64,000 nt of DNA, taken from the NCBI RefSeq assembly GCF_011801145.1, contig NZ_CP046172.1:1-64000 (forward strand). Direction: 5' to 3'. A model generated the notes under the pieces. It was not told the DNA's origin. It ran no database searches and was given only the letters and a program-made list of their open reading frames with translations. Position numbers and translations under genes: made by a program. This stretch comes from Nocardia arthritidis (GTDB lineage Bacteria > Actinomycetota > Actinomycetes > Mycobacteriales > Mycobacteriaceae). Below, in pieces: positions 1 to 64,000 of the stretch (the first letter of the stretch is position 1; each line of letters begins with the position of its first letter).

Positions 1-1926
1 TTGGACGACGAGCAGAACGTTTTGGCCACCGTATGGCCCGAGGTGGTTGCCGAGCTCACCACCGGTTCGCCGGATGGTGCCATCCCGGCCGTGACCAGGG
101 CCCAGCAGGCCTGGCTCAAGCTGGTCAAACCGCTGACGGTGGCGCAGGGATTCGCGCTGCTGTCGGTGCCGTCGTCGCTGGCCCAGGAGGCCATCGAACG
201 CGACCTGCGCGAACCCATTCTGCGCTCGCTGGCTCGCAGGCTCGGCCTGCAGGTGGAGGGACTCGGCGTTCGGATCGCGGCGCCCGCCACCCAGCCCGCC
301 GACCGATCCGGTGCCAATCCGCGCCACGCCAGGATGACGAGCAGGCCCGAGCGCAACCGGGACGCCGGTCGTGCACAGGGCGGTTACCCGGCTGTGGACT
401 ATCCGGCCCGCGGCGACTATCCGGCGCCGCGTTATGCACAGCCGAACGACTTCGCGCCATCGGCCGAGTACCCGGGCGCGGCGGAGTACGGACCCGCCGC
501 CGAGTATTTGCCACAGGCCGACTACGGCCGCGACGACTACCCGACCACGGAATACCCGGCCCGCGGCGACTATCCGGGCCCCGACGGCCTGCCGCACGAT
601 CCGCCCCCGCCGCGCCGCGAACCCGGACTGCCGCCCCGCCGGGATTCCTCGATTCCGCCGGGTCAGGAATCGCTGTTCAATCCCGAGCCGACGCCGGCGC
701 CGCGCGGTCAGGGCCGACCGCAGCTGCGCGAACCCGCGCCGGTCGACGAACCCGGAATCGCCGCGGCACACGAATCGGTGCGCGAGCCGATACCGGACGA
801 GCACGGTGACGACGAGCCGGTGGTCCAGGTCCGCAACCCGGCTTGGCCCACGTACTTCACCAAGAGCCAGGAGAATCCGGCGCCCGCCGCGCCGTCCTCG
901 GCAAGCCTGAATGCCAAGTACACCTTCGAGACCTTCGTCATCGGCGCGTCCAATCGCTTCGCGCATGCCGCCGCGGTGGCCATCGCCGAGGCGCCCGCCC
1001 GGGCCTACAATCCGCTATTCGTTTGGGGCGCTTCGGGTTTGGGCAAAACCCACCTGCTGCACGCGGCGGGCCACTACGCACAGCGGCTGTTCCCGGGCAT
1101 GCGGGTGAAATACGTCTCGACCGAGGAATTCACCAACGACTTCATCAACAGCCTCCGCGACGACCGGAAGGTGGCGTTCAAACGCCGCTACCGGGAGACC
1201 GACATCCTGCTGGTGGACGACATCCAGTTCATCGAGGGCAAGGAAGGTATCCAGGAGGAGTTCTTCCACACCTTCAACACGCTGCACAACGCGAACAAGC
1301 AGATCGTCGTCTCCTCCGACCGCCCGCCCAAGCAGTTGGCGACGCTGGAGGAGCGGTTGCGCACCCGATTCGAATGGGGCCTGATCACCGATGTGCAGCC
1401 GCCGGAGCTGGAGACCCGCATCGCCATCCTGCGCAAGAAGGCGCGGATGGATCGGCTCGACGTACCGCACGACGTGCTGGAGCTGATCGCGAGCCGGGTC
1501 GAGCGCAATATCCGCGAGTTGGAGGGCGCGCTGATCCGGGTGACCGCGTTCGCCTCGCTGAACGGGCAACCGCTAGATCTGCCGCTGGCCGAGGTGGTGC
1601 TGCGCGACCTGATGCCGGATACCGCGGCGCTGGAGATCAACGCGGCGACGATCATGGCCGTCACCGCCGAATACTTCAACACCACGCTGGAGGAGCTGAC
1701 CGGCCCGGGTAAGGCGCGGCCGCTGGCGCAGGCCAGGCAGATCGCCATGTATCTGTGCCGCGAGCTGACCGACCTATCCCTGCCCAAGATCGGACAGGCC
1801 TTCGGACGCGACCACACCACGGTGATGTACGCGGAGAAGAAGATCCGCAAGGAGATGACCGAACGGCGCCGGGTCTACGACCAGGTTCAGGAACTCACAG
1901 CCCGAATCAAACAGCGCTCGCGCTGA
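1..1926 (+). CDS. dnaA: Chromosomal replication initiator DnaA
   Basis: DnaA binds DnaA boxes at oriC, oligomerises with ATP and opens the duplex for the helicase. The 641-residue product shows domain I (about 1-95), a very long Pro/Tyr-rich domain II (about 100-290, with repeated [12 protein letters not shown] units), an AAA+ domain with Walker [12 protein letters not shown] (about 343) and Walker B LLVDDIQF, and a C-terminal DNA-binding domain with the signature [14 protein letters not shown]. The start is TTG at base 1, so the window was cut exactly at dnaA and no upstream sequence is visible to test this start. A strong terminator follows, then oriC. Confidence 0.98.
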
Positions 1927-1944
1927 ACCTCCGCTAACACCCGA

Positions 1945-1976
1945 GCACCGCCTCTGACCTGGGGCGGTGCTTTTTT
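1945..1976 (+). terminator. Rho-independent terminator after dnaA
   Basis: A perfect 8-bp stem, GCACCGCC (1945-1952) with GGCGGTGC (1963-1970), is followed directly by six T residues. It lies 18 bp after the dnaA stop codon and would shield oriC from dnaA read-through. Confidence 0.85.
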
Positions 1977-1987
1977 ATGGGTTGTGG

Positions 1988-2332
1988 ATTCCTCGAGGAA
2001 TACGTGTGGAGTCCTCGAGGAATCACGAGGTTATCCACCGGTTCGTCCACAGCTGTGGGGAGCGTCGCGGCGGCCGTTCGCTAACACGGTGGAATCAACA
2101 GTTTCCACAGCTGAATCTATGCACGGCCCCTGACCAGCGACGTACCGGCGTTTCGGGCTGTGGAATCCTCGAGGAGTCATTGTTGAGTCCTCGAGGATTC
2201 CACGGGTAGTCCACGATTTCCTGCACACGTGTGAACAACCGGGTGAATCCGGTGGAACAACTCGAGGACGGCTCGAGGATGATCGGTGGACAGACTCCGA
2301 ACCTCCACAGACGCCTCGCGTTCATCCTCGAG
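1988..2332. repeat. Cluster of CTCGAG-centred palindromes in oriC
   Basis: CTCGAG occurs at 1992, 2014, 2168, 2190, 2261, 2272 and 2327. Four copies are the full 10-mer TCCTCGAGGA (1991-2000 region, 2012-2021, 2166-2175, 2188-2197), and the first extends to the 14-bp palindrome ATTCCTCGAGGAAT (1988-2001). Copies are paired about 22 bp apart (two helical turns): 1992/2014 and 2168/2190. The second pair forms a 16-bp perfect inverted repeat, GTGGAATCCTCGAGGA (2160-2175) with its complement at 2188-2203. This arrangement suggests a sequence-specific dimeric binding protein; its identity is unknown to me. Confidence 0.8.
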
Positions 2333-2395
2333 TCACCCGACGGTCATCCCCACGGCACCACACCCTGTGAGCTGCGAAAACGGCCCAACTCCACA

Positions 2396-2455
2396 GATTC
2401 CACAGTGCCTACTACTACTTCAGTTCTTCTTCTTAGAAATCTCTCTTCAAAACAG
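2396..2455 (+). other. Probable DNA unwinding element with DnaA-trio motif
   Basis: A DnaA-box-like sequence (2396-2404) is followed by a short spacer and then CTACTACTACTT (2409-2420), continuing as a T/C-rich, GC-poor run to about 2455. Read on the complementary strand 3' to 5' this is GAT-GAT-GAT-GAA, the DnaA-trio pattern known from other bacterial origins, where DnaA filaments load onto single strands. It is the clearest AT-richer stretch in the spacer. The role is inferred from the motif and its position. Confidence 0.7.
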
Positions 2456-2739
2456 GCTGTGTGGAAAGTTGGTCGACGAGGGTCCGGCCGCCGAGCGACT
2501 CACCGACCGAGGAGCAAGGAGAAGACGAACGGGCTCCGGCGAATCGAGAACGTCGCCCGCACTCGGCGCACAATGACCGGAGGGTCGGACTAGGTAGCCG
2601 TCGCGCACGCGGGTACGGTTTGATGTCGGTCGCCTGTGCCAGACTTCGAATCGCGGCGACAAGGCATCCCTGACGAGAACCACGCTGACGAACCGACTAC
2701 AGATCAGAGATCACGGAACTGGAGAGGACAGATCGGGCG

Positions 2740-3957
2740 ATGGAGCTTGCAAGCACGACGTCTCGGGTCGCCCGAGAGGATTTCGATTCCGGTGCCATGA
2801 AGTTCCGGGTCGCCCGTGAGGATTTCGCCGATTCGGTGGCTTGGGTGGCACGCAGCCTGCCCTCGCGCCCGCCGGTTCCGGTGCTCGGTGGTGTGCTGCT
2901 GGTCGCCGATGAGGACGGGCTCACCGTCTCCGGCTTCGACTACGAGGTGTCCGCGCAGATGCGGGTCGCCGCCGAGGTCGCCGGTCCCGGCCAGGTCCTG
3001 GTCTCGGGTCGTCTGCTCGCGGATATCACCAAGGCGCTGTCCAACAAGCCGGTCGACGTCTCGGTCGACGGCACCCGCGTGCTGATCGCCTGTGGCAGTG
3101 CGAAGTTCTCGCTGCCGACCATGCCGGTGGAGGACTACCCGCAGCTGCCCGAGGTGCCCGAGCAGACCGGTGAGTTGAGTGTCGACGTCTTCGCTCAGGC
3201 GGTCGGTCAGGTCGCCGTCGCCGCGGGCCGGGACGACACGCTGCCGATGCTGACCGGTATCCGGGTGGAGATCGAGGGTTCGCGTGCGGTGCTCGCGGCC
3301 ACCGACCGGTTCCGGCTCGCGGTCCGGCATATCGAATGGCAGCCCGCCAAGCCGGATATCGAGACCGCCGTGCTGATTCCGGCGCGCACGCTGTCCGAGG
3401 CCGCCAAGACACTCGGCGCATCCGATCAGCCGGTGCAGCTCTCGCTCGGTACCGGTGCGGGCGCGGACGGCCTGCTCGGCATCGTCAACGCCGGTCGCCG
3501 CACCACGACGCGACTGCTGGACGCGGAATTCCCCAAGTTCCGTCAGCTGCTCCCCAAGGAGCACACGTCTATCGCCACGCTGCCCGTCGCATCGCTGATC
3601 GATGCCATCAAGCGCGTCGCCCTGGTGGCCGAGCGCGGCGCCCAGGTGCGGCTGGAGTTCTCCGGCGAGGGCCTGCTGCTCTCGGCGGGCGGTGACGACG
3701 CGGGCCGTGCCGAGGAGTGGTTGGAGGCCGACTTCCGTGGCGAATCGCTGACCATCGCGTTCAACCCGGGTTACCTGATCGACGGCCTGTCCGCACTGCA
3801 CGCCGACAGGGTGACCTTCGGATTCACCACGCCGAGCCGTCCCGCGGTGCTGCTGCCCGCGGCCGAGGAGGAGCCCGAGGCGCTGGATTCGGGTGCGTTC
3901 GCCGCGCTGGAAAGCGACTACATCTACCTGCTCATGCCGGTCCGGTTGCCGGGCTGA
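2740..3957 (+). CDS. dnaN: DNA polymerase III sliding clamp, beta subunit
   Basis: The beta clamp encircles DNA and tethers the replicative polymerase. The 405-residue product has the usual three-fold clamp architecture and family length (about 400), and ends in the typical LLMPVRLPG tail. The ATG at 2740 is preceded by a GGAGAGGA-like Shine-Dalgarno around 2719-2726. The first 30 codons contain a near-exact 22-bp duplication (2764-2785 and 2806-2827), so the motif RVAREDF appears twice with a second in-frame ATG (2797) between the copies. recF follows after 15 bp; the gnd gene found between dnaN and recF in mycobacteria is absent. Confidence 0.97.
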
Positions 3958-3972
3958 TTCGTTCGGGCATCT

Positions 3973-5157
3973 GTGTTCATACGGGCACTCGCGCTGCGCG
4001 ACTTCCGTTCCTGGGAGCACAGCGAACTCGAATTATCCCCAGGCCGAACGGTTTTCTTGGGATCGAACGGCAACGGCAAGACGAATCTGCTCGAGGCCGT
4101 CGGCTACTTGGCCACCCTCGGTTCGCACCGGGTGGCGGCCGACGCACCGCTCATCCGGATGGGAGCCGAGCGTGCGCGGATCGGTGCCACCGTTGTCAAC
4201 GCGGGCCGAGAGCTGCGCATCGATATCGAGTTGCAGCAGGGTGCGGCAAATCGCGCCCAGCTCAACCGATCTCCGGTGCGCCGACCCCGCGAAATTCTCG
4301 GCATCCTGCAGACGGTGCTGTTCGCGCCGGAGGATCTGGCCCTGGTCCGCGGCGATCCCGGTGAGCGCCGCCGGTTCATGGACGAACTGTGCACAACTCG
4401 GCTGCCCCGGCTCGCCGGTGTGCGTTCGGATTACGACCGGGTGCTGCGGCAACGCTCCGCGCTGTTGAAAACCGCTGGGCGCCACGTGCGTTCGAAGGCC
4501 GACCTGAGCACGCTCGATGCCTGGGACGGTCATCTGGCCACCCATGCCGCGGTGTTGCTGGCGCAGCGGCTCCGGCTGGTGCACGAGCTCTATCCACATC
4601 TGGCACAGGCATATCGGTCGATCGCGCCCGAATCACGCTCCGCCGCAATCGGATACCGCAGCTCCTATCTACCGCCGGAGTTCCTGGATCCGGCACGCGA
4701 ACCCCAGGCGGATGACACGGCGGAACTGGAGGCGATCGTGCTGCGGGAATTGGGCGCCGCGCGATCCAGGGAGTTGGAGCGCGGGGTCTGCCTGGTGGGC
4801 CCGCACCGCGACGAACTGGATCTGCTGCTCGGCACGGCACCCGCGAAGGGCTTTGCCAGTCATGGGGAATCGTGGTCTTTCGCGCTGGCGCTGCGGCTCG
4901 CCGCATTCGAACTGCTGCGCACCGCGGGTACCGAGCCGGTGCTCTTGCTCGACGATGTGTTCGCCGAACTCGATCGGCGCAGGCGCACGGCCCTGGCCGC
5001 GGTGGCGGCCGGCGCCGAACAGGTGTTGATCACCGCGGCGGTGCCGGAGGATGTGCCTGCCGAACTGGCGGCCGTACCGCTGCGGGTGGAAACCACCGGT
5101 GCGGCCGATCGGCGGACCTCGCACATCGTCGAGGCGGCGGGACCGGTCGCCGGGTGA
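3973..5157 (+). CDS. recF: DNA replication and repair protein RecF
   Basis: RecF is an SMC-like ATPase that, with RecO and RecR, loads RecA at gaps and stalled forks. The 394-residue product starts at GTG 3973 with [13 protein letters not shown], typical of RecF N-termini. It has Walker [13 protein letters not shown] (about residues 31-42), an ABC-type signature region ([20 protein letters not shown]) and Walker [12 protein letters not shown]. It lies 15 bp after dnaN and is probably co-transcribed; no strong Shine-Dalgarno is visible, consistent with translational coupling. A 444-bp spacer separates it from dciA. Confidence 0.97.
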
Positions 5158-5601
5158 TCGTTTCCACAGATATGACCTGATTTATCAACAGTTGTGGAGA
5201 GACCGATGACTCGTCACCTGACGAATCTCGGGTGCGGCCGCGGCAAACGCTCCACAGCGACATTGTGTACCGGACAGTGCCGGGACGCGCGGCGCACGGC
5301 GGCCGACGGTGCGCTGTCGTACAGTTGCCGTGCGTCGCGGCCCGCGCCGCGCCGTCGCCGTCCCGGATTATCCCCAGGACCTGTGGAGAACTTCGGTGCG
5401 GTGATCAGGTCTCGGATCTCAGCTATCGGCTGGACAGGCGGTGGCGGGGCCTGTGGGCAACTCGAATAATCACCACGAACGGGTGTTCGATCGACGACCG
5501 TGGTTGTGGGCCACCACGGAACCGTCCGCCAGCAACACCACCCCGAGGCTGGGGATAGTTGAACAAATCTGGGGACAACCCAGTCGGAAACGGAGCGTGC
5601 G
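5158..5601. other. Intergenic region rich in DnaA-box-like sequences
   Basis: No gene is supported in this 444-bp spacer between recF and dciA. It holds several DnaA-box-like motifs: GTTTCCACA (5160-5168), TTATCAACA (5182-5190), TTATCCCCA near 5367, TGTGGAGAA near 5382, and degenerate TGTGGGCAA and TGGGGACAA copies towards the right end. The dciA promoter probably lies here. I could not place -35/-10 boxes with confidence. Confidence 0.5.
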
Positions 5602-6159
5602 ATGACCGAGCAGCAGGGCGATCGGGAGCCCGGCGACGAGCCGGAATTGCGCGGTATCGACCTGGCCCGCCGGGCGCTGGAGGAGGCCAGGGCCGCGGCG
5701 CGGGCCAGCGGTAAATCGGTCGGTCAGGGCCGGGCCTCGCCGCGCCGGTCCCTGCGGACCGGTGCACGGCGGCGCACCGGTTGGTCGGGCGCCCGGCCCG
5801 ACGACCGGGACCCGCAACTGCTCTCCAGCCTCACGACATCGATCGCCAAGAGTCGCGGTTGGTCCGGAAAGGTCGCCGAGGGAACGGTTTTCGGCCGCTG
5901 GGCCGGTGTGGTCGGCGAGGATATCGCCGCACATGCCACCCCGATTTCGCTGAAGGACGGCGTGTTGAGCATCGCCGCCGAATCGACGGCCTGGGCCACC
6001 CAACTCCGGATGCTGCAGAGCCAGATCCTGGCGAAGATCGCCGCCGCGGTCGGCAACGGCGTGGTGACCTCGGTGAAGATCTCCGGCCCCGCGGCGCCCA
6101 GTTGGCGCAAGGGCGAGCGGCACATCAAGGGCCGCGGCCCGCGTGACACCTACGGATAA
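5602..6159 (+). CDS. dciA: DUF721 family protein, DciA-type helicase loader/operator
   Basis: The 185-residue protein has an acidic and basic low-complexity N-terminus (1-70) and a C-terminal DUF721 domain (about 80-160, with [36 protein letters not shown]). DUF721 proteins are the ancestral DciA group that interacts with the replicative helicase DnaB; this function is known for the family and not visible from sequence alone. In mycobacteria and relatives the gene sits between recF and gyrB, as here. The ATG at 5602 follows a GGAGCG-like site. Confidence 0.9.
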
Positions 6160-8719
<2,560 letters not shown>

Positions 8720-8780
8720 CCGGCGCGGAATTCCGCTGCTACAGCGCCATTTCCAGCCAGGCTTCTAAGGAGACCACCGC

Positions 8781-11294
8781 ATGACTGAGACCACGCTGCC
8801 CCCGAACGGCGGTGCAGGTGACCGGATCGAGCCGGTCGACATCCAGAACGAAATGCAGAGCAGCTACATCGATTACGCGATGAGCGTGATCGTCGGCCGT
8901 GCGCTGCCCGATGTGCGCGACGGCCTCAAGCCGGTGCACCGCCGCGTGCTCTACGCGATGTACGACAACGGCTACCGGCCGGATCGCGGCTATGTGAAGT
9001 CCGCCCGCCCGGTCGCCGAGACCATGGGTAACTACCACCCGCACGGCGACGCGTCGATCTACGACACGCTGGTCCGCATGGCGCAGCCATGGTCGCTGCG
9101 CTACCCGCTGGTGGACGGCCAAGGCAATTTCGGTTCGCGCGGTAATGACGGCGCGGCCGCGATGCGGTACACCGAATGCAGGCTGACCCCGCTCGCGATG
9201 GAGCTGCTGCGCGAAATCGACCATGAGACGGTCGATTTCGCGCCGAACTACGACGGCCGCTCGCAGGAACCGGTTGTCCTGCCGAGCCGGGTGCCGAACC
9301 TGCTGATGAACGGCAGCAACGGCATCGCGGTCGGTATGGCGACCAACATTCCGCCGCACAACCTCAACGAACTGGCCGAGGCCATCTACTGGGCGCTGGA
9401 GCACCACGACGCCGACGAAGAGGCCACCCTCGCCGCCTGTATGGACCGGGTCAAGGGTCCGGACTTTCCGACCTACGGCCTGATCGTCGGCAGTCAGGGC
9501 ATCCGCGACGCGTACACCACCGGTCGCGGCTCGATCCGGATGCGCGGCGTCGTCGAGATCGAAGAGGACAACCGCGGCCGCACCACGATCGTCATCACCG
9601 AACTGCCGTACCAGGTGAACACCGACAACTTCATCAACTCGATCGCCGAGCAGGTGAAGGACGGCAAGATCGCCGGCATCTCCGATATCCACGACGAGTC
9701 GTCGGACCGCGCGGGTATGCGGATCGTGGTGACCGTCAAGCGCGACGCGGTCGCCAAGGTCGTGCTGAACAACCTGTACAAGCACACCCAGCTGCAGACC
9801 AGCTTCGGCGCGAATATGCTCTCGATCGTCGACGGTGTGCCGCGCACGCTGCGCCTGGATCAGATGATCCGGCTCTACGTCGAGCACCAGTTGGACGTCA
9901 TCATCCGGCGCACCCGCTACCTGCTGCGCAAGGCCGAGGAGCGCGCGCACATCCTGCGCGGTCTGGTCAAGGCGCTCGACGCGTTGGACGAGGTCATCGC
10001 GCTGATCCGGCGGTCGGCCAATACCGATACCGCGCGCACCGGCCTTATGCAGCTGCTCGATATCGACGAGATCCAGGCGACGGCCATCCTCGATATGCAG
10101 CTGCGCCGCCTGTCCGCCCTGGAACGGCAGAAGATCATCGACGAGTTGGCCAAGATCGAGGCCGAGATCGCCGATTTGAAGGACATCCTGGAGAAGCCGG
10201 AGCGTCAGCGCGCGATCGTGCGCGACGAGCTCGCCGAGATCGTGGAGAAGTACGGCGACGAGCGGCGCACCCAGATCATCTCCGCCGACGGCGACGTCGC
10301 CGACGAGGATCTGATCGCCCGCGAGGACGTGGTCGTCACGATCACCGAGACTGGATACGCCAAGCGCACCAAGACCGATCTCTACCGCTCGCAGAAGCGC
10401 GGCGGCAAGGGTGTGCAGGGCGCGGGTCTCAAACAGGACGACCTGGTCAAGCACTTCTTCATCACCTCGACGCACGACTGGCTGCTGTTCTTCACCAACA
10501 AGGGCCGGGTCTACCGGGCCAAGGCGTACGAGCTGCCCGAGGCGAACCGCACCGCCCGCGGCCAGCATGTGGCGAATCTGCTCGCCTTCCAGCCGGATGA
10601 GCGGATCGCCCAGATCATCCAGATCAAGTCGTACGAGGACGCCCCGTATCTGGTGCTGGCCACCAAGAACGGCCTGGTGAAGAAGTCGAAGCTGTCCGAT
10701 TTCGATTCCAACCGCAGCGGCGGCATCGTCGCGGTGAACCTGCGCGACAACGACGAACTCGTCGGCGCCGTACTGTGTTCGGCCGATGACGACCTGCTGC
10801 TGGTGTCGGCGAAGGGGCAGTCGATCCGGTTCTCCGCCACCGACGAGGCGCTGCGCCCGATGGGCCGGGCCACCTCCGGCGTGCAGGGCATGCGGTTCAA
10901 TGCCGATGACGAGCTGTTGTCGCTCAATGTCGTTCGCGAAGACACCTATCTGCTGGTGGCGACTTCGGGCGGTTATTCCAAGCGCACCGCGATCGAGGAA
11001 TACACTCCGCAGGGACGTGGCGGTAAAGGCGTATTGACCATCCAGTACGACGAGCGGCGTGGCACGCTGGTCGGTGCGCTCATCGTCGACGACGAAGACG
11101 AGCTCTACGCGATCACCTCCGGCGGTGGTGTCATCCGCACGGCGGCGAATCAGGTTCGGAAGGCTGGACGACAGACCAAGGGCGTGCGATTGATGAACCT
11201 CGCGGATGGGGATACGTTGCTTGCTATCGCGCGCAACGCCGATGAACCCGACCCGGACGCCAACGACGACTCCACCGGTTCTTCCGATCAATAA
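8781..11294 (+). CDS. gyrA: DNA gyrase subunit A
   Basis: GyrA cuts and rejoins DNA. The 837-residue product shows the winged-helix/tower core with the catalytic tyrosine in [11 protein letters not shown] (about residue 130), the quinolone-resistance region around [20 protein letters not shown], and a C-terminal beta-pinwheel with the GyrA-box QRGGKGV ([13 protein letters not shown]). The QRDR reads G-D-A-S-I-Y, with Ser at the position equivalent to E. coli Ser83 and Asp at the following acidic position, so the wild-type sensitive pattern of many nocardiae seems present. A CTAAGGAG Shine-Dalgarno precedes the ATG. Confidence 0.99.
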
Positions 11295-11335
11295 ATCCTC
11301 ACACCGGCGGCAACGAACGGATCTAAGGAATCCCA

Positions 11336-12283
11336 TTGACCACTCCGAATCAGCCGAACGACGAGCGGCACCAGACGAACGGCGTGACCGAGCGGATCGC
11401 ACCGTCACCGATCCCGCCGCGGCCGATTCCCCGGCCGGTCGCGTCCGGTGACAACGGGCAGCCGAACGGCGGCCAACCGGGTGGTGCCCAGCCGCACGAC
11501 AGCCAAGAGTCGTCCGGCGCCGAGGCGGCGGCACCGGATAACGCGGAACAGTCCAACGGCAATGCGCAGTACCAGGACGGGTGGTCGCAGCTTCCGCAGC
11601 GGGAACCGCAGTCCAACCTGTTCCGGCCCGGGCAGGCGCCGGTCACCGGGCGGCCCGCCGGATCGGTCGGGCTCGGCGGCGGTATGACCAACGCGCGCAC
11701 CACCGCCGACCTCGCCGCCAAGGCCGCACGCAAAGAGGCGGCGATGGTGAAGTCCGTCGGCATCGACGGACCGACCCGCAGCATCGCCCGCCCCGAACTG
11801 ATCAAGGACATGCCGGACCTCTCCGAGATCCGGCATCCCCTGCCACCCACCGAAACCACCGGACCGCAGGCGCCGATCTCGCCCGCGGTACCGGTCGCGG
11901 TCGCACAATCCGTCGCCACCGGCGAACCATTGCGGGCAACCGTACAAATCCGCCGCATCGACCCGTGGTCGACGCTGAAAATCACCCTGGTGATCAGCGT
12001 CGCCATGTTCTTCGTGTGGATGCTCGCCGTCGGATTGCTCTACATCGTGCTCGAGGGCATGGGCGTATGGGGACGGCTCAACAGCAGCTTCACCGATATC
12101 GTCTCCTCCGACAGCGGATCCGGCGGATTGATCAGCGCCGGAACGGTATTCGGCTACGCGGGTGTCATCGGGCTCATCAATGTGGTGTTGTTCACCGCAC
12201 TGGCCACCGTCGGCACCTTCATCTACAACCAATGCTGCGATCTCGTCGGTGGCATCCAGGTCACCCTGGCCGATCCGGACTGA
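11336..12283 (+). CDS. DUF3566 membrane protein (Rv0007-like)
   Basis: The 315-residue protein has a long hydrophilic, Pro/Gln/Asn-rich N-terminus (1-195) and a C-terminal DUF3566 domain (about 200-315). That domain begins [19 protein letters not shown] and has two transmembrane segments ([23 protein letters not shown] and the segment around [25 protein letters not shown]). A gene of this family follows gyrA in mycobacteria and relatives. Its function is not established; topology suggests an inner-membrane protein with a cytoplasmic disordered tail. The TTG start at 11336 is supported by AAGGAA just upstream. Confidence 0.9.
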
Positions 12284-12300
12284 TTCAGCGCACTCGCACA

Positions 12301-12342
12301 ACGGTCGGTACCGCCCCCAAAGGGTCGGCTACCGGCCGTTTT
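12301..12342 (+). terminator. Probable terminator after the gyrBA-DUF3566 operon
   Basis: ACGGTCGGTA (12301-12310) pairs with TACCGGCCGT (12330-12339) with one G-U pair, followed by TTTT. It lies 17 bp after the DUF3566 stop codon and before tRNA-Ile. Confidence 0.65.
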
Positions 12343-12418
12343 GGTTATCCGACGGGAGGTAAGGTAATCTCGTGCCTCGGTTCGGTTAACAGCTCCGGCA
12401 GGCAATCGAACACGATGA

Positions 12419-12492
12419 GGGCCTATAGCTCAGGCGGTTAGAGCGCTTCGCTGATAACGAAGAGGTCGGAGGTTCAAGTCCTCCTAGGCCCA
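12419..12492 (+). tRNA. ileT: tRNA-Ile (anticodon GAT)
   Basis: This 74-nt cloverleaf has acceptor stem GGGCCTA/TAGGCCC, D-arm AGCTCAGGCGGTTAGAGC, anticodon loop CTGATAA with anticodon GAT, and T-arm GGAGGTTCAAGTCCTCC. CCA is not encoded in full. The position after gyrA matches mycobacteria. Confidence 0.97.
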
Positions 12493-12521
12493 CTCCCGAA
12501 CATCACAGTAGGGTGGGAACC

Positions 12522-12629
12522 ATGAAAATTCTCCTCACAATCGGTGTTGTTGTAGCGGTTCTCATCGGAATCTCCAAGCTGCGGCAACGCAACGATGCCG
12601 ACCTGTGGCACGAGGTAACCACCCGCTGA
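12522..12629 (+). CDS. DLW-39 family small membrane peptide
   Basis: This 35-residue ORF lies between tRNA-Ile and tRNA-Ala. It begins MKILLTIGVVVAVLIG and ends RNDADLWHEVTTR. The N-terminal hydrophobic segment (2-17) and the DLW motif near the C-terminus are the hallmarks of the actinobacterial DLW-39 family, which occupies this locus in many Mycobacteriales. A GGGTGGGAACC sequence upstream provides a weak Shine-Dalgarno. The function is unknown; it is probably a single-pass membrane peptide. Confidence 0.88.
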   Translation: MKILLTIGVVVAVLIGISKLRQRNDADLWHEVTTR

Positions 12630-12654
12630 AAAATCCCTACGGGGTATCGAGCTC

Positions 12655-12727
12655 GGGGCCTTAGCTCAATTGGCAGAGCACTGCCTTTGCAAGGCAGGGG
12701 TTAGGGGTTCGATTCCCCTAGGCTCCA
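12655..12727 (+). tRNA. alaT: tRNA-Ala (anticodon TGC)
   Basis: This 73-nt cloverleaf has acceptor stem GGGGCCT/AGGCTCC (one G-U pair), D-arm AGCTCAATTGGCAGAGC, anticodon arm CTGCC-TTTGCAA-GGCAG with anticodon TGC, and T-arm AGGGGTTCGATTCCCCT. Its 3' end is one copy of a direct repeat found again at 16200, marking it as the likely integration target of the island to the right. Confidence 0.98.
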
Positions 12728-12764
12728 CAAATGGGAGGCGAGTGCTCGCGCGAGCGCTCGCCTT
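12703..12764. repeat. Left direct repeat of the island (attL-like, 3' end of tRNA-Ala)
   Basis: The tRNA-Ala T-arm (12703-12718), the following CACAAATGGGAGGCGAG (12726-12742) and the right half of the hairpin (12752-12764) recur at 16200-16248 in the same orientation. The T-arm block is 16/16 identical, the CACAAATGGG block 17/17, and the hairpin half 13/13. Confidence 0.75.
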
Positions 12765-12772
12765 GTTTGTTT
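12737..12772 (+). terminator. Terminator downstream of tRNA-Ala
   Basis: GGCGAGTGCTCGC (12737-12749) and GCGAGCGCTCGCC (12750-12762) form a 13-bp stem with one G-U pair and essentially no loop beyond the centre, followed by TTGTTTGTTT. The right-hand copy at 16231 has lost about 14 bases of this stem. Confidence 0.65.
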
Positions 12773-12782
12773 CGCGTTGTTT

Positions 12783-12839
12783 TGTGGGGGCGAAGCCCCC
12801 ACACCCCCACCCGGCGGGGCTGCGCCCCCCGGACCCCCC
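12783..12839. repeat. GC-rich palindromic dispersed repeat, copy 1
   Basis: The region has the order TTGTGGGGGC, AAGCCCCCAC, a C-rich bridge, a CCGG-GGGGC-TGCGCCCC palindrome, and CCGGACCCCCC. The same arrangement recurs after tRNA-Leu at 41225-41278. It can fold into two adjacent strong hairpins, like a REP-type element or an extragenic terminator cassette. Confidence 0.75.
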
Positions 12840-12941
12840 TTGGGGCTCCGCCCTTTCCCCTGATCCGTGTGGTTGCGGGGTGTTGGGGGTTTCGTTTTTT
12901 GATGGTGGGACGGGGTTGTTGCGTTTCTTTGTGGTTGTCTC

Positions 12942-13280
12942 GTGCCGCATACCAGCGCCAAGGGCCGCACCACCTGGAAGGTGCGCTACCGCATCGAACG
13001 CACGCCGGCGAAACCCTCGGGACCTCACAGACATTCGATGTCGCCGAGCGGGCGTGGTGGTTCTCCAGGCTGCTGGACCAGGTTGGTGCGGCCGAGGCCG
13101 AGCGCACCCTCGTGCTGTTGGTGCCGTATCTGCTGCAGTACGTGGCCGGGCTGACCGGGATCGAACCCGAAACCCGCAGACGCTACGGCAGATTCATCGA
13201 TGTCGACATCGTGCCCTACTACGGCGAGCCCATCCCACTCGAGTTGGTCACCCAGCGACTGGTGCTGATCTGGGTCGCTG
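12942..13280 (+). pseudogene. Frameshifted, truncated tyrosine-recombinase (integrase) remnant
   Basis: Two reading frames joined end to end give a typical actinobacterial integrase N-terminus. One reads KGRTTWKVRYRIERTPAK (from GTG 12942). After a one-base shift near 13018 the next reads TSQTFDVAERAWWFSRLLDQ and continues to AGLTGIEPETRRRYGRFIDV and PLELVTQRLV. This corresponds to the arm-binding start and the SAM-like core-binding domain. The catalytic Arg-His-Tyr domain is absent: sequence passes directly into the convergent YbaB-like gene. The position beside tRNA-Ala and the direct repeat indicate a decayed integrative element. Confidence 0.72.
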
Positions 13281-13709
13281 TCAACGCCAGCCTCTTTCGT
13301 TCATCCGCTGGAAGAATTCGTCGTCTGCGGCTTGGATTTCTTCCTCGGTCTGCGGTGAGCGTGGGGATGACTCGGGCGAGCCTGTGGTGGTTTGGAGTTC
13401 GTCGAGGCTGGTGCGGAGGCGTGGATCGGCTTTACGCACAAGCTTTTCGACTCGCGTTTTGGCGTCGACGCGGGCGCGACGATGGCAGTCGAGCAGGGCT
13501 TGTGTGAGTTGTGTGCTGGTCCAACGCATGGCGGTTGGCGCGATCTGCAGGCTGGTGATCTCACCGGTTGTGTCGACTTCGATGTTGACACCGGGGACCT
13601 CGCCGCGCCCGCGGACAGCGGTGACGGCTCGGTTGAGTTCGGCTGCGCTGCTTTGGATTTCGGCGAGGTCTCGGTGGAGCTGCTGTTCCCAGTTCGGTAA
13701 GTCGCTCAC
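13281..13709 (-). CDS. YbaB/EbfC-like family protein of the ESX toxin module
   Basis: This 142-residue protein has an N-terminal helix (LPNWEQQLHRDLAEIQSSAAELNRAVTAVR), a middle strand-rich part (VNIEVDTTGEITSLQIAPTAMRWTSTQLTQALLDCHRRA) and a charged C-terminal tail. The helix-strand-strand-strand-helix pattern and the phrase about 'G-EITSLQI' match the YbaB/EbfC DNA-binding-like family, whose members accompany WXG100 operons in Nocardia and Mycobacterium. The function there is unknown; chaperone or accessory roles have been suggested for similar Esp proteins. It overlaps the upstream gene by 4 bp (ATGA type), so it is last in the five-gene operon. Confidence 0.65.
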   Translation of the reverse strand: MSDLPNWEQQLHRDLAEIQSSAAELNRAVTAVRGRGEVPGVNIEVDTTGEITSLQIAPTAMRWTSTQLTQALLDCHRRARVDAKTRVEKLVRKADPRLRTSLDELQTTTGSPESSPRSPQTEEEIQAADDEFFQRMNERGWR

Positions 13710-13960
13710 CTCGGTCCTTCCAGATGTTGCCCAACCTGGATGTGGGCGTGGTCGCGTCGGTCGATGATCAGTGTGAATCGACCGGGTTCGCGGCTGCTGT
13801 GGAATTCCACCCCGAGTACGGTGACCGGTTTTCCGGTGGTGGCATTACGCAGGACGTCACCGGCGGTGATCTCGCCGGAGACCAGTTGCCCGGCGACCAG
13901 GAGGCCGTCGCGGGTCTGGATATCGAATACGTCGGTCACGGTGAAGTTCACCTCGGTCAC
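13706..13960 (-). CDS. Small protein resembling EF-Tu domain 2 beta-barrel
   Basis: This 84-residue protein starts TEVNFTVTDVFDIQTRDGLLVAGQL and contains VSGEITAGDVLRN and a closing RDHAHIQVGQHLEG. This order of strands resembles the translation-factor domain-2 barrel (compare VEDVFTI-GRG-VVTGRV-RG-VKVGD), without any GTPase domain. It overlaps the toxin-like gene upstream (ATG at 13960, stop of that gene at 13957) and the YbaB-like gene downstream by 4 bp each. Its place right behind the putative toxin gene makes it the best candidate for an immunity protein, but this is inference only. Confidence 0.6.
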   Translation of the reverse strand: MTEVNFTVTDVFDIQTRDGLLVAGQLVSGEITAGDVLRNATTGKPVTVLGVEFHSSREPGRFTLIIDRRDHAHIQVGQHLEGPR

Positions 13961-15360
13961 GGCTGTTCTCCTCGGAATCGGGCGAGGGCTGGTACTTCGG
14001 CTGCGTAGGCCTCGTCTTCCAGCCCGCGGATGGTGTCGGTTCCTAGGCGTACCTGGTCGCGGAGTTGTTGGACATGTTTGGCTTCGTGGGCGAGGGTGGC
14101 GACCAGGGTTTCCTCGTCGGTGAACGCGGCGGGGCCGAATCGGATTTGCCTACCGCCCAATTCGGCGGGGGTGACTCCGCAGGCGTCTTGGAAGTCGAGG
14201 TAGCGGGCCTCTTCCATGTCCTTGACGATGTGGAGTTCGACACCGGACAGATCGACTCCGGCCTTCTGTGCGAGCGCCAGAATGATTTCTTGGGTCATGG
14301 GGATGTGGCCGCCGTTGGTGAGCACGTCGACGTTGGTCCGTACGGCACTGCGGGAGTACAGCTGCAAACCTGTTTCGCCGCCTCGCCAGATTTTGGCCAC
14401 GGCTTGTTCGAGCCATCGGCCGAGTTTGGAGGTCATCACCTTCAGCGTGGTCGAGGCGAGGCTGCCGACACGGCGGGCGATGGCCAGGACCTTGGTGCCG
14501 AGTTCGGTGATGATGCGCCCGATGCGGGCGGCGTAGATGCCGATTCGCGCGAGAACACCGGCGTTGCCGGCTTCCGACAGGCCGCCGGTGAAGAACGCGC
14601 CGATCTGGATGACCCCTTCCATCGCGGCGGTCTCGATGAGCATCTTCCGTAGTTCGGACAGGATCTCGGAGTGGGCGTCATCGAGGTGCTGGGCGTATTG
14701 CTCGCAGGCATCCCCGATCGCACGGTAGGCGCCAGCCAGTTGGTCAGCGTTGACGGCCATCTCGTTGCAGGTCCGGATGGCACTCGCGATTTCAGGGGAT
14801 TGCTGGTTTTCCAGCAATCCGACTGCGGTGGGGATGGGGCCGGTCGCGTCGACCAACGCTGTTGCGGCACTGTGCCATACGGATTTCGCGGCCCGTAGCT
14901 GGTCTTGGTGGCCGTCGGGCCATGCCAGATCCGACACCGTCTTGATCAGACCCCATCCGAAGGGTTCGGGTCCGCTGTCCCCGGACGCCGATGGGTGGAA
15001 CAGCGCCAGGGATGGCTCTGTGCTGAGGTTCGGTGGTGACGGCGGCGCGGTGGTCTGCGGGTTGGAGGCCGCTTCGCCCGCGGCGTGGTTGTAGGCACCG
15101 GCCGCCAGCAGATTGGCGGTGCGTCCGAACGCGGACACCAGTTTCGCCGACGCTTCCAGGGCGATACCCGCCGCTTCGTCGTAGGACTTGGCCCAGTCGG
15201 TACCGGTTTTATCGGTTCCGGCCATGCCTCCATAGTTCGCCAGTGTGGTGACCAACCCGCCGTGTACATCGACGGCGTTGTCCCGTACGGCAGTGAGCGA
15301 CTCGCCTGCGGAGTGGTAGTCCTCATGACGGACGACGATGACTGGGAATGTCGGCGCCAT
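13957..15360 (-). CDS. Putative ESX-secreted polymorphic toxin with C-terminal HExxH metallopeptidase-like domain
   Basis: This 467-residue protein has a helical N-terminal half. Residues 1-100 look like a WXG100/ESX-type segment and 150-245 form a second helical bundle with TALVDATGPIPTAVGLLENQ and DQLAGAYRAIGDACEQYAQHLDDAH. An amphipathic linker (250-320) follows, then a distinct C-terminal domain (about 340-467) containing HEAKH (His425-Glu426-x-x-His429) and acidic residues at 448-450 (GLEDEAYAAE) that could be the third zinc ligand. The layout of secretion domain followed by a catalytic tip is that of polymorphic toxins. It starts 1 bp after the stop of the upstream WXG100 gene, supporting co-secretion. 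Target and activity are unknown. Confidence 0.68.
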   Translation of the reverse strand: MAPTFPVIVVRHEDYHSAGESLTAVRDNAVDVHGGLVTTLANYGGMAGTDKTGTDWAKSYDEAAGIALEASAKLVSAFGRTANLLAAGAYNHAAGEAASNPQTTAPPSPPNLSTEPSLALFHPSASGDSGPEPFGWGLIKTVSDLAWPDGHQDQLRAAKSVWHSAATALVDATGPIPTAVGLLENQQSPEIASAIRTCNEMAVNADQLAGAYRAIGDACEQYAQHLDDAHSEILSELRKMLIETAAMEGVIQIGAFFTGGLSEAGNAGVLARIGIYAARIGRIITELGTKVLAIARRVGSLASTTLKVMTSKLGRWLEQAVAKIWRGGETGLQLYSRSAVRTNVDVLTNGGHIPMTQEIILALAQKAGVDLSGVELHIVKDMEEARYLDFQDACGVTPAELGGRQIRFGPAAFTDEETLVATLAHEAKHVQQLRDQVRLGTDTIRGLEDEAYAAEVPALARFRGEQP

Positions 15361-15660
15361 CTAGGGCCACATTCCCTCGTTGGTGCGTCCGACCTCGGAG
15401 TAGTGGGTATGCGCGCGGTGCGCGACTTCCCGTAGCTCGTCGAGATTTTCTCGCATCTCGGCCGCACCGGCCATCCACCGGTCATGTGCGGCGCGCTGTG
15501 CCTGCGCGGCGTCGCTACTCCAGGACAGATGCAAATCGGCGACATGCCGGTCGACATCGGCCAGGATGCCGTCGACCTCCGTACCGAAGCTCGCCATCGC
15601 CTCGATCGCCTCGTCCAGCTGTGTCAGATCCACTCGGTAGCTGTAATCGTCGGACATCAT
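15361..15660 (-). CDS. WXG100-family protein (second of pair)
   Basis: This 99-residue all-helical protein (MMSDDYSYRVDLTQLDEAIE..., HLSWSSDAAQAQRAAHDRW, ending YSEVGRTNEGMWP) fits WXG100 length and layout: two helices around a central turn where SWSSDAA replaces the W-x-G turn. The ATG at 15660 overlaps the stop of the upstream WXG100 gene (ATGA); a second ATG follows immediately. Such proteins form helical hairpin dimers that are exported by type VII (ESX) secretion. No ESX core genes (EccA-E) are in the window, so export would rely on a system elsewhere. Confidence 0.8.
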   Translation of the reverse strand: MMSDDYSYRVDLTQLDEAIEAMASFGTEVDGILADVDRHVADLHLSWSSDAAQAQRAAHDRWMAGAAEMRENLDELREVAHRAHTHYSEVGRTNEGMWP

Positions 15661-15974
15661 CACATCCGATCGCCGTACTGGGTGAGTTTGCCGCTGGTGG
15701 CGGCATCCTGGGCCTGATATCGGTTGGCGGCGTCGACAAGCTTGGTCGCCGAGGTTTTCAACGCGTCGACGACCTTGTCCGCGCCGGCCTTCCACTCCAC
15801 CCAGCTTTCGTCATACGCCGAGGCTGATTTGCCGCGCCAGCCATCGGCGAGCAGTTCCTTGCCGACAGTGTCGTCCAACTGCTTCACCCGATCACGAATA
15901 CCCTGCGCCTTACCGGCGATGAACCGGGCCGCCTCCCGCAACCGCTCCGGATCAACCTGCAACTCATCGGCCAC
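15660..15974 (-). CDS. WXG100-family protein (first of pair)
   Basis: This 104-residue all-helical protein has LLADGWRGKSASAYDESW in the centre, where GWRG is the classical W-x-G turn, and a C-terminal helix ending TSGKLTQYGDRM. WXG100 proteins are EsxA/EsxB-like partners exported through ESX systems. It is the first gene of the minus-strand operon, and the 230-bp AT-richer segment to its right (15975-16200) probably holds the promoter. Pairing of two WXG100 genes ahead of a large toxin-like gene is a known ESX-effector layout. Confidence 0.85.
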   Translation of the reverse strand: MADELQVDPERLREAARFIAGKAQGIRDRVKQLDDTVGKELLADGWRGKSASAYDESWVEWKAGADKVVDALKTSATKLVDAANRYQAQDAATSGKLTQYGDRM

Positions 15975-16199
15975 ACTGCCCTCCCCTCGCCATGCCGCGA
16001 CACTGATCGCTATCGACTATAAGACCGCCTGCGTGGGTGGGTGGGGTGCGCCCTACCGCCGTCGATAGAGGTGCGGACACGGTACACAAAGTCGGGGTAT
16101 CGTCGGTGTTCCGACAGACAACGAGATGTTCTCAGATGTCCGGAAATGCTCAGTGACTTGCGATTTCGCTGGTTTGCCTCGTAAAGGCAAAGGGGTGGA

Positions 16200-16248
16200 A
16201 GGGGTTCGATTCCCCGGGGTTCACAAATGGGAGGCGAGCGCTCGCCTT
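16200..16248. repeat. Right direct repeat of the island with degenerate tRNA 3' end (attR-like)
   Basis: This segment repeats the tRNA-Ala T-arm (16200-16215), CACAAATGGGAGGCGAG (16222-16238) and the hairpin half (16236-16248). Just upstream, TTTGCCTCGTAAAGGCAAA (16173-16191) resembles an anticodon arm, but the loop lacks the invariant T before the anticodon, so it is a decayed tRNA fragment and not a working tRNA. The distance to the left copy is 3.5 kb. Confidence 0.72.
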
Positions 16249-16289
16249 ATTCATTTGGTGCGGTTGGCGTTTGGGGCCATATAAGGGCG

Positions 16290-17681
16290 TTACGGTCGCT
16301 GGTTGTGGTCCACTGCGACGAATGAGATCAGCAGGGCTGCTGTCCACAGGAGGGCGGCGCCGATGGCCAGGAAAGGTAGTGCGTTCGCGAAGTGGGGGGT
16401 GTTCGGGGTGCCGGCTAGGGCGCCGAAGATGGCTACGCCGCTTGCGGTGCCGATCTGGCGGGACGTGTTGGAGACGCCGGTGGCCAGGCCGGAGCGGTCC
16501 GGTGGGGTTGCGCGCACTACGGCGGCTACGGCGGCGGTGGTGGTGAAGCCGGCGCCGCAGCCGAGAAGTGTCAAACCGGCTAGTAGCCAACCGATTTCGC
16601 TGTGGGTGTGCAGCTGGGTCAGCAGGGTGGAGCCGGTTATGGCCAGTAGGCAGCCGAGGACGAGGGCCGGGCGTGGGCCACGCTGGGCGGTGAGGCGGCC
16701 GGAGAACGGTGCGAGAACTACTAGCGGGACGGCCATCGGTAGTACCGACGCACCTGCGGCGAGGGGTGAGTAGTGCTGCATTTCCTGTAGGTAGCGGGTT
16801 ATTACGAAGAGCAGGCCGTTGAAGACCAGGTTCATGATCAGTGCGACCTCGTTGGGGGCGCGGAAGTCGCGGCGGCGCAACAGATCCAGGGGCAGCACCG
16901 GATGTGGGGCGTGCCGTGCGGATAGCACCGCGACGGTCAGTGCGGCACAGGTCAGGGTCGCCGATATCGCGATGATTGCGATATTCGCGTGGTGACCGAC
17001 CGAGATGACGGTGAAGACGAGGCCGCCGAGTCCGACGACGAACCCGGCAAGCCCAGCGATATCGAGCCGGTCGCCGTGCCTGCGGCCGGGCCGGTCCGGC
17101 ACTACCAGGAGTGCGGCGGCGATTGCCAGCGCGGTGAGCGGCACATTGAGCCAGAAGACCGGGCGCCAGCCCAGCCAGCCGACCAGCAGGCCGCCGAGTA
17201 GCGGGCCGGCGGGCAGCGCCAGGGAGGAGATGGCTGCCCAGGTGCCGATCGCTTTGGCCTGCGCGGTCCGGTCGGGGTAGACGTCGACGATTACCGCCAT
17301 GGTGCTCGGTAGCAGCAGTGCACCGCCGACGCCCTGCACGATGCGACCCGCGATCAGCACGCCGATGGCCGGGGCCAGCGCGCAGATCAGCGATGCCGCG
17401 CCGAATATCCCGAAACCGGTCAGCAGCACGCGGCGATGGCCGATTCGGTCGCCGATCGTGCCGCCCGCCAGCAGTAGGCCCGCGATGGCGACGACGTAAC
17501 CGTCCACCACCCATTGCAGCAGCGGGGTGCTCGCGTCGAAACCGTTGCGGATGCTCGGCAGGGCGACGTTGACGATCGTGACATCGAGCAGCACCAGGAA
17601 CATGCCCGCACACATCACGGCCAGCACCCGGCTCGGTCGCGCGACGGCGGTCGGTGATGGATGGGTGGTCGTAGCAGTCAT
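16290..17681 (-). CDS. DHA2-family MFS drug transporter
   Basis: This 463-residue membrane protein is predicted to have 14 transmembrane segments. It begins with motif A/C features of DHA2 antiporters: LDVTIVNVALPSI in TM1, GTIGDRIGHRRVLLTGF in the TM2-3 loop, and LPAGPLLGGLLVGWLGWRPVFWLNVP in TM5. Such proteins export drugs or dyes using the proton gradient. The ATG at 17681 (TATTTHPSPTAVARPSRVLAV) is preferred over an upstream extension because the extension has poor coding character. It is divergent from the AfsR-like regulator at 17889, which may control it. Confidence 0.9.
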   Translation of the reverse strand: MTATTTHPSPTAVARPSRVLAVMCAGMFLVLLDVTIVNVALPSIRNGFDASTPLLQWVVDGYVVAIAGLLLAGGTIGDRIGHRRVLLTGFGIFGAASLICALAPAIGVLIAGRIVQGVGGALLLPSTMAVIVDVYPDRTAQAKAIGTWAAISSLALPAGPLLGGLLVGWLGWRPVFWLNVPLTALAIAAALLVVPDRPGRRHGDRLDIAGLAGFVVGLGGLVFTVISVGHHANIAIIAISATLTCAALTVAVLSARHAPHPVLPLDLLRRRDFRAPNEVALIMNLVFNGLLFVITRYLQEMQHYSPLAAGASVLPMAVPLVVLAPFSGRLTAQRGPRPALVLGCLLAITGSTLLTQLHTHSEIGWLLAGLTLLGCGAGFTTTAAVAAVVRATPPDRSGLATGVSNTSRQIGTASGVAIFGALAGTPNTPHFANALPFLAIGAALLWTAALLISFVAVDHNQRP

Positions 17682-17888
17682 GACCGCAGTCTGGCGCGCG
17701 AATCGTTCGGTCCTCGCCGAACAAAATCCTCGGCGGCCACCGAAACCTTGCGCACGGATCCGGTCACCCAGGCGTGGGGCGATGTCATGGACTGGCACAC
17801 CGGGCACTGCCTCTGATCGGGCCGATGCCCTGGACCGATAGGCGAAAACAGCGGTTGACGAGCGGCGCGGGTCGGCTATCGTGACGGC

Positions 17889-20696
17889 GTGATCCACTGC
17901 CGGGTGCTCGGCCCGATCCAGGTCGAGATCGGCGGTAGCCCGATCGAACTCGGCGGCCCGGTGCCGCGCAGGCTGCTGGCCTCGCTATCGCTCGGCGGCG
18001 GGCTACCGGTATCGAATTCGGTGCTGGCCGAGACCGTTTGGGATGCGGAACCGACCGCGGAGGTGGTCAACGCCATCCGGGTGGTTGTGCACCGATTGCG
18101 GGCCGCGCTCGGCCCGGAGGGACGTGCCTGCGTCGAATCGGCGAGCTCCGGTTACCGGCTGGCGCTGACGCCGGAACAGACCGACAACGGCCGGTTCACG
18201 AGTTTGGTCGGACAGGGCATCGAGCAGCTGACGGCGGATCCGGCGACCGCCGCGGCCACCTTCGAATCGGCGCTGGCGCTGTGGCGCGGCCAGCCGTGGG
18301 CGGAACTCGGTGATTCGCTGCATGTTTCGGGTCCGCGGGCGCGTTTGGTGGAATTGCGCGGCGTCGCCGTCGAGGAATTGCAGGCGGCGCGGCTGGCCTG
18401 TGGTGACACCGCCCGAGCGATCGCGGAGCTGAGCGAGGCGGTGATCGAGACGCCCTACCGCGAAAGGCGTTGGGAACTGCTGGCGCTGGGGCTGTACCGG
18501 AGCGGTCGCCAGGGTCAGGCGCTGGCGGAGCTGCGGCGGGTGCGCGATCTGCTCGTCGACGAACTCGGTGTCGAACCCGGTCCCGCGCTGCGCGAGCTGG
18601 CGCGCCGGATGCGCGAACACGACCCGGAACTGCTGCTCATCGCCGCGCCCGGCCGCACCGACCGACCGGTGAGCGCGGCGCCGCCACCGCCGCGGATAAC
18701 CCGGCCACTGTCCAGGTTCATCGGCCGTCAGGTGGAATCGGCTCTGCTCGCCGAATTGCTCGCCGATTCGCGCATGGTGACGGTGGTCGGCCCGGCCGGG
18801 GTCGGAAAGACCCGTCTCGCCATCGAATTCGCCGCCGACCGGTCCGATGCCTGGCTGGTGCGGCTGGCCGACGTGCACGATCCGCAGGTCATCGCGGCGA
18901 CGGCCGCCGCGGCTATCGGTGCGATCGGTGCCGATCCGGTGGCGGCGATCCGCCGCACCCTCACCGAGCGGCCCGGTCTGCTGGTGCTGGACAACTGCGA
19001 ACATCTGGTCGACGATCTGGCCGGATTCGTGCTGTCGCTGCTGACGGAATGTCCGGGGCTGCGGGTCCTCGCGACGAGCAGACGTCCGACCGGTATCGAG
19101 GGTGAGCAGGTGCTGCCGCTGGCGCCGCTGCCGATCGACGGGGACGGCGCGCTCGAGCTGTTCTTCGACCGGGTGCGGGCCAGCCGCGCCGACTGGCGGC
19201 CCACCGCGGCGGACCGGGCATCCGCGCAGGAGATCTGCGTCGCCGTCGACGGGCTGCCGCTGGCGCTCGAGCTGGCCGCCGCGCGGGCGCGCTCCTTCGG
19301 TCTGGCCGATATCGCCGCGCGGCTGCGCGAGCGTCTGGACGTGCTGGGCGCCACCCCGCGCGGTTCGGTCTCGCCGCACGCCTCGCTGGATGCCGCCATC
19401 GGCTGGAGCATCGACCAGCTGGCCGATCCGGAACGCGCACTGCTGCTGCGGCTTTGGCCGTTCGAGGGCGGATTCACCTGGCAGGCGGCCGAATTCGTGC
19501 GCGGCCCGGATGCCGGTGTCGCTATCTTCGCCGGGCTCGCCGCGCTGGTCGACCGTTCGGTGTTGACCGCGGATGTGACCACCGGGCATGCCCGCTATCG
19601 AATGCTGGAGACGATCCGCCGCTACTGTGCCGCGGCCGATCCGGATCCGGCGGCCACCCGCGCGGCACATGCCGCCTGGGTGCGGAATTTCGTCCGTGAG
19701 CAGGTGGCGCTGTTCACCGGGCCCGGCCTGGCAGGCGCCCTCGTGGCGCTCGCGGCCGAGCTGGCGAATATCCGCGCGGGCTTCGCCGAAGACCTGCACC
19801 ATGCGCCGCTGCACGCGCTGCGCACCGCGGGCGGGGTCGCCTACATGTGGGTCACCGCGGGCGCGGTTCGGGAGGGCGAGCGGGTGTTGCGCCAGGCCCT
19901 ATCCGGTTGTCCCGATGCGGATCCCATCGACACGGCCAGGGCGCATATCGGGTTGTCGCTGGCCGCGGCGCATACCGGTGCGCCCGAGCGGGCGTTGCAC
20001 CACGCCGACTCGGCGCTGCGGTTGCTGGACGAATCCGATCCCGCCCACGACGTCTCGCTCCTGGAGGCGCATCTGCGCCGCTGCAACGCGTTGGCGGATC
20101 TGCACGATGTGGCCGGTCTGCGCGTCGCGGCGGCCGATTTCGTGGCGGCCTGCGAGCGCCGCGACGCACCGGAGTACCTGTACGCCACCGCGCTGTGGGG
20201 GATCGGCGTCGTTCGATTCCAGGATGGCGATCTGGATGCGGCCGTCGAAAGCCTCACTCGGGCACGCGAACTCAGCGTGCGCTGCGGATTCCATTCGGGT
20301 GCGGGTATTTCCGATGTGCTGCTGGCCTGGTGCCTGCTCGCCGACGACCTCGCCGACCGGTCGGAAGTCGTTCGGGCACTGGAGTTGTCGCGCCGCGCGC
20401 TGGCCGTCTTCCACGCGGAGTCCAATGTCTCCGAGACCCTCTCGGCGGTGTATACCGTCGCGTACGCCCTGGCCCGGCTCGACGCGAAAGACACCGCGGC
20501 CCGCCTGCACGCCGCCGTCACCGACCACGCCGAGCGGCTCGGCACCGACCCACGCCGCTACCTCGGATTCGCCGGGACGGATTTGGCCGAACGGGTGGCC
20601 GAGGAATTCGCGAGGGCGACCGATTTCGTTGCGCCACAACAGCTGTCGTGGTCCGAGCTGATCGAGCTCGCCGCCGCCGAGCGGCCGGATCTGTAA
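17889..20696 (+). CDS. AfsR/SARP-type transcriptional regulator with NB-ARC ATPase and TPR domains
   Basis: This 935-residue regulator has an N-terminal OmpR-like winged helix (1-90), a bacterial transcriptional activation domain (about 95-240, with ARLVELRGVAVEELQAARLA), a STAND/NB-ARC ATPase with Walker A VVGPAGVGKTRLAIEF (about 297) and LLVLDNCEHLVDD, and a C-terminal TPR-like region (from about 590). It is related to AfsR and to large LuxR/SARP regulators of antibiotic clusters. No biosynthetic cluster lies beside it; the divergent MFS transporter and the following SnoaL-like genes are its only plausible local targets. The start is GTG. Confidence 0.9.
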   Translation: MIHCRVLGPIQVEIGGSPIELGGPVPRRLLASLSLGGGLPVSNSVLAETVWDAEPTAEVVNAIRVVVHRLRAALGPEGRACVESASSGYRLALTPEQTDNGRFTSLVGQGIEQLTADPATAAATFESALALWRGQPWAELGDSLHVSGPRARLVELRGVAVEELQAARLACGDTARAIAELSEAVIETPYRERRWELLALGLYRSGRQGQALAELRRVRDLLVDELGVEPGPALRELARRMREHDPELLLIAAPGRTDRPVSAAPPPPRITRPLSRFIGRQVESALLAELLADSRMVTVVGPAGVGKTRLAIEFAADRSDAWLVRLADVHDPQVIAATAAAAIGAIGADPVAAIRRTLTERPGLLVLDNCEHLVDDLAGFVLSLLTECPGLRVLATSRRPTGIEGEQVLPLAPLPIDGDGALELFFDRVRASRADWRPTAADRASAQEICVAVDGLPLALELAAARARSFGLADIAARLRERLDVLGATPRGSVSPHASLDAAIGWSIDQLADPERALLLRLWPFEGGFTWQAAEFVRGPDAGVAIFAGLAALVDRSVLTADVTTGHARYRMLETIRRYCAAADPDPAATRAAHAAWVRNFVREQVALFTGPGLAGALVALAAELANIRAGFAEDLHHAPLHALRTAGGVAYMWVTAGAVREGERVLRQALSGCPDADPIDTARAHIGLSLAAAHTGAPERALHHADSALRLLDESDPAHDVSLLEAHLRRCNALADLHDVAGLRVAAADFVAACERRDAPEYLYATALWGIGVVRFQDGDLDAAVESLTRARELSVRCGFHSGAGISDVLLAWCLLADDLADRSEVVRALELSRRALAVFHAESNVSETLSAVYTVAYALARLDAKDTAARLHAAVTDHAERLGTDPRRYLGFAGTDLAERVAEEFARATDFVAPQQLSWSELIELAAAERPDL

Positions 20697-20724
20697 GCCG
20701 ATTGAAACCGGCCGCGGTCAGGCT

Positions 20725-21147
20725 TTGCGGGTGCAGCCGATCCGACCGCCCCGGTCCACCGACGATCTGCGCGTCGTCGCGGACTGGTACGACGCATTGG
20801 CCCGCGGCGATCTCGATCGGGTGCGGGCCAAGCTCACCGCCGACTTCACCATGCGGCAGTCCTCGCGTTTGCCTTGGGGTGGAAGCTATTTCGGTCCGGA
20901 TGGCTTCTTCGAGTGTTACGGCCGCCGGATCAGCCACCTGGATACCACCCTGTGTATCGATCATCTCTTCGACGCGGGCGACCGGATCGTGCAGCTGGGG
21001 CGGCTCGAGGGCACGGTGCGCGGCACCGGCGTCCCGGTGTCCGTCCGCGAAATCGACACGGTGGAACTGCGCGACGGCGCGGTGGTCCGCTACACCGCGC
21101 TGGTCGATGTGCCCGCGCTGCTCACCGCGCTGGAGATTCCGGTGTAA
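20725..21147 (+). CDS. SnoaL-like / NTF2-fold protein
   Basis: This 140-residue protein begins DLRVVADWYDALARGDLDRVRAKLTADFTMR and shows the cone-fold pattern of SnoaL/NTF2 proteins (VPVSVREIDTVELRDGAVVRYTALVDVPALLTALEI at the end). The start is TTG at 20725; GTG at 20731 is equally possible. Family members are polyketide cyclases, isomerases or binding proteins, so the substrate cannot be inferred. It follows the AfsR-like gene by 28 bp and may be part of its operon. Confidence 0.72.
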   Translation: MRVQPIRPPRSTDDLRVVADWYDALARGDLDRVRAKLTADFTMRQSSRLPWGGSYFGPDGFFECYGRRISHLDTTLCIDHLFDAGDRIVQLGRLEGTVRGTGVPVSVREIDTVELRDGAVVRYTALVDVPALLTALEIPV

Positions 21148-21215
21148 TTCCGGTGAAACGTCGGCCGCCTAGCGTCTGACCTCGGTAGATAGCCGACGAA
21201 CGGGGGGTCACCACG

Positions 21216-21737
21216 ATGACGTACACCGCACAAGACCTGCGCAGCACCGCGACCAGGGCGATCCAGCTGATGGCTTCGGGCAGCGAGGACGAGTTCGCGG
21301 CCGTCATCCACCCGGACGCGATCAATCGGGAGAGCAAGGCCGAACCCGCGGCCTGTCGCGGCCGCGGGCCGTCGGCCTGCTATGCCAGCGCGCTGTGGTT
21401 GCGCTCGGCGTTCTCCGATATGCGCTGGGATATCCACGAGGTGGTCGTGGAACGCGACCTGGTGGTGCTGCATACAACGGCGTACGGCACGCATACCGGA
21501 ACGTTTGTCGTCTATGACGCGGATGCCCGTCCCGCACAAGCCTTTCCGGCCACCGGACGATCCTTCGCGGTTACCCAGACGCACTGGTGCCGGATGGCCG
21601 ACGGCCTGCTGATCGAACACTGGGCCAATCGCGACGATATCGGCCAGTCCACCCAACTCGGCTGGGTGCCACCGACACCCGTGTACATCGCGCGCATGCG
21701 GCTGGCGCTGCGGCGCGCCCGGCGCAACGAAAAATGA
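21216..21737 (+). CDS. SnoaL-like ester cyclase family protein
   Basis: This 173-residue protein has a SnoaL-like core: AAVIHPDAINRESKAEPAACRGRGPSACYASALWLRSAFSDMRWDIHEVVVERDLVVLHTTAYGTHTGTF and HWCRMADGLLIEHWANRDD. It is of the group often annotated as ester cyclase. The ATG is preceded by GGGGGG(T). It is the second cone-fold protein in a row behind the AfsR-like regulator. The stop codon overlaps an in-frame ATG of the next gene by 4 bp, so translational coupling is likely. Confidence 0.78.
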   Translation: MTYTAQDLRSTATRAIQLMASGSEDEFAAVIHPDAINRESKAEPAACRGRGPSACYASALWLRSAFSDMRWDIHEVVVERDLVVLHTTAYGTHTGTFVVYDADARPAQAFPATGRSFAVTQTHWCRMADGLLIEHWANRDDIGQSTQLGWVPPTPVYIARMRLALRRARRNEK

Positions 21738-21748
21738 GGGAGCGGAAT

Positions 21749-22156
21749 ATGGTTCGGACAATCCTGCTGGTCGCCTGCGTGATCTCGCTCAGTGCCTGCG
21801 GCAGTTCGGATGGCGGATCGAAACCGTCGAGCGCCGCCGCGCCGTCGGTTGCCGGTGCGCCGGCGCAGGACAGCGGCGTCAAGCCGAGCGGCGATCCGTG
21901 CTCGGAGGTCGCGTTCGAGGTGGCGACGGTGCGCGCCATCCAGCAGGGCACCAGCCCGGGCGAGGTGCACGCGGTGGCCCAGCGCCTGTACAACTTTTCA
22001 CAGGCGGCGCCGCCGGAGATCAAGCGCGCCGCGCAGGGCGCGACGGGTCCGGCGATCATCGCCATGCAGCATCCCGACCGGCGCGGCGAGGTCAGCACCG
22101 ACGCGGTACAGGCCGATGTGCAGGTGCTGGAGACCTGGCACAAGGGCCATTGCTGA
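21749..22156 (+). CDS. Putative lipoprotein
   Basis: This 135-residue protein has a short signal sequence ending in the lipobox LSAC (Cys17), followed by a Ser/Ala/Gly-rich linker and a small helical domain (DPCSEVAFEVATVRAIQQ..., ending WHKGHC). Two cysteines, at the beginning of the domain (DPC) and the C-terminus (HC), could form a disulfide. The start chosen (ATG 21749) has GGGAG upstream; ATG 21734 would overlap the previous stop codon. The function is unknown. Confidence 0.75.
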   Translation: MVRTILLVACVISLSACGSSDGGSKPSSAAAPSVAGAPAQDSGVKPSGDPCSEVAFEVATVRAIQQGTSPGEVHAVAQRLYNFSQAAPPEIKRAAQGATGPAIIAMQHPDRRGEVSTDAVQADVQVLETWHKGHC

Positions 22157-22160
22157 CGGG

Positions 22161-22865
22161 TCAGTGCGCGGGCGGCCCGTGCCGGTCCAGGTGCAGGTAG
22201 GTGTAGTAGGTGACGATCAGGCAGACGACGGTGGCGGTGATCAGCATCGCCCATCCGGCGACGACCAGGCTCAGCAGACCACCGAGCAGTGCGCCCGCCG
22301 CGAAGCTCACGTACAGCAGGAAATAGCCGAGCCAGTCGGCGTAATCGCCGCCGCCGATATGCCTTTCGATGCCCTGGCCGAGTTTCACCAGGGTGCCGGT
22401 GACGTAGCTGAGCGGCACCGAAACCTCGCCGTTCTTGACGAACGAGGTGTTGAGCGCGCCGACCCCGAAGGCGACGAACAGGATCGGGACGAAGCTTATG
22501 TCCGCCTGGTGCGCCTTGTGGATGATCGCATCGGTCAGCGAAGCCATCGCCAGACATACGGTGGTGAGCAGGACCGGGCCGTGCGGATGTCCGGACCAAT
22601 AGTGTCGGCGGCACCACGATGCGATGATCACGCCGGCCAGGAAGAAGATCAGCAGCAGCGTCGCGGGTATCGCGACATCCGTTTGACCGTGGAAATGCCC
22701 GAGGACGGCCCGTTCGGTGTTGCCGGTCATGAAGGTGACGAAATAGCCAGCGGTGTGCGTGAACGCGGCCGCTCCGATGAGCCCGGCCAGTGCCGCGAGC
22801 ACCCAGGACAGGCGGGCCTCGCTGTCGAATAGTGCTTTTCTGCGGTCTTCGTCCGGTTGCTGCAC
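22161..22865 (-). CDS. DUF1275 (YoaK) family membrane protein
   Basis: This 234-residue protein has six or seven hydrophobic segments. Motifs typical of DUF1275 are FVTFMTGNTERAVLG in the first loop and FGVGALNTSFVKNGEVSVPLSYVTGTLVKLGQ in the middle. The family is widespread and its function is unproven; some members are described as transporters. It is convergent with the lipoprotein gene with only 4 bp between stop codons. Confidence 0.88.
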   Translation of the reverse strand: MQQPDEDRRKALFDSEARLSWVLAALAGLIGAAAFTHTAGYFVTFMTGNTERAVLGHFHGQTDVAIPATLLLIFFLAGVIIASWCRRHYWSGHPHGPVLLTTVCLAMASLTDAIIHKAHQADISFVPILFVAFGVGALNTSFVKNGEVSVPLSYVTGTLVKLGQGIERHIGGGDYADWLGYFLLYVSFAAGALLGGLLSLVVAGWAMLITATVVCLIVTYYTYLHLDRHGPPAH

Positions 22866-23020
22866 AGGTAAGGCTCCTTTGCGACAGGGGCTACCCCATC
22901 AAGTGATACCTGCTTCGCCGGACGTGTGAAGTGTGCATCGCCGCACATCCGATACGTTTGCTGAATAATTACCATTCGCCGTGCCGTCCGGTAGATCGGG
23001 ATTCGGGGGTACCGTGACGC

Positions 23021-23950
23021 GTGGACTCCGTATTCGATCACTTGATCACCGCCGCGCCGCCGGACCCGATCGCCGATATCGGTGCGGTGTGGGCGCGGCA
23101 TCAAGAGGCGGGCCGGCTCTTCGACCGGACGCTCGATGTGGCCCTGGTCGGCGGATTCGGTGCCGACCGACTGGGATTCGCCTTCCTGTCCGGCTATCAG
23201 GAGGCGCTGCGGTCCCTGCTTCCCGGCCTGCCGGCGGAATTGGCGGCGCTGTGCGCGACGGAGCCGGGCGGCGCGCATCCGGCGCAGATCCGGACGACGC
23301 TCACCGAGGCCGCGGCGGGCTGGGTGCTCAACGGTACGAAATCCTTTGCGACCCTTGGTGCTTACGCCCGCCGCCTGATCGTTGTCGCCAGCGTCGGCGT
23401 CGCGGACGGGCGCAATCGCCTGCGGGCCGCGGTGGTTGACGCCGCGGCGCCCGGTATCGCGGTGACGCAGCTGCCGCCGACCCCGTTCGCTCCCGAAATT
23501 CCGCACGCCACAGTGACTTTCACCGACGCACCGGCGCAGCCGCTGCCGGGCGACGGCTATGCGGACTACCTGAAGCCGTTTCGCACCATCGAGGATGCGC
23601 ATGTGTTGGCGGCGACCATCGGCTGGCTGGTCCGGGTGGCCAGGGAATCAGGCTGGCCGGACGCGGTGACGCAGCGGTTGCTGGCCGGTGCGGCGCTGGT
23701 GCGTGGGCTCGATGTGGACGGCTTCGGCCGGGTTCCGGGCGTCGGCGGTTCGACACCCGGCACACATATCGCCTTGGGCGGCGCCTTCGAATTCGTCGAG
23801 CGTGTGCTGGCGGAGCTGGATCCGCTATGGGCGCAGGTGAATCCGGATATCCGGACGAGGTGGGAGCGCGATCGTCCACTGCTGGCGACGGCGGGCCGGG
23901 TGCGGGAGCAGCGGCTGGCCGCGGCCTGGCGGGCGGTGCGCGGCGAGTGA
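23021..23950 (+). CDS. Acyl-CoA dehydrogenase-like protein
   Basis: This 309-residue protein is related to the acyl-CoA dehydrogenase/oxidase superfamily. It has an N-terminal helical part, GGAHPAQIRTTLTEAAAGWVLNGTKSFATLGAYARRLIVVA as the characteristic middle beta-domain (WVLNGTKSF is the W-x-L-(N/S)-G-x-K signature), and a C-terminal helical part. It is shorter than canonical members (about 380) and I do not see the catalytic glutamate region clearly, so it may be a degenerate or specialised form. The start is GTG at 23021. Confidence 0.75.
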   Translation: MDSVFDHLITAAPPDPIADIGAVWARHQEAGRLFDRTLDVALVGGFGADRLGFAFLSGYQEALRSLLPGLPAELAALCATEPGGAHPAQIRTTLTEAAAGWVLNGTKSFATLGAYARRLIVVASVGVADGRNRLRAAVVDAAAPGIAVTQLPPTPFAPEIPHATVTFTDAPAQPLPGDGYADYLKPFRTIEDAHVLAATIGWLVRVARESGWPDAVTQRLLAGAALVRGLDVDGFGRVPGVGGSTPGTHIALGGAFEFVERVLAELDPLWAQVNPDIRTRWERDRPLLATAGRVREQRLAAAWRAVRGE

Positions 23951-23969
23951 TTCGGTCCAGAAATGGGGA

Positions 23970-24037
23970 GCGGGCCTCGGCGAAGGGGGGGAGTTAGCCG
24001 AGGCCCGCGTAAGGTCGGCCCGGGGGGAGGGGCCGAC
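23970..24037 (+). terminator. Two tandem perfect hairpins after the acyl-CoA-dehydrogenase-like gene
   Basis: GCGGGCCTCGGC (23970-23981) pairs perfectly with GCCGAGGCCCGC (23997-24008), and GTCGGCCC (24014-24021) with GGGCCGAC (24030-24037). Both loops are G-rich. There is no T tract, so they may act as processing or bidirectional termination structures. Confidence 0.55.
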
Positions 24038-24730
24038 GTGAACGATCCTACGCGATGATTCGAGATTCCGTGCGCGTGGGGAGCGGCACTTTTGAAGTTT
24101 TTTGGGGTCGGCTTACCTGCCGCGGAGCGGACCTCCGCTGGCACGGTGCACAACTCGGCGGCCGGATTGTGGTCGAGTAACCAATCGCGCCGTCAAAGTT
24201 GTTGATACACAACGTATTACAACGACTTTGGGAAAAACTGTCGGTCTACCGGTATAACGTCGAGGAAAAATGCCGACCGGTCTGCGTGTGGTGTGAATCG
24301 CGTCCGGTGGTTCCAGAAGGACCCGGAATCGGTCGGATTTGTCGCGTGTCGTAGGCGGGCCGGGCATGTCGCGCTCGGTTCGCGGGTTGCCGAATCAGTA
24401 GAAACTATGTACTTTGTATAGAGAAAACATGGGGAGAGGAGTCGAGTACCAAGATCGGGGGATTCGGGTAGTCCGGTACGCGCGATCGGTCCGCCGGACG
24501 GGTGGACGATCGAAGCGGTCGCATCCCGATCCGGTTCCCCCGAGCACCGCCTGGATCTGGATGCGACCACTTTCATATCCCGGATCCGGGGTTCTACCAG
24601 GTGAAATCCAAACATTGTCGGTGGCGGCGGCAATACTGACTCTCAGCACCGGCCGCCCGGATCCGGTCGGCGGAACACCGTCGGCGTCGCATACCCAGTC
24701 ATCGAGAATCATTCGTATCTCAGGAGAGCT
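24038..24730. other. Long intergenic region upstream of the ABC exporter
   Basis: No gene is supported here. The part from 24110 to 24430 is clearly less GC-rich than its surroundings, with TTGATACACAACGTATTAC (24199 onwards) and GAAACTATGTACTTTGTATAG (24400-24421) as promoter-like stretches. The remaining 300 bp to the ATG at 24731 look like a long untranslated leader. The ATG has GGAGAG just upstream. Confidence 0.5.
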
Positions 24731-25717
24731 ATGCCCGATGCAATAGTCGCCAAAGGGCTGGTCAAGCGCTATGGCCAACTGATCGCCCTGGATGGCCTGG
24801 ATCTGACGGTGCCCGAGGGCACGGTCACCGCACTGCTCGGCCCGAACGGCGCGGGCAAAACCACCACCGTCCGGGTGCTCACCACGCTGCTGATACCGGA
24901 TGCCGGGCGGGCGACCGTCGCGGGCATCGATGTGCTGCGTGATCCGCAGCTGCTGCGTTCTCGGATCGGCGCGTCCGGCCAGTACGCCGCGGTCGACGAA
25001 TACCTCACCGGCTTCGAGAATTTGGAGATGGTCGGGCGGCTGTACCACATGGGGGTGCGGCGCAGTAAGGAGCGGGCCAGGGAACTGCTGGAGCGTTTCC
25101 GCCTGTCCGACGCCGCCGACCGTCCGGTCAAGGGTTACTCCGGCGGTATGCGCCGCCGCCTGGATTTGGCGGGTGCGCTGGTCGCCAATCCGCCGGTGCT
25201 GTTCCTGGACGAGCCGACCACCGGGCTGGATCCGCGGGCGCGCCTGGACCTCTGGGATGTCATCGAGGAACTGGTGGCAGGCGGCACCACCCTGCTGCTC
25301 ACCACGCAGTACATGGAGGAGGCCGACCGGCTCGCCGACGCCATCGCGGTGATCGACCACGGCACGGTCATCGCCCGCGGCACCGCGGACGAGTTGAAGA
25401 CCGCGGTCGGCGGCGACCGAATCGAGCTCACCGTCGATCACCCGGACAATCTGGCGACAGCGCTACAGGCGCTGAAACCGTTGGCGGACGGGGAGGTTCA
25501 CCTCGAGCCCGGTCTGCGCCGGATCACCGTCCCGGTGGCCGACGGATCGCAGGCGCTGGTCGCGGCGGTCGGGCGGCTCACCGAGCTGAACGTGCGGATT
25601 CACGACGTCGGTCTGCGCAGGCCCTCGCTCGACGATGTCTTCCTGACGCTGACCGGTCACGAGGCCGATGCGCTCACCACCCGCGAATTCGATACGACGG
25701 AAGGAACGAACCGATGA
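24731..25717 (+). CDS. ABC transporter ATP-binding protein, DrrA-like
   Basis: This 328-residue ATPase has Walker A GPNGAGKTTTVRVL, Q-loop YLTGFENLEM, signature YSGGMRRRLDL, Walker B PVLFLDEPTTGLDPRARLDLWD and an H-loop region LLLTTQYMEEADRLADAI. The C-terminal extension (ending LTLTGHEADALTTREFDTTEG) is typical of the daunorubicin-resistance DrrA subgroup. It is translationally coupled to the permease gene (ATGA overlap 25714-25717). The pair would export hydrophobic compounds; the substrate is unknown. Confidence 0.93.
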   Translation: MPDAIVAKGLVKRYGQLIALDGLDLTVPEGTVTALLGPNGAGKTTTVRVLTTLLIPDAGRATVAGIDVLRDPQLLRSRIGASGQYAAVDEYLTGFENLEMVGRLYHMGVRRSKERARELLERFRLSDAADRPVKGYSGGMRRRLDLAGALVANPPVLFLDEPTTGLDPRARLDLWDVIEELVAGGTTLLLTTQYMEEADRLADAIAVIDHGTVIARGTADELKTAVGGDRIELTVDHPDNLATALQALKPLADGEVHLEPGLRRITVPVADGSQALVAAVGRLTELNVRIHDVGLRRPSLDDVFLTLTGHEADALTTREFDTTEGTNR

Positions 25718-26562
25718 CCGCAGTTCCGGCCGTCGCAGCACCGCCCGCCATCACCGACCGTCTGCTGATCCTGGCGGGCGACAGCCTGACCATCGCGAAA
25801 CGCAATGTCATCAAGATCAAGCGGGTACCCGATGTGCTGATCTTCTCGACGCTGTCGCCGATCATGTTCGTGCTGCTGTTCGCCTATATCTTCGGCGCTG
25901 CCATCGATGTGCCCGGACTGTCGGGCGGGTACCGGGAATTCCTGATCGCGGGCATCTTCGCGCAGACCGTCGTATTCGGTGCGTCGTTCACCGGCGCCGG
26001 CCTGGCCGAGGATATGCAGAAGGGCATCATCGACCGGTTCCGCTCGCTGCCGATGGCGCCGTCGGCGGTGCTGTTCGGGCGGACGGTCAGCGATGTGGTG
26101 ATCAATGTCGTGAGCCTGACGGTCATGTCGCTCACCGGTCTGCTCGTCGGCTGGCGGATCCGCGGGTCGTTCGTCGACGTGGTCCTCGGCTATGTGCTGC
26201 TACTGCTGTTCGCCTACGCGATCTCCTGGATCATGGCGGTGGTCGGACTGCTGGTGCGGGCGCCGGAGGTGTTCAACAACGCCAGCTTCATGGTGATCTT
26301 CCCGCTGACATTCCTGGCCAACACCTTCGTGCCGATCGACAAACTGCCGACCGTGCTGCGAATCTTCGCCGAATGGAATCCGGTGTCGGCGGTGACCCAG
26401 GCGACCCGCGACCTGTTCGGCAACACCAGTCCCCTTGCGCCGAAACCGGATACCTGGCCGATGCAGCATCCGGTGGCGACGACGCTGATCTGGGTGGTGA
26501 TCATCCTCGCGGTATTCGTGCCGCTGGCGCAGCGGCAGTACAAGCGGACCGTCAGCCGCTGA
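25714..26562 (+). CDS. ABC-2 type permease, DrrB-like
   Basis: This 282-residue protein is predicted to have six transmembrane segments. It begins VIKIKRVPDVLIFSTLSPIMFVLLFAYIFG and contains MQKGIIDRFRSLPMAPSAVLFGRTVSD, the conserved ABC-2 export cytoplasmic loop. It partners with the preceding ATPase. Its ATG lies within the stop region of that gene. Confidence 0.93.
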   Translation: MTAVPAVAAPPAITDRLLILAGDSLTIAKRNVIKIKRVPDVLIFSTLSPIMFVLLFAYIFGAAIDVPGLSGGYREFLIAGIFAQTVVFGASFTGAGLAEDMQKGIIDRFRSLPMAPSAVLFGRTVSDVVINVVSLTVMSLTGLLVGWRIRGSFVDVVLGYVLLLLFAYAISWIMAVVGLLVRAPEVFNNASFMVIFPLTFLANTFVPIDKLPTVLRIFAEWNPVSAVTQATRDLFGNTSPLAPKPDTWPMQHPVATTLIWVVIILAVFVPLAQRQYKRTVSR

Positions 26563-26566
26563 CGGG

Positions 26567-26770
26567 TCAGGCCCCCGCGCCGGCACCCGCCGGTGTCGGC
26601 GCGGAACCGTTGCGCGAGTAGCCGATTCGCGGCGGGGCGGGGGCGGGCTCGGGCGGCTGCGGTCGTTTGCTGCGCACCAACCAGGCCACGCCACCGGCGA
26701 GCGCGGCGAAGGTCGCGATCAACAATCGGTTCCGGGTTCGTGCGGAGAGGTGGAAGCGCCCCAAGGTCAT
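26567..26770 (-). CDS. Small single-pass membrane protein
   Basis: This 67-residue protein has N-terminal TLGRFHLSARTRNRLLIATFAALAGGVAWLV, giving one transmembrane segment at about 16-33, then a Pro/Ala-rich basic tail. I do not recognise a family. The start at 26770 is chosen because an upstream extension is Cys/Arg-rich and unlike coding sequence. It lies convergent to the permease gene with 4 bp between them. Confidence 0.5.
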   Translation of the reverse strand: MTLGRFHLSARTRNRLLIATFAALAGGVAWLVRSKRPQPPEPAPAPPRIGYSRNGSAPTPAGAGAGA

Positions 26771-26855
26771 TCGACCACTTTGGCACAGCCGGGCGCATCG
26801 CGCAGTAGGCACTGGTCACACCCAATCCCCGGAATGTGTGGCCGGTCATGGCACG

Positions 26856-27392
26856 ATGTCCCGCGTGACCTCACCGAATCAGACTGCTGTTGCGACGCTG
26901 CACACCAATCACGGCGATATCAAGATCTCGCTCTTCGGTAACCACGCCCCCAAGACGGTGCGCAATTTCATCGGCCTCGCCGACGGTTCCGCGCCGTACA
27001 CCACCGCGAATGCGAGCGGCGGCAGCTCCGGCCCGTTCTACGACGGCGCGATCTTCCATCGCGTAATTCCCGGATTCATGATTCAGGGCGGCGACCCGAC
27101 CGGCACCGGCCGCGGTGGGCCCGGCTACGAATTCGGCGACGAATTCCACCCGGAGCTGCGCTTCGACCGCGGCTACCTGCTCGCGATGGCCAATGCGGGC
27201 CCGGGCACCAACGGCTCCCAGTTCTTCATCACCGTCGGCCAGCAGCCGCACCTCAACCGCAGGCACACCATCTTCGGCGAGGTGATCGACCCGGATTCGC
27301 GCAAGGTCGTCGACGCCATCGCCGCCACCCGCACCGACCGCAATGACCGTCCGGTCGAACCCGTGACGATCTCCAAGATCACCCTGGAATGA
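26856..27392 (+). CDS. ppiA: Peptidyl-prolyl cis-trans isomerase, cyclophilin type
   Basis: This 178-residue cyclophilin contains the family core FYDGAIFHRVIPGFMIQGGDPTGTGRGGPGYEFGDEFHPEL, the catalytic-site phrase MANAGPGTNGSQFFITVGQQPHLNRRHTIFGEV, and no signal peptide, so it is cytoplasmic. It matches the ppiA gene that lies close to the origin in mycobacteria. The start ATG 26856 (SRVTSPNQTAVATLHTNHGD) gives a length near that of the family; GTG at 26865 is an alternative. The gene ends in a strong hairpin shared with the convergent PH-domain gene. Confidence 0.95.
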   Translation: MSRVTSPNQTAVATLHTNHGDIKISLFGNHAPKTVRNFIGLADGSAPYTTANASGGSSGPFYDGAIFHRVIPGFMIQGGDPTGTGRGGPGYEFGDEFHPELRFDRGYLLAMANAGPGTNGSQFFITVGQQPHLNRRHTIFGEVIDPDSRKVVDAIAATRTDRNDRPVEPVTISKITLE

Positions 27393-27398
27393 GCCACG

Positions 27399-27427
27399 CT
27401 GGGCTCGCCGCTATTTGGCGAGCCCAG
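27399..27427. terminator. Bidirectional terminator between ppiA and PH-domain gene
   Basis: CTGGGCTCGCC (27399-27409) and GGCGAGCCCAG (27417-27427) form a perfect 11-bp stem with a 7-base loop. The hairpin overlaps the stop codon of the convergent gene and lies 7 bp after the ppiA stop codon. Confidence 0.75.
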
Positions 27428-27890
27428 TCGTGATGAGGGATTCGAAGACGTCGTTCGGATTCGCGCCGAGATCCCAGCGGCCGAAGATCAGCAGCCGCTC
27501 GGCGCCGTCGTGCTCCACATCGATCTCCAACATCGGCATCTTGCGGCCGAGGCGGCGGTAGCCGACCACCCTGGCCCGTGTGATCTGGTCGCGGGTGTAT
27601 TCGGTGGGGCCGGACAGGCCGCGCACCACCAACTTCGGCTCGGCGCCCGGCACGATGGTGAATCGTGGCCGCTGCCGGAAGCCGAGCCCGGCCAGGCCGA
27701 GCAGCCCGGCGGCGGCCAGGCCGATCAGCAGGCGGCTCGGTCCGTCGTCGGCCAGGATCGCGGCCACCACCAGACAGACCCCGCCGACCGCGACCGCGGT
27801 CAGCGCGGGGGCCGGGGTGGTCCAGGTGAGCCGGGGCTCGGAAGATTCGATCCCCAAGTTTTTCCTCGAGTTGTCCACAGGCTCATCCAC
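27411..27890 (-). CDS. PH-domain (bPH) membrane protein, Rv0010c-like
   Basis: This 159-residue protein has two transmembrane segments (about 30-70) and a C-terminal bacterial PH-like domain: FTIVPGAEPKLVVRGLSGPTEYTRDQITRARVVGYRRLGRKMPMLEIDVEH, followed by LLIFGRWDLGANPNDVFESL. It matches the protein lying between ppiA and crgA in mycobacteria. The function is unknown. Its start region carries two DnaA-box-like sequences, TTGTCCACA (27871-27879) and TCATCCACA (27883-27891). Confidence 0.82.
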   Translation of the reverse strand: MDEPVDNSRKNLGIESSEPRLTWTTPAPALTAVAVGGVCLVVAAILADDGPSRLLIGLAAAGLLGLAGLGFRQRPRFTIVPGAEPKLVVRGLSGPTEYTRDQITRARVVGYRRLGRKMPMLEIDVEHDGAERLLIFGRWDLGANPNDVFESLITTGLAK

Positions 27891-27917
27891 AGGTGTGAAT
27901 GAATGACATGTCTGTAA

Positions 27918-28181
27918 TCAGCGCCAGCGCATGGTCATGATCAGGCCGATCACCATCAGACCGAAGCCGATCAGGAAGTTCCAGGCGTTGAGGTCGTTCA
28001 TCCACGTGAGCTGATCGCCTGCCAGGTAGTAGACGAGCAGCCAGATCAGCCCGGCGAGCATGAAGCCGAGCATGATCGCGACGTACCAGACCGGTGACGG
28101 ACCACCCTTCACCTTCACCGGGATCCGGCTGGCGGGGTTGATCGTGTAGTCGGTCTTCTTACGGACCTTGGACTTGGGCAT
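27918..28181 (-). CDS. crgA: Cell division protein CrgA
   Basis: CrgA is a small membrane protein that helps recruit peptidoglycan synthases to the septum in actinobacteria. The 87-residue product begins [19 protein letters not shown] and has two transmembrane segments (about 31-51 and 67-85), exactly the family plan. The ATG at 28181 is preceded on the minus strand by GAGGACGTC, a moderate Shine-Dalgarno. A long ORF extending upstream is not used. Confidence 0.95.
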
Positions 28182-28428
28182 GACGTCCTCGTGTTCGGCG
28201 TGCGGTCGGTACCGGCGGGGCGGATTCGGTTGTATGTGAGCCGAGCCGGACTCGCCACCTGCCGCGACTGTCCGATTCGGACTCCCCGGTCGCGGTGGGT
28301 TGCGGCTCGCTATGGCGTTGTTGTGGGTCGCACGCAGCGAGAGCTCCGGCGCCCGCCGGTGTGTCTCTAGGCTATCCCAACTGGTATTCCGCGCGACGCT
28401 CTGGCGGGTGTGCACGTAATCTCGAACC

Positions 28429-29073
28429 ATGCGTGTTCTGGTCGTCGACAATTACGACAGCTTCGTCTTCAACCTGGTGCAGTACCTCGGCCAGTTGGGT
28501 GTCGAGGCCATCGTCTGGCGCAACGACGACCAGCGGCTCGCCGATGTCGACGCGGTGGTCGCCGACTTCGACGGGATCCTGATCAGCCCGGGCCCGGGCA
28601 CGCCGGACCGGGCCGGCCGCAGCATCGACCTGGTGCACGCCTGCGCGCGGCACCGCACGCCGCTGCTCGGGGTGTGCCTCGGGCATCAGGCCATCGGCGA
28701 GGCCTTCGGCGCCACGGTCACCCGCGCACCCGAACTGTTGCACGGCAAGACGAGTTCGGTGTTCCACATCGGCGCGGGCGTGCTCGCCGGGCTGCCGGAT
28801 CCGTTCACCGCGACCCGCTACCACTCGCTCACCGTGCTGGAGGAGACGCTGCCCGCCGAGATCGAGGTGCTCGGCCGCACCGAGAGCGGCATCGTGATGG
28901 CGATGCGGCACCGGACCCTGCCGATTCACGGCGTGCAGTTCCACCCCGAATCCGTGCTCACCCAGGGCGGACACCGGATGCTGGCCAACTGGCTCGAGGT
29001 GTGCGGTGAGCGGCCCGCCGAGGGGCTGGTCCAGACGCTGGAGGCGGAGGTCGCGGCACTGGTGGTGCAGTGA
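28429..29073 (+). CDS. trpG: Glutamine amidotransferase component II of anthranilate/aminodeoxychorismate synthase
   Basis: This 214-residue class I glutamine amidotransferase provides ammonia to a chorismate-converting partner. It shows [27 protein letters not shown], the nucleophile motif [14 protein letters not shown] (Cys about 83), and [10 protein letters not shown] with the catalytic His-x-Glu. The position near crgA corresponds to mycobacterial trpG/pabA. It is coupled to the next gene by a 4-bp overlap (GTGA). Confidence 0.93.
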
Positions 29074-29783
29074 CCGCGTGGTCGCGCCCCTATGTGCTGC
29101 TCTCGGCGGCCGCGAGCCTCGACGGATATATCGATGACGCGAGCGCGGACCGGCTGATTCTCTCCGACGCGGCCGATCTGGACCGGGTCGATCAGCTGCG
29201 CGCCGAATCCGACGCGATCCTGATCGGCGCGCAGACCATGCGGCGGGACAATCCACGGCTGCTGGTCAACAGCGCGCAACGGCGAGCGGCGCGGGTGGCC
29301 GCGGGCAAGCCGGAGTATCCGCTCAAGGTCACGGTAACCGCGAGCGGCGCGCTGGGAGCCGACCTGAATTTCTGGCGGCACGGTGGGGAAAAGCTGGTCT
29401 GCACAACCGATTCCGGGCTCGCGGCGCTAGGTGACCGGCTGGCCGGGCTCGCCGAGATCGTCTCGCTCGGTCCCGAACTCGATTTCGCCACGCTGCTCGA
29501 TGAGCTTGGGCGCCGTGGTATTCGGCGGCTGATGGTGGAGGGCGGCACCCGCGTTCTCACCCAATTCCTGGCCGCCGATCTGGTCGACGAGCTGCGGTTG
29601 GCCATCGCGCCCATCCTGGTCGGCGATCCGGCGGCGCCGCGTTTCGTCGATCCGGCGAAATTTCCGGGCGGGCCGGGGCGTCGGCTCCGGCTGGTCGATG
29701 TATCGCGGGCCGGTGACGTCGCGGTGCTGTGTTATCTCGCGAAACCGGAGGCGAAACCGAGGAGTTGGGCGGGTGTCGAATAG
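29070..29783 (+). CDS. RibD C-terminal (dihydrofolate-reductase-like) domain protein
   Basis: This 237-residue protein matches the reductase half of RibD: YVLLSAAASLDGYIDDASADRLILSDAADLDRVDQLRAESDAILIGAQTMRRDNPRLLV, then MVEGGTRVLTQFLAADLVDELRLAIAPILVGDPAAPRFV. Such stand-alone domains reduce 5-amino-6-ribosylamino-uracil phosphate or related pteridine-like substrates. A separate deaminase gene lies 73 bp downstream, so the two halves of RibD are encoded side by side as two genes. The start GTG overlaps the trpG stop codon. Confidence 0.85.
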   Translation: MTAWSRPYVLLSAAASLDGYIDDASADRLILSDAADLDRVDQLRAESDAILIGAQTMRRDNPRLLVNSAQRRAARVAAGKPEYPLKVTVTASGALGADLNFWRHGGEKLVCTTDSGLAALGDRLAGLAEIVSLGPELDFATLLDELGRRGIRRLMVEGGTRVLTQFLAADLVDELRLAIAPILVGDPAAPRFVDPAKFPGGPGRRLRLVDVSRAGDVAVLCYLAKPEAKPRSWAGVE

Positions 29784-29856
29784 GCTGTGCTGCGGGCCGT
29801 ATCGCCGCGGTAGCTCGGCAACCACTGTGCACCAGCGGAATTCAGAGAGGTAGCGC

Positions 29857-30315
29857 ATGCCCACCCAGGATGCCGACCACCGATTCATGCTCCGGGCAAT
29901 CGAACTCGCGCGTCGCTGCCCACCGAGCACGACCGCCTATTCGGTCGGCGCGGTGATCGTCGTCGACGGTGTGGAGATATCCACCGGTTACTCCCGCGAG
30001 ACCGATGAGAAGGTGCACGCCGAGGAAGCCGCGCTGAACAAACTGCCCGCGGACGACCAGCGGCTGGCCGCAGCGACGATCTACAGCACGCTGGAACCGT
30101 GCACCAAGCGCGCGACGGCGACCCGGGCGCCCTGCACGGAACGCATCCTGCGGGCCGGGATCCGGCGGGTGGTGATCGCCTGGCGCGAGCCCCCGCTGTT
30201 CGTGACCAACTGCGTCGGCGTCGAGCGATTGCGCGAGCACGGTGTCGAGGTGGTGGAGCTGCCCGAACTCGCCGCGGCGGCCATGGCGCTGAACCGGCAT
30301 CTCGACCTGTCGTAA
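29857..30315 (+). CDS. Cytidine/deoxycytidylate deaminase-family protein, RibD N-terminal domain-like
   Basis: This 152-residue zinc deaminase has the proton-shuttle motif HAEEAALNKL and a Cys-Cys zinc pair in YSTLEPCTKRATATRAPCTERIL. The spacing between cysteines (C-x10-C) is that of RibD/dCMP-deaminase-like proteins rather than the C-x2-C of cytidine deaminases. Together with the previous gene it could perform the two riboflavin RibD steps, or the pair could serve a specialised pathway; a standard ribD may exist elsewhere. Confidence 0.85.
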   Translation: MPTQDADHRFMLRAIELARRCPPSTTAYSVGAVIVVDGVEISTGYSRETDEKVHAEEAALNKLPADDQRLAAATIYSTLEPCTKRATATRAPCTERILRAGIRRVVIAWREPPLFVTNCVGVERLREHGVEVVELPELAAAAMALNRHLDLS

Positions 30316-30326
30316 TATCCTGCGGC

Positions 30327-30767
30327 TCAAGGCCTTCCGTAGAGCGCGGTGACGAACTCGCTGAGCTGATTGTCATCGAGGTGCCGGGCCAGATCGGCCT
30401 CGCTGATCATGCCGACCATCCGCTTGTTGTCATCGATGACGGGGATCCGCTTGATCCGGTGCTGCTCCATCTCGGTGAGCACGGTATCGATATCGGCATC
30501 CGCGGGCACCCAGCGCGGGGTGGCCTCGCAGAGTTCGCCCGCCCTGGTCGTCGCCGGAGACCGGCCCTGCGCAATGCATTTCACCACGATGTCGCGGTCG
30601 GTGATGATCCCGCACATCCGCTGGTTTTCATCGGCGACGACAACCGACCCGACGTCGAGTTCGGCCATCACCCTGGCGGCCTTTCCGACGGTCTCGTCCC
30701 GCGATATCCACTGCGCGCCGGGTTTCATGATGTCCCTGGCGGTCGGCCCACTGCGCGATGTGTCCAT
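30327..30767 (-). CDS. CBS-domain pair protein (Hrp1-like)
   Basis: This 146-residue protein consists of two CBS domains in tandem: ARDIMKPGAQWISRDETVGKAARVMAELDVGSVVVAD...GIITDRD and ...DTVLTEMEQHRIKRIPVIDDNKRMVGMISEADLARHL. CBS pairs bind adenine nucleotides and sense energy status. The layout resembles the hypoxic-response protein Hrp1. No partner domain is fused. It is convergent with the deaminase gene (11 bp apart) and lies downstream of the pknB operon in the same direction. Confidence 0.88.
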   Translation of the reverse strand: MDTSRSGPTARDIMKPGAQWISRDETVGKAARVMAELDVGSVVVADENQRMCGIITDRDIVVKCIAQGRSPATTRAGELCEATPRWVPADADIDTVLTEMEQHRIKRIPVIDDNKRMVGMISEADLARHLDDNQLSEFVTALYGRP

Positions 30768-30862
30768 TTTCGGCTACCTCCTCGTACTCAGCACTGCTGG
30801 TCAGGGATGGAGCAGCCTCATTCTGCCGCCGAACACACCGATCGGTCTGGACTTTTACGAGA

Positions 30863-32767
30863 TCAGTTCGGTCCGAGCACCCCGGTGCTGATGGTGATCG
30901 TGGCGTTTTTCGCGACGGACGACCCGGCGGCCGGTTGTTGACTCAGGATCCGCCCGACATCACCCGGGGCGAAGGTGCCCTGTGTGGTCTGGTTGATCTG
31001 GCTTGCGCCGCCGGTCCAGCCTGCGCCGTGCAGCGCGTCCAGCGCCTGGGTCGGGGTCAGGCCGATCAGTGGTGGCATGACGATCCCGCCGCTGGATACC
31101 TGGACGACCACCGTCGAGCCGCGGTCGGCGCTGGTGCCGCCCGCCGGAGTGGTCGCGATGACCTCACCCTTCGGCTTCGAGGACGGAACCTCCTGGACCT
31201 GGATCTTGAATCCGGCGCTGGCCTCCAGATTCGGCTGGGCCACGCTGATGTCCTGGCCGACGACGGTGGGCACCCGGACCTGGTCGGGACCCTTGCCGAG
31301 GGTGATGACGATGGCGCGGTCCACATCGACCCGGGAACCCGCCGAGGGATCCTGGCCGATCACCTTGTCCACGTCCTGCGTGCTCGACTCCTTGCGCTGC
31401 ACGCTCGGATCCAAGCGCAGCTGCACCTCGTTGAGTTTTTGCTCGGCCTGCTGCTGGGTCAGCCCGTCCAGCCGCGGCACCGGCACCTGCTGCGGACCGG
31501 TCGACACCTGGATGGTGACGGTGCCGCCCTTATCGATCCGGGAGCCGCCGAGCGGCTGGGTGGCGATGACATTGCCGGTGGCGATCTTGCTGGACGCCGT
31601 CTGCTGGGTGGCCACGTGGAAGCCGAGCTTCTCCAGCTTGTCCTGCGCCTGCTGCTGCGATTGGTTCGAAACATCAGGTATCTCGACCTGATCCGGTTTG
31701 CTGCCCGGCCCGATCAACACCCAGAACAGCGCGAAGGCCACCGCGACCGCCGCGGCCACCGCGATGGCGAGGTAGGCGGTGCGGCGCGGATTACCCGCCT
31801 CGGCGGGTTCCTGTTCGGCGGTGTCGTCGCTGCGTTCGACGGTGCGGTAGCTGCGCGGCGGCGGACCCTCGGCGCCGAGCATGGTGGTGCGATCCTCATC
31901 GGTCATCACCATGGGCGCGCTCGGCCGCTGGCCACCGAGCACCCGGATGAGGTCGGCGCGCATCTCGGCCGCGGTCTGATACCGGTTGGCCGGATTCTTG
32001 CTCATCGCCTTGAGCACGACCGAATCGAGTTCGCGCGGCACGCCGGGGTGGACATGCGACGGCAGCCGCGGATCCTCCCTGACGTGTTGGTAGGCCACCG
32101 CCACCGGTGAATCGCCGGTGAAAGGTGGTTCACCGGTGAGGATTTCGAACAGCACGCAGCCGACCGAGTACACGTCGGAGCGGGCGTCGACGGTTTCGCC
32201 CCGGGCCTGTTCCGGTGAAAGATATTGCGCGGTACCGATCACCGCGGCGGTCTGGGTCATCGGGTTGGAGCTGTCGGCGATCGCACGGGCGATGCCGAAA
32301 TCCATCACCTTCACCGCGCCGGCCCGGTTGATCATGATGTTGGCCGGCTTCATATCCCGGTGCACGATGCCGGCCTTATGGCTGAAATCCAGTGCGGCAC
32401 AGACGTCGGCGATGATCTCCATCGCGCGGCGCGGCGGCAGCGGACCCTTGCCGCGCACGATATCGCGCAGCGTATCGCCGTCCACGTACTCCATCACGAT
32501 GTACGGCAGCGGGCCGCCGTCCACCTCGGCCTCACCGGTGTCGTACACCGCGACGATCGCCGGATGGTTCAGCGCCGCGGCATTCTGCGCCTCGCGCTTG
32601 AACCGCAGATAGAAGGTCGGGTCGCGGGCCAGGTCCGCACGCAGCACCTTGATCGCCACATCCCGGCTCAGGCGCAGGTCGCGGGCCTTGTGCACCTCGG
32701 ACATGCCGCCGAACCCGATGATCTCGCCCAGCTCGTACCGAGAGGACAGATTCTTCGGGGTCGTCAT
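30863..32767 (-). CDS. pknB: Serine/threonine protein kinase PknB with PASTA repeats
   Basis: PknB controls cell growth and peptidoglycan synthesis by phosphorylating division and wall proteins. The 634-residue product has a kinase domain with the Gly-loop GFGGMSEV, Lys40, HRDMKPAN (136-143), DFG (156-158) and activation-loop threonines TQT (171-173). It also has a juxtamembrane segment, a single TM (about 330-352) and four extracellular PASTA domains (about 360-634) that sense muropeptides. It overlaps the upstream pknA stop codon by 4 bp. It is last of the fhaA-to-pknB operon, as in mycobacteria. Confidence 0.98.
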
Positions 32768-34266
32768 GGCAGTCCTTGCGAATACGTGGTCGGGCCCGAC
32801 TGGCCGATCGCACCCGGAATCTCGATGGGCGGCCCGAGGGGCGGGGTGGTGGTCTTCGCTGTGGTCTTCGAGGGCGTAGTCGATTTGGTGGGGGGCGGCG
32901 TCGTCGTGGATGGCGGCACGGTGGTGGTCGTCGTCGGCTCCGGCGTTGTGGTCGGCGGCTCGGTGGTAGTCGTCGGCTGCTGCGTTGTCGTCGGGGGTTT
33001 CGTTGTTGTCGTCGGCTCCGGCGTCGAGGTGGTGGTCGGGGCCGGTGTCGTTGTCGTCGGACGAGTAGTCGGAACCACCGTACTGGTGACCGGTGGCACC
33101 GTCTTCGGATTCGATCCATCACCGATCAGCGCCCAACCGATGCCCGCGCCGAGCAGTACCGCGCCGATACCGATGGCGATCGCCCACTTCTGCCCGGCGG
33201 TGAGGCCCTTGTCTTTGCCCGCGGGCGGGGTGGCGCCCGGGTTCAGCTGGGTGGCCGGTGCGGTACCGGTGATCCCCGCCGCGCCGACACCGGCGGCCGG
33301 TGTCGCGTAACGCACCGTCGCATTCGAGTAATCGGTTGGGGTGGAAGGGATTTGAACGGTGGGACCGGGCGGGAGCAAGGTGGTCGCTCCGGTGAGCGGC
33401 ACCGCCTTGTGCATACCGCTCGGCGGCGGTGGTCTGCGTCCGGCGCGCACTGCGGCCACCGCGTCGGCGAATTCGCCGCCGCGGGCATAGCGCTGCGCCG
33501 GATCCTTGCTCATGGTGATCTCGATGAGCTCGCGCACATTCTGCGGCAGATCCGCGGGCATCGGCGGCGGCGCCTCACGCACATGTTTCATCGCGACGGT
33601 GATCGCGCCGTCACCGCTGAACGGCCGCTGCCCGGCCAGCGCCTCGTAGCCGACGACGCCGAGCGAGTACACATCGCTGGCCGCGGTGGCGTCCTCGCCG
33701 ACCGCCTGCTCCGGCGCGATGTACTGCGCGGTGCCCATCACCATGCCGGTCTTGGTGACCGGCGAGGCGTCGACTGCCTTGGCGATGCCGAAATCGGTGA
33801 TCTTCACCTGGCCGGTCGGTGTCACCAGGATGTTGCCCGGTTTGACGTCGCGGTGCACGACACCCGCGGCGTGCGCAACCTCCAGCGCCCGACCGGTCTG
33901 CTCCAGCATGTCCAGACCCTGCGCCACGGAGAGCCTGCCCAGCCGGTTCAGCACCGAGTTGAGCGGTTCGCCCTGCACCAATTCCATGACCAGGTAAGCG
34001 GTTTCGCTGCCGTGCGGATCGGTGGTCTCGCCGTAGTCGAAGATCGCCGCGATGCCCTGGTGGTTCAGCAGCGCGGTGGTTTTGGCCTCGGTGCGGAACC
34101 GGTGCCGGAAGGTGGGGTCGGCGGAGAATTCGGATTTGAGCACCTTCACCGCAACCCGCCGGTCCAGTCGGGTGTCCAGCGCCTCCCAGACCTGGCCCAT
34201 ACCGCCGGTGGCGATCAGGCGGTGCAGGCGATAGCGGTCGGCGATCATCGCGCCGTTGTTCAGCAT
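32764..34266 (-). CDS. pknA: Serine/threonine protein kinase PknA
   Basis: PknA works with PknB in control of cell shape. The 500-residue product has Lys41, HRDVKPGN (138-145), DFG (158-160) and TKT (171-173) in the activation loop, a TM around 370-395 ([22 protein letters not shown]), then an extracellular tail of about 110 residues that is almost all Thr and Pro (runs such as [15 protein letters not shown]). That tail has no PASTA domain and is much longer than in mycobacterial PknA. The ATG at 34266 lies 38 bp after pbpA; a longer upstream reading is unlikely because it enters pbpA. Confidence 0.96.
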
Positions 34267-34303
34267 CGGGGCCCCCGAACCTTGACTCGCACGTTCATAT
34301 CCT

Positions 34304-35770
34304 TCAGCCCCCCTGCAGCCCGGCGTCCAACACCGCGCGGGCAACGGGTGCCGCGACCGACCCACCTGTCGCGGCGAGCGCCCGATCGCCACCGTTCTCC
34401 ACGATCACCGCGATGGCGATCTTCGGATTCTGGGCGGGAGCGAACGCGATGTACCAGGCATGCGGCGGCGTCTGGCGCGGGTTGGAGCCGTGCTCGGCGG
34501 TGCCGGTCTTGGATGCGATCTGGTACTTGGTCTGACCATGTCCAGCCGTGTTGTTCTCCGAGGCGATCATCAGATTGGTCAGCTGTGACGCTACATCGGC
34601 GCTGACCGCCTGGCCGACCGAGATCGGCTTGTTCTTCTTCAGCTCGCTCAGGTCGGGACCCTGCAGTGAATCGATCAGGTACGGCTCCATCCGGACACCG
34701 CCGTTGGCGACGGTCGCTGCGATGACCGCATTCTCCAGCGGGGTGAGTGCGACGTCGCGCTGACCGATGCTGCTCTGGGCCAATGCCGCGTCATCGGAGA
34801 TGGTGCCGACGGTGCTCTCGGCGACCGGGATCGGGATGCCGCTGTGCGCGCCGACGCCGAAATTGTTGGCCTGCTCCTTCAGATTCGGGGCACCCACCTT
34901 GACGCCGAGCTCGGCGAACGCGGTGTTGCACGACATACGGAACGCGTCGTACAGCGAGGCGGTCGGGCCGCCGCCGCACGGGGTGCCGTTGTAGTTCTCC
35001 AGCGTGGTCGAGGTGCCGGGCAGCGTGATGTTCGGCGCCGCGGTGAACTGGTCCTCCGGTTTGGCGACGTGGTTGGACAGCGCCGCGGCGGTGACCACCA
35101 CCTTGAAGGTCGAACCCGGCGGATACGTCTGGGAGACAGCGCGATTCAGCATCGGCTGATGCGGATCCCCGTTCAGCGACTCCCACGCCTGCGTACCCTT
35201 CGCCCCGTCGTGCACCGACAGCAGGTTCGGGTCGTAGCTGGGCGTGGAGACCATGGTGAGAATCTTGCCGGTGCTCGGTTCGATCGCCACCACCGAGCCG
35301 GTGTAACCCTTGCTGGTCAGCTGGTCGTATGCCACCTTCTGCATCGCCGGATTCAGCGTGGTGAGCACGTTGCCGCCGCGCGGATCCCGGCCCGAGATCA
35401 GGTCGGCGAGGCGGCGGCCGAACAGTTGGCTGTCCGAGCCGTTGAGCACCGAATCCTCGGCGCGCTCCAGACCGCCGCTGCCGTACTGCATCGAGTAGAA
35501 GCCGGTCACCGGCGCGTACGCCTCCGGGTTGTCGCGGTACACGCGCAGGTACTTGTAGCGGTCGTCGGTGGCCACCGAACTGGCGAGCACATTGCCGCCC
35601 GCCGATATCTGACCGCGCTGACGCGAATACTCGTCGAGCAGAATGCGTTTGTTGCGCGGGTCCGAACGCAGACTGTCGGCCTTGATCACCTGAACGTAGG
35701 TGGCGTTCAACAGCAGCGCGACGATCATCAACATGACCGCGACCGCGACCCGGCGTAGGGGAGTGTTCAT
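34304..35770 (-). CDS. pbpA: Penicillin-binding protein PbpA (class B transpeptidase)
   Basis: PbpA cross-links peptidoglycan at the septum or during elongation. The 488-residue product has an N-terminal TM (about 8-26), a dimerisation domain, and a transpeptidase domain with the active-site motif STFK (Ser220), SCN (280-282) and KTG (421-423, SKTGTAEHG). The ATG overlaps the end of rodA by 4 bp. PASTA domains are absent, as in mycobacterial PbpA. Confidence 0.97.
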
Positions 35771-37311
35771 TCCTGCGGCCTCGCTTCCGGTCGGCCTGCC
35801 TCGGTACGGGTTACCTCGAGACGACTGGTTTCCGCGTGATTGTTCTCGGACCTCGTCGGCCGCTTCAACAGTTCGGTCGTCGCATCGGTGATGGAGGAGG
35901 CAGGCTCCTTCTTGCGTACCGGCGCCGGGGCGCGGGCCGCATCGGAGATTTTGATCAGCAGGGCGAGCAACGCGTAATTGGCCAGCAGCGACGAACCGCC
36001 GTACGACATGAACGGGGTGGTGAGGCCGGTCAGCGGAATGAGTTTGGTGACGCCGCCGACCACGACGAACAGCTGGATCGCGATGGTGAAGGAGAGCCCG
36101 GCGGCCAGCAGTTTGCCGAAGCTGTCCCGCACGGCGAGCGCGGTCCGCAGGCCGCGCACCACCAACACCAGGAACAGCACCAGCACCGCGGCCAGCCCGA
36201 TCAGCCCGAGTTCCTCACCGATGGTGGCGACGATGAAATCCGTTTTGGCGAACGGCACCTTGTTCGGCCTGCCGCTGCCGAGTCCGGTGCCCGCCAACCC
36301 GCCGGTGGCCAGGCCGAACAGCGACTGCGAGATCTGATAGCCGGTGTTGTTGTAGTCGTCGAACGGGTGCAGCCAGGTCAGCGTGCGCACCCGGACATGG
36401 CTGAATGCCTGATAGGCGAAGAAGTATCCGATGGCGAGCAGTGCGCCGCCGACGACCAACCAGCCGACCCGCTCGGTGGCGATATAGATCATCACCAGCA
36501 CCGTCGCGAAGATCAACAGCGAAGTGCCGAGGTCTTTTTCGAAGACGAGCACGCCGACGCAGACGATCCAGACCACCACGATGGGTCCGAGATCGCGGGC
36601 GCGCGGCAACTCCAGTCCGAGCACGTGCCGCCCGGCGGCGGTGAACAGCTCCCGCTTGGACACCAGCACCGAGGCGAAGAAGACGATCAGCAGGATTTTC
36701 GCGAATTCGCCCGGCTGCACGCTGAATCCGGGCAGCCGGATCCAGATCTTGGAGCCGTTGGTCTGTGAGTAGGAGTCGGGCAGCAGCGCCGGAATCGTCA
36801 GTGCGACAAGGCCGATCAGCCCGAGGGTATAGCTGAACCGGGCCAGCGTGCGGTAGTCGCGCAGCACGATCAGCACGACACCGAATACGACGACGCCCAG
36901 CGCGGTCCACCAGACCTGTTGGTTCGCATCGGGATTGGGCATCGGCAGCGAGTTGAAGACGGCGTCCTGCTCATCGGCCAGATCGAGGCGGTGGATCAGC
37001 ACCAGGCCGAGCCCGTTGAGCAGTGCGGCGATCGGCAGCAGCAGCGGATCGGCGAACGGGGCGAAGCGGCGCACCGCCAGATGCGCCACCCCGAACAGGC
37101 CGAGATACGCGCAGCCGTATTTGGCTATCTCCCAGGTGATCTCCTGCTCCTGACTGGCCTCGACCAGTATCAGCGAGATGGTTGTGATCACCGCGGCGCC
37201 GCCCAGCAGCAGCAATTCGACATTGCGGCGGGTGGACGGCGGCGGCGCGGGAGCGAATCCGCCCGGGGGACTGGGAAAGGCCCCAGCGGACGGTGGTGCC
37301 GGAGCGGACAT
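35767..37311 (-). CDS. rodA: SEDS-family peptidoglycan glycosyltransferase RodA/FtsW
   Basis: This is a SEDS polymerase that makes glycan strands together with the class B PBP encoded next to it. The 514-residue product has about 12 transmembrane segments and the conserved pattern [31 protein letters not shown] together with [18 protein letters not shown] and [20 protein letters not shown] charged C-terminal tail (about 470-514) is cytoplasmic and could be phosphorylated. The start (ATG 37311) sits on the stop codon of pstP. Confidence 0.97.
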
Positions 37312-38810
37312 CAGTCCGTCACCCGGCAGTTCTCCCCCTGCTGAGCTTGGGGATTGGCCGCGGTGGTCGGGGCGGCCGGGCTCGGCGTCTTCACATCGGC
37401 CGGGTTCGGCGTGGGTGACGGTGTCGGCGCCGGATTGGCCGGCGGCGCGGCCGGTTCACTCGGTGTGCCCGGCGGTGGCGGCGGAACATTCGGCGGCGCA
37501 ACGGTGCTCGGCGGCACCACACCGGGCTGCGGCGCCACATCGCGCGGCGGGCACGGCGGCAACAGCTCGCGCGAGAGCGCGCGCATCGATTCCTTGGCCT
37601 GGTCGAGCGAGCCGGGCGGCAAACCCTTGTCCACCTGATCGCGGCCGGTCTGCTTGAGGTCGGACTGCTTGAGCGCCTTGCAATTCGGCGGCATATCCTT
37701 GCCGGGCTCCACCAGCGTGATGTCGCCGGACCGGCTGACGCAGCCGACGATATCCACATCGTGGATGGAGTAGCCGAGCACCGAACCCGGCAGCCCGCGC
37801 AGGATCACCACCTGGCCGTTATCGGCGCCGACGTAGTAGTAGCTGCGAATGGTGCGGTAGCCGACCAGAAGTCCCACAGCAACGGCGATCACCAGGGCGA
37901 GCCCCAGCAGGATCCACCGGAGCTTGTGGGACTTACTTTTTTCCGGCGGCTCCGGTGCGGCGACGGCTCGGCGCGGCGGTGTCGCGCGCGGTGGGCGCAT
38001 GGCGGCCGCGCGTCCGGCGGCGGTATTCGGCGGCGGAGTGTCCTCGTCCTGACCGGAGGCGGCGCCCGCGACGATCGGATGACTCTGGCCGTAATCGAGA
38101 TCGATCACATCGGCGACGACCACGGTCACGTTGTCGGGGCCGCCGCTGCGCAGCGCCAGCTCTATCAGCCTGTCGGCGCATTCATCGGTGTTGCCCTCGC
38201 GCATGGTGTTGGCGATGGTCTCATCGCTCACCACATCCGAAAGTCCGTCCGAGCACAGGAGATAACGGTCACCGGCGCGGGCCTCACGCATGATCAGCGT
38301 CGGCTCGATCTCGTTGCCGGTGAGCGCGCGCATGATCAGCGAACGCTGCGGATGGGTGTGCGCCTGCTCCGGGGTGATTCGTCCCTCGTCGACCAGCGAC
38401 TGGACGAAGGTGTCGTCGCGGGTGATCTGCGTGAGCTCACCGTTGCGCAGGAGATAGGCGCGTGAATCGCCGATGTGCACGAGCCCGAGTTTCTTGCCCG
38501 CGAACAGGATTGCGGTGAGCGTGGTGCCCATGCCGTCCAGTTCGGGTTCTTCCTCGACCTGGTCGGCGATCGCGGCATTTCCGGCGCGCGTTGCGACATC
38601 GAGCTTTCCGAGCAGATCGTCACCCGGCTCGTCATCGTCCAGATGGGCAAGCGCGGCGATCATCAACTGCGAGGCAACCTCGCCCGCCGCATGACCACCC
38701 ATGCCGTCGGCCAATGCGAGAAGCCGGGCCCCCGCGTAAACGGAATCTTCGTTATTGCCTCGGACGAGACCGCGGTCGCTGCGCGCTGCGTAGCGGAGAA
38801 CAAGTGTCAC
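37311..38810 (-). CDS. pstP: PP2C-family serine/threonine phosphatase PstP
   Basis: PstP reverses phosphorylation by PknA and PknB. The 499-residue product starts GTG at 38810 ([26 protein letters not shown]), which overlaps the fhaB stop codon; a longer upstream reading is rejected because it runs through fhaB. It shows the PP2C metal motifs ([48 protein letters not shown]). A TM (about 325-345) follows, with an extracellular C-terminal region that is Pro-rich at its end. Confidence 0.97.
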
Positions 38811-39274
38811 GATCGCAGCTCGATCACTGTTTTGCCGACACGGACAGGGGTGCCGAGCGGAACCCGCACGGCGGTGGTGACTTTCGCACGATCGAGATAC
38901 GTGCCGTTGGTGGAGCCGAGATCCTCGACATACCAATCGTCACCGCGCGGTGACAACCGCGCATGTCTGGTAGAGGCGTAGTCATCGGTGAGCACCAGCG
39001 TGGAATCGTCCGCGCGACCGATCAACACCGGTTGGGTGCCGAGCGTGATCCGCGTGCCGGCGAGTGAACCTTGAGTCACCACAAGATATTTGGCGCCCTT
39101 CTGGCCTCGGCTGAAGGAAGGCAGCACCGCGGAACCGCGTGCGGCCCTGGGCTGGATCCGGATGCCGGATGCCGCGTAGATGTCGCTGCGCAAAGTCCGC
39201 AACACCGCCCACACGAACAACCACAACAGCAGCAGGAACCCCGCACGGGTCAATTGCAGGATCAATCCCTGCAC
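38807..39274 (-). CDS. fhaB: FHA-domain membrane protein FhaB (FipA)
   Basis: This 155-residue protein has one N-terminal TM (LTRAGFLLLLWLFVWAVLRTL) and a C-terminal FHA domain that binds phosphothreonine ([50 protein letters not shown]). The mycobacterial orthologue helps stabilise the FtsZ-FtsQ division complex and is a PknA/PknB substrate. The GTG at 39274 (QGLILQLTRAGF) is chosen because AGGAGGTGG lies just before it and because it gives the family length; an upstream ATG would add about 30 unrelated residues. Confidence 0.96.
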   Translation of the reverse strand: MQGLILQLTRAGFLLLLWLFVWAVLRTLRSDIYAASGIRIQPRAARGSAVLPSFSRGQKGAKYLVVTQGSLAGTRITLGTQPVLIGRADDSTLVLTDDYASTRHARLSPRGDDWYVEDLGSTNGTYLDRAKVTTAVRVPLGTPVRVGKTVIELRS

Positions 39275-39477
39275 GGCGCTCCACCTCCTGTTCGACGTGT
39301 ACGTCGGTGCCGTAGGTGCGGTTCGACCCACCCCCACCAGCCTGCTGGTCTTTTCGGCCCCGAGCATGGTGCCGCGTTGGCAGCATCATAGGGCCGTTGG
39401 TCGATTCCGATCACGATACGACCGCAGAATCCCTGTCCGCCATGTCGTGACCTGCACTGCACCGCGAGCTTACGGGA

Positions 39478-40854
39478 TCAGACGATACGGATCAGGATCT
39501 CGGAGTGTCCGGCGCGGATCACATCCCCGTCGGCGAGCTGCCAATCCTGCACCGGCGAACCGTTGACCAGCGTCCCGTTGGTGGAACCCAGATCGGACAG
39601 CATCGCCGTCTGGCCGTCCCAGCGCACCTCGATATGCCGGCGCGAGACACCGGTATCGGGCAGCCGGAAATGGGCGTCCTGCCCACGGCCGATGATGTTG
39701 CTACCCTCCCGTAGCTGATACGTGCGGCCGCTGCCGTCATCGAGCTGCAGCGTCGCCGAATAGCTCGAACCGGCCTGCGGCGCCTGCGCGTAAGACGGTG
39801 CGCCATAACCGGGTTGGGCGCCATAGCCGCCGCCCTGCTGGGAATAGGCCTGCTGGCCATAGCCCTGTTCGTCGCCGTACGAGGAATTCGGGTCGGCGTA
39901 GGTCTGCTCGCCGTAGTTCGGGTCCGCGTAAGCCTGCTGGCCGTAACCCTGTTGGCCGTAGCCCTGGTCGGCGTAGCCCTGCTGCTGACCGTAGTTCGGG
40001 TCGGCGTAGGCCTGGTTCCCGTAGCCCTGCTGGCCGTAACCCTGCTCGGCGTAGCCCTGCTGGCCATAACCCTGCTGCTGGCCGTAGCCCTGATCCGGGT
40101 AGCCCTGCTGGCCGTAACCCTGATCGGCGTAGCCCTGCTGGCCATAACCCTGCTCGGCGTAACCCTGCTGCTGGCCGTAGCCACCCTGCTGGTAGTCGTA
40201 GCCGTTCTGGTAGTCGCCATACGCCTGCTGCGACTCGGGAGCCCGATGATCGGCCGCACCATACTGGCCACCACGACCGTAATCCTCGCGGTACGCACCG
40301 TTCTGCGGACCGCGTCCAGCGGGCGGCGGCGCGTACCCGCGGTTGCGTGGATCGGACTCCGCGGGCTCACGACTCGGGTCGTAGCCTGAGTTCTGCGTCA
40401 TGGGGCCAGCTCCTGGTTGCGGGTTAGCGGGTCGTTGTCGCGGGGGTTCCGGGCTGCGAGCCGGGCCGGCTCGGCGGCCGACATCGGGATCGACCCGACC
40501 GCTCGCCCTGAACTGTCCGGTGTGCAGCGTAGGGGATGCCTCGAATTCGACGAGCACTTCGCCATAGGTCTGCCATCCCTGATCTCGGATGTAGTCCTGT
40601 AGGTGCTTGGCGAACGCACGCGTCGTGAGGTCCTCGTCGGCATCCAGTTGCTGATAATCGGACGAGTTGATGGTGATCACATAGTGGTTGGGCGCCAGCA
40701 GATGCCCGCCACCCACATCCTCGACGTGGTCGGCGGCCTCGCGCTGCAGCGCCGCCTCCACCTCCTGCGGCACCACATTGCCACCGAAAACCCTGGCGAA
40801 AGCATCACCGACGGCGCCCTGAAGGCGACGCTCGAACCGTGAGACGATGCCCAT
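39478..40854 (-). CDS. fhaA: FHA-domain protein FhaA with DUF3662 domain and Q/G/Y repeats
   Basis: FhaA links Ser/Thr phosphorylation to peptidoglycan synthesis; its FHA domain binds the MviN pseudokinase domain in mycobacteria. The 458-residue product has DUF3662 (about 5-115), a disordered linker, a low-complexity region of about 145 residues (about 210-355) made of repeats such as [10 protein letters not shown] with almost only Gly, Tyr, Gln, Ala and Asp, and a C-terminal FHA domain (about 365-458; [22 protein letters not shown]). The repeat region is longer and more regular than usual for this family. It is first gene of the kinase operon. Confidence 0.96.
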
Positions 40855-41078
40855 CTCGGCCTCCCTTCGGTGAGCGTCTCATCTGCTTTATAACAACGAC
40901 ACGCGGACATGGCGTGTCGCGTCTCGAGCACGTTCATTGCATGATATCCACGATCCTCCACACCTGTAACTCTTGGCGAGCACGGCGGGTTCCCCGTGCC
41001 GCCAGCATCCTTGACGGCCCTGGTTACGAGGCGATTTCGTTTCTCACCAACCTGCGTGATACTGTCTCCCAGTCGCTC

Positions 41079-41161
41079 GGGCGAGTGGCGGAATGGCAGA
41101 CGCGCTGGCTTCAGGTGCCAGTGTCCTTCGGGACGTGGGGGTTCAAGTCCCCCTTCGCCCA
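41079..41161 (+). tRNA. leuT: tRNA-Leu (anticodon CAG)
   Basis: This 83-nt class II tRNA has acceptor stem GGGCGAG/TTCGCCC (one G-T pair), anticodon arm CTGGC-TTCAGGT-GCCAG with CAG, long variable arm GTCCTTCGGGAC, and T-arm GGGGGTTCAAGTCCCCC. It is divergent from fhaA. The same tRNA lies beside fhaA in mycobacteria. Confidence 0.97.
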
Positions 41162-41168
41162 CTCGATC

Positions 41169-41226
41169 GAAGGCGTGTCCAGCTCGGCGGGCACGCCTTC
41201 GCTGTGTTCGATCATCGTTGTTTTTT
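41169..41226 (+). terminator. Hairpin and T tract after tRNA-Leu
   Basis: GAAGGCGTG (41169-41177) pairs with CACGCCTTC (41192-41200). A T-rich run (TTGTTTTTT) follows 18 bp further on, just before the GC-rich repeat. The spacing to the T run is long for an intrinsic terminator. Confidence 0.5.
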
Positions 41227-41278
41227 GTGGGGGCCAAGCCCCCACGCCCCCGGCCGGGGGCGTGCCCCCGGACCCCCG
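41225..41278. repeat. GC-rich palindromic dispersed repeat, copy 2
   Basis: The same arrangement as at 12783-12839 appears here: TTGTGGGGGC, AAGCCCCCAC, C-rich bridge, CCGGGGGC/GCCCCCGG palindrome and GGACCCCC. Both copies lie a short distance after a tRNA gene and in the same orientation relative to it. Confidence 0.75.
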
Positions 41279-41776
41279 TTTCGGTGGTCACCTTTTGTTG
41301 TGGTGTTGCGTACCAGGGTGTTTGGCTTTTTCGCTTCCCTCGATGGGGTTAGCCCTCGTCTCGACCGGTGGGCTTCGGTTTCTGGGACTTTCCATGGTGA
41401 GTGGATTGGGTGGGGGAGTGGGCTCGAGCACAGGTGGGCTCTTTTGTGGGGTTCGGTCTGTTTTGTGGCTTTGGTCTGGCTGGTTGGATTCCCTTCCTTG
41501 TAATCGCTTTCGCGTCGAAATCTCTTGATTCGGGGGCGAAGCTCGGGAGGGTGGTTCGGCGCTGAGGGGGCGTTCGAGGGGTGGCGGTAGGCGACGGTTA
41601 AGGGGTGGTCGGCGAGATGGGTTGTGGGGCAGTTGATTTCGGTGGCAGTGGTGTGTGACCCGGGTCGGTGAGGGGCGCCAAGGTGAGACGGTCGTTTGGC
41701 TGACCGACGATCTGGCTGGTTTGTGTCTCTGGAACGGGTTGTTTTGCGAGGCGGTTTTCTGACCGGCGAATTCTGC
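41279..41776. other. Gene-free, G-rich spacer
   Basis: About 500 bp without a supported gene lie between the GC-rich repeat and the WD40 gene end. The top strand is strongly G/T-biased (long runs of GGTGGG and TGGGTTGTGGGG type), continuing the strand bias of the WD40 gene to its right. No terminator or promoter could be assigned with confidence. Confidence 0.45.
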
Positions 41777-43345
41777 CTAGCAGGGAGGGGTGTATGGGAG
41801 TTCTGGGATGTAGTGGTGCCAGAGGTCGGGGGTTAGGGCGTTTTGGGTGGTGGCGCAGATTCGTTGGGTGGCGGATTCTGTGTTGTCCGTTGACAATTCG
41901 ATGGTGCGGTCTAGGCCGGTGCTGGCCAGGGTGTGGCCGTCGGGGCTGTAGGCGGCGCTGAGGATGTGGGCGGTGTGGCCTGCGGATAGGGGTTGGCCTA
42001 GGGCGGTGGTGTGGTCGGGGTCGGTGATGTTCCACATTCGGAGGGTTTGGTCGTAGCCGGCGCTGGCTAGGGTGTGGCCGTCGGGGGTGAAGCCGACCCA
42101 GCTGACCTGGTCGGTGTGGCCGGTGAGGGGGTTGCCGATCATGGTGGGGTGGGAGGGGGTGTCGAGGCGCCACAGTTGGATGGTGTGGCCGGCGCCTGCG
42201 GTGGCGAGTATTTGTCCGTTGGGGTGGAAGGCGGCCCATAGGAGGCCGTCGGTGTCGCTGGTGACGATCGGGTCCAGCGGTTTGGGGTGGGATGGGTCGG
42301 TGGTGTTCCAGAGGCGGATTTTCTGGTCGTTGCCGACGCTGGCGAGGAGATGGCCATCGGGGCTGAAGCCGATCCAGTGGACGAGGGCGGCGGCTCCGGA
42401 GACGGTGGCGAGGGGGGTGGGGTGTGCGGGATTGCCGATGTTCCACAGCTGGATCGTGTTGGGGGCGCTGTCGATTGCCAGTATCGGTGCGGTCGGGCTG
42501 AATGCCACCGCCTCGACGGAGTCGTCCTGCCCGCCGGGGATTGTCGCCCGAAGTTGGGGATTATCCGGGTTTTCGACGTTCCACAGGTGGGCGGTGTGGT
42601 CGCGGCCGGTGGTGGCGAGCAGGTGGCTGTCGGGGCTGAAGGCGACTCCCGCGACGGTTGCGGTGTGGTCGGTCGGGAGGGGACCTCGTGGGCCCGGGCT
42701 GGTTGGGTTCTGAACATTCCACAGGCGGGCGGTGTGGTCTTTGCTGACGCTGGCCAGGGTGCGTCCGTCGGGGCTGTAGGCGAGGGCGTCGACGACGTCG
42801 GTGTGCCCGGTGAGTGGGTGCGGCAGATTCCACAGGCGGACGGTGTGGTCTTCGCTGGCGCTGGCGAGGGTGTTCCCGTCCGGCAGGAAGGCCACCGAGG
42901 TGATCATTCCGGTGTGCCCGACGAGGGGCGGTCCCAGCGCTGCCGGATGGGTCGGATCCGAGACGTTCCAGAGCCGGATGACGTTTTCCGCGCCACCGGT
43001 CGCCAGAATGCGGTCGTCGGGACTGAACGCCACCGTCAGCAGGGTGCTGGAGAGTCCGATCAACGGGGGAGCGGCCGCTACGGTGTGCGCTGGGTCGTGC
43101 ACGTCCCACAGCCGCACGGTGTTGTCGTCGCCGACGCTGGCGAGGGTGCGTCCGTCGTGGCTGAACGCGACCGCGTAGATGACGGCATTGTGGTCGGTCA
43201 GTGGCTCTGTCCACAGGGTTGGGCGCTGTGGATCGGTGACGTTCCACAGCCGGATCGTGTGATCGTGACCGGCGCTGGCGACCGTACTTCCGTCGGGGCT
43301 GATCGCGGCCGATGCGACGGAATCGGTATGGCCGATCAGCGGGGG
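41777..43345 (-). pseudogene. 3' part of the frameshifted nSTAND1-WD40 gene (11 WD repeats)
   Basis: In the frame following the C5 tract at 43341-43345 the sequence continues PPLIGHTDSVASAAISPDGSTVASAG and carries eleven WD40 repeats (examples: VAFSPDGRILATGG-type phrases, each ending in RLWN or similar), ending TPDLWHHYIPELPYTPPC. There is no plausible own start. Together with the three repeats encoded before the frameshift there are 14, enough for two seven-bladed propellers. One additional C would restore one continuous ORF of about 1285 residues. Confidence 0.85.
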
Positions 43346-45630
43346 CCGAGCGGCGTCGCCCGCGCCGGGTCGGATACGTCCCAGAGTTGCAGTGTGTGGT
43401 CGTAGCTGGCGGTGACCAGTTTTCGGCCGTCGCCGCTGAAGGACACCGAGAAGACATAGCCGTGGTGACCGGTCAGCGGCGGCGCCCATGGCACGGGGCG
43501 CGCTGGGTCGGTCACATTCCACAGCCGGGCCGTTTCATCGCGGCTCGCGCTGGCGAGCGTATGTCCGTCGGGACTGAAAGCGAGCCAATAAACCCAGTTG
43601 GTGTGCCCGGTAAGCGGTGGGCCTACTGCGCGGGGCCGCCCGGGCTGGGATACGTCCCACAGCCGGATCGTGTTGTCACCGGCGCCGGTGGCCATCGTGT
43701 GACCGTCGGGGCTGAAGGCGACGGCGTATACCGCATCGGTGTGCGCCGTTATCGCCGTGGACAATGCGACGTTCTGGGTATCGATCAGCGCTGTGGCCGT
43801 GTCGGCGGTGGGATTCAATTGGCGGGCAACCAAATCGAGCTGTGCGGCCAGGGCGGAGTCGTGTCCCTTTATCTGGTTGGCTTCGGCGAGCACCTGACCG
43901 GATACGGCGCGGTCGCGTTGCGCCCGGGCGGTGGAACGTTGTTGGAAGGCGACGACCGCCGCGCCGGATGCGACCACGGCCAGGACCGTCAGCAGAACGA
44001 TCGCTGCCCGGCGGAGCTGGACACGGTGCTGTTCCTGTCGCGTCGACACGGCGAGGAATTCGCGGACGTGCTCGCCGAGGAGCATGTCGTCGCCGTGGTT
44101 GCGGACCCATTCGGTGGCGGCGGTGAGACGGCTGCCGCGATACAGGATGCCGGGGTCGCGATCGTCATGGATCCACGCGCCCGCCGCCTCCAACAGCTGA
44201 TGGTGGGTGCGCAATCCGGCACGGTCGCCATCGAGCCAGCCGCGCAATCGGGGCCACGCCTGAAGCAGCGCCTCATGGGTGATTTCGACCGAACCGGCGT
44301 CGAGGGTGAGCAGCCGGGCTCGGGCGAGCGCCTCGATGAGCGGGCCCGCCTCGGCGGGCAGCGCGCTCCTGGCCACTCTGCGTTTGGTGTCCTCGGTACC
44401 GTCGCCCAGCGCGACCAGTCTCAGCAATGTGGCGCGCAGGAGGCGCTGCTGCTCCGGCGACATTCCGCTGTAGATCGTCTCCGCGGTCTGTGCCAGCGCG
44501 TGCCGAATACCGCCTGCAGCTTCGTAACCGGTCAGCGTGAGGCTGTTGCCGCGGCGGCGACGCCAGGTCTCCCGTAGGGCGTGGGAAACCAGCGGCAGAG
44601 TGTTCTTCTGCCCGGCGGTGTCGGCGATGATCCGAGCCAGCAGCGCGCCCTCCACCGCGCACTGCGCGTCGGCCGCCGGTCGCACGATGGCCCGGCGTAG
44701 TTCCTCGGTGTTCATCGGGCCGACCAGGAGCTGGGCGTCGCGCAGTGCGTCGACCAGCTCGGGATGCTCGGAACAGCGAGCGTAGAAATCGGCTCGCACG
44801 CCGAGCACAATTCGGCTGCGGCTGTTGGCGGCTCGGGCGGCGGCGAGTAGGGCGGTGATGAAAAAGTCGCGCTCGCGGGGGTTTTCGCAGAGCGTGAACA
44901 ACTCTTCGAACTGGTCGACGATGATCAGGAGATCGGCGCCGTCGGTGCGGGCCGCCAATGCTTGCAGCACGCTGACATGCAGAGCGCGCGGGTCCTCGGT
45001 CAGCTCCCGGTGCAGGGTCGCGGCGGACATCCGCCCGAATGCGGCCAAGTGGGCGGAACATGCCTCCAGCGGATGCGGGCCGGGAGTGAATAACAGTGTG
45101 GGCCACGGGGGTACACCGCCCTCGGCGTCGCCGGAGCTGATCCGCGGCAGCACACCCGCGCGCAGCAGCGATGACTTTCCTGAGCCCGATGCTCCGAAGA
45201 CGGCGAGGAAACGCTGCTGCCGTATCCGGGTCACCGTATCGTCGGTCAGTCGCTCGCGACCGTAGAAAAGGTGGGCGTCTTCGGGCTGAAAGAACGCCAA
45301 GCCGACATACGGACACGGCTGCTCGTCATCGGTTGCCGCGTAGGCGACCAGATTCGCCTCGGCACAAGCCGATTCGGCGGCCAGCTCATGCCAGCGGGAC
45401 TCCCACCTCTCGGTATCGCCGCCGCAGGCCCGGACATAGGCCAGCGTGACCGCCAGGCTCGGTAGCTTCCGTCCGCTTGCGGCATCGGCCAGCGCCGACG
45501 CCGAGAACAGCGCCTCGCGCGCGAGCTGCCGATATGGCGGGCTCCCGGCCTTTTTCCGCAGTTGTCGTAGGTCGATGGCGAATTGGGCCAACGCCCCCTC
45601 GCCCTCGATCGGCTGCTCGGTTCGCGGCAT
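43336..45630 (-). CDS. HTH-nSTAND1 NTPase with WD40 repeats, 5' part of a frameshifted gene
   Basis: This 764-residue product has an N-terminal XRE-like helix-turn-helix region (about 12-85), a STAND NTPase of the nSTAND1 type (CPYVGLAFFQPEDAHLFYGRERL, Walker A FGASGSGKSSLLRAG at 145-159, Walker B LLIIVDQFEELF at 235-246), one transmembrane segment (542-562) and three WD40 repeats before a premature stop at 43336. Such proteins are signal-transduction or conflict-system ATPases, common in actinomycetes; the substrate is unknown. The ATG at 45630 has GAGGGGGG upstream; TTG 45660 is less likely. The gene stops because a run of C has five instead of six bases. Confidence 0.85.
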   Translation of the reverse strand: MPRTEQPIEGEGALAQFAIDLRQLRKKAGSPPYRQLAREALFSASALADAASGRKLPSLAVTLAYVRACGGDTERWESRWHELAAESACAEANLVAYAATDDEQPCPYVGLAFFQPEDAHLFYGRERLTDDTVTRIRQQRFLAVFGASGSGKSSLLRAGVLPRISSGDAEGGVPPWPTLLFTPGPHPLEACSAHLAAFGRMSAATLHRELTEDPRALHVSVLQALAARTDGADLLIIVDQFEELFTLCENPRERDFFITALLAAARAANSRSRIVLGVRADFYARCSEHPELVDALRDAQLLVGPMNTEELRRAIVRPAADAQCAVEGALLARIIADTAGQKNTLPLVSHALRETWRRRRGNSLTLTGYEAAGGIRHALAQTAETIYSGMSPEQQRLLRATLLRLVALGDGTEDTKRRVARSALPAEAGPLIEALARARLLTLDAGSVEITHEALLQAWPRLRGWLDGDRAGLRTHHQLLEAAGAWIHDDRDPGILYRGSRLTAATEWVRNHGDDMLLGEHVREFLAVSTRQEQHRVQLRRAAIVLLTVLAVVASGAAVVAFQQRSTARAQRDRAVSGQVLAEANQIKGHDSALAAQLDLVARQLNPTADTATALIDTQNVALSTAITAHTDAVYAVAFSPDGHTMATGAGDNTIRLWDVSQPGRPRAVGPPLTGHTNWVYWLAFSPDGHTLASASRDETARLWNVTDPARPVPWAPPLTGHHGYVFSVSFSGDGRKLVTASYDHTLQLWDVSDPARATPLGPR

Positions 45631-45860
45631 GGACCCCCCTCGCCGGATCGATCCGTGCAATCGATTCTCCAGAGGCCCTTGTTCATTGTCCAGACATCAA
45701 CGTGGACAAAGGATTTGACCTTCGCGGCGGTCGGCTCCGGCCGGCGCCCCGGCCCGGTCGTACCCGTGATTTCGCCTCGAACAGGTCTTTGTTGTCCGCG
45801 GCTTGTTGTCAAGCGGCCGCTCGTCGACCGTGGACAAGGGGTTCCGGGCTGCATTGAGCC

Positions 45861-46766
45861 ATGCCGATGCTATCGACAGCGAACACGGATTCCGTGCGAT
45901 GTACCACCTCCTCCGACTCGACGTGGGAGTGGGCGTTGGCCCGGCCGCATCCGTCTTTATCCCCTGGTGTGCGGGGCTATCGGGGATTCCGGCTCGATCT
46001 CGGGAGGGAACGGCAACGCTGGGATGCTCCCGACGGCCTGGTGTCCCTGTGGTTGTTCAACGACGAATTGACGGTATTCCTGGCGGACGGCGGATATCGC
46101 GGCCGACTCGTCGGTCATGCGATGAGCGGACTGCGGACGGGGGTGCGGGTCGCGCGGCACCTCGGCTACCTGGAGGGCGTCGAAGTGCTGCTGGAGCCGT
46201 GGGCCGCCTACAGCTTGTGCGCGGTCCCGATGGATCAGTTGGTCAATCGATTGGTGCGGCCGGAGGAAATCCTCGGCAGTCGGGTGCGGATATTGGCGGA
46301 GCGGATCGCGGACAGCCCATCGTGGGCCGATCGCTTCGCGCATCTGGACACCGCACTCCTCGGCTGGCTCGAGCACGGCCCGCCGTGCGCACCACAGGTC
46401 GAGTCGGCATGGCGCGCGTTGGCCGCGACCGGTGGGATGACGCCGATCCGCCGGCTCGTCCACGAATCCGGTTGGGGATGGCGGCAATTGGACAGCCGGT
46501 TCCGCGAGCAGATCGGTTTGAGCCCCAAGACCGCGGCTCGCGTGCTTCGCCTGCGCCGCGCACTGCACCGGCTCGACGCCACCGGGGATGCCGCGGGCAC
46601 CGCCGCGGTCTGCGGCTTCAGCGACCAAGCCCATCTCTGCCGGGAGATGCGGGCGATGGCGGGCCGCACGCCGCGCCGATATCTTGCCGAGCGCGCCACC
46701 GCGACCACCGCACCCGCCTGGGATCGGGACAGCGGCGCGGCGACAGTCACGGTGTCGGATGTCTGA
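45861..46766 (+). CDS. AraC-family transcriptional regulator
   Basis: This 301-residue protein has an N-terminal ligand-binding-like part (about 30-150; ARPHPSLSPGVRGYRGFRLDLG is the usual opening of the DUF6597-type AraC group) and a C-terminal AraC double HTH (about 200-285): IRRLVHESGWGWRQLDSRFREQIGLSPKTAARVLRLRRALHRL and TAAVCGFSDQAHLCREMRAMAGRTPRRYL. It lies 102 bp upstream of the six-cysteine peptide operon on the same strand, so it may control that operon; no operator is evident. Confidence 0.88.
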   Translation: MPMLSTANTDSVRCTTSSDSTWEWALARPHPSLSPGVRGYRGFRLDLGRERQRWDAPDGLVSLWLFNDELTVFLADGGYRGRLVGHAMSGLRTGVRVARHLGYLEGVEVLLEPWAAYSLCAVPMDQLVNRLVRPEEILGSRVRILAERIADSPSWADRFAHLDTALLGWLEHGPPCAPQVESAWRALAATGGMTPIRRLVHESGWGWRQLDSRFREQIGLSPKTAARVLRLRRALHRLDATGDAAGTAAVCGFSDQAHLCREMRAMAGRTPRRYLAERATATTAPAWDRDSGAATVTVSDV

Positions 46767-46868
46767 GCCGATCGCGACCGGTGCGAATTCCTTCAATACC
46801 TGGCCGAGTTTTACCGGCACTGTCATGGGTGCCACTCAGTCGGCGGAAATCAGATAAGGAGAGTTCTG

Positions 46869-47048
46869 ATGTTGAAGGTAATCGAGGGCCTGGGCGCTTC
46901 GCTGCTCAGTAGGTTCGTGCCCGAAATCGAGGCCGCGGCGGCTCACTGCTGGCCGGGACATTGGCCGCACTGCTGGCAGTGCAATAACCGGCCGTGCAAT
47001 GCCGTGCACTGCGATGACGGCAACGACTACGACATCCAGTGCCTGTAG
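46869..47048 (+). CDS. Six-cysteine precursor peptide (putative disulfide-rich RiPP/bacteriocin-like peptide)
   Basis: This 59-residue ORF starts at ATG 46869 behind AAGGAGAG (46856-46863). It has an amphipathic leader-like half (MLKVIEGLGASLLSRFVPE then IEAAAA) and a C-terminal half rich in Cys, Trp and His: AHCWPGHWPHCWQCNNRPCN followed by AVHCDDGNDYDIQCL. Cysteines are at 27, 35, 38, 43, 48 and 58. The AAAA stretch (22-25) suits signal-peptidase-type cleavage, giving a core of about 34 residues with three possible disulfides. The next four genes encode redox, export and protease proteins, which strongly suggests that this peptide is their substrate. I know no described family with this sequence. 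Confidence 0.75.
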   Translation: MLKVIEGLGASLLSRFVPEIEAAAAHCWPGHWPHCWQCNNRPCNAVHCDDGNDYDIQCL

Positions 47049-47146
47049 TCATCGCTTGAATGACCCAGCGAATATCCGGGTCGGGCCGCATACGGCGAGC
47101 CGCCAGCGGCCTGGCTCGGGCTGAAATTCGGATGATGGGCGGAGTA

Positions 47147-47704
47147 ATGAATTATCTGGGTATCGGAGTGAGCTGTTCGATCGGAACGATATTCGTGATC
47201 TCGGTTGTCGGCAAGATCGCGAGCCCGGGCTCGCTGGCCGCGTTCACCGCGTCGGTGCGGGATATGCGGGTGCTCCCCCCGTCCATGGCCCGGCGGTCGG
47301 CTATTTCCGTGGTCGCGATGGAGATCGCGGTATGCGCGCTGCTCGCTGCTCCGTACCGGGAGGCGCGGATGGCCGGATTAGGAATGGCCGCGGCACTGTT
47401 GACGATTTTCGCGGCGGCGGTGGTATCGGCGGTGCGTCGGGGGGTGCGCGAGCCGTGCCGGTGTTTCGGTCGGTCGAATACTCCACTGAGCTATTGGCAT
47501 GGCTTGCGCAATTCAATTCTTGCCACGATTTCGATCATCGGGGCCGCGGCGCTCGCGGCCGATGGTTCCGTGCAATTCGGTGGGGCCTTGTTCGCTGTTC
47601 TCGCGGGGATGCTGGCCGGTTTCCTGATCACCGTGCTGGACAGCATTGTCGAATTATTTCTGCCGGTTGCCAAGGTCTCTGGTACCGCCGGTGGCGTTGG
47701 ATGA
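47147..47704 (+). CDS. MauE/DoxX-type redox-associated membrane protein
   Basis: This 185-residue protein has about five transmembrane segments and the MauE signature REPCRCFGRSNTPLSYWHGLRNSIL, in which Cys104 and Cys106 (C-x-C-F-G) form the redox pair facing the outside. MauE proteins are needed for disulfide formation in methylamine dehydrogenase; here the neighbour with six cysteines is the likely client. The start ATG 47147 has GGGCGGAG upstream; ATG 47132 is an alternative. It is followed after 16 bp by a TlpA-type thioredoxin. Confidence 0.83.
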   Translation: MNYLGIGVSCSIGTIFVISVVGKIASPGSLAAFTASVRDMRVLPPSMARRSAISVVAMEIAVCALLAAPYREARMAGLGMAAALLTIFAAAVVSAVRRGVREPCRCFGRSNTPLSYWHGLRNSILATISIIGAAALAADGSVQFGGALFAVLAGMLAGFLITVLDSIVELFLPVAKVSGTAGGVG

Positions 47705-47720
47705 AAGACGAGGAGGAATC

Positions 47721-48254
47721 ATGACTTTCCTGCTGTGCGGTGTTGTGCTGGTCGGGCTGTTGTGCGCGCTGGACCTACTACTGACGGTTGGCGTTATCAA
47801 GCGTTTGCGCGAGCACACCGATTTGCTATCCAACAGGGACCGGGCCCCGATGATCGGTGTGGGGGAGGAGATCGGCGAATTCGAGGCGTCCACCGTGGAC
47901 GGCGAGCGGTTGAGCACCGAGCTGTTGGGGGATGAGACCCTGGTCGCCTTCTTCTCGCCGTCCTGCGGTCCGTGCAAGGAGAAGCTGCCGAAGTTCGTGG
48001 CATATGCCCGGGCCGCCGAGATTCCGCGACCGGTGGCGGTTGTCGTCGGCGCGGCCCATGAGGCCGAGGAGTTCGTGGCCGCGTTGCGCCCGGTGGCTCG
48101 GGTGGTCGTGGAGTCCGCCGACGGCGCGATGGGTACGGCATTCCGGGCACAGGCGTATCCGACGGTGCTGAAGGTGGGACCGGATCGATGGGGCAAGCTG
48201 GTGGTCCAGGCCAATCGGGTCGACCTCGATCAGCCTGCGCTGACCAGGTCATGA
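47721..48254 (+). CDS. TlpA/MauD-like membrane-anchored thioredoxin
   Basis: This 177-residue protein has an N-terminal TM anchor (about 3-27), then a thioredoxin-like domain with ETLVAFFSPSCGPCKEKLPKF; the active site is CGPC (82-85). MauE and MauD-type thioredoxins commonly occur as a pair in which MauE passes reducing or oxidising power to the thioredoxin. The ATG has AGGAGG at optimal spacing. It overlaps the exporter gene by 4 bp (ATGA). Confidence 0.88.
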   Translation: MTFLLCGVVLVGLLCALDLLLTVGVIKRLREHTDLLSNRDRAPMIGVGEEIGEFEASTVDGERLSTELLGDETLVAFFSPSCGPCKEKLPKFVAYARAAEIPRPVAVVVGAAHEAEEFVAALRPVARVVVESADGAMGTAFRAQAYPTVLKVGPDRWGKLVVQANRVDLDQPALTRS

Positions 48255-50107
48255 GCGGGCCGGTACCGGGTGGGCAGCCGACCACCGCCGTCCGGGTCCG
48301 GGTCATGGCGGCCGGTCGAATGGCGGTGGTGGCCGCGCCAGGGGTCCTGGCGTTCCATCTGGTGTTCACCTTGATCACCGGGGTTTTGCCGGTAGTCGGT
48401 GCGTGGCTCACGACGCTGATGCTGGATTCGATCGTGGCCAAGGCGGGGGCCGATGTCCTGCTGTGGCTGGCCGTGGGGTTAGGCGGGACGAGCGCGGCAA
48501 CTGCCGTCGGGCCGCAAGTGACGCGATATCTGCGGGCGCAACTGGATCGCGAGGTCGGGTTGGTCGCGCAGGATCGGCTGTTCACGGCGGTAGAGGGGTT
48601 CGACGGACTGCGGCGTTTCGAGGATCCACGATTCCTGGACCGCTTGCGGCTGGCCCAGCAGGCAGGCGGCGCGACACCGGGCGCCGTCATCGATGGCGCG
48701 TTGGGTATTGCCAGGGCGGTGCTGACCATTTCCGGATTCCTCGGCTCGCTGCTGCTGCTCAGCCCGCTGATCACGGTGATAGTGCTGGCGGCGGGCGTGC
48801 CGACGGTGGTGGCCGAATTACGCCTTTCGCGGCGACGCGCCCGCATGCTGTGGGATATCGGCCCGGTCGAGCGGAAGGAGATCTTCTACAGCAGGCTGCT
48901 GAGCAGCGTCGAAGCGGCGAAGGAGGTGCGGCTGTTCGGAATCGGCGCATTCCTCCGGGATCGGATGAACGCCGAACGCCGCACAGCGAATCGGGCCAAG
49001 CAGCTGGTGGACCGCCGCGAAGCGGGCATCCAGGCGGGCGCGGCGCTGCTGGCCGCGGTGGTGGCCTCCAGCGGCCTGCTCTGGGCGATCTACCAGGCGC
49101 TGGACGGCAGGTTCTCGGTCGGCCGGGTGACCCTCTTCGCCGCCGCGGTGGCCGGAGTGCAGGGCGCGCTCATCTCCTTCGCCGGCGATCTGGCACGGTC
49201 GCATCAGGCATTGTCGATATTCGACAACTACCTCGCGGTGCTCTCGGCCGACCCGGACCTACCGGTGGCCGACCCACCCCTGGCGCTGCCGGAACTGCGT
49301 AGCGGGATCGAGTTCCGGGATGTGTGGTTCCGATACGCCGACGATCATCCGTGGGTGCTGCGCGGCGTGAACCTGCGAGTTCCACGTGGAACCTCACTTG
49401 CCTTGGTCGGGGCGAACGGTGCCGGAAAGTCCACGCTGGTGAAGTTGTTGTGCCGGTTCTACGACCCGACCAGGGGCACGATCCTCTGGGACGGGACGGA
49501 TATCAGCAAGGTGGATCCCGCCGCGCTGCGGGCGCGGATCTGCGCGGTATTCCAGGACTACATGCAGTACGACCTGACCGCCGCGGAGAATATCGGCGTC
49601 GGCGATCTGGATGCGTTGCGCGATCGACCGCGGCTCACGGCGGCGGCGGATCTCGCCGGTGTCCATCGGAAGCTGGCGGGGTTGCCCCGTGGATATGACA
49701 CCTTGTTGTCCCGGGTGTTCTTCATGGAGGCGGATAAGGACAATCCGGAGACCGGTGTGGTGCTGTCCGGCGGGCAGTGGCAGCGGATCGCCTTGGCCCG
49801 GGCGTTCCTGCGCGACCGGCGGGAGCTGATGATTCTGGATGAGCCGTCCGCGGGCCTGGACGCATCGGCCGAACATCGAATTCACTGCTCGCTGCGGCGG
49901 CATCGCGCGGGACGGACCAGCCTGCTCATCTCGCACCGCTTGGCCGCGGTCCGGGAGGCGGACCACATCGCGGTGCTGTCCGAGGGACGAATTGTGGAGC
50001 AGGGCAACCACGCTCAGCTGATGGCGGCCGGCGGGGAATACGCCGGACTCTTCACGACACAGGCCGCGGGCTATCGGGACGCGATCGGTGCGGAGGCGCT
50101 CGCGTGA
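48251..50107 (+). CDS. ABC transporter with fused permease and ATPase (peptide exporter type)
   Basis: This 618-residue half-transporter has six transmembrane segments (about 25-320) followed by an ATPase domain with Walker A ALVGANGAGKSTLVKLL, signature VLSGGQWQRIALARAF and Walker B LMILDEPSAGLDASAEHRI, and H-loop LLISHRLAAVREAD. There is no N-terminal C39 peptidase domain, so leader removal must be done by another protein, which is plausibly the S26 peptidase encoded next. It overlaps that gene by 4 bp (GTGA). A parS site (49379-49392) lies within this gene. Confidence 0.9.
   Translation: MSGPVPGGQPTTAVRVRVMAAGRMAVVAAPGVLAFHLVFTLITGVLPVVGAWLTTLMLDSIVAKAGADVLLWLAVGLGGTSAATAVGPQVTRYLRAQLDREVGLVAQDRLFTAVEGFDGLRRFEDPRFLDRLRLAQQAGGATPGAVIDGALGIARAVLTISGFLGSLLLLSPLITVIVLAAGVPTVVAELRLSRRRARMLWDIGPVERKEIFYSRLLSSVEAAKEVRLFGIGAFLRDRMNAERRTANRAKQLVDRREAGIQAGAALLAAVVASSGLLWAIYQALDGRFSVGRVTLFAAAVAGVQGALISFAGDLARSHQALSIFDNYLAVLSADPDLPVADPPLALPELRSGIEFRDVWFRYADDHPWVLRGVNLRVPRGTSLALVGANGAGKSTLVKLLCRFYDPTRGTILWDGTDISKVDPAALRARICAVFQDYMQYDLTAAENIGVGDLDALRDRPRLTAAADLAGVHRKLAGLPRGYDTLLSRVFFMEADKDNPETGVVLSGGQWQRIALARAFLRDRRELMILDEPSAGLDASAEHRIHCSLRRHRAGRTSLLISHRLAAVREADHIAVLSEGRIVEQGNHAQLMAAGGEYAGLFTTQAAGYRDAIGAEALA
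49379..49392. promoter_or_regulatory. parS site inside the exporter gene
   Basis: GTTCCACGTGGAAC is a perfect 14-bp palindrome fitting the ParB-site core GTTYCACGTGRAAC at every position. It encodes part of the exporter (RVPRGTSLALVGA). It lies about 47 kb from oriC, within the range typical for parS clusters around the origin. Confidence 0.85.
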
Positions 50108-50619
50108 GGCTCATGAGTGGGGCGCTCTGGCTGGCGGTCGCGATCCTGCGCCGGGAACTCGTCGCGGTGACCGTGCGTGGCGCGAGCATGGAACCCGCCT
50201 ATCGCAACGGGGACCGAGTACTGGTCCGGCGCGGTGTCCTCCCGGCTCGCGGAGAGGTCGTTGTCGTGGAGCTGCACAGTGAGCCGTGCGAATGCGCCGT
50301 CCGCAAGTGGATGATCAAGCGGGTGGCCGCGGTACCCGGGGACCCGGTTCCGCGTGCGCAGGTTCCGGCATTGGCTCAGGTGCTGGAGGATCGCGTGCCG
50401 CAGGGACAGCTGGTGCTGCTGGGCGATAACGGGCAGATCAGCTTCGATTCGAGGCGGATCGGTTATGTCCCGGTGGCGCGAGTGCTGGGTCCGGTGCTGT
50501 GTCGCCTGCCGGGTTCACCGACCCGGTCAGGTCAGCACGCAGTGGGTGCCGGTGTAGATGGTCGGCATGCAGCGGTTGCAGTGTGTGCACGGAGAGGTCG
50601 AAAGTTCTTGCGCGCGTAG
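50104..50619 (+). CDS. S26-family signal peptidase (LepB-like, small)
   Basis: This 171-residue protein has a short N-terminal hydrophobic segment (about 5-22), the catalytic serine motif VRGASMEPAYRNGDRVLV (Ser28), the lysine motif IKRVAAVPGD (Lys72) and the closing motif LVLLGDNGQISFDSRRIGYVPVARVLG. It is much smaller than housekeeping signal peptidase I and fits a dedicated leader peptidase for the peptide cluster. The last 30 codons overlap the convergent oxidoreductase gene by 93 bp and may be a non-functional tail, since the conserved domain ends near residue 138. Confidence 0.85.
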   Translation: MRLMSGALWLAVAILRRELVAVTVRGASMEPAYRNGDRVLVRRGVLPARGEVVVVELHSEPCECAVRKWMIKRVAAVPGDPVPRAQVPALAQVLEDRVPQGQLVLLGDNGQISFDSRRIGYVPVARVLGPVLCRLPGSPTRSGQHAVGAGVDGRHAAVAVCARRGRKFLRA

Positions 50620-51699
50620 GTGATTGACCAGGTTGGGGTCGTAGAGCAGGGCTCGGCCCATGGCGACGAAGTCGAAGCCTTCGGTCATGGCGGTTTCGAT
50701 GGCGGCGCGGGATGCTATGCCGCCCAACAGGATCAGGGGGATGGTGAGGTCGCCGCGGAAGAGGCGGGCCTGGTCCAGGAGGTAGGTCTCGTGGAATGGG
50801 TAGGCGCGGAAGAAGCGGTGGCCGATCAGCTGGATGCCGAGGCGTTGCGGCTGGCGGAACTGGGCGGCGAATTCCCGTAGCGGGACGTCGCCGCGGAAGA
50901 GGTACATAGGGTTGCGCAGGGAGCTGCCCGCGGTGAGCTCGAGGGCATCCAGGTTGCCGTCTTCGGCCAACCAGCCTGCGACGGTGCGGCTTTCGTCGAC
51001 GGTGAGGCCGCCGCGCACGCCGTCGTCCATATTGAATTTGGCGAGTACCGCGAGTTCGTGGCCGACCTCGGTACGCACGGCGTCGGCGACCTGCCTGGCC
51101 AGGCGGGCGCGGTTGGGCAGTGCGCCGCCGTACTCGTCGCGGCGCTTGTTTAGGGCGGGGCTGAGGAAGGCGCTGACGAAGTAGTTGTGGCCGAAGTGCA
51201 GTTCGACGGCGTCGAATCCGGCCTGGACGGCGAGGCGGGCGGCGGTGGCGTGCGCGTCGATCACCCGGCGGATATCGGCACGGGTGGCCGACCGGGTGAC
51301 CCGCAGGCTGAGTGGACTGAGCTGCCGGGAAGGTGCGAGGGCTGGCAGCCGGTTGGATGCGGCGTTGGCCACCGGGCCCGCATGTCCCAATTGCGCCGAG
51401 ATGGCGGCGCCCTCGGCGTGGACGGCGTCGGTCAGGCGGCGTAGGCCGGGCAGCGCCTCGGGACGCATCCAGAGCTGATGACGATCGGTTCGGCCCTCGG
51501 GTGCGACCGCGCAGTAGGCGACGGTGGTGAGGGCGGCGCCGCCCGCCGCGACGGCGCGGTGGAATTCGATGAGCTCGTCGGTGACCAGCGCGTCCGGGGT
51601 GCGGCCCTCGAAGGTCGCGGCCTTGATGATGCGGTTGCGCAGACGCACCGGCCCGAGCATGGCCGGGCGGAATGCGTCGCGCGTCGCGGCTTCCGACAT
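50527..51699 (-). CDS. Old-yellow-enzyme family NADH:flavin oxidoreductase
   Basis: This 390-residue (beta/alpha)8-barrel flavoprotein has LGPVRLRNRIIKAATFEGRTPD at the N-terminus, SAQLGHAG, the substrate His/Asn pair in FDAVELHFGHNYFVSAFLSPALNKRRDEYGG, and a C-terminal cysteine-rich stretch SPCTHCNRCMPTIYTGTHC that resembles the [4Fe-4S] cluster motif of 2,4-dienoyl-CoA-reductase-type OYEs, although the N-terminal part alone is present. Such enzymes reduce activated C=C bonds, for example in sterol or aromatic breakdown. It is divergent from the SDR gene across a pair of KstR-like boxes. Confidence 0.88.
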   Translation of the reverse strand: MSEAATRDAFRPAMLGPVRLRNRIIKAATFEGRTPDALVTDELIEFHRAVAAGGAALTTVAYCAVAPEGRTDRHQLWMRPEALPGLRRLTDAVHAEGAAISAQLGHAGPVANAASNRLPALAPSRQLSPLSLRVTRSATRADIRRVIDAHATAARLAVQAGFDAVELHFGHNYFVSAFLSPALNKRRDEYGGALPNRARLARQVADAVRTEVGHELAVLAKFNMDDGVRGGLTVDESRTVAGWLAEDGNLDALELTAGSSLRNPMYLFRGDVPLREFAAQFRQPQRLGIQLIGHRFFRAYPFHETYLLDQARLFRGDLTIPLILLGGIASRAAIETAMTEGFDFVAMGRALLYDPNLVNHLRAQELSTSPCTHCNRCMPTIYTGTHCVLT

Positions 51700-51709
51700 T
51701 CATCAACAG

Positions 51710-51779
51710 TAGAACAGGTTCCAGTTTGATGGCTAGATCCTGGTTGAAGTGGGTTGACCAGCCATGGAAACCTGTTCTA
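51710..51779. promoter_or_regulatory. Divergent promoter with two KstR-like operator boxes
   Basis: TAGAACAGGTTCCA (51710-51723) matches the KstR consensus TnnAACnnGTTnnA at all fixed positions. GGAAACCTGTTCTA (51766-51779) matches it except for the first base. The two half elements TAGAACAGGTT and AACCTGTTCTA form an inverted repeat 48 bp apart. The SDR start (51789) lies only 9 bp after the second box. A TTGACC at 51754 and TCTAAT at 51776 fit -35/-10 positions that would give a leaderless SDR transcript. Confidence 0.68.
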
Positions 51780-51788
51780 ATTTTTGGC

Positions 51789-52556
51789 ATGCGCAGATAT
51801 GAGGGCCGCCGAGTTGTCGTCACGGGAGCCGGATCCGGCATCGGCCAGGGCATCGCCCTGCGCCTGCTGGACGAGGGGGCGCAGCTGGTCGCCGCGGATA
51901 TCGACGAGGCGGGCCTGGCGGCAACCGCGGAGAAGGCGGGCGAGGCCGCCGAGCGGCTGCGGACGGTGCCGGTGAATATCGCCGATCCGGCGTCGGTTCG
52001 GGCCGCCATCGATGCGGCGCTCGAATTCCTCGGCGGCATGGACGTTTTGGTGAACGCGGCGGGCATCCTGCGCCCGGCGCGCACCCACGAGATGCCGCTG
52101 GACGCCTGGAATCAGGTGCTCGGGGTGAACCTCACCGGAACCTTCCTGATGACCCAGGCCGCGCTGCCGTCGCTGCTGGACACCGGACACGGCGTGGTGG
52201 TGAACCTGTCGTCCACCGCGGCTTTCAGCGCCGCGCCGTACCTGGCCGCCTACGCGGCGTCGAAGGGCGGCGTCAACGCCTTCACCCACGCGATTGCCCT
52301 CGAATACGCCAAACAGGGACTGCGCGCGGTGAATATCGTGCCCGGGGGCATCATCTCCGGTATCACCACGAAATCGATCCTCGACCAGCCGGCGGGTTTC
52401 GATCCGAAGCTGTTCTCCCGGATGACCGGCTGGCTCAACGGCGGCACGCTCGGAAATCCGGAAGATATCGCGGGAGTCGTGGCGATGGTGGCCTCCGAGG
52501 ACGGCCGCTACCTGACCGGAACGGAGATCCGCATCGATGGCGGCATGCTGATGTGA
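51789..52556 (+). CDS. Short-chain dehydrogenase/reductase
   Basis: This 255-residue SDR has the cofactor motif VVTGAGSGIGQGIA, NAAGILRP, the catalytic Ser (VVNLSSTAAFSAAPYLAAYAASKGGV) and the Tyr-x-x-x-Lys pair (YAASK). It would oxidise or reduce a hydroxyl/keto group with NAD(P). The ATG at 51789 is preferred over the longer reading, which would run through the operator. The gene ends 10 bp before the end of the convergent isochorismatase-like gene. Confidence 0.92.
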   Translation: MRRYEGRRVVVTGAGSGIGQGIALRLLDEGAQLVAADIDEAGLAATAEKAGEAAERLRTVPVNIADPASVRAAIDAALEFLGGMDVLVNAAGILRPARTHEMPLDAWNQVLGVNLTGTFLMTQAALPSLLDTGHGVVVNLSSTAAFSAAPYLAAYAASKGGVNAFTHAIALEYAKQGLRAVNIVPGGIISGITTKSILDQPAGFDPKLFSRMTGWLNGGTLGNPEDIAGVVAMVASEDGRYLTGTEIRIDGGMLM

Positions 52557-52566
52557 GCGCCGGAAG

Positions 52567-53202
52567 TCATTGCGGCAGTGCCTTTTCGAATTCCGCCGCG
52601 GTCAGCACGGATGAGGTGGACTGCGCAAGCACGACCAGCGAGGCCCGGTGCACCTCCTCGGCCTTCATCGCGCCGTAGCCGAGGTCCGCGTGATCGTAGG
52701 TGGCGGTCACGTCGGCGAGCACGACGGTGTCGTAATTGCGGAACATGGCATCGCGCGCCGTCGCGTGGACGCAGTCCTCGACGGTGACACCGGTGAACAC
52801 CACGGTGCGGATGCCGCGCCCGCGCAGGATCAGATCCAGATCGGTGCCGTAGAAGGCGCTGTAGCGGTGCTTCTTGATCAGCTGATCGCCGGGTTCGCGC
52901 GCGATACTCGACGCGATCTCGACGCCGGGTGTGCCGTCGATGAGCGCGGACCGGTCGGCGATCATCGGGTAGAGCTTGGCGAAGATGCCCATATCCGTGC
53001 CGTCGGCGCGGTGCACATGCGCGGTGAAGATCACCGGGATGCCCCGGTCCCGGCAGAGCGCGATGACGTTGTTCAGGCGCGGGATCATCGCGCGGCCGAG
53101 CGGTGTCTCCAATGCTGCGCCCGGCGTCAGGAAATCGTTCTGCATGTCGATGACCAGCAGCGCGGTCGACGACGGATCGATGGTGTCGATGCGGTATGGC
53201 AT
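52567..53202 (-). CDS. Isochorismatase-family cysteine hydrolase
   Basis: This 211-residue hydrolase has LLVIDMQNDFLTPGAALETPLGRAMI (catalytic Asp in VIDMQNDF), KKHRYSAFYGTDLDLILRGRGI (Lys) and VVFTGVTVEDCVHATARDAMFRNY (nucleophile Cys in VEDCVHATA). The family includes amidases such as N-carbamoylsarcosine amidase, nicotinamidase and maleamate amidase. In an aromatic or heterocyclic catabolic cluster an amidase of this type could release ammonia. The ATG at 53202 follows ACGGAGGTACC; upstream readings lack coding character. Confidence 0.9.
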   Translation of the reverse strand: MPYRIDTIDPSSTALLVIDMQNDFLTPGAALETPLGRAMIPRLNNVIALCRDRGIPVIFTAHVHRADGTDMGIFAKLYPMIADRSALIDGTPGVEIASSIAREPGDQLIKKHRYSAFYGTDLDLILRGRGIRTVVFTGVTVEDCVHATARDAMFRNYDTVVLADVTATYDHADLGYGAMKAEEVHRASLVVLAQSTSSVLTAAEFEKALPQ

Positions 53203-53309
53203 CCCGGGGTACCTCCGTAGCATTCGGTTGTGCCACAGGAGATTCGAGCTGCGGCTGGTGGGGACGGTAGCGGACCGCGCCACCCGTCGGGCGGCACGGT
53301 CCATATTTT

Positions 53310-54164
53310 TCATGCGGCGGGCAGCCGCACCAATCCCTCCTGGGCGACGCTGGCCAGCAGGACGCCTTCGCGGGAGAAGATCGATGCGCGGGTCAACGCC
53401 AAACCTCCACCGGCGACCGGACTTTCCTGTACCAGTGCGATCCATTCGTCGACCCGTCCGTCGGCGTACCACCACATGGCGTGGTCGAGGCTCGCGGTGA
53501 CGACGCCGTCGTCGGCCCATGCCGCGCCGTGATACCGCAGCACGGGTTCGAGCAGTGTGTAGTCGCACAGGTAGGCCAGCGCGGCGCGGTGCAGGTTCGG
53601 ATCGTCGGGTAGTCGGTCATATGCCTTGAGCCACACGGTTTGTCGGCGCACCCGCTCGCCGCCCGCGTCGACGTACACCGCGGGCGGTGTGTGCCGGATG
53701 TCGAAATTCCGTTCCGCGGACCAGTATTCGGCATCCCGCACGGTGGATCCACACAGCGCGTCCCCTGCGGTGGGAAGGGTCTCCGGATCCGGCAGCCCGG
53801 CGGAGAGCTCGTCCTGGTGGGCGACGCCGCGCTCCGGCACATGGAACGAGGCGGTGCCGCGGAATATCTCCCGGCCCAGCTGCCGTCCGGTCACCGCGCG
53901 GACCGAGAAGCCGCGTCCGTCGCGCACCCGCTCGACCGCCCACTCGCTCGGCTCGTTGACATCGCCCGCCCGCAGGAAATAGCCGTGGAAGGAGTGGATC
54001 GTGCGGTCCGGATCCACCGTATTCAGCGCGGCGGTGACGGCCTGCGCCACCACCTCGCCGCCGTAGGCCCGGCCGGACGGGATGACCTGGTGGGTCGCGC
54101 CGAAGATATCGGTGCCGGTGACGCTCAGGGTGAGCGCGTCGATCATGGCCTTGCTGTTGGTCAT
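53310..54164 (-). CDS. Acyl-CoA thioesterase II (TesB family)
   Basis: This 284-residue double hot-dog thioesterase has N-terminal HQVIPSGRAYGGEVVAQAVTAAL and HSFHGYFLRAGDVNEPSEWAVERVRDGRGFSVRAVTGRQ, and the C-terminal catalytic region YLCDYTLLEPVLRYHGAAWADDGVVTASLDHAMWWYADGRVDEWIALVQESPVAGGGLALTRASIFSREGVLLASVAQEGLVR. It would cleave an acyl- or aryl-CoA, in line with CoA-based ring degradation. It starts 4 bp inside the cupin gene. Confidence 0.9.
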   Translation of the reverse strand: MTNSKAMIDALTLSVTGTDIFGATHQVIPSGRAYGGEVVAQAVTAALNTVDPDRTIHSFHGYFLRAGDVNEPSEWAVERVRDGRGFSVRAVTGRQLGREIFRGTASFHVPERGVAHQDELSAGLPDPETLPTAGDALCGSTVRDAEYWSAERNFDIRHTPPAVYVDAGGERVRRQTVWLKAYDRLPDDPNLHRAALAYLCDYTLLEPVLRYHGAAWADDGVVTASLDHAMWWYADGRVDEWIALVQESPVAGGGLALTRASIFSREGVLLASVAQEGLVRLPAA

Positions 54165-54601
54165 GCGCGGCGGTACCCCTGGAGGATGGCGTCGTCCACA
54201 TCGGGCAGGTTGACGACGATATTGTCGGGTGTGCGGGTGGTGAGCCACACGAGCTCGTGCTCGGTGCTCATATTCACCTCGATATGCGGCATGTACGGCG
54301 GCACGAAGACGAAATCGCCCTCGCTCATATCGAGGAACTCCTGGTAGTTCTCGCCGAAGTAGATGCGCGCGACGCCGGAGAGCACATAGCCGCCGGTCTC
54401 GGCCTCGCCGTGGTGGTGCGGCAGCGAGCGGTAACCGGGCTCGTTGGACACCTTGCCGAACCAGATCTTGGTGGCGGGGGTGTGCTGGATGCTCACCCCG
54501 GAGATGCGGACGGCGCCGCCGGACTGGGCCGTGTCCTGATATTCCTGCCCGTGGCGGGTGACGACCGGTACGACGGCGGCCGAGGTGGACGGGTTCGTCA
54601 T
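54161..54601 (-). CDS. Cupin-domain protein
   Basis: This 146-residue single-cupin protein has the metal-binding motif LPHHHGEAETGGYVLSGVARIYFG (HHH...E type) and the second cupin motif EGDFVFVPPYMPHIEVN. Its size is too small for a gentisate 1,2-dioxygenase but suits small ring-cleaving or isomerising cupins. It overlaps the thioesterase gene (ATGA) and lies in the operon behind the FAH-like gene. Confidence 0.85.
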   Translation of the reverse strand: MTNPSTSAAVVPVVTRHGQEYQDTAQSGGAVRISGVSIQHTPATKIWFGKVSNEPGYRSLPHHHGEAETGGYVLSGVARIYFGENYQEFLDMSEGDFVFVPPYMPHIEVNMSTEHELVWLTTRTPDNIVVNLPDVDDAILQGYRRA

Positions 54602-54615
54602 CGGATGTTCCTTCC

Positions 54616-55455
54616 TCAGTTCTTGATGCGAATTCTGTTGCGCTGCTGTCCGATTCCCTCGATGGCGGTTTCCACGACATCGCCGTCGGCCAGGAAGACC
54701 GGCGGTTGCGCGCCCGCGCCGACGCCGCCGGGGGTTCCGGTCAGCACCACGTCGCCGGGACGCAGCGCGGTGAAGGCGGAGATATAGGACAGCAGAGCCG
54801 CCGAGTCGAATAGCAGGTCGTCGGTCGAACCGTGTTGTCGCCGAGTACCGTTCACCCGGCAGGTGATGAGATGTGCGGCCCCGGGATCGAATTCGTCGGG
54901 GGTGACCAGCAGTGGGCCGAGCGGTGTCGTCGAGTCGAAGGCCTTGCCCTGCAACCACTGCAGGGTTCGGCGCTGCCATGAGCGCACCGAGAAGTCGTTG
55001 GCCACCGTGTATCCGGCGATCGCCGCCGCGGCGGCCTGCCGATCCGCGTGAAAGATCGGCGCGCCGACCACGACCGCGAGTTCGGCCTCCCAATCCAGTT
55101 GTTCGGCATAGGCATCGACGGTGATGTCGTCGTTCGGGCCGGTGAGGGTGTCGGCGAACTTCGCGAACAGGGTGGGGTATTCCGGTTCCGCGCGGCCCAT
55201 TTCGGCGATGTGCGCCCGGAAGTTCTGGCCGCAGCAGATGATTTTGCGTGGGTCGACCACCACCGGCGCGTAGTCGGCCGTCGCCGGATCGGTGGTGCGG
55301 CCTGCGGCGTGGACGGTGTCCAGCACCCGCTCCCGCCAGCCGTCGGTCCGCAATAGGGCGCCGACATCGGCGGCGGGGAGATGGATCAGTCGGTCGGCAT
55401 CCAGTATCGCGGCGCAGGTGCCGCCGTCATCGAGCCGAAGGGTACAAAGGCGCAC
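54616..55455 (-). CDS. Fumarylacetoacetate hydrolase family protein
   Basis: This 279-residue protein has the FAH core: GQNFRAHIAEMGRAEPEYPTLFAKFADTLTGPNDDITVDAYAEQLDWEAELAVVVG, IAGYTVANDFSVRSWQ and VVLTGTPGGVGAGAQPPVFLADGDVVETAIEGIG. The motif DWEAELAVV holds the metal-binding acidic residues. FAH-family enzymes cleave or hydrate C-C bonds in late steps of aromatic breakdown. The start is GTG at 55455. It is first in the cupin-thioesterase-isochorismatase operon. Confidence 0.92.
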   Translation of the reverse strand: MRLCTLRLDDGGTCAAILDADRLIHLPAADVGALLRTDGWRERVLDTVHAAGRTTDPATADYAPVVVDPRKIICCGQNFRAHIAEMGRAEPEYPTLFAKFADTLTGPNDDITVDAYAEQLDWEAELAVVVGAPIFHADRQAAAAAIAGYTVANDFSVRSWQRRTLQWLQGKAFDSTTPLGPLLVTPDEFDPGAAHLITCRVNGTRRQHGSTDDLLFDSAALLSYISAFTALRPGDVVLTGTPGGVGAGAQPPVFLADGDVVETAIEGIGQQRNRIRIKN

Positions 55456-55566
55456 GCGGCGGCTCCTTGTGGTCTCGATACTTCGAATCAGCGATATCGT
55501 GTTGCGCTGACGATCATGACTGTAGCACCATATTTACACGGATTCGACAGACAGCGAGGACCGCAG

Positions 55567-55965
55567 GTGACCATCAGCCGCATCAATCCACCGTCCCTGG
55601 CCAAGCCGTCCGGGTTCGCGCACGCGACGCGCGCGGGCAATGTCATCCACCTGGCCGGGCAGACGGCGCTGACGCCGGACGGCGCGATCGTCGATGGTGG
55701 AATCGTCCCGCAATTCAGGCAGGCGCTGAGTAATGTGCTCACCGCGCTGGCGGCCGCAGGCGGGCATCCGTCGGACCTGGCGAGCGTCACCATCTACCTG
55801 CTCGATATCCCCGACTACCAGGCGCACGGCCGCGAGATCGGCGCGATCTGGCGCGAGCTCGCCGGCACCGACTACCCGGCGATGGCGGGTATCGGGGTGA
55901 GCGCGCTCTGGCAGCCGGAGGCGCTCGTCGAGATTCAGGGCGTCGCTATCGTCGCCGATGAATGA
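55567..55965 (+). CDS. RidA-family enamine/imine deaminase
   Basis: This 132-residue RidA protein (GFAHATRAGNVIHLAGQTALTPDGAIV, VTIYLLDIPDYQAHGREIGAIWRELAGTDYPAMAGIGVSALWQPEALVEIQGVAIV) has the conserved region with GIGVSALWQPEALVEIQ, where the arginine found in canonical RidA (usually before E-x-E) is not obvious. RidA hydrolyses reactive enamines or imines. The GTG at 55567 follows GCGAGGA; ATG 55516 is possible. Its presence fits a pathway with an amino-substituted ring. It overlaps the PaaX gene end by 20 bp. Confidence 0.85.
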   Translation: MTISRINPPSLAKPSGFAHATRAGNVIHLAGQTALTPDGAIVDGGIVPQFRQALSNVLTALAAAGGHPSDLASVTIYLLDIPDYQAHGREIGAIWRELAGTDYPAMAGIGVSALWQPEALVEIQGVAIVADE

Positions 55966-56779
55966 CCTCGACCGCGTGCTCGCGGGCCGGGCCGGACAGC
56001 GCCTCGTTGAGATCGTTGAACAGCTGCTCGGCCGTCACGCCATGCCAGCCCGGCGGTAGCAGCGAAAGCGGAAGGCCCGGATCGAGATAGGGCAGCCGCC
56101 GCCATTCCGTCAGCATCGGCACATAAATGGCGAACGCCTTGTCCGGCGGCACGGCCCGGCCGCCGAACTCCGCGAGCGCGGGCCGGTGGCGCTGCACGAA
56201 ATCCGCGTACTGCAGCGTCAATTCCTCCAGATCCCACCACCGGCGCACCTTCGCGCGCAGATCGCCGAATGCGAGGTGGTGGCCGTCGAACATTTCCACA
56301 TAGGCCGAAAGCCCACGGCGCTCCAGCATTTCCCGCGTCTCGCGCGCCAATTGGCCCGGCGCGATCCACACTCCGGGCGCGACGGTCCCGAAACCCAAGC
56401 GGGTCAACGCGGTTCGCAGCGTATGCCGCTTGTCGCGCTCCGATTCCGGCACCGAGAAGACCAGGATGATCCAGCCGTCCTCGGCGGTACCGCGCCTGCG
56501 GTGGAAGATCCGGGTGTCGCCCTCGGTGATCACATCGAGCGCCGACTGCGAAAGCGCGTAGCCGACCGCGCCCTCGTGCCGCTCGCTGCGCAGCACGTCG
56601 CGGCGCTTGAGCCGGGATACCGACGAACGGACCGCCGGTCCATCGATACCGAGATCGGCCATCAGCCGGACCAGGCCGGCCACCGGGAGCCAGTTGTTCT
56701 CCGCCCTGGCGTACAGCCCGAACAGCGTGACTATCAGCTCCCGCGGCTGCGGCTCCGCGCCGTCGATGGTGACCGTCAT
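55946..56779 (-). CDS. PaaX-type transcriptional regulator
   Basis: This 277-residue regulator begins MTVTIDGAEPQPRELIVTLFGLYARAENNWLPVAGLVRLMADLGIDGPAVRSSVSRLKRRDVL, which is the PaaX winged-helix opening. The middle domain (FGTVAPGVWIAPGQ) and a C-terminal PaaX domain follow. PaaX controls phenylacetyl-CoA pathways in response to CoA thioesters, so here it probably senses an aryl-CoA. The ATG at 56779 is preferred over 56845: the extra codons have low GC at third positions. It is divergent from the aryl-CoA ligase gene. Confidence 0.9.
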   Translation of the reverse strand: MTVTIDGAEPQPRELIVTLFGLYARAENNWLPVAGLVRLMADLGIDGPAVRSSVSRLKRRDVLRSERHEGAVGYALSQSALDVITEGDTRIFHRRRGTAEDGWIILVFSVPESERDKRHTLRTALTRLGFGTVAPGVWIAPGQLARETREMLERRGLSAYVEMFDGHHLAFGDLRAKVRRWWDLEELTLQYADFVQRHRPALAEFGGRAVPPDKAFAIYVPMLTEWRRLPYLDPGLPLSLLPPGWHGVTAEQLFNDLNEALSGPAREHAVEVIHRRR

Positions 56780-56845
56780 GCGAACACCATAGGTGGTCGT
56801 GGCCTCGGATCCCGAGGTGGCCGGGCGATTCGGAACATTGTTCAT

Positions 56846-56915
56846 ATCGCCTATTCACTTGTCGTCACAAAGAATGCATACTTGGGCATCGAGATTCTCG
56901 GAAAGGCTCGTATCG
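56846..56915. promoter_or_regulatory. Divergent promoter region between paaX-like and ligase genes
   Basis: This stretch (extending left to 56780 if the shorter PaaX start is right) is the least GC-rich part of the cluster. It contains TGTCGTCACAAAGAATGC (56860-56877), which resembles TGTCGTCAGGAATGC (58591-58605) in front of the monooxygenase gene. A shared regulator, probably the PaaX-like protein, is a plausible binder. Confidence 0.45.
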
Positions 56916-58514
56916 ATGCTCTTCCCCACCGCACACATCGACACCTTCTGTCGTGACAACCTGCCGCCCGAATCGCAGTGGCCGCGGTTTCGTTTCGAAC
57001 TGCCCGAGCTGAAGTATCCGGAACGGCTGAACTGCGCGACGGCCCTGCTCGACGACGTCGTCGCCGTCTGGGGTGCGGACCGGCGCTGCCTGCTCACCCC
57101 GACCAGCGAGTGGACCTACGGCGAACTGCTCGCGCACGCGAACCGGATCGCCCGGGTTCTGGTCGAGGACCACGGCCTGGTGCCCGGCCAGCGGGTGCTG
57201 CTGCGCGGACCGAATACGCCGTGGCTGGTGGCCTGCTGGTTCGCCGTCATCAAGGCCGGTGGCGTCGTCGTCACCACCATGCCGCTGCTGCGCAGCGCGG
57301 AGCTCGGCAAACTGATCGAGCTCACCAAACCGGCGCTCGCGCTGTGCGATCACCGCTTCGTCGAGGAGTTGGCGCTGGCGGGCGGCGTGCAGGCCGTCGC
57401 GTACGGATCAGATGCCGCAACAGATCTGATCGCCGTCGCGGCGGGTAAATCCGATCGGTTCGCCAATGTCGACACCGCGGCCGACGATGTCGTACTGCTC
57501 GCGCCGACCTCGGGCACCACCGGAATTCCCAAGGCCACCATGCACTTTCACCGCGACGTACTGGCCAACGCGGACACCTTCTCCCGGCACGTGCTCAAAC
57601 CCGTTCCCGCGGACCTGTTCGCGGGAACGCCGCCGCTGGCCTTCACCTTCGGACTGGGCGGACTCGTGGTGTTCCCGTTCCGGGTCGGCGCCGCGACGCT
57701 GCTGCTGGAGCGGGCCACCCCGGCCGAACTCGCCGATGCCATCGAAAAGTTCGGCGTCACAGTGCTTTTCACCGCGCCTACGGCGTACCGGGCCTGGCTG
57801 CGGGACGGGCAGACCGGCAAGCTCGCCTCGCTGCGGCGCTGTGTGTCGGCGGGTGAACATCTGCCGGAGACGGTGTGGGAGCAGTTCCGCGCGGCGACCG
57901 GGGTGCGCATCATCAACGGCATCGGCGGCACCGAGATGCTGCACGTCTTCATCTCGGCCGCCGACGACGACATCCGGCCCGGCTCCACCGGCCGCGTTGT
58001 CCCCGGCTATCGCGCCGAAATCCACGACGAGCAGGGACATCCGGTGCCCGATGGCACCCCCGGCATGCTCGCGGTGCAGGGGCCGACCGGCTGCCGCTAT
58101 CTGGCCGACGCGCGACAGCTCAGCTATGTGCGCGACGGCTGGAATCTGACCGGCGACGTCTTCACCCGCGATGCCGACGGCTACTTCTGGTATCACGCGC
58201 GCAGCGACGACATGATCGTCTCGTCGGGGTACAACATCGCCGCCGCCGAGGTGGAATCGGTGCTCGACCGGCATCCGGATGTGCTGGAGAGCGCCGTGAT
58301 CGGGCTGCCGGACGACGAGCGCGGGATGATCGTGCACGCGGCCGTCGTGCTGCGGCCCGGGGTGATCGCCTCTGATGCCAAGATTCTTGACATCCAAGAC
58401 TTCGTGAAGAACACCGCCGCGCCGTACAAGTATCCGCGCAGCGTCGCATTCGTCGACGAACTGCCGCGGACGCCGACGGGCAAGATTCAGCGCTTCCGGC
58501 TGCGTCCGGCATGA
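56916..58514 (+). CDS. Benzoate/2-aminobenzoate-type CoA ligase
   Basis: This 532-residue adenylate-forming enzyme carries the AMP-binding motif LLAPTSGTTGIPKATMHFHRD, INGIGGTEMLHVFISA and the C-terminal GRVVPGYRAEIHDEQGHPV, DGWNLTGDVFTRDADGYFWYHARSDDMIVSSGYNIAAAEVE and PRTPTGKIQRFRLR (catalytic Lys). The GGTEMLHVF type is typical of benzoate- and 2-aminobenzoate-CoA ligases. It activates an aromatic acid to its CoA ester, the first step of the pathway. The ATG 56916 has GAAAGG upstream. Confidence 0.92.
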   Translation: MLFPTAHIDTFCRDNLPPESQWPRFRFELPELKYPERLNCATALLDDVVAVWGADRRCLLTPTSEWTYGELLAHANRIARVLVEDHGLVPGQRVLLRGPNTPWLVACWFAVIKAGGVVVTTMPLLRSAELGKLIELTKPALALCDHRFVEELALAGGVQAVAYGSDAATDLIAVAAGKSDRFANVDTAADDVVLLAPTSGTTGIPKATMHFHRDVLANADTFSRHVLKPVPADLFAGTPPLAFTFGLGGLVVFPFRVGAATLLLERATPAELADAIEKFGVTVLFTAPTAYRAWLRDGQTGKLASLRRCVSAGEHLPETVWEQFRAATGVRIINGIGGTEMLHVFISAADDDIRPGSTGRVVPGYRAEIHDEQGHPVPDGTPGMLAVQGPTGCRYLADARQLSYVRDGWNLTGDVFTRDADGYFWYHARSDDMIVSSGYNIAAAEVESVLDRHPDVLESAVIGLPDDERGMIVHAAVVLRPGVIASDAKILDIQDFVKNTAAPYKYPRSVAFVDELPRTPTGKIQRFRLRPA

Positions 58515-58570
58515 CTCGCGCGGATTCTGGCCGGTCCCAACCGGATTCGTCGCCCGCCGGGTTCGCGCGG

Positions 58571-58605
58571 ATGTATAGCGATATAGTTACTGTCGTCAGG
58601 AATGC
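58571..58605 (+). promoter_or_regulatory. Putative operator in front of the monooxygenase/OYE gene
   Basis: An AT-rich stretch (ATGTATAGCGATATAGTTAC, then TGTCGTCAGGAATGC) lies upstream of the ATG at 58633. The TGTCGTCA element recurs in the paaX-ligase promoter region at 56860. GGAGGT lies just before the ATG. Confidence 0.45.
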
Positions 58606-58632
58606 GTCATATATGAAACGGCGGAGGTACCG

Positions 58633-61017
58633 ATGCGAATCGCGGTAGTCGGCGGCGGCCCCGGTGGCCTGTACTTCGCGGCGCTGGCGAAGCAGCTCGA
58701 CGCCGGGCACGAGATCACCGTCTGGGAGCGCAACGCCCCCGACGACACCTTCGGTTTCGGAGTGGTCTTCAGCGATGAGACGCTCGGCGGCATCGAACAC
58801 GCCGACGCGCGGATCTATACGCGGATGGCGAGCCGGTTCGCCCGCTGGGACGATATCGACATCCACTACCTGGACACCGTGAACACCTCGGGCGGACAGG
58901 GTTTCGCCGCGATGAGCCGCAAGGACCTGCTCGGCATCCTGCAGCAGCGCTGCCGGGAACTGGGCGTCACCATCCATTTCCGCACCGAGGCGCCGGATAT
59001 CGAGGTCCTGCGCGCCGAATGCGACCTGGTGGTGGCCGCCGACGGGATCAACTCGGCGATACGCGCCCGCTACGCCGAGGCGTTCCGGCCGACCCTGGAC
59101 CGGCGCGACAACAAGTTCATGTGGCTCGGCACCGACAAAGTCTTCGAAGCCTTCGAATTCTTCATCCGGGAAACCCCGCACGGCGTCATGCAGATCCACG
59201 GCTACCCGTACGGCGCCGATGGCAGCACCTTCATCGTCGAGATGCACGAAGACGTCTGGCGCGCGGCCGGTTTCGACGACTATGCCGACCGCGAATTCGC
59301 GCCCGGCGATAACGACGAGAAATCCATCGCGGTGATCGGCGAGCTGTTCGCCGATATTCTCGACGGACATCGCCTGCTGGCCAACAACTCTCGGTGGATC
59401 AACTTCGTCACGGTGCGCAACGAGAGCTGGCGGCACGGCAATACCGTGCTGATCGGCGACGCCGCGCATACCGCGCACTTCTCCATCGGCTCCGGCACCA
59501 AGCTGGCCATGGAGGACGCGCTGGCGCTGGCCGCCGCGCTACACGAAAACCCGACGCTGGACGCCAGTTTGGATGCCTACGAGGCCGAGCGCAGGCCGGT
59601 GGTGCTTTCCATGCAGCGGGCCGCGCAGGCCAGCCTGGAATGGTTCGAATCGATTTCGAATTACGCCGGACAGGAACCGCCGCAGTTCGCCTTCAACCTG
59701 CTCACCCGCAGCCGCCGGGTCACCTACGACAATCTGCGGCTGCGCGATCCGGGCTTCGTCGATGCGATCGACAACTGGTATGCCGCGGACCAAACGCCGC
59801 CGGTATCGACCGTGCGGCCGCCGATGTTCTATCCGTACCGGGTGAAGGGCGTCGAATTCGTCAACCGCATCGTGGTTTCGCCGATGGATATGTATTCGGC
59901 GGTCGACGGTGTGCCCGGGGATTTCCACCTGGTGCACCTGGGGAGCAAGGCACTCGGCGGCGCCGGTCTGGTGATGACCGAGATGGTCTGCGTCTCACCG
60001 GAGGGGCGGATCACGCCCGGCTGCGCGGGGCTGTACACCGAGGAGCAGGAGGCGGCCTGGCGGCGGATCGTCGATTTCGTGCATTCCGGCAGCGAGGCGA
60101 AAATCGGTGTGCAGCTGGGACATTCGGGCCGCAAGGGCTCCACGAAGCGGATGTGGGAAGGTATCGATGTGCCGCTGGAGTCCGGCAACTGGGAGGTGGT
60201 GGCCCCGTCGGCGCTGCCGTACGGACCCGGCTGCCACGTACCGCGCGAGCTCACCGAGGACGAACTCGACCTGATCGCGGCGCAATTCGTCGCCGCGGCG
60301 GAGGCGGCGGCGCGAGCCGGATTCGACCTGCTCGAATTGCATGCGGGCCACGGGTATCTGCTCTCCTCGTTCCTCTCGCCGCTGTCGAATGCGCGCACCG
60401 ACGCCTACGGCGGCACACTGGCCAACCGAATGCGCTTTCCGCTGCGGGTATTCGACGCGATCCGCGCCGTGTGGCCCGCCGATCGCCCACTGTCCGTTCG
60501 CATCTCGGCCACCGACTGGGCCGACGGCGGCAATACCGTCGACGATGCGGTGCATATCGCGCAGGCATTCGCCGCACACGGGGCCGACCTGGTGAACGTG
60601 TCGTCGGGGCAGGTGGTCAAGCACGAGAAACCCGCGTTCGGCCGCAGCTACCAAACCCCGTTCGCGGACCGGATCCGCCAGGCGCTCAAGGCGAAATACG
60701 CACATGTCGGGGTGATCGCCGTCGGCGCGATCTCCTCCTACGACGACGCGAACTCGATTCTGCTGGCCGGGCGCGCCGATCTCGTCGCGGTCGGCCGCGC
60801 CCACCTCTACGACCCGCAATGGACACTGCACGCCGCCGTCGAACAGGGTTACGCCGGACCCGGCGCGCACTGGCCCGACCAGTTCGCCGCGGGCAACCGC
60901 AAACCGCCCACCGGCCGCACCGACGGCCCACGCCCGCGCTTGGAACTGTTGCGCGCCAAGGATTCCGAGGCAAGCGGCCGCCGCAGGTGGCGGCCGGGCA
61001 TCCCAGCGGCCAGCTGA
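58633..61017 (+). CDS. Fused FAD-dependent monooxygenase / OYE reductase: 2-aminobenzoyl-CoA monooxygenase/reductase or salicylyl-CoA 5-hydroxylase type
   Basis: This 794-residue two-domain protein has an FAD monooxygenase at about 1-390: IAVVGGGPGGLYFAALAKQL (Rossmann), DLVVAADGINSAIR, and VLIGDAAHTAHFSIGSGTKLAMEDA. An old-yellow-enzyme domain follows at about 400-770: MDMYSAVDGVPGDFHLVHLGSKALGG, QLGHSGRKGSTKRMWEG, FDLLELHAGHGYLLSSFLSPLSNARTDAYGG. This fusion is known from the aerobic anthranilate pathway (2-aminobenzoyl-CoA monooxygenase/reductase) and from bifunctional salicylyl-CoA 5-hydroxylase. The neighbouring aryl-CoA ligase, RidA and PaaX support an aryl-CoA substrate; sequence alone does not separate the two. 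Confidence 0.9.
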   Translation: MRIAVVGGGPGGLYFAALAKQLDAGHEITVWERNAPDDTFGFGVVFSDETLGGIEHADARIYTRMASRFARWDDIDIHYLDTVNTSGGQGFAAMSRKDLLGILQQRCRELGVTIHFRTEAPDIEVLRAECDLVVAADGINSAIRARYAEAFRPTLDRRDNKFMWLGTDKVFEAFEFFIRETPHGVMQIHGYPYGADGSTFIVEMHEDVWRAAGFDDYADREFAPGDNDEKSIAVIGELFADILDGHRLLANNSRWINFVTVRNESWRHGNTVLIGDAAHTAHFSIGSGTKLAMEDALALAAALHENPTLDASLDAYEAERRPVVLSMQRAAQASLEWFESISNYAGQEPPQFAFNLLTRSRRVTYDNLRLRDPGFVDAIDNWYAADQTPPVSTVRPPMFYPYRVKGVEFVNRIVVSPMDMYSAVDGVPGDFHLVHLGSKALGGAGLVMTEMVCVSPEGRITPGCAGLYTEEQEAAWRRIVDFVHSGSEAKIGVQLGHSGRKGSTKRMWEGIDVPLESGNWEVVAPSALPYGPGCHVPRELTEDELDLIAAQFVAAAEAAARAGFDLLELHAGHGYLLSSFLSPLSNARTDAYGGTLANRMRFPLRVFDAIRAVWPADRPLSVRISATDWADGGNTVDDAVHIAQAFAAHGADLVNVSSGQVVKHEKPAFGRSYQTPFADRIRQALKAKYAHVGVIAVGAISSYDDANSILLAGRADLVAVGRAHLYDPQWTLHAAVEQGYAGPGAHWPDQFAAGNRKPPTGRTDGPRPRLELLRAKDSEASGRRRWRPGIPAAS

Positions 61018-61033
61018 GGAGGTCCGGGGGGCG

Positions 61034-61672
61034 TTACTTCGGCAGCGCGATAAGCAGGTTGTGCGGGATGGGCGGTACCGGCAGCCGACGGTGTTCGACG
61101 GTGCAGCCCGTCTTCTCCAATGCGGCGATCACCTCCGGTACCGGACGCAGGGTGATGTTGCCGTACGGGGCGAACGGCATTCGCGCCATCACCTCCGGAT
61201 CGCCGATGCCGACCACCAGCCGTCCGCCGGGCCGGATCACGCGGACCAGCTCGGCGCAGACGCTGTCCAGGTCGTCGATGAAGTAGATGGTGTTGACCGT
61301 GATCGCGGCATCCAGCGCGGCGTCGGCGAGCGGCAGGTCGGTGAGCGAGCCCGCGGTGATCCGCAGCCGGTCCGCGGCGATCTCGGCGGCGTAGCGCCTG
61401 CGGGCGCGGGCCAACATATCCGGGGAGAGCTCGATGCCGTGCACCGAACCATCGGGGCCGACCCGTTTGAGCAGCAGCGGAAGTCCGGCACCGCCGCCGA
61501 ATCCGATATCCGCGGCGGTCGCGCCCTTCGCGACTTCGGCGGCGTCGACCGCGGCGGCGATCGAGCGTCCGTTGCCGCGGTTGAGGATCACCGCGATGCC
61601 TTTGCCGAGTACACCGTGTGGGTTGCCCAGCTGGTCGGCTACCGCGGACAGCGCGCGGGTGCGGATACCCAT
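61034..61672 (-). CDS. Class I SAM-dependent methyltransferase
   Basis: This 212-residue methyltransferase has the SAM motif I ATAADIGFGGGAGLPLLLKRVGPDGSVHGIELSPDMLARARRRYA and motif around ITAGSLTDLPLADAALDAAITVNTIYFIDDLDSVCAELVRVIRPGGRLVVGIGDPE. It is of the group methylating small molecules (UbiE/COQ5-like). The ATG at 61672 is chosen; a longer reading upstream is Arg-rich and unlikely. It is convergent with the monooxygenase gene and is probably not part of that pathway. Confidence 0.85.
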   Translation of the reverse strand: MGIRTRALSAVADQLGNPHGVLGKGIAVILNRGNGRSIAAAVDAAEVAKGATAADIGFGGGAGLPLLLKRVGPDGSVHGIELSPDMLARARRRYAAEIAADRLRITAGSLTDLPLADAALDAAITVNTIYFIDDLDSVCAELVRVIRPGGRLVVGIGDPEVMARMPFAPYGNITLRPVPEVIAALEKTGCTVEHRRLPVPPIPHNLLIALPK

Positions 61673-61869
61673 GAATCTCCTCTTTTCGGACCATTCCCGA
61701 TGGGCGCCTGCGACCGTTCGAGAGCGAATTCCGGCGTGCCGGAAGTATTCCGACGATCGACTGTACTTCCGCAGCGCGGCCCCGGTCGGCGGTTCGGCGC
61801 ACCGTCGCGACCTGACTGGACGCTTGATTGAATACCGTGAGCGAAGAACCGGCGATAGAGGTGGTCGAA

Positions 61870-63273
61870 ATGCGAGGTCCGTTGGCGCTGCTTGCCGCGT
61901 GCACCCTGGCGCTGGCCCCGGCGGGCACCGCGAATGCGGCCGGTGAGTTCGGCCCGTTCGCCGCGAACCCGTACCTCGGCCCGCTCGGCACGTCGACCAT
62001 GCACGGCGATGCCGAATCATCGGACGCCACACCGCTGCCCGGCCCCGGCGCCGGTGCGCGGCCGGTGACGATGTTCCCGTTGGCCGCGGCCTGCCCGACG
62101 CTGTTGCAGGGCGCCGACGGACCGGTTGTCGCGCTGTGCACCGAGATCGCCGGGCGCGCACCGACGGTCGAGCTGATCGATCCGGACGCGGCAGGGCCGC
62201 TCGCCACCTCGCTCGCCGCGCTGCCGCTGGCGAAGGGCAGCCTGCTCGGCGGGGTATACGCGTACCTGGACAACCTCGACCGGCTCGTCGTCGTCGACGG
62301 GAATCGGCAACTGCTGCGCGTCGCCCATCACCGCGAGGCGGGCGGCTGGCGGCTATCGATCGACGAAACCACCGACCTGTCCGGTGCCATCCCCACCGGC
62401 GACACCGTGGTCGGACTGGTGCCGGACTGGTCGGGCAATATCTGGTTCGCCACCGGCGACGGTGTGGTCGGGTCGGTGACACCGGCCGGTGCGGTGCGCA
62501 CGGTCGCACTCCCCGGGGGCGAGCGGGTGGCGAACAGCATTTCGGCCGCGCCGAGCGGCGCGGTGAGCGTCGCGACCACGCACGCGCTGTATGAGCTCGG
62601 CCTCGACGCATCCGGTGCGCCGCGGGTGCGCTGGCGCGCGGCATACGACCGCGGATCGGCGCGCAAACCGGGCCAGCTCAGCTGGGGAACCGGTTCGACG
62701 CCAACCTATTTCGGCGCCGACGCGAAATATCTGACCATTGTCGACAATGCCGACGGCCAGGTGCATCTGCTCGTATACCGTTCGGGGACCGGGCAATTGG
62801 TGTGTCAGGTACCGGTGCTCACCAAAGGCGGTCCGGGCAGCGAGAATTCGCCGATCGGCAGCGGTAATTCGGTCTTCGTCGCCAGTACGTACGGCTACCC
62901 GTATCCGGCCGTTCCGGACGACGCCGGTCCCGCCGTGCCGCCGAGTGCACCCTTCGTCGGTGGGATGACGCGGGTCGATGTGGGCGACAACGGCTGTCAC
63001 ACCGTATGGGACAACACGATTCGCAGCGCGGCGGTGCCCCGCCTTTCGACCGCCGACAACCTCGTCTACACGGTCACCAGGATCGGTCCCGACGCGACCA
63101 CGCCGCTCGACGGCTATGCCTTCACCGCCATCGATCCCGATACCGGCGCGATCGCCTCGACCACCCCGTTACCCGGCACCGTCGCCGATGACCCATTGCA
63201 AACCGCCCCGCTGATCGCCAACGGCCGCAGGGTTTTCCAGGGCACCGTCACCGGGATACTGCGCATCGGCTGA
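61870..63273 (+). CDS. Secreted beta-propeller-like protein
   Basis: This 467-residue protein has a Sec signal peptide (RGPLALLAACTLALAPAGTANA, cleavage after about residue 22). The mature part is built of repeated beta segments of the propeller kind (YLDNLDRLVVVDGNRQLLRV, WSGNIWFATGDGVVGSVTPAGAVRTVAL, VYTVTRIGPDATTPLDGYAFTAIDPDTGAI). It contains a few cysteines. The function is unknown; homologous secreted proteins occur in mycobacteria and nocardiae. ATG 61870 is chosen because it directly precedes the signal sequence; TTG 61828 would mask it. Confidence 0.8.
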   Translation: MRGPLALLAACTLALAPAGTANAAGEFGPFAANPYLGPLGTSTMHGDAESSDATPLPGPGAGARPVTMFPLAAACPTLLQGADGPVVALCTEIAGRAPTVELIDPDAAGPLATSLAALPLAKGSLLGGVYAYLDNLDRLVVVDGNRQLLRVAHHREAGGWRLSIDETTDLSGAIPTGDTVVGLVPDWSGNIWFATGDGVVGSVTPAGAVRTVALPGGERVANSISAAPSGAVSVATTHALYELGLDASGAPRVRWRAAYDRGSARKPGQLSWGTGSTPTYFGADAKYLTIVDNADGQVHLLVYRSGTGQLVCQVPVLTKGGPGSENSPIGSGNSVFVASTYGYPYPAVPDDAGPAVPPSAPFVGGMTRVDVGDNGCHTVWDNTIRSAAVPRLSTADNLVYTVTRIGPDATTPLDGYAFTAIDPDTGAIASTTPLPGTVADDPLQTAPLIANGRRVFQGTVTGILRIG

Positions 63274-63381
63274 GCCCGCCGATCGCCGCGGCGGATGCAC
63301 CGATCGGCGCAGGCAATTTGCCTCCTGCGTCGGTATGTGCCGTCGAACCGGTAAGTCGTCCCGCTGAACCGGACGGTGTCG

Positions 63382-64000
63382 CTACTCCGTAGTCCCGGTG
63401 GGTGTCCCCGCAGCGTTCGGCGCGGTCGCGAGCCCGCGTTGTATGCCGTCGAGGGTGGCCGCGATCGCTTGTTCGCGGGCGTCGTCGTCGAGCCAGGACA
63501 GGGCGCCGTCGATGAGCAGGGAGGCCAGTCCGTGTACCGTCGACCAGGCCATGATCTCGGCGTGCGGCCGGTGCGCCGGATCCATGAACCCGCTCTGGAC
63601 CAGGTCGTCGAGCAGCTTGGCGAGCAGCCCGAACGCGTCGTTGTCGTCGGATGGTTCGGCGGCCCAGGGGGATTCGCAGAACGCGGTGCGGAACAGGCCG
63701 GGTTCGCGGGTCGCGAAGGCGATATAACCACGCCCGGCCGCATTCAGTCTGTCGATCGGATCAGATTCGGGCGCAAGGGAATTCACCGCTTCGGACATCG
63801 AGCCGAGCAGGCTGGCCTGCGCCTGCTCCTGTGCCGCGCCGAGCAACTGCTCGTGGTTGGTGAAATGCCGGTAGGCGGCGGTGGGGGTGACACCGACCTT
63901 GCGGGCCGCCGCACGGACCGTCACCGCCTCCGGCCCGCCGTGCTCGGCCAGTTCGGCGGCCGCGCGCACGAGGGCGTTGCGCAGGTCGCCGTGGTGGTAA
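63382..64000 (-). CDS. TetR-family transcriptional regulator (start beyond the window)
   Basis: The reading frame stays open up to the right edge: it reads YHHGDLRNALVRAAAELAEHGGPEAVTVRAAARKVGVTPTAAYRHFTNHEQLLGAA, the TetR DNA-binding helix-turn-helix, so the N-terminus is cut by the window end. The rest is a helical TetR C-terminal domain (with WAAEPSDDNDAFGLLAKLLDDLV and AEIMAWSTVHGLASLLIDGALSWLDDDAREQAIAATLDGIQRGL, resembling the TetR_C_33/WHG group). The ligand and target are unknown. Confidence 0.88.
   Translation of the reverse strand, partial: YHHGDLRNALVRAAAELAEHGGPEAVTVRAAARKVGVTPTAAYRHFTNHEQLLGAAQEQAQASLLGSMSEAVNSLAPESDPIDRLNAAGRGYIAFATREPGLFRTAFCESPWAAEPSDDNDAFGLLAKLLDDLVQSGFMDPAHRPHAEIMAWSTVHGLASLLIDGALSWLDDDAREQAIAATLDGIQRGLATAPNAAGTPTGTTE

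Follow-up and report, generated by a model that had tools for sequence, protein, structure and literature searches.

What does a locus make in which a short cysteine-rich open reading frame (ORF) precedes genes for two redox proteins, an exporter and a signal-peptidase-like protease? We addressed this question in the first 64,000 nucleotides of contig NZ_CP046172.1 of Nocardia arthritidis, the whole stretch of DNA analysed and called the window below. The features considered are as follows.

45861..46766, + strand: AraC-type transcriptional regulator, likely cluster regulator (PF12833, E 2.5e-13)
46783..46799, + strand: 17-bp element GCGAATTCCTTCAATAC, candidate promoter/operator (exact match in G012, another Nocardia genome)
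46869..47048, + strand: precursor peptide gene, 59 aa (translated ORF, G012 counterpart, dN/dS)
46869..46943, + strand: leader, residues 1-25, with conserved VPxxxAxA ending (alignment of 56 precursors)
46944..47045, + strand: core, residues 26-59, six Cys, predicted 34-residue mature peptide (G012 comparison, AlphaFold2)
47049..47146, + strand: region separating the precursor gene from mauE, with potential for a stable hairpin (folding energy)
47147..47704, + strand: MauE-type membrane redox protein, CxCFG (PF07291, E 8.3e-23)
47721..48254, + strand: TlpA/MauD-like membrane-anchored thioredoxin-fold protein, CGPC (motif; closest relative named TlpA)
48251..50107, + strand: ABC exporter, permease fused to ATPase, without C39 peptidase domain (PF00005, E 4.8e-29)
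50104..50619, + strand: S26 signal-peptidase-like protease, predicted leader peptidase (PF10502, E 9.3e-20)

The 59-residue ORF is conserved in another Nocardia

The translation of 46869-47048 has cysteines at positions 27, 35, 38, 43, 48 and 58 and the run AAAA at 22-25, and a Shine-Dalgarno-like AAGGAG lies 5' of the ORF; all these features had been reported in the initial annotation and were found again. G012 carries a counterpart in the equivalent position, which is 66% identical and keeps all six window cysteines. Comparison of the two genes gave dN 0.26 and dS 0.81 (dN/dS about 0.32), and the lack of purifying selection that had been named as grounds for dismissing the peptide was thus not observed. 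From this sequence comparison we conclude that the ORF is a real gene. A chance ORF is ruled out by the G012 counterpart, the six kept cysteines, the dN/dS value and the near-empty control scans described below.

The G012 peptide has two extra cysteines, which replace H47 and D53 of the window peptide and look like the gain or loss of one entire disulfide. The precursor nearest to that of the window (locus L004) has eight cysteines against six in the window. An AlphaFold2 model of the window precursor contains three strands, with pLDDT of 82-86 by blocks over residues 31-59; a search of the PDB with this model (pTM 0.42) returned no matches. The calculated monoisotopic mass is 4029.5 for the 34-residue peptide with three disulfides and 4100.6 for a 35-residue version.

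Redox, export and protease genes of the cassette

The MauE protein scores 81.5 bits with PF07291 (Pfam cut-off 27) and belongs to this family, as its C-x-C-F-G motif had suggested; the motif, PCRCFG, lies at residues 103-108, and both cysteines are kept in 54/54 aligned relatives. For the second redox protein, the earlier TlpA-type assignment stands as regards the CGPC motif and the name of the closest relative, TlpA, while its top Pfam matches fall under the curated cut-offs; the CxxC is present in all 56 aligned relatives. Walker A of the exporter is likewise kept in 56/56, and the Pfam scan detected no C39 peptidase domain, in agreement with the first description and at variance with C39 (PCAT) bacteriocin export. 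The S26 protein has the catalytic pair proposed for it, Ser28 and Lys72, in 53/53 aligned relatives. The last three genes do overlap by 4 bp, at 48251-48254 (TlpA/ABC) and 50104-50107 (ABC/S26). Searches with Pfam and NCBIfam on the five window genes, and with Pfam on the AraC gene, revealed no lanthipeptide, lasso, sactipeptide or YcaO-type enzyme.

The beta subunit of methylamine dehydrogenase contains six disulfides. MauE has been speculated to aid their formation in that subunit (PMC7794033). Since MauE and MauD-like proteins are both present here, one might propose a mau-type system that matures methylamine dehydrogenase. This we consider practically excluded and reject: the TlpA-like protein scores 21.1 bits with the MauD equivalog TIGR02661, far under its cut-off of 188.6, and no mau structural gene is found among the five window genes. 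The light chain of the enzyme had no match in the genome, a result of little weight as the control search matched nowhere either. MauE and MauD of methylamine dehydrogenase are related families; the client proposed in the window is a short leader peptide.

Regulators and noncoding elements

The AraC-type gene sits upstream of the precursor gene, and relatives of it occur near the precursor in L004, L007, L008, L009 and L019. The 17-bp element is matched exactly 5' of the G012 precursor; 6 of 161 loci carry it, all from the window's genome or G012. Folding energy of the precursor-mauE spacer has a z of -2.34, which was equalled by 5 of 200 shuffles; the hairpin is possibly, at best weakly, a candidate attenuator, and no U-tract terminator was found in this spacer. 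SARP (BTAD)-like regulators, an assignment for which three representatives were checked by Pfam, lie near 29/57 loci, mostly with no intervening gene, against a genome-wide rate of about 3 per Mb (neighbour families are connected components, and L020 may contribute a false strand). The window locus has the AraC gene and no SARP.

The precursors share a leader and differ in their cores

The precursors form a large family that neither Pfam nor NCBIfam covers: none of the 56 that were aligned matched any model of either collection. They have a common leader, lGDRlLxRlVPxxxAxA, and hypervariable cores. Identity over 15 leader positions is 42% (23% after shuffling), while that of the cores is 27% (25% after shuffling). 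P18 and A24 of the leader are invariant and A22 is kept in at least 90% of the 56; this conservation of Ala-x-Ala is partly selected for, since most of the aligned precursors were chosen by a pattern requiring a small-residue pair at this site (A/G/S/V-x-A/G/S after VP).

The rule of leader motif plus MauE/TlpA/ABC/S26 recovered 57 distinct cores from 51 loci. The number of cysteines is even in 51 of the 57 (p 3e-10) and in 34/38 core clusters (p 3e-7), in a count that left out four ORFs lacking the leader helix (L012, L108, L131, L138) and to which one L011 precursor on the minus strand, past the distance limit, was added by hand. The six odd cores are two of L011 and two of L012 (one group), L020 and L126; in L126 a Tyr replaces a Cys of L124/L125. 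Seven precursors of loci found through TlpA all have even numbers when counted by hand from Ala-x-Ala, the automatic leader/core split having lost one Cys from three of them. Cysteine is kept at 107/110 aligned core positions and other residues at 364/463, as measured over 15 non-independent pairs. Three of the 15 pairs (L105/L106 and tandem copies in L122 and in L123) have core dN equal to or above dS, so purifying selection cannot be claimed for cores in general. Some loci carry as many as three non-identical precursor copies in tandem (L122, L123).

The even counts indirectly support the predicted disulfides in the mature peptide. Could the cysteines instead bind metal, in a secreted chelator whose cysteines MauE/TlpA hold reduced? 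TlpA-family proteins are often reductases, and the cysteine-rich window core has some His, which would suit such a function. We consider it improbable: cysteine numbers are even and are gained or lost in pairs, number and spacing vary freely among cores, unlike in a metal site, and the leader carries an S26-type site. On these grounds we disfavour the chelator as first choice and retain the disulfide-rich peptide.

Precursor and cassette genes occur together

Homologous loci lacking any conserved short cysteine-rich ORF had been named as the other ground for dismissing the peptide. Instead, an automatic scan found a short cysteine-rich ORF in 51/59 loci; none passed the scan in L014, L016, L018, L021, L130, L141 and the chance regions L142 and L143. 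The precursor, MauE, TlpA, ABC exporter and S26 genes are all together in 47/59, in 13 arrangements. Searching with TlpA by itself pointed to 39 places, spread over 20 of 394 class genomes, and 36 of them have a leader-type precursor; 30 of the 39 lie within loci already sampled, and 6 of the 9 new ones have a precursor. None was found at the TlpA loci L150 and L154. In the other direction, cassette genes were present in 36/38 regions picked by precursor-profile matches. The profile matched at least 22 of 394 class genomes, and the exporter was matched in 5/150 genus genomes.

A scan for the leader plus four cysteines gave 62 matches (58 when a stricter leader was required) in the 716 kb lying no more than 6.5 kb from exporters, 6 in 299 kb farther out in the same loci (stricter 1), 5 in 701 kb of unrelated loci (stricter 0) and 0 in the remaining 57 kb of the window, with patterns that were shaped on these leaders, the stricter one after the leaders had been seen.

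These results also bear on whether MauE, TlpA, the exporter and S26 act on other exported clients and the ORF is a mere neighbour. MauE-family proteins are also encoded elsewhere in the genome (8 matches, 4 above cut-off), as such a reading would allow; two of the other MauE loci likewise adjoin cysteine-rich ORFs, and precursor and cassette lead to each other both ways across the 13 arrangements, with nearly empty controls. We regard this explanation as very improbable and already largely refuted.

A proposed export and oxidation pathway

Comparison of the loci shows conservation, co-localisation, active-site residues, even cysteine numbers and a leader/core split. With good confidence, and in support of the pathway suggested in the initial annotation, we read the locus as a biosynthetic cassette that is complete in itself and makes a ribosomal peptide rich in disulfides, by way of leader-guided export, oxidation by MauE/TlpA and cleavage by S26. 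The reactions, their order, the membrane side and the role of the product we infer. Synthesis of the 59-residue precursor would be under AraC-type control, and the helical leader (lGxxLLxRFVP) would serve as its address for the ABC exporter. Within the core, MauE and the TlpA/MauD-like protein would join the six cysteines in three disulfides and shuffle these, and the S26 peptidase would cleave after Ala-x-Ala, which would leave a mature peptide some 34 residues long.

The first 20 positions of TlpA contain no Lys/Arg and the next 20 about four, and the CxC loop of MauE is positively charged. Under the positive-inside rule, this would place the redox sites on the cytoplasmic side, which fits poorly with the simplest picture, oxidation outside.

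Comparison with described systems

Sublancin and other glycocins depend on C39-type exporters, Bdb/thioredoxin proteins and a glycosyl transferase. As here, a ribosomal peptide is exported by an ABC protein and has dedicated disulfide enzymes; the window system differs in using S26, MauE and a VPxxxAxA leader. Defensin-, knottin- and laterosporulin-like peptides are short, with 6-10 cysteines and a small beta-sheet core, as predicted for the window peptide, to which solved structures offer no convincing sequence or fold match.

A close precedent comes from decRiPPter (Kloosterman et al. 2020, PMC7794033), whose strict filter required a transporter, a peptidase and a regulator. Among its candidate RiPP families from Streptomyces, three contain mauE, and one of these mauD as well; their precursors have at least 8 cysteines. 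Like the window locus, these are small clusters with MauE beside a short cysteine-rich ORF, proposed to be modified RiPP precursors; the window precursor, with six, stays under that number, which L004 reaches. The text on the mauE families gives no leader motif, peptidase type, even-cysteine rule or experiment, and the likeness to the window locus is one between descriptions. The initial view that no such system had been described was too strong, and the novelty of the locus is reduced by these candidates.

Possible role of the product

With modest confidence, we predict that the product is most likely a secreted peptide with antagonistic action, in the manner of a bacteriocin or defensin. The same pathway might serve a signal or developmental peptide of the producer, or a surface-active morphogen: the product is small and exported, has a dedicated peptidase and regulators nearby, and no immunity gene was recognised in the cassette. 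We find this rather unlikely, since hypervariable cores, tandem non-identical copies and patchy distribution suit arms-race peptides better, and SARP neighbours indicate secondary metabolism.

The window's genome has two more MauE-TlpA-ABC loci adjoining other cysteine-rich ORFs, and one of these ORFs has its cysteines spaced as in a cystine knot. When 298 order genomes were searched by profile for this cystine-knot family outside Nocardia, three weak, chance-like matches came up besides the window's genome.

Only tentatively do we propose a separate, unnamed class of actinobacterial ribosomal peptides, with a VPxxxAxA leader and 3-5 enzyme-made disulfides as sole modification, in which MauE/TlpA would act on the cytoplasmic face before ABC export of the folded peptide, and whose redox-export core may also have been recruited for Nocardia cystine-knot peptides.

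Related kits with a common leader and very different peptides occur in other actinobacteria, and leader motif plus MauE/TlpA/ABC/S26 makes a simple discovery rule. Multi-disulfide peptide scaffolds are known mostly from animals and plants. If the proposed pathway is true, bacteria would have a route to stable multi-disulfide peptides that takes few genes, and MauE/MauD chemistry could be tested on a client about 34 residues long.

The cassette of the window and its closest relative

The window's genome is that of a Nocardia, 10.0 Mb in one contig. All five genes that the initial annotation had placed at 46869-50619 (a Cys-rich precursor, MauE, TlpA, an ABC exporter and an S26 peptidase, here called the cassette) were found at these coordinates, with the motifs it described. 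The TlpA and ABC genes, and likewise the ABC and S26 genes, overlap by 4 bp, and a convergent ORF (50527-51699, minus strand) shares 93 bp (50527-50619) with the S26 reading frame. The TlpA protein has its closest relative in a strain named Nocardia sp. CDC159. Around the start of the precursor gene lie the following features:

45861-46766, AraC-type regulator, upstream of the precursor
46783-46799, 17-bp element ahead of the precursor gene, exact in G012 (another Nocardia genome)
46869-47048, precursor of 59 residues with six Cys (leader 1-25, core 26-59)

The 17-bp sequence was not found in the stretches examined of genomes other than these two.

The window precursor matched two of 60 genomes besides its own, G012 and G023; the latter match is short, weak and without cassette genes. 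In G012 the gene order is that of the window (AraC-precursor-MauE-TlpA-ABC-S26), and the precursor is 66% identical across its full length. It holds all six window Cys and two extra ones aligned to H47 and D53. Purifying selection, named earlier as a check on whether the ORF is genuine, is seen between the two (dN 0.26, dS 0.81, NG86 counts). The window precursor belongs to a subfamily of eight with a CWQC motif. Since the other seven hold 8 or 10 Cys, it looks like a three-disulfide variant within a group whose members otherwise have at least four disulfides.

The cassette is spread over several genera

With one genome taken per species, the exporter scan gave 64 loci, including 16 close ones at 45-66% identity (Streptomyces, Actinoplanes, Micromonospora, Microbispora, Nonomuraea, Streptosporangium, Actinomadura, Couchioplanes and a Nocardioides MAG); 12 of these 16 carry a Cys-rich ORF that has the shared leader. 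At the genus level the exporter was found in 5 of 150 genomes (E 1e-120), with a precursor at all five loci. A precursor profile built from 14 precursors, with up to 16 candidates scored per genome, matched at least 22 of 394 class genomes at at least 45 places. Forty-four of these places lie outside the window; they group into 38 regions, every one of which was examined, and 36 hold cassette genes; the other two (L142 and L143) lack them and look like chance matches. A short Cys-rich ORF at homologous loci, expected from the initial annotation, was found in 51 of 59 loci, next to ABC (56), TlpA (55), MauE (54) and S26 (53) genes detected by iterated profiles. All five parts occur together in 47 of the 59, in 13 arrangements; as these loci were picked by exporter or precursor similarity, the counts are not frequencies in nature.

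A search from TlpA alone, with up to eight candidates scored in each of the 394 genomes, gave at least 39 places in at least 20 genomes. Among the matches listed, 36 of 39 have a standard-leader precursor nearby, and 30 lie in loci found earlier. Six of the nine new places hold a precursor with this leader, and another corresponds to a cystine-knot-like locus elsewhere in the window's own genome; at two, L150 and L154, a precursor was looked for and not found. Matches to a leader-plus-4-Cys pattern (strict form in brackets) numbered 62 (58) within 716 kb around exporters, 6 (1) within 299 kb farther out and 5 (0) within 701 kb from unrelated loci; the remaining 57 kb of the window had none.

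Precursors combine a conserved leader with a hypervariable core

The 60 precursors represent 57 distinct cores in 38 clusters (50% identity). In the distinct set, Cys accounts for 1 of 1319 leader residues and 412 of 2256 core residues. Compared with shuffled sequences, leader identity is well above and core identity barely above expectation. The Cys number is even in 51 of 57 distinct cores, in 34 of 38 clusters and, by hand count, in all seven precursors from TlpA-found loci. Unlike most, four Actinoplanes and Micromonospora precursors (L011, L012) have 9 or 11 Cys, and one Cys may be used otherwise there.

P18 and A24 are invariant in the 56-row alignment and A22 nearly so, which points to a signal-peptidase-like Ala-x-Ala site directly before the core, although the scan pattern favoured such sites and their conservation is therefore partly selected for. 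Searches at E 0.01 gave no Pfam or NCBIfam model for any of the 56 aligned precursors. Besides the window's, the profile found 32 database proteins, and where a source name is given they are labelled hypothetical or uncharacterised. Two Streptosporangium loci (L016, L018) have MauE, ABC and TlpA genes, with S26 not found, and a short Cys-rich end (MYCFCNSGRWCCATTTYYACYDHGC; ending at 10026 and 10002, plus strand) that lacks the usual leader and may represent a leader-free variant.

Over 15 pooled, non-independent pairs, dN/dS values (NG86) were 0.053/0.229 for the leader and 0.141/0.277 for the core, and aligned core Cys were kept in 107 of 110 cases (other core residues, 364 of 463). Three pairs (L105/L106, and the tandem copies within L122 and within L123) have a core dN equal to or above dS, which may be diversification.

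Proposed maturation pathway

Active-site residues are retained throughout the aligned relatives: S26 Ser28/Lys72 in 53/53, the TlpA CxxC in 56/56, both Cys of the MauE CxC in 54/54 and the exporter Walker A in 56/56. From this conservation, every part would be expected to be active. The exporter would recognise the leader and export the precursor, MauE/TlpA would oxidise and shuffle the core disulfides, and S26 would cleave the leader. However, the mean number of Lys/Arg in TlpA rises from 0 in the first 20 positions, where the membrane helix lies, to 3.95 in the following 20. The corresponding means for MauE are 4.08 (21-40), 0.58 (61-80), 2.26 (81-100) and 2.13 (101-120, around the CxC). Under the positive-inside rule, the redox sites of both proteins would be on the cytoplasmic side, which does not fit the simplest version of this mechanism.

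Other redox-export loci of the same genome

A second MauE-TlpA-ABC locus (L147, G000:C1:8152000-8170000) carries a small ORF (9536-9724, minus strand) whose last six Cys have inhibitor-cystine-knot spacing; a relative lies in L159 (7806-7955, minus strand). Among 150 genus genomes this type occurs in the window's genome and in G546, with a third, weak match in G533, and its fold matches are weak and confined to cystine-knot peptides. The L147 exporter frame (9885-11960, plus strand) continues into a glutaredoxin-like domain (PF00462), possibly a fusion with a neighbouring redox gene. A third MauE/TlpA-like/ABC locus (L165, G000:C1:5500500-5516500; 4694-7998, minus strand) has its TlpA-like and ABC genes separated by a 59-residue, 10-Cys ORF (6636-6815) that has an SD-like site; this ORF lacks the standard leader, and S26 was not found at the locus.

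Structure, novelty and probable role of the product

An AlphaFold2 model from eight sequences (pTM 0.42) gave three strands in residues 31-59 (pLDDT 82-86) and a low-confidence helix for the leader; the window peptide model had no PDB match. The decRiPPter survey describes three Streptomyces candidate families with mauE, one of them also with mauD, whose precursors have at least 8 Cys, and proposes RiPP modification for them (PMC7794033); no other relevant publication was found in searches of the open-access literature. Relative to the passages of that survey consulted, the new points are the rules for the leader and for even Cys numbers, the link to S26, the association with SARP regulators, the occurrence across genera and the six-Cys member in Nocardia.

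SARP-type (BTAD)-like regulators were seen close to 29 of 57 loci, in most cases without an intervening gene (BTAD was confirmed in the three representatives checked; background, 309 matches in 104 Mb of twelve genomes); at the window's cassette the regulator is an AraC gene instead. Tandem variant precursor copies occur in five loci (L115, L122, L123, L133, L144). No immunity gene was recognised. Taken together, the SARP neighbours, patchy distribution, tandem variant copies and hypervariable cores favour an antagonistic secondary metabolite as the product of the cassette.
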